Source of the DNA: Caldilineaceae bacterium
Lineage (GTDB): Bacteria > Chloroflexota > Anaerolineae > Caldilineales > Caldilineaceae
DNA: 5,719 nucleotides
Assembly: GCA_012032975.1 (NCBI GenBank)
Contig: JAAUPU010000242.1
Coordinates: 1 to 5,719, forward strand
Reading direction: 5' to 3'
Below the pieces are notes generated by a model. It did not search any database. It was given only the letters and a program-made list of their open reading frames with translations, and was not told where the DNA came from. A program made the translations under genes and the position numbers. Below are positions 1 to 5,719 of the stretch, piece after piece. The first letter of the stretch is position 1, and each line of letters begins with the position of its first letter.

Positions 1-47
1 CAGTAATGCGCCGCAAAGATCAAGCGGAACACTGCGCGGAGCCGGTT

Positions 48-75
48 AGTATACCAGCCTATTGGCCGGTTTCAA
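48..75 (-). promoter_or_regulatory. Sigma70-like promoter after the rpsJ stop, pointing off the left edge
   Basis: Read on the minus strand, TTGAAA (70-75) and TATACT (48-53) are separated by 16 bases, close to the TTGACA-17-TATAAT consensus. It begins 6 bases after the S10 stop codon and would drive whatever lies beyond position 1. The spacer is itself an imperfect palindrome, ACCAGCC-TATT-GGCCGGT on the plus strand (53-70). If the flanking DNA is a normal S10 operon, the next gene would be rplC, but no L3 start is visible in these 81 bases. Confidence 0.5.
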
Positions 76-81
76 ATTTTG

Positions 82-183
82 TCAGTTGAGCTTTATCTGG
101 ACGTCTACCCCTGCCGGCAATTCCAGCTTCATCAGGGCATCGACCGTCTTTTCAGTCGGCTCCACGATATCCATCAGCCGCTT
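82..183 (-). CDS. rpsJ: 3' fragment of ribosomal protein S10 (uS10), last 33 residues
   Basis: Translating the minus strand from 183 to the TGA at 82-84 gives [18 protein letters not shown] followed by [15 protein letters not shown] and stop. This is the C-terminus of ribosomal protein S10, a 30S head protein also used in transcription antitermination as NusE. Compared from memory with E. coli RpsJ, about 26 of the last 32 residues are identical, including [13 protein letters not shown] and AGVDVQI. The first 70 or so residues of S10 are absent. Upstream, the reading frame continues without a break into a polyprenyl glycosylphosphotransferase, which also has KRLMDI at this point, so the exact border cannot be fixed within about 163-189. 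The VEPTEK...GVDVQI wording looks proteobacterial, unlike the neighbouring genes; that is an inference. Identification is firm; whether the junction is real is doubtful. Confidence 0.9.
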
Positions 184-1029
184 GCCAAAGCGCTGGAAGC
201 CGTCGATGGCGGGTCGCGTAGACCGATCAGCGGGATGCCACCCAAGCTTTCGATAGTGGCCCCGTGAAAGGCCAGATCGAAATAGTCGGGCACGACCCGG
301 AGGCGCACCGGCAACTCGTGTAGCCGCGCGACCAGGTTAGCAAGCCGAACGTGGGCATGAAGGGGCAACGCGATGATGACCTCATCCACGTGCTGCTCTC
401 CCACAATCGAGACGGCGTCATCGATGCGACCGATTACTGGAATCCCCAACAACATTTGGCCGTTCTTGTCCGGGTCGTCGTCCAGGAAGCCAACCACTTC
501 ATAGGCTGCCCAATGTTGACGCCGAAACTGAAACACCAGGTCTTTGCCAACACGGCCGGCGCCGACCACCAGGATGCGCGTCACACCGTTGCTCTGCGGG
601 CGGCGTACTCGATGCCAGAAACGCAGGAAGAGTCGAAAGCCGATCAACAAGCAAAGCGCCAACACGAAAAAGTAGGCAAAGGTGAGGCGGGGAAAACTCC
701 TTTTTTGCCAAATAGAGCAAACCAGCCAGCGAAAGCGTGGCCAGCGTATGGGAGACCAGAACGCGCTGTATTTCTTCGATCCAGAAGATCACACGGCGCG
801 GGGTATACACTGAACCCAAAAAAAAGATGGTCGCCCACATGACCCCTACGATCAGGTGGAGGGTGGGAGTAGGCGCATAGAAAAATCCGTCAGCCCACTG
901 CGGCAAAACGGTCGGCCCCACAGGCACAACATAGCGCAACCGCATGGCAACAGACAGAGCAGATTGAATCAGCACAAGATCTACCAGGAAGAGGAAGACC
1001 ATATAGTTCGTGCTAAATCGCTTCAACAA
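163..1029 (-). CDS. Polyprenyl glycosylphosphotransferase, N-terminal part only; two frameshifts, catalytic domain lost
   Basis: Family role: transfer of a sugar-1-phosphate to undecaprenyl phosphate at the membrane, the first step of exopolysaccharide assembly. Visible here are four membrane segments (about residues 9-29, 57-75, 89-107 and 115-132) and then a CoA_binding_3/Rossmann-like domain starting [13 protein letters not shown], with [17 protein letters not shown] and [10 protein letters not shown]. The C-terminal sugar-transferase domain (KR.FD then membrane helix and catalytic core, about 200 residues) should start at KRLMDI (183-166), but the sequence becomes ribosomal S10 there. Two single-base losses break the frame: at GGGGAAAA (689-696), where [13 protein letters not shown] needs one more base, and at 211-214, where GACCCGCC should read as codons for D-P-A. 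The start is TTG at 1029 (giving MLKRFSTN), with GGGAG 9 bases upstream; an in-frame TGA lies three codons before it. As given it cannot be catalytically active. Confidence 0.85.
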
Positions 1030-1082
1030 CCTGACTCACTCCCGTCTATTTCATTGGTCCTCTTGCATTGAAACCAGCGCTA

Positions 1083-1106
1083 TTTTCCACCCAACCCACT
1101 GGAAAA
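1083..1106. repeat. Perfect 7-base inverted repeat TTTTCCA-N10-TGGAAAA
   Basis: TTTTCCA (1083-1089) and TGGAAAA (1100-1106) are exact reverse complements with a 10-base spacer, 54 bases upstream of the sugar transferase start. The geometry would suit a dimeric regulator, but no regulator gene is in the window and a chance occurrence is possible. Confidence 0.35.
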
Positions 1107-1142
1107 GGGCCGGCACCCCTAGGCCATTGCAAGAAAATAATT

Positions 1143-1214
1143 ATCCACGAAGTGACACGAAGATTCACGAAGAATCAGGTCAAATCTTGGTGTGACTTCG
1201 TGAACTGCGTGGAT
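1143..1214. repeat. CACGAAG repeat hairpin (REP/MITE-like intergenic element)
   Basis: The left arm (1143-1173) contains three copies of CACGAAG at 1146, 1156 and 1166, exactly 10 bases apart. The right arm (1185-1214) is its imperfect reverse complement, ending ACTTCGTG...GCGTGGAT; the loop is about 11 bases (1174-1184). On the plus strand a run of five T follows at 1217-1221. From memory, similar CACGAAG-rich palindromes occur between genes in Chloroflexota and several other phyla as dispersed repeats. No transposase is present, so if mobile it would be non-autonomous. Confidence 0.7.
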
Positions 1215-1229
1215 GCTTTTTCTGGATTC

Positions 1230-1246
1230 GCCTTACTCGGTAAGGC
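1230..1246. repeat. Small perfect hairpin GCCTTAC-TCG-GTAAGGC
   Basis: A 7-base-pair perfect stem with a 3-base loop, 15 bases beyond the right arm of the CACGAAG element, within the presumed leader of the sugar transferase. No T-run follows on either strand, so it is not a standard intrinsic terminator. Its role is unknown. Confidence 0.45.
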
Positions 1247-1382
1247 TGCGCATTTCTGTTGCCCATTGGGGATGCAAGAGTACGTATCACATACGGGTTC
1301 AAACCATACGTGGTTACGGGCTGTCCCCCCCGTTTCTATCTGGCAGTGCCCACGATGGCCGCCGACAGAACGTTGCCCTGCT

Positions 1383-1412
1383 ATTATATTCTCTACGCCC
1401 TATCCAGACCAA
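1383..1412 (-). promoter_or_regulatory. Candidate sigma70 promoter for the sugar transferase
   Basis: Minus strand: TTGGTC (1407-1412), 18-base spacer, then a perfect TATAAT (1383-1388). Transcription would start near 1376 and run leftward toward the TTG start at 1029. The -35 matches the consensus at only 3 of 6 bases, and the long leader makes the assignment tentative. Confidence 0.4.
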
Positions 1413-1444
1413 GCCCACCGCCTGTATGAGTACGATCCAGCATT

Positions 1445-1474
1445 GCGTACGGCCATCATCTATTGGCCGTACGC
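1445..1474. repeat. Perfect 10-base hairpin overlapping the epimerase stop codon
   Basis: GCGTACGGCC (1445-1454) and GGCCGTACGC (1465-1474) are exact reverse complements, and A1455/T1464 adds one more pair, leaving an 8-base loop. The epimerase TGA (1456-1458) lies in the loop. There is no U-tract on the minus strand after it, so it could be a 3'-end stabiliser or a Rho-independent pause rather than a classic terminator. Confidence 0.55.
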
Positions 1475-2543
1475 GGCTGTTGCCAGCGTTCGACGTTGAA
1501 ATGATGGATTTCGTGCAGGATACGCGGAACGTCGTAGGTCAAATGCCAATTGGGGAAATGCGCCATCAGCTTGCTGTTGTCGCTAATCCACCAAAATGTG
1601 GTCTCCCACGCGATTCTCATCCGAATAACACCACTGGAGCTTGCGCTCCGCGATCTCCTCGCAGAGGTCAATGGCCTCCAATATCGAGCAGTTGCTATGC
1701 CGTCCGCCGCCGATGTTATAGACTTCCCCGACCCCGCGGCGCCCGATAGAACTCGCCAAAAGCTCGGACCAGATCCGAGCTATGGATGTTGTCGCGCACC
1801 TGTTTGCCTTTGTACCCAAACACGGTGTAAGGCGTGCCTGTGACCGTACATTTCATCAGATAGGCCAGGAACCCGTGGAGCTGAGCGCCGGAGTGATTTG
1901 GACCCGTCAAACAGCCTGCTCGGAAACAGGCGGTTTTCATGCCAAAGTAGCGACCATATTCCTGAACCAGCATATCGGCAGCGACCTTTGAGGCGCCGAA
2001 AAGACTGTGGAGCGTCTGATCGATCGACATGTCTTCTCGAATTCCAGCAGCGTAGGTGTGGGTTTGCTCGACCTCCCAGCGCTGTTCGGACTCAAACAGC
2101 GGCAGTTGGTTGGGCCTGTCGCCGTAGACTTTGTTCGTTGACGTAAAGATGAAGGGCGCGCCCGCGGCAAACCGTCTGGTTGCTTCCAGGAGGTTCAGCG
2201 TGCCATTGGCGTTGACGGTGAAGTCGGTCTGCGGATCGGTGGCCGCCCAGTCGTGCGAAGGTTGCGCGGCCGTGTGGATCACCAGGCCGACGTCGGCGCT
2301 ATGCTCGCGAAAGAGGGTGTCGATGGCTTCTCTGTCACGAATGTCGATCTCGTGATGATGATAGCGATCTCCCAGCTCCTCGCTCAGACGCTCGCGGCTC
2401 CATTTTGTGGATGCGTCTTCGCCAAAGAAATATCCTCGGAGGTCGTTGTCTATGCCCACCACCGTCATGCCCTGCTTTGCGAAAAACCGAGTGGCCTCGG
2501 AGCCGATCAGCCCGGCCGATCCAGTCACAATGGCGGTTGTCAT
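1456..2543 (-). CDS. NAD-dependent sugar epimerase (CDP-tyvelose/paratose 2-epimerase type), two frameshifts
   Basis: Extended short-chain dehydrogenase acting on a nucleotide sugar in the cytoplasm, likely supplying an unusual sugar for the glycan. The Rossmann motif TGSAGLIG (residues 7-14) is followed by the NAD-binding acidic D32, then [58 protein letters not shown] and VYNIGGG. The usual YxxxK tyrosine is Phe182 (FGASK, with K186), which I recall as typical of this subfamily. Two extra bases break the frame: one in the C4 run near 1732-1735 (restoring [12 protein letters not shown]) and one in AAAA at 1593-1596 (restoring GDHIWWISD). Once corrected the protein is about 361 residues, full length. 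The ATG at 2543 is preceded by GAGAGG, 8 bases away. The exact substrate is not decidable; CDP-paratose is the family reference. Confidence 0.87.
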
Positions 2544-2557
2544 CGTGTATACCTCTC
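2544..2557 (-). promoter_or_regulatory. Ribosome binding site of the epimerase
   Basis: GAGAGG on the minus strand (2552-2557) lies 8 bases before the ATG at 2543. This fixes the start at MTTAIVTG and excludes a longer N-terminal extension, which would lack family similarity. Confidence 0.65.
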
Positions 2558-2733
2558 GCGTGAAAGTCGTTCTCTCTGGCTTGTCCATGCGCTGGACAGG
2601 TGCGCGGACCCCACACCGCACCATCGACTGCCACATGGATACAACTGCATGGCCGACATGGGACAATGAGTACGCGGCCCATCGTGTGCCGCTCAATTCT
2701 GCCTTGAACCCATCTTGTGTCGCAAGAACGGGC

Positions 2734-2739
2734 TATGCT
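2734..2739 (+). promoter_or_regulatory. Possible -10 box just before the ligase start
   Basis: TATGCT lies 11 bases before the ATG at 2751, with no good -35 at 16-18 bases and no Shine-Dalgarno motif between it and the start. If used, the mRNA would be leaderless or have only a few leader bases. It is a weak candidate based on position alone. Confidence 0.25.
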
Positions 2740-2750
2740 ACGATGGCGCC

Positions 2751-4087
2751 ATGACCTTACGCCACTGGTGGGACACAACCTTCGCGGGCGAATTGCTGCT
2801 GCTGGCGATGGCCGCACCGCTGCTCTACTTCCCAGCCCGATTCCCCAGTTGGACCGTGTATGTCGCTATCGGTCTGCTGTCGGCTGGATGGATTTGGCGA
2901 CGGCGTCGGCTGGGCATCTGGTTCCAACGCACACCGGCCGACTGGCCGGTTTTCTTTCTCCTTTTGGTGATGCTTCCCGTCTCGCTGTGGGCCGCGCCCG
3001 AACCTCTACGCAATCAATATTCAATTCCCAAAGCCTATATCCTGATCTGGAATTTCTTCTTGTTTTGGACCATTGTGACCCATGCCAGCCGCTCTTGGGC
3101 ACTGGATTGGGTGGCCATCGCCGGCTTCATCGCGGCGGGGACTCTTATCGCGCTTGTTGCGCCGCTGGGCATCGACTGGCTCTACAAGTACCCTGGTATC
3201 GACGCTGTTCTGAGTCGCGTTCCCTCGCCATTGGTCGGCGTCTTTCGTGGTGCGGACAGCGGTTTTCACCCCAACCAGGTGGCTGGCACATTGTTGTATG
3301 TGCTTCCGCTGCTGCTGGCTCTCACCGCTGCCAGCATCTACCGACTGCACCGCGCCCGGGTTCGACACAAACGTGACTGGGCGTTGGCCTTGCTGTTGGT
3401 AGCCTGTTCTGTGGTAATGGGTGGCGTGTTTCTGCTGACCCAGTCGCGCTCCGGGCTGGCCGGGATAACTGCCGGGGTCATGGTGATGATATTGGTCAAC
3501 TGGCGCTGGGGAAGGTGGGCGCTGCTGGCAGGGAGCGCTGCGCTGCTGGCGACCATGTTCATCATGCCATCGACGATGTTGCAATTGATCGCCGATGCGC
3601 ACCGGTGGAAGCCTCGGGCGGCGGTGGAACGCTAGGTTTTCGCCAGGAGGTATGGACGCAGGCAGTTGCTGCCATCCACGATTTTTCCTTCACGGGACTG
3701 GGGCTAGGTGCGTTCCGTGAGATCGTGCGGCTGCTCTATCCGCTTGGCATCCCGCCAACCTACGATATCGCCCACGCCCACAATTTTCTATTGCAGAGCG
3801 CGCTTGACTTTGGCTTGCCTGGTGCGATTGCCCTCTTTGCCATCCTGTGGGTCGCCATCGTCGCCGTCGTCCAACTGTGGCAAGGTAGCAATGGACACAG
3901 AGGCCAGCAGAGCAAGAACGTGCATCTTCTGTCGATTGGCTTTGCCGGCAGCCTGGCAGCTCAAGGGGTATTCGGCCAGCTTGACGCGATCAGCATGGGC
4001 GCCAAGACCAACTTCTTGTTTTGGACCTTGGTCGCATTGATCTTTGGCCTGCTGATCAGGACAACGGATAGCGACGCAGGCCGCTGA
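2751..4087 (+). CDS. O-antigen ligase/polymerase family membrane protein (Wzy_C), one frameshift
   Basis: Polytopic inner-membrane protein expected to polymerise or ligate lipid-linked glycan on the periplasmic/outer face. Numerous hydrophobic segments are visible (about residues 12-27, 35-49, 66-80, 97-110, 119-139, 178-196, 209-229, 236-250 and 256-272), separated by basic loops. Family-typical pieces are FRGADSGFHPNQVAGTL (residues 166-180), LLTQSRSGLAG (228-238), GLGLGAFREIV and AHAHNFLLQ; the conserved Arg of QSRSG and the Asn/His of HPN and HNF are present. One base is lost at about 3597-3625: the first frame runs into a TAG at 3633-3635, while PVEASGGGG...FRQEVW continues in the next frame to the TGA at 4087. 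Corrected length is about 445 residues, normal for the family. It is the only plus-strand gene, and it overlaps the next gene tail to tail. WaaL and Wzy cannot be told apart from sequence alone. Confidence 0.85.
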
Positions 4088-4811
4088 GTTGCAGCAAGAC
4101 ATGTCCGATGAAAAGTGGGTTATAGATCAGATAGCGACGCCAGAGTCGTCGAGGCTCCGTGCCGAATCGAAAAAGCCACTCCAGACCGTTGCGCTGCATC
4201 CAATGAGGCGCCTGCGGCTTCAGCCCCGCGTGGAAGTCAAACGCAGCGCCCACGCCAATCAACGCCGGGGTTTCCAACAAACCCACGTTTTCTGCCATCC
4301 ATCTTTCCTGTTTTGGTGCGCCCAAGCCAACCCACACGATGTCTGGCCGCGCCTGATTGATGCGCTCTGTGACTGATTGAATTTCCTGTGTGGTCCATGC
4401 CCCAAAGGGCGGCGAGTATGATCCTGCAACTTGCAGCTTAGGAAATCGATGAAGGAGCTTTTGTACCAATAGGTCGGGCACCCCAGTTTGACCCCCGAAA
4501 AAGTAGTGTCGATAGCCCCTAGGTACGGACCGTTCGCACATTGCCAGCATCAAATCTGGGCCATATACCCGTTCCACATGCCGATGGCCGGCCAGACGGT
4601 TCAACCAGACAAGTGGAACGCCGTCGGGCGTGACCAGGCCTGCCTGGTTGAAGACTTGGCGCAACGCCTTGTCATGCTGGCACTCCATGATGGAATGGAC
4701 ATTGGTGACGCAAACATAATGCCGTTCGCGCCGCTCTATCCACCCCTCGATAGCCTGGACGGCCTGCTGCATGTTGATGGCGCTAACGTCCACGCCGAGG
4801 ATGTTGGTCAT
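4056..4811 (-). CDS. WecG/TagA/CpsF family glycosyltransferase (GT26)
   Basis: A complete 251-residue protein without frameshifts, the usual length for this family, which transfers N-acetylmannosamine-type sugars from UDP donors to undecaprenyl-linked acceptors on the cytoplasmic face. Visible motifs in order: VTNVHS (35-40, with the conserved Thr), TPDGVPLVW (61-69, with the Asp proposed as catalytic base in TagA), ERVYGPDLM (80-88), FFGG..G (104-110), WVGLGAPKQERWM (160-172), IGVGAAFDFHAG (185-196), then the C-terminal tail QAPHWMQRNGLEWLFR and EPRRLWRRYL, which in TagA contacts the membrane. The ATG at 4811 has no clear Shine-Dalgarno sequence; it lies 44 bases after the methyltransferase stop, so co-transcription with that gene is likely. 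Its last 32 bases overlap the convergent ligase gene. The sugar specificity is not determined. Confidence 0.92.
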   Translation of the reverse strand: MTNILGVDVSAINMQQAVQAIEGWIERRERHYVCVTNVHSIMECQHDKALRQVFNQAGLVTPDGVPLVWLNRLAGHRHVERVYGPDLMLAMCERSVPRGYRHYFFGGQTGVPDLLVQKLLHRFPKLQVAGSYSPPFGAWTTQEIQSVTERINQARPDIVWVGLGAPKQERWMAENVGLLETPALIGVGAAFDFHAGLKPQAPHWMQRNGLEWLFRFGTEPRRLWRRYLIYNPLFIGHVLLQLSGLRRYPLS

Positions 4812-4855
4812 TTCAGTTTATGGCGCCATGCGCGGTCTATCGTTTGGCCTGCGCA

Positions 4856-5473
4856 TCATCTGCGGACGGCCACGAGCGACTTTTTGAGGCCGGCGAAACG
4901 CTCTCGCCAAATCTCCGCGTCGGGAAAAAGGGCAACAAGATCGTTCTCATCAAGCAGGCAGATTTCTTCCAGGAATTCATCACATTGCTGCTGCGATGGA
5001 CGGGTCAAGATACCCCACACAGTGAAATTCCGCAGCAGCCTGCGACGCAAGCTTCTGGGCACGAAGTGGATGAACGGTGTGAGGAGGTGCGGTTCAACAA
5101 AAAACCACTTGTTCGGCGTCTGGACATAATACCGTCTGCCAAACGCGGCGAACCTCTTCGGCAAACCTCTGCTGATGGTGCCGCGAATGTAAATGTTCAA
5201 TGACTGAATTGCTGTAGACGATGTCGAACGACTTGTCGACGAACGGAAGAGATCGTCCATCCCCAACGACCCAACGTCGACTGGATGTGCTGGAGCTGAA
5301 ACGTTCAGCAACGTGAGATCTGGGGAAATTTCAACGAGTGTCCAGTTAAATGCGCTGCCGCCGACGTCAAGAATTGTTGTCTGTTTGTCTATCCCAAACT
5401 GGCTTACAAAGCGCTGCATGCGCTTTCTTCGGAATAGTCGGCCCGCAGCGCGGTAGATCGAGTGGATGTTCAT
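4856..5473 (-). CDS. Class I SAM-dependent methyltransferase with a hidden double frameshift
   Basis: An open frame of 205 residues whose ends belong to a sugar-cluster methyltransferase. Motif I is TTILDVGGSAFNW (32-44), followed by LTLLNVSAP; near the C-terminus are YYVQTPNKWFFVEPH (115-129) and a basic, amphipathic tail. Residues about 78-113 of the open frame are low-complexity Ser/Thr/Arg and make no sense, but the neighbouring frame over 5245-5135 reads FVDKSFDIVYSNSVIEHL and QQRFAEEVRRVW, the expected methyltransferase motifs. So one base is missing near 5244-5250 and one is extra near 5131-5135; the two cancel and leave the frame open. The corrected length is unchanged. The start ATG overlaps the upstream stop as ATGA (5470-5473), implying translational coupling to the glycosyltransferase. 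The methyl acceptor is unknown; a sugar or lipid-linked glycan is likely from context. Confidence 0.82.
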   Translation of the reverse strand: MNIHSIYRAAGRLFRRKRMQRFVSQFGIDKQTTILDVGGSAFNWTLVEISPDLTLLNVSAPAHPVDVGSLGMDDLFRSSTSRSTSSTAIQSLNIYIRGTISRGLPKRFAAFGRRYYVQTPNKWFFVEPHLLTPFIHFVPRSLRRRLLRNFTVWGILTRPSQQQCDEFLEEICLLDENDLVALFPDAEIWRERFAGLKKSLVAVRR

Positions 5474-5719
5474 ACATACTCATTTCGTCGGCTGAAGTCT
5501 TTGCTCTCGATGGCACGCTCGTAGATTGCAATAAGGGCGCTGTAGTTGACTTCTGCCGAGTAGAGATGTTCATACTCAGCGCGCGCAGTCCGGCCCATCG
5601 CTTGCAGTTCGACTGGATGCGCCCATTGCCCATTCGGCCGCTGCAGCCAGAGATTGGGCATCGTCAGGTGTGAAGAGCAAACCCGTATGCCCGTCTCGGA
5701 TGATCTCCGCCATGCTGCC
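5470..5719 (-). CDS. GT-B (family 4-like) glycosyltransferase, C-terminal end, one frameshift; runs off the right edge
   Basis: The last 82 or so residues of a nucleotide-sugar glycosyltransferase. GSMAEIIRDGHTGLLFTPDD is the typical C-terminal-lobe motif around the second Glu of E-x7-E, which contacts the donor sugar, followed by AQSLAAAAEWAM. An extra base in the G-run ATGGGCGC (ccc at 5622-5624) breaks the frame; afterwards the protein continues as AHPVELQAMGRTARAEYEHL and ends NEYV at the TGA 5470-5472. The N-terminal lobe and start lie beyond 5719. It is the first gene of the visible minus-strand run and overlaps the methyltransferase start by four bases. Donor and acceptor cannot be inferred from this fragment. 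Confidence 0.8.
   Translation of the reverse strand, partial: AAWRRSSETGIRVCSSHLTMPNLWLQRPNGQWAHPVELQAMGRTARAEYEHLYSAEVNYSALIAIYERAIESKDFSRRNEYV

What the first reader, a model, noticed from the sequence alone, without database searches (positions are those of the whole stretch)
82..220. Sugar transferase fused in register to the tail of ribosomal protein S10 at a shared KRLMDI motif
Upstream of about 183 the minus strand is a polyprenyl glycosylphosphotransferase ending [12 protein letters not shown], just where its catalytic domain should start. From there it is unmistakably the S10 C-terminus ([12 protein letters not shown] ... [10 protein letters not shown], stop). Both families have KR-L-x-D-I at this point, so roughly 20 bases (about 164-183) could be common to both parents. 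That is the signature of an assembler joining two genomes at a short shared word, or of a chimeric read; a genuine microhomology-driven recombination is less likely but would remove the catalytic domain. The S10 wording looks proteobacterial while the other genes look Chloroflexota-like, favouring a cross-genome join.
Basis: partly seen in the sequence, partly recalled or inferred. Interest (0 to 1): 0.75.

Follow-up and report, generated by a model that had tools for sequence, protein, structure and literature searches.

The report
Chimeric contig end, not gene fusion
The 184 bases at one end of this contig are the end of a ribosomal protein gene from an unrelated bacterium, most likely joined by mistake to a sugar-transferase gene at a short word that both genes share; it is an ordinary sequencing or assembly artefact.

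Summary
On the minus strand, a Caldilineaceae-like (Chloroflexota) polyprenyl glycosylphosphotransferase runs to KRLMDI(V). From there the sequence is the C-terminal tail of a gammaproteobacterial ribosomal protein S10. Close relatives of both parents were found. P0121 (91% identical over 233 aa) is identical over ...[19 protein letters not shown], then continues FSIVGILLF into its transferase domain. Seventeen of 120 listed S10 proteins end in exactly [33 protein letters not shown]. DNA homology to S10 genes starts at base 184 or 183 in 48 of 62 matched loci. None of the 120 listed transferase relatives carries an S10 domain. The contig is 5,719 bases long, so the join lies 184 bases from its end. 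The transferase is broken by two one-base frameshifts at homopolymer-like runs (about 689-696 and 208-213), so there is no open fused gene. The best explanation is a misjoin at a shared word of at most about 22 bases (163-184), by an assembler overlap or a homology-driven chimeric read. No reads were available to prove it. Not a real feature.

The parts
185..1029 (-). N-terminal part of a Caldilineaceae-like polyprenyl glycosylphosphotransferase (PF13727 region, up to the start of the missing PF02397 catalytic domain), broken by two frameshifts
   Evidence: PF13727 85.6 bits; P0121 91% identity over 233 aa; most listed relatives are about 476 aa and all 120 carry PF02397
689..696 (-). one-base frameshift at a T/C run (TTTTCCCC)
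   Evidence: frames, sequence; relatives read KKEFPRLTF or KKELPRLTF
208..213 (-). one-base frameshift at a C-rich run (CCCGCC), about 25 bases from the join
   Evidence: frames, sequence; relatives read [13 protein letters not shown]
163..184 (-). stretch that both parents can share (C + codons KRLMDIV, at most 22 bases): the join
   Evidence: P0121 ...[12 protein letters not shown]10 P0002 ...[11 protein letters not shown]; S10 DNA homology starts at 184 or 183 in 48 of 62 loci
82..183 (-). C-terminal tail of gammaproteobacterial ribosomal protein S10, with its stop codon at 84-82
   Evidence: PF00338 29.9 bits, profile end reached; exact 33-aa tail in 17 of 120 listed S10 proteins
1..81 (-). 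probably part of the S10-L3 spacer of the S10 parent, up to the contig end (inferred)
   Evidence: CTGGTATACT resembles TCTGGCATAAT-like words after S10 in some of the 14 rows shown (no control run). A simple L3 motif was found 9-234 bases after the S10 stop in 15 of 43 loci looked at, 513 bases in one, and not found in 27 (L004 and L048 are the same place)

Best explanation
The window is a low-quality metagenomic contig of a Caldilineaceae-like bacterium, and the 184 bases at its minus-strand 3' end come from another organism, a gammaproteobacterium. The two were joined where the transferase and the S10 gene share the codons for KRLMDI(V), at most about 22 bases. Most likely an assembler overlapped reads or k-mers there, or one homology-driven chimeric read (template switching) extended the contig end. 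Shown: relatives of two parents from different phyla, the breakpoint at the shared word, its position near the contig end, the missing catalytic domain. Inferred: that the join is artificial, and by which step it arose.
For: Local alignments to transferase relatives end at query residues 284-289 in 103 of 120 pieces; those to S10 relatives start at 270-283 (121 pieces from 120 proteins), residue 283 being the K of KRLMDI. P0121 is identical to the window through [23 protein letters not shown], then goes on FSIVGILLFSPVML. S10 proteins with the exact 33-aa tail: 17 of 120 listed. Names: Caldilineaceae on one side, Gammaproteobacteria on the other. None of the 120 listed transferase relatives (of 861 found, at lengths that would admit a fusion) has a PF00338 domain, and none holds the S10 words EPTEK or GVDVQI. 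The contig given for the window's own WecG protein is 5,719 bases (P0241), so the join is 184 bases from its end. P0121 and the best WecG relative, P0242, both lie on a contig of 264,313 bases, presumably the same one. Frame changes at homopolymer-like runs point to error-prone sequence.
Against: No reads were available, so coverage and junction-spanning reads were not tested. DNA of the transferase parent was not found at all, and the nearest S10 DNA is 88% identical over 96 bases, so the shared word of 21-22 bases is an upper bound. 17 of 120 transferase pieces run past residue 289 (4 to 292, 8 to 303, 5 to 315); I take this as chance extension but did not dissect it. The host's own S10 could not be compared.
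Confidence: 0.88

Rival explanations
1. A chimeric molecule or read made before assembly by plain ligation in library preparation, so that the shared word is a coincidence.
For: Ligation chimeras in 454 libraries are described (passages of PMC3411829), as are MDA chimeras (PMC1855051, start of abstract in the listing). The join is 184 bases from the contig end, within reach of one read.
Against: The join falls on a word of up to about 22 bases that both families share. PMC3411829 expects shorter overlaps from ligation and used cut-offs of 7 to 9 bases to tell them apart (passages). Homology-driven routes fit better.
Confidence: 0.08
2. A real recombination in a Caldilineaceae-like cell: a piece of a gammaproteobacterial S10 operon joined into the transferase gene by microhomology, removing its catalytic domain.
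For: Nothing in the sequence alone forbids it. In PMC3411829, long junction microhomology (confirmed cases over 10 bp) was taken as a sign of real rearrangements, against ligation chimeras (abstract and passages); by that yardstick the long shared word speaks for this reading as well as for an assembler overlap.
Against: None of 120 listed transferase relatives shows it; the foreign piece runs to the contig end; the S10 tail shows no decay; the locus has several frame changes of the sequencing-error kind; the parents are of different phyla, whereas the rearrangements in that paper are within one genome.
Confidence: 0.03
3. A functional fusion protein in which the S10 tail serves as a new C-terminus of a membrane protein.
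For: The two genes share a frame at the join.
Against: The frame is broken about 25 bases upstream of the join; only the last third of S10 is present (profile positions 65-98 of 98); no other copy among the 120 listed transferase relatives.
Confidence: 0.005

Closest known systems
Chimeric metagenomic contigs joined at shared k-mers (PMC7299287, passages read)
   Same: Sequence from two genomes in one contig, linked through a short shared sequence
   Different: The passages seen stress related species and sequencing errors; here the parents are of different phyla and share only a short conserved word
Polyprenyl glycosylphosphotransferase (PF13727 + PF02397; relatives P0121, P0122)
   Same: N-terminal part up to KRLMDI, 91% identical to P0121 over 233 aa
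   Different: The PF02397 catalytic domain is missing; S10 residues follow instead
Ribosomal protein S10 / uS10 (PF00338), gammaproteobacterial
   Same: The C-terminal 33 residues are identical to 17 of 120 listed proteins
   Different: The first two thirds of the protein are missing

Membership tests
Chimeric (misjoined) contig | The two sides come from different organisms | tested here: met
   Caldilineaceae names for the transferase, Gammaproteobacteria for the S10 tail; judged from nearest relatives, since neither exact parent was found
Chimeric (misjoined) contig | Breakpoint at a stretch shared by both parents | tested here: met
   KRLMDIV in P0121 and in S10 P0002; S10 DNA homology edge at 184/183 in 48 of 62 loci. 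At DNA level the transferase parent was not at hand, so 21-22 bases is an upper bound
Chimeric (misjoined) contig | Coverage step or absence of independent reads across the join | not testable with these tools
   no reads held
Chimeric (misjoined) contig | Relatives have the uninterrupted gene | tested here: met
   all 120 listed transferase relatives carry PF02397
Polyprenyl glycosylphosphotransferase | PF02397 catalytic domain | tested here: not met
   S10 tail and stop codon follow residue 289
Ribosomal protein S10 | Complete S10 fold (profile 1-98) | tested here: not met
   only profile positions 65-98 present

The most novel reading that the evidence does not exclude
A real inter-phylum recombination put a piece of a gammaproteobacterial S10 operon into an exopolysaccharide locus of a Caldilineaceae-like bacterium at a microhomology of about 20 bases, inactivating the priming transferase.
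Probability: 0.03. Interest if true: 0.4.

Novelty: not a real feature. Interest (0 to 1): 0.06.

Why it matters
It shows how a six-residue motif shared by two unrelated families can misjoin two genomes in frame at a contig end. Such joins could enter protein databases as false fusions, or carry a piece of a marker gene such as S10 into the wrong bin (inference). Biologically it is ordinary.

Tried and rejected
A real fusion was rejected: none of the 120 listed transferase relatives has it, and the frame is broken next to the join. The S10 search cannot count as a test for the fusion, because its length limit (query 84 aa) kept out proteins as long as the fusion. An exact 39-base probe across the join had no match in viral contigs. 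To get DNA of the transferase parent I scanned viral contigs with alignment A1: 42 stretches matched a pattern, none was confirmed. The single genome-contig scan, made with the stitched protein, returned 43 S10-type loci and one transferase-type locus (L009, 32%), so no Chloroflexota genome was at hand as a centre and the host's own S10 was not compared. A plasmid search with P0122 listed 10 of 1041 records at 34-43% identity; one of them (H2, Thermomicrobium roseum) was not followed up. The WecG search listed 120 rows, the first being the window's own protein; 8 carry an organism name: 5 are Chloroflexota kinds by my reading (Chloroflexota, Chloroflexi, Thermoflexales, Thermoflexus, Anaerolineales) and 3 are not (Methylothermaceae, Meiothermus, Rhodothermales), so it supports Chloroflexota less cleanly than the transferase does. 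The MAFFT column frequencies past residue 290 are, as I read them, an alignment artefact (KLE.. aligned with the family's IKLEDGG) and were not used. P0001 was at first suspected to be a second fusion; it is not. The exact number of frameshifts in the other genes was not worked out.

Full report
What is there. The minus strand from 1029 down to about 185 encodes the N-terminal part of a polyprenyl glycosylphosphotransferase (PF13727, 85.6 bits). From 183 to 82 it encodes the C-terminal tail of ribosomal protein S10 with its own stop codon (PF00338, 29.9 bits against a cut-off of 21.2, profile positions 65-98 of 98; 56 distinct PDB sequences at E up to 0.1, all named S10 or uS10). The joined reading is ...[41 protein letters not shown].

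Frame. The two genes share a frame only close to the join. Relatives read KKE(F/L)PRLTF and [13 protein letters not shown]. The window needs a frame change at each of these places, at TTTTCCCC (about 696-689) and at CCCGCC (about 213-208). Other genes of the window also seem to change frame, for example the epimerase near 1720 and the O-antigen ligase near 3600 (read; the ligase family matches both pieces; not dissected further). This looks like uncorrected indel errors.

The parents. P0121 is 91% identical over 233 residues and identical through [23 protein letters not shown], then continues FSIVGILLFSPVML. All 120 listed transferase relatives, of 861 found, carry PF02397. Of 120 local alignments, 103 end at residues 284-289 and 17 run on (4 to 292, 8 to 303, 5 to 315). 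On the other side, S10 alignments start at residues 270-283 (121 pieces from 120 proteins), and 17 of the 120 listed S10 proteins end in exactly the 33 residues [33 protein letters not shown]. In one search only the 8000 candidates sharing most words were scored, and 120 of 7977 were listed. The length limit would have kept out a full-length fusion, so the test for fusions rests, whose limits admit it: none of its 120 listed rows has PF00338, and none holds the S10 words EPTEK or GVDVQI.

Taxa. Seven of the 120 listed transferase relatives carry an organism name: five Caldilineaceae, one Litorilinea (a Caldilineaceae genus, recalled) and one soil metagenome. Thirteen of the 120 listed S10 relatives carry one: twelve gammaproteobacterial and one marine metagenome. 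In the collection of 84,980 species genomes the stitched query brought 44 confirmed loci from 99 pattern matches. Forty-three matched the S10 tail; by title 40 are gammaproteobacterial taxa (placement recalled), two 'Proteobacteria' and one 'Actinomycetes' (69% identity, L043); none is titled Chloroflexota. The remaining one (L009, 'Thermoleophilia') matched the transferase part at 32%. The S10 hits depend on the eight-residue pattern MDIVEPTE, so S10 genes without it were not seen; but no Chloroflexota S10 with it was returned.

DNA edge. Of the 66 loci held, 62 had a match to window bases 1-215; six of these (L047-L052) are second fetches of places already among the others (L047 and L008, for example). 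The match begins at window base 184 in 38, at 183 in 10, at 180 in 1, at 176 in 8 and at 174 in 5. Just upstream, the 14 S10 rows shown read ACNCA(C/T) where the window reads TTTGGC, so at most the C at 184 is common. In 369 genomes of the class of G006, 174 had a match at E <= 0.001, best 86% over 100 bases; a Salinisphaera locus reaches 88% over 96 bases. The exact source species of the S10 piece is not in hand.

Place in the contig. The contig length given for the window's own WecG protein is 5,719 bases (P0241), so the window is a whole contig and the join is 184 bases from its end. P0121 and P0242, the best WecG relative (71%), both come from a contig of 264,313 bases. I infer that it is the same contig, so that a sister genome has the continuing transferase in the same kind of locus. 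The WecG names are mixed (5 of 8 Chloroflexota kinds).

Interpretation. The evidence fits a misjoin at a word of at most 22 bases (163-184). Metagenome assemblers can link genomes through shared k-mers and so make chimeric contigs (passages of PMC7299287). Ligation chimeras should show shorter overlaps (passages of PMC3411829, which used cut-offs of 7-9 bases), so an assembler overlap or a template switch is the likelier route. The same paper takes long microhomology as a sign of real rearrangement within one genome, so the shared word alone does not exclude a real event; what speaks against one is the different phyla, the contig end, the error-laden sequence and the lack of a second example. 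Reads are not available, so a real recombination is left at about 3%.

Verdict. It is most likely an artefact, and the lost catalytic domain is then a matter of assembly, not biology.

Noticed in passing
P0001 (141 aa): A database S10 protein with its C-terminal tail of about 35 residues present twice in tandem, the second copy diverged; may be an assembly effect or a real tandem duplication.
   Followed up: no
window 1583-2700 (-), 2715-4087 (+), 4856-5473 (-), 5470-5718 (-): Several other genes (epimerase, O-antigen ligase, a methyltransferase-like frame, a glycosyltransferase-like end; the last two named from the look of the translation only) seem to switch frame too, which suggests indel errors along the contig.
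   Followed up: partly
P0121 (275 aa): The closest transferase relative is itself cut short (275 aa against about 476, abrupt end after YQAPRRRKWQAI), so that record may carry frameshifts too.
   Followed up: no
L014: A record titled Endozoicomonas sp. G2_2 has an S10 tail match with the same figures as the Salinisphaera loci L017 and L020 (74%, 79.57% DNA identity); possibly mislabelled.
   Followed up: no
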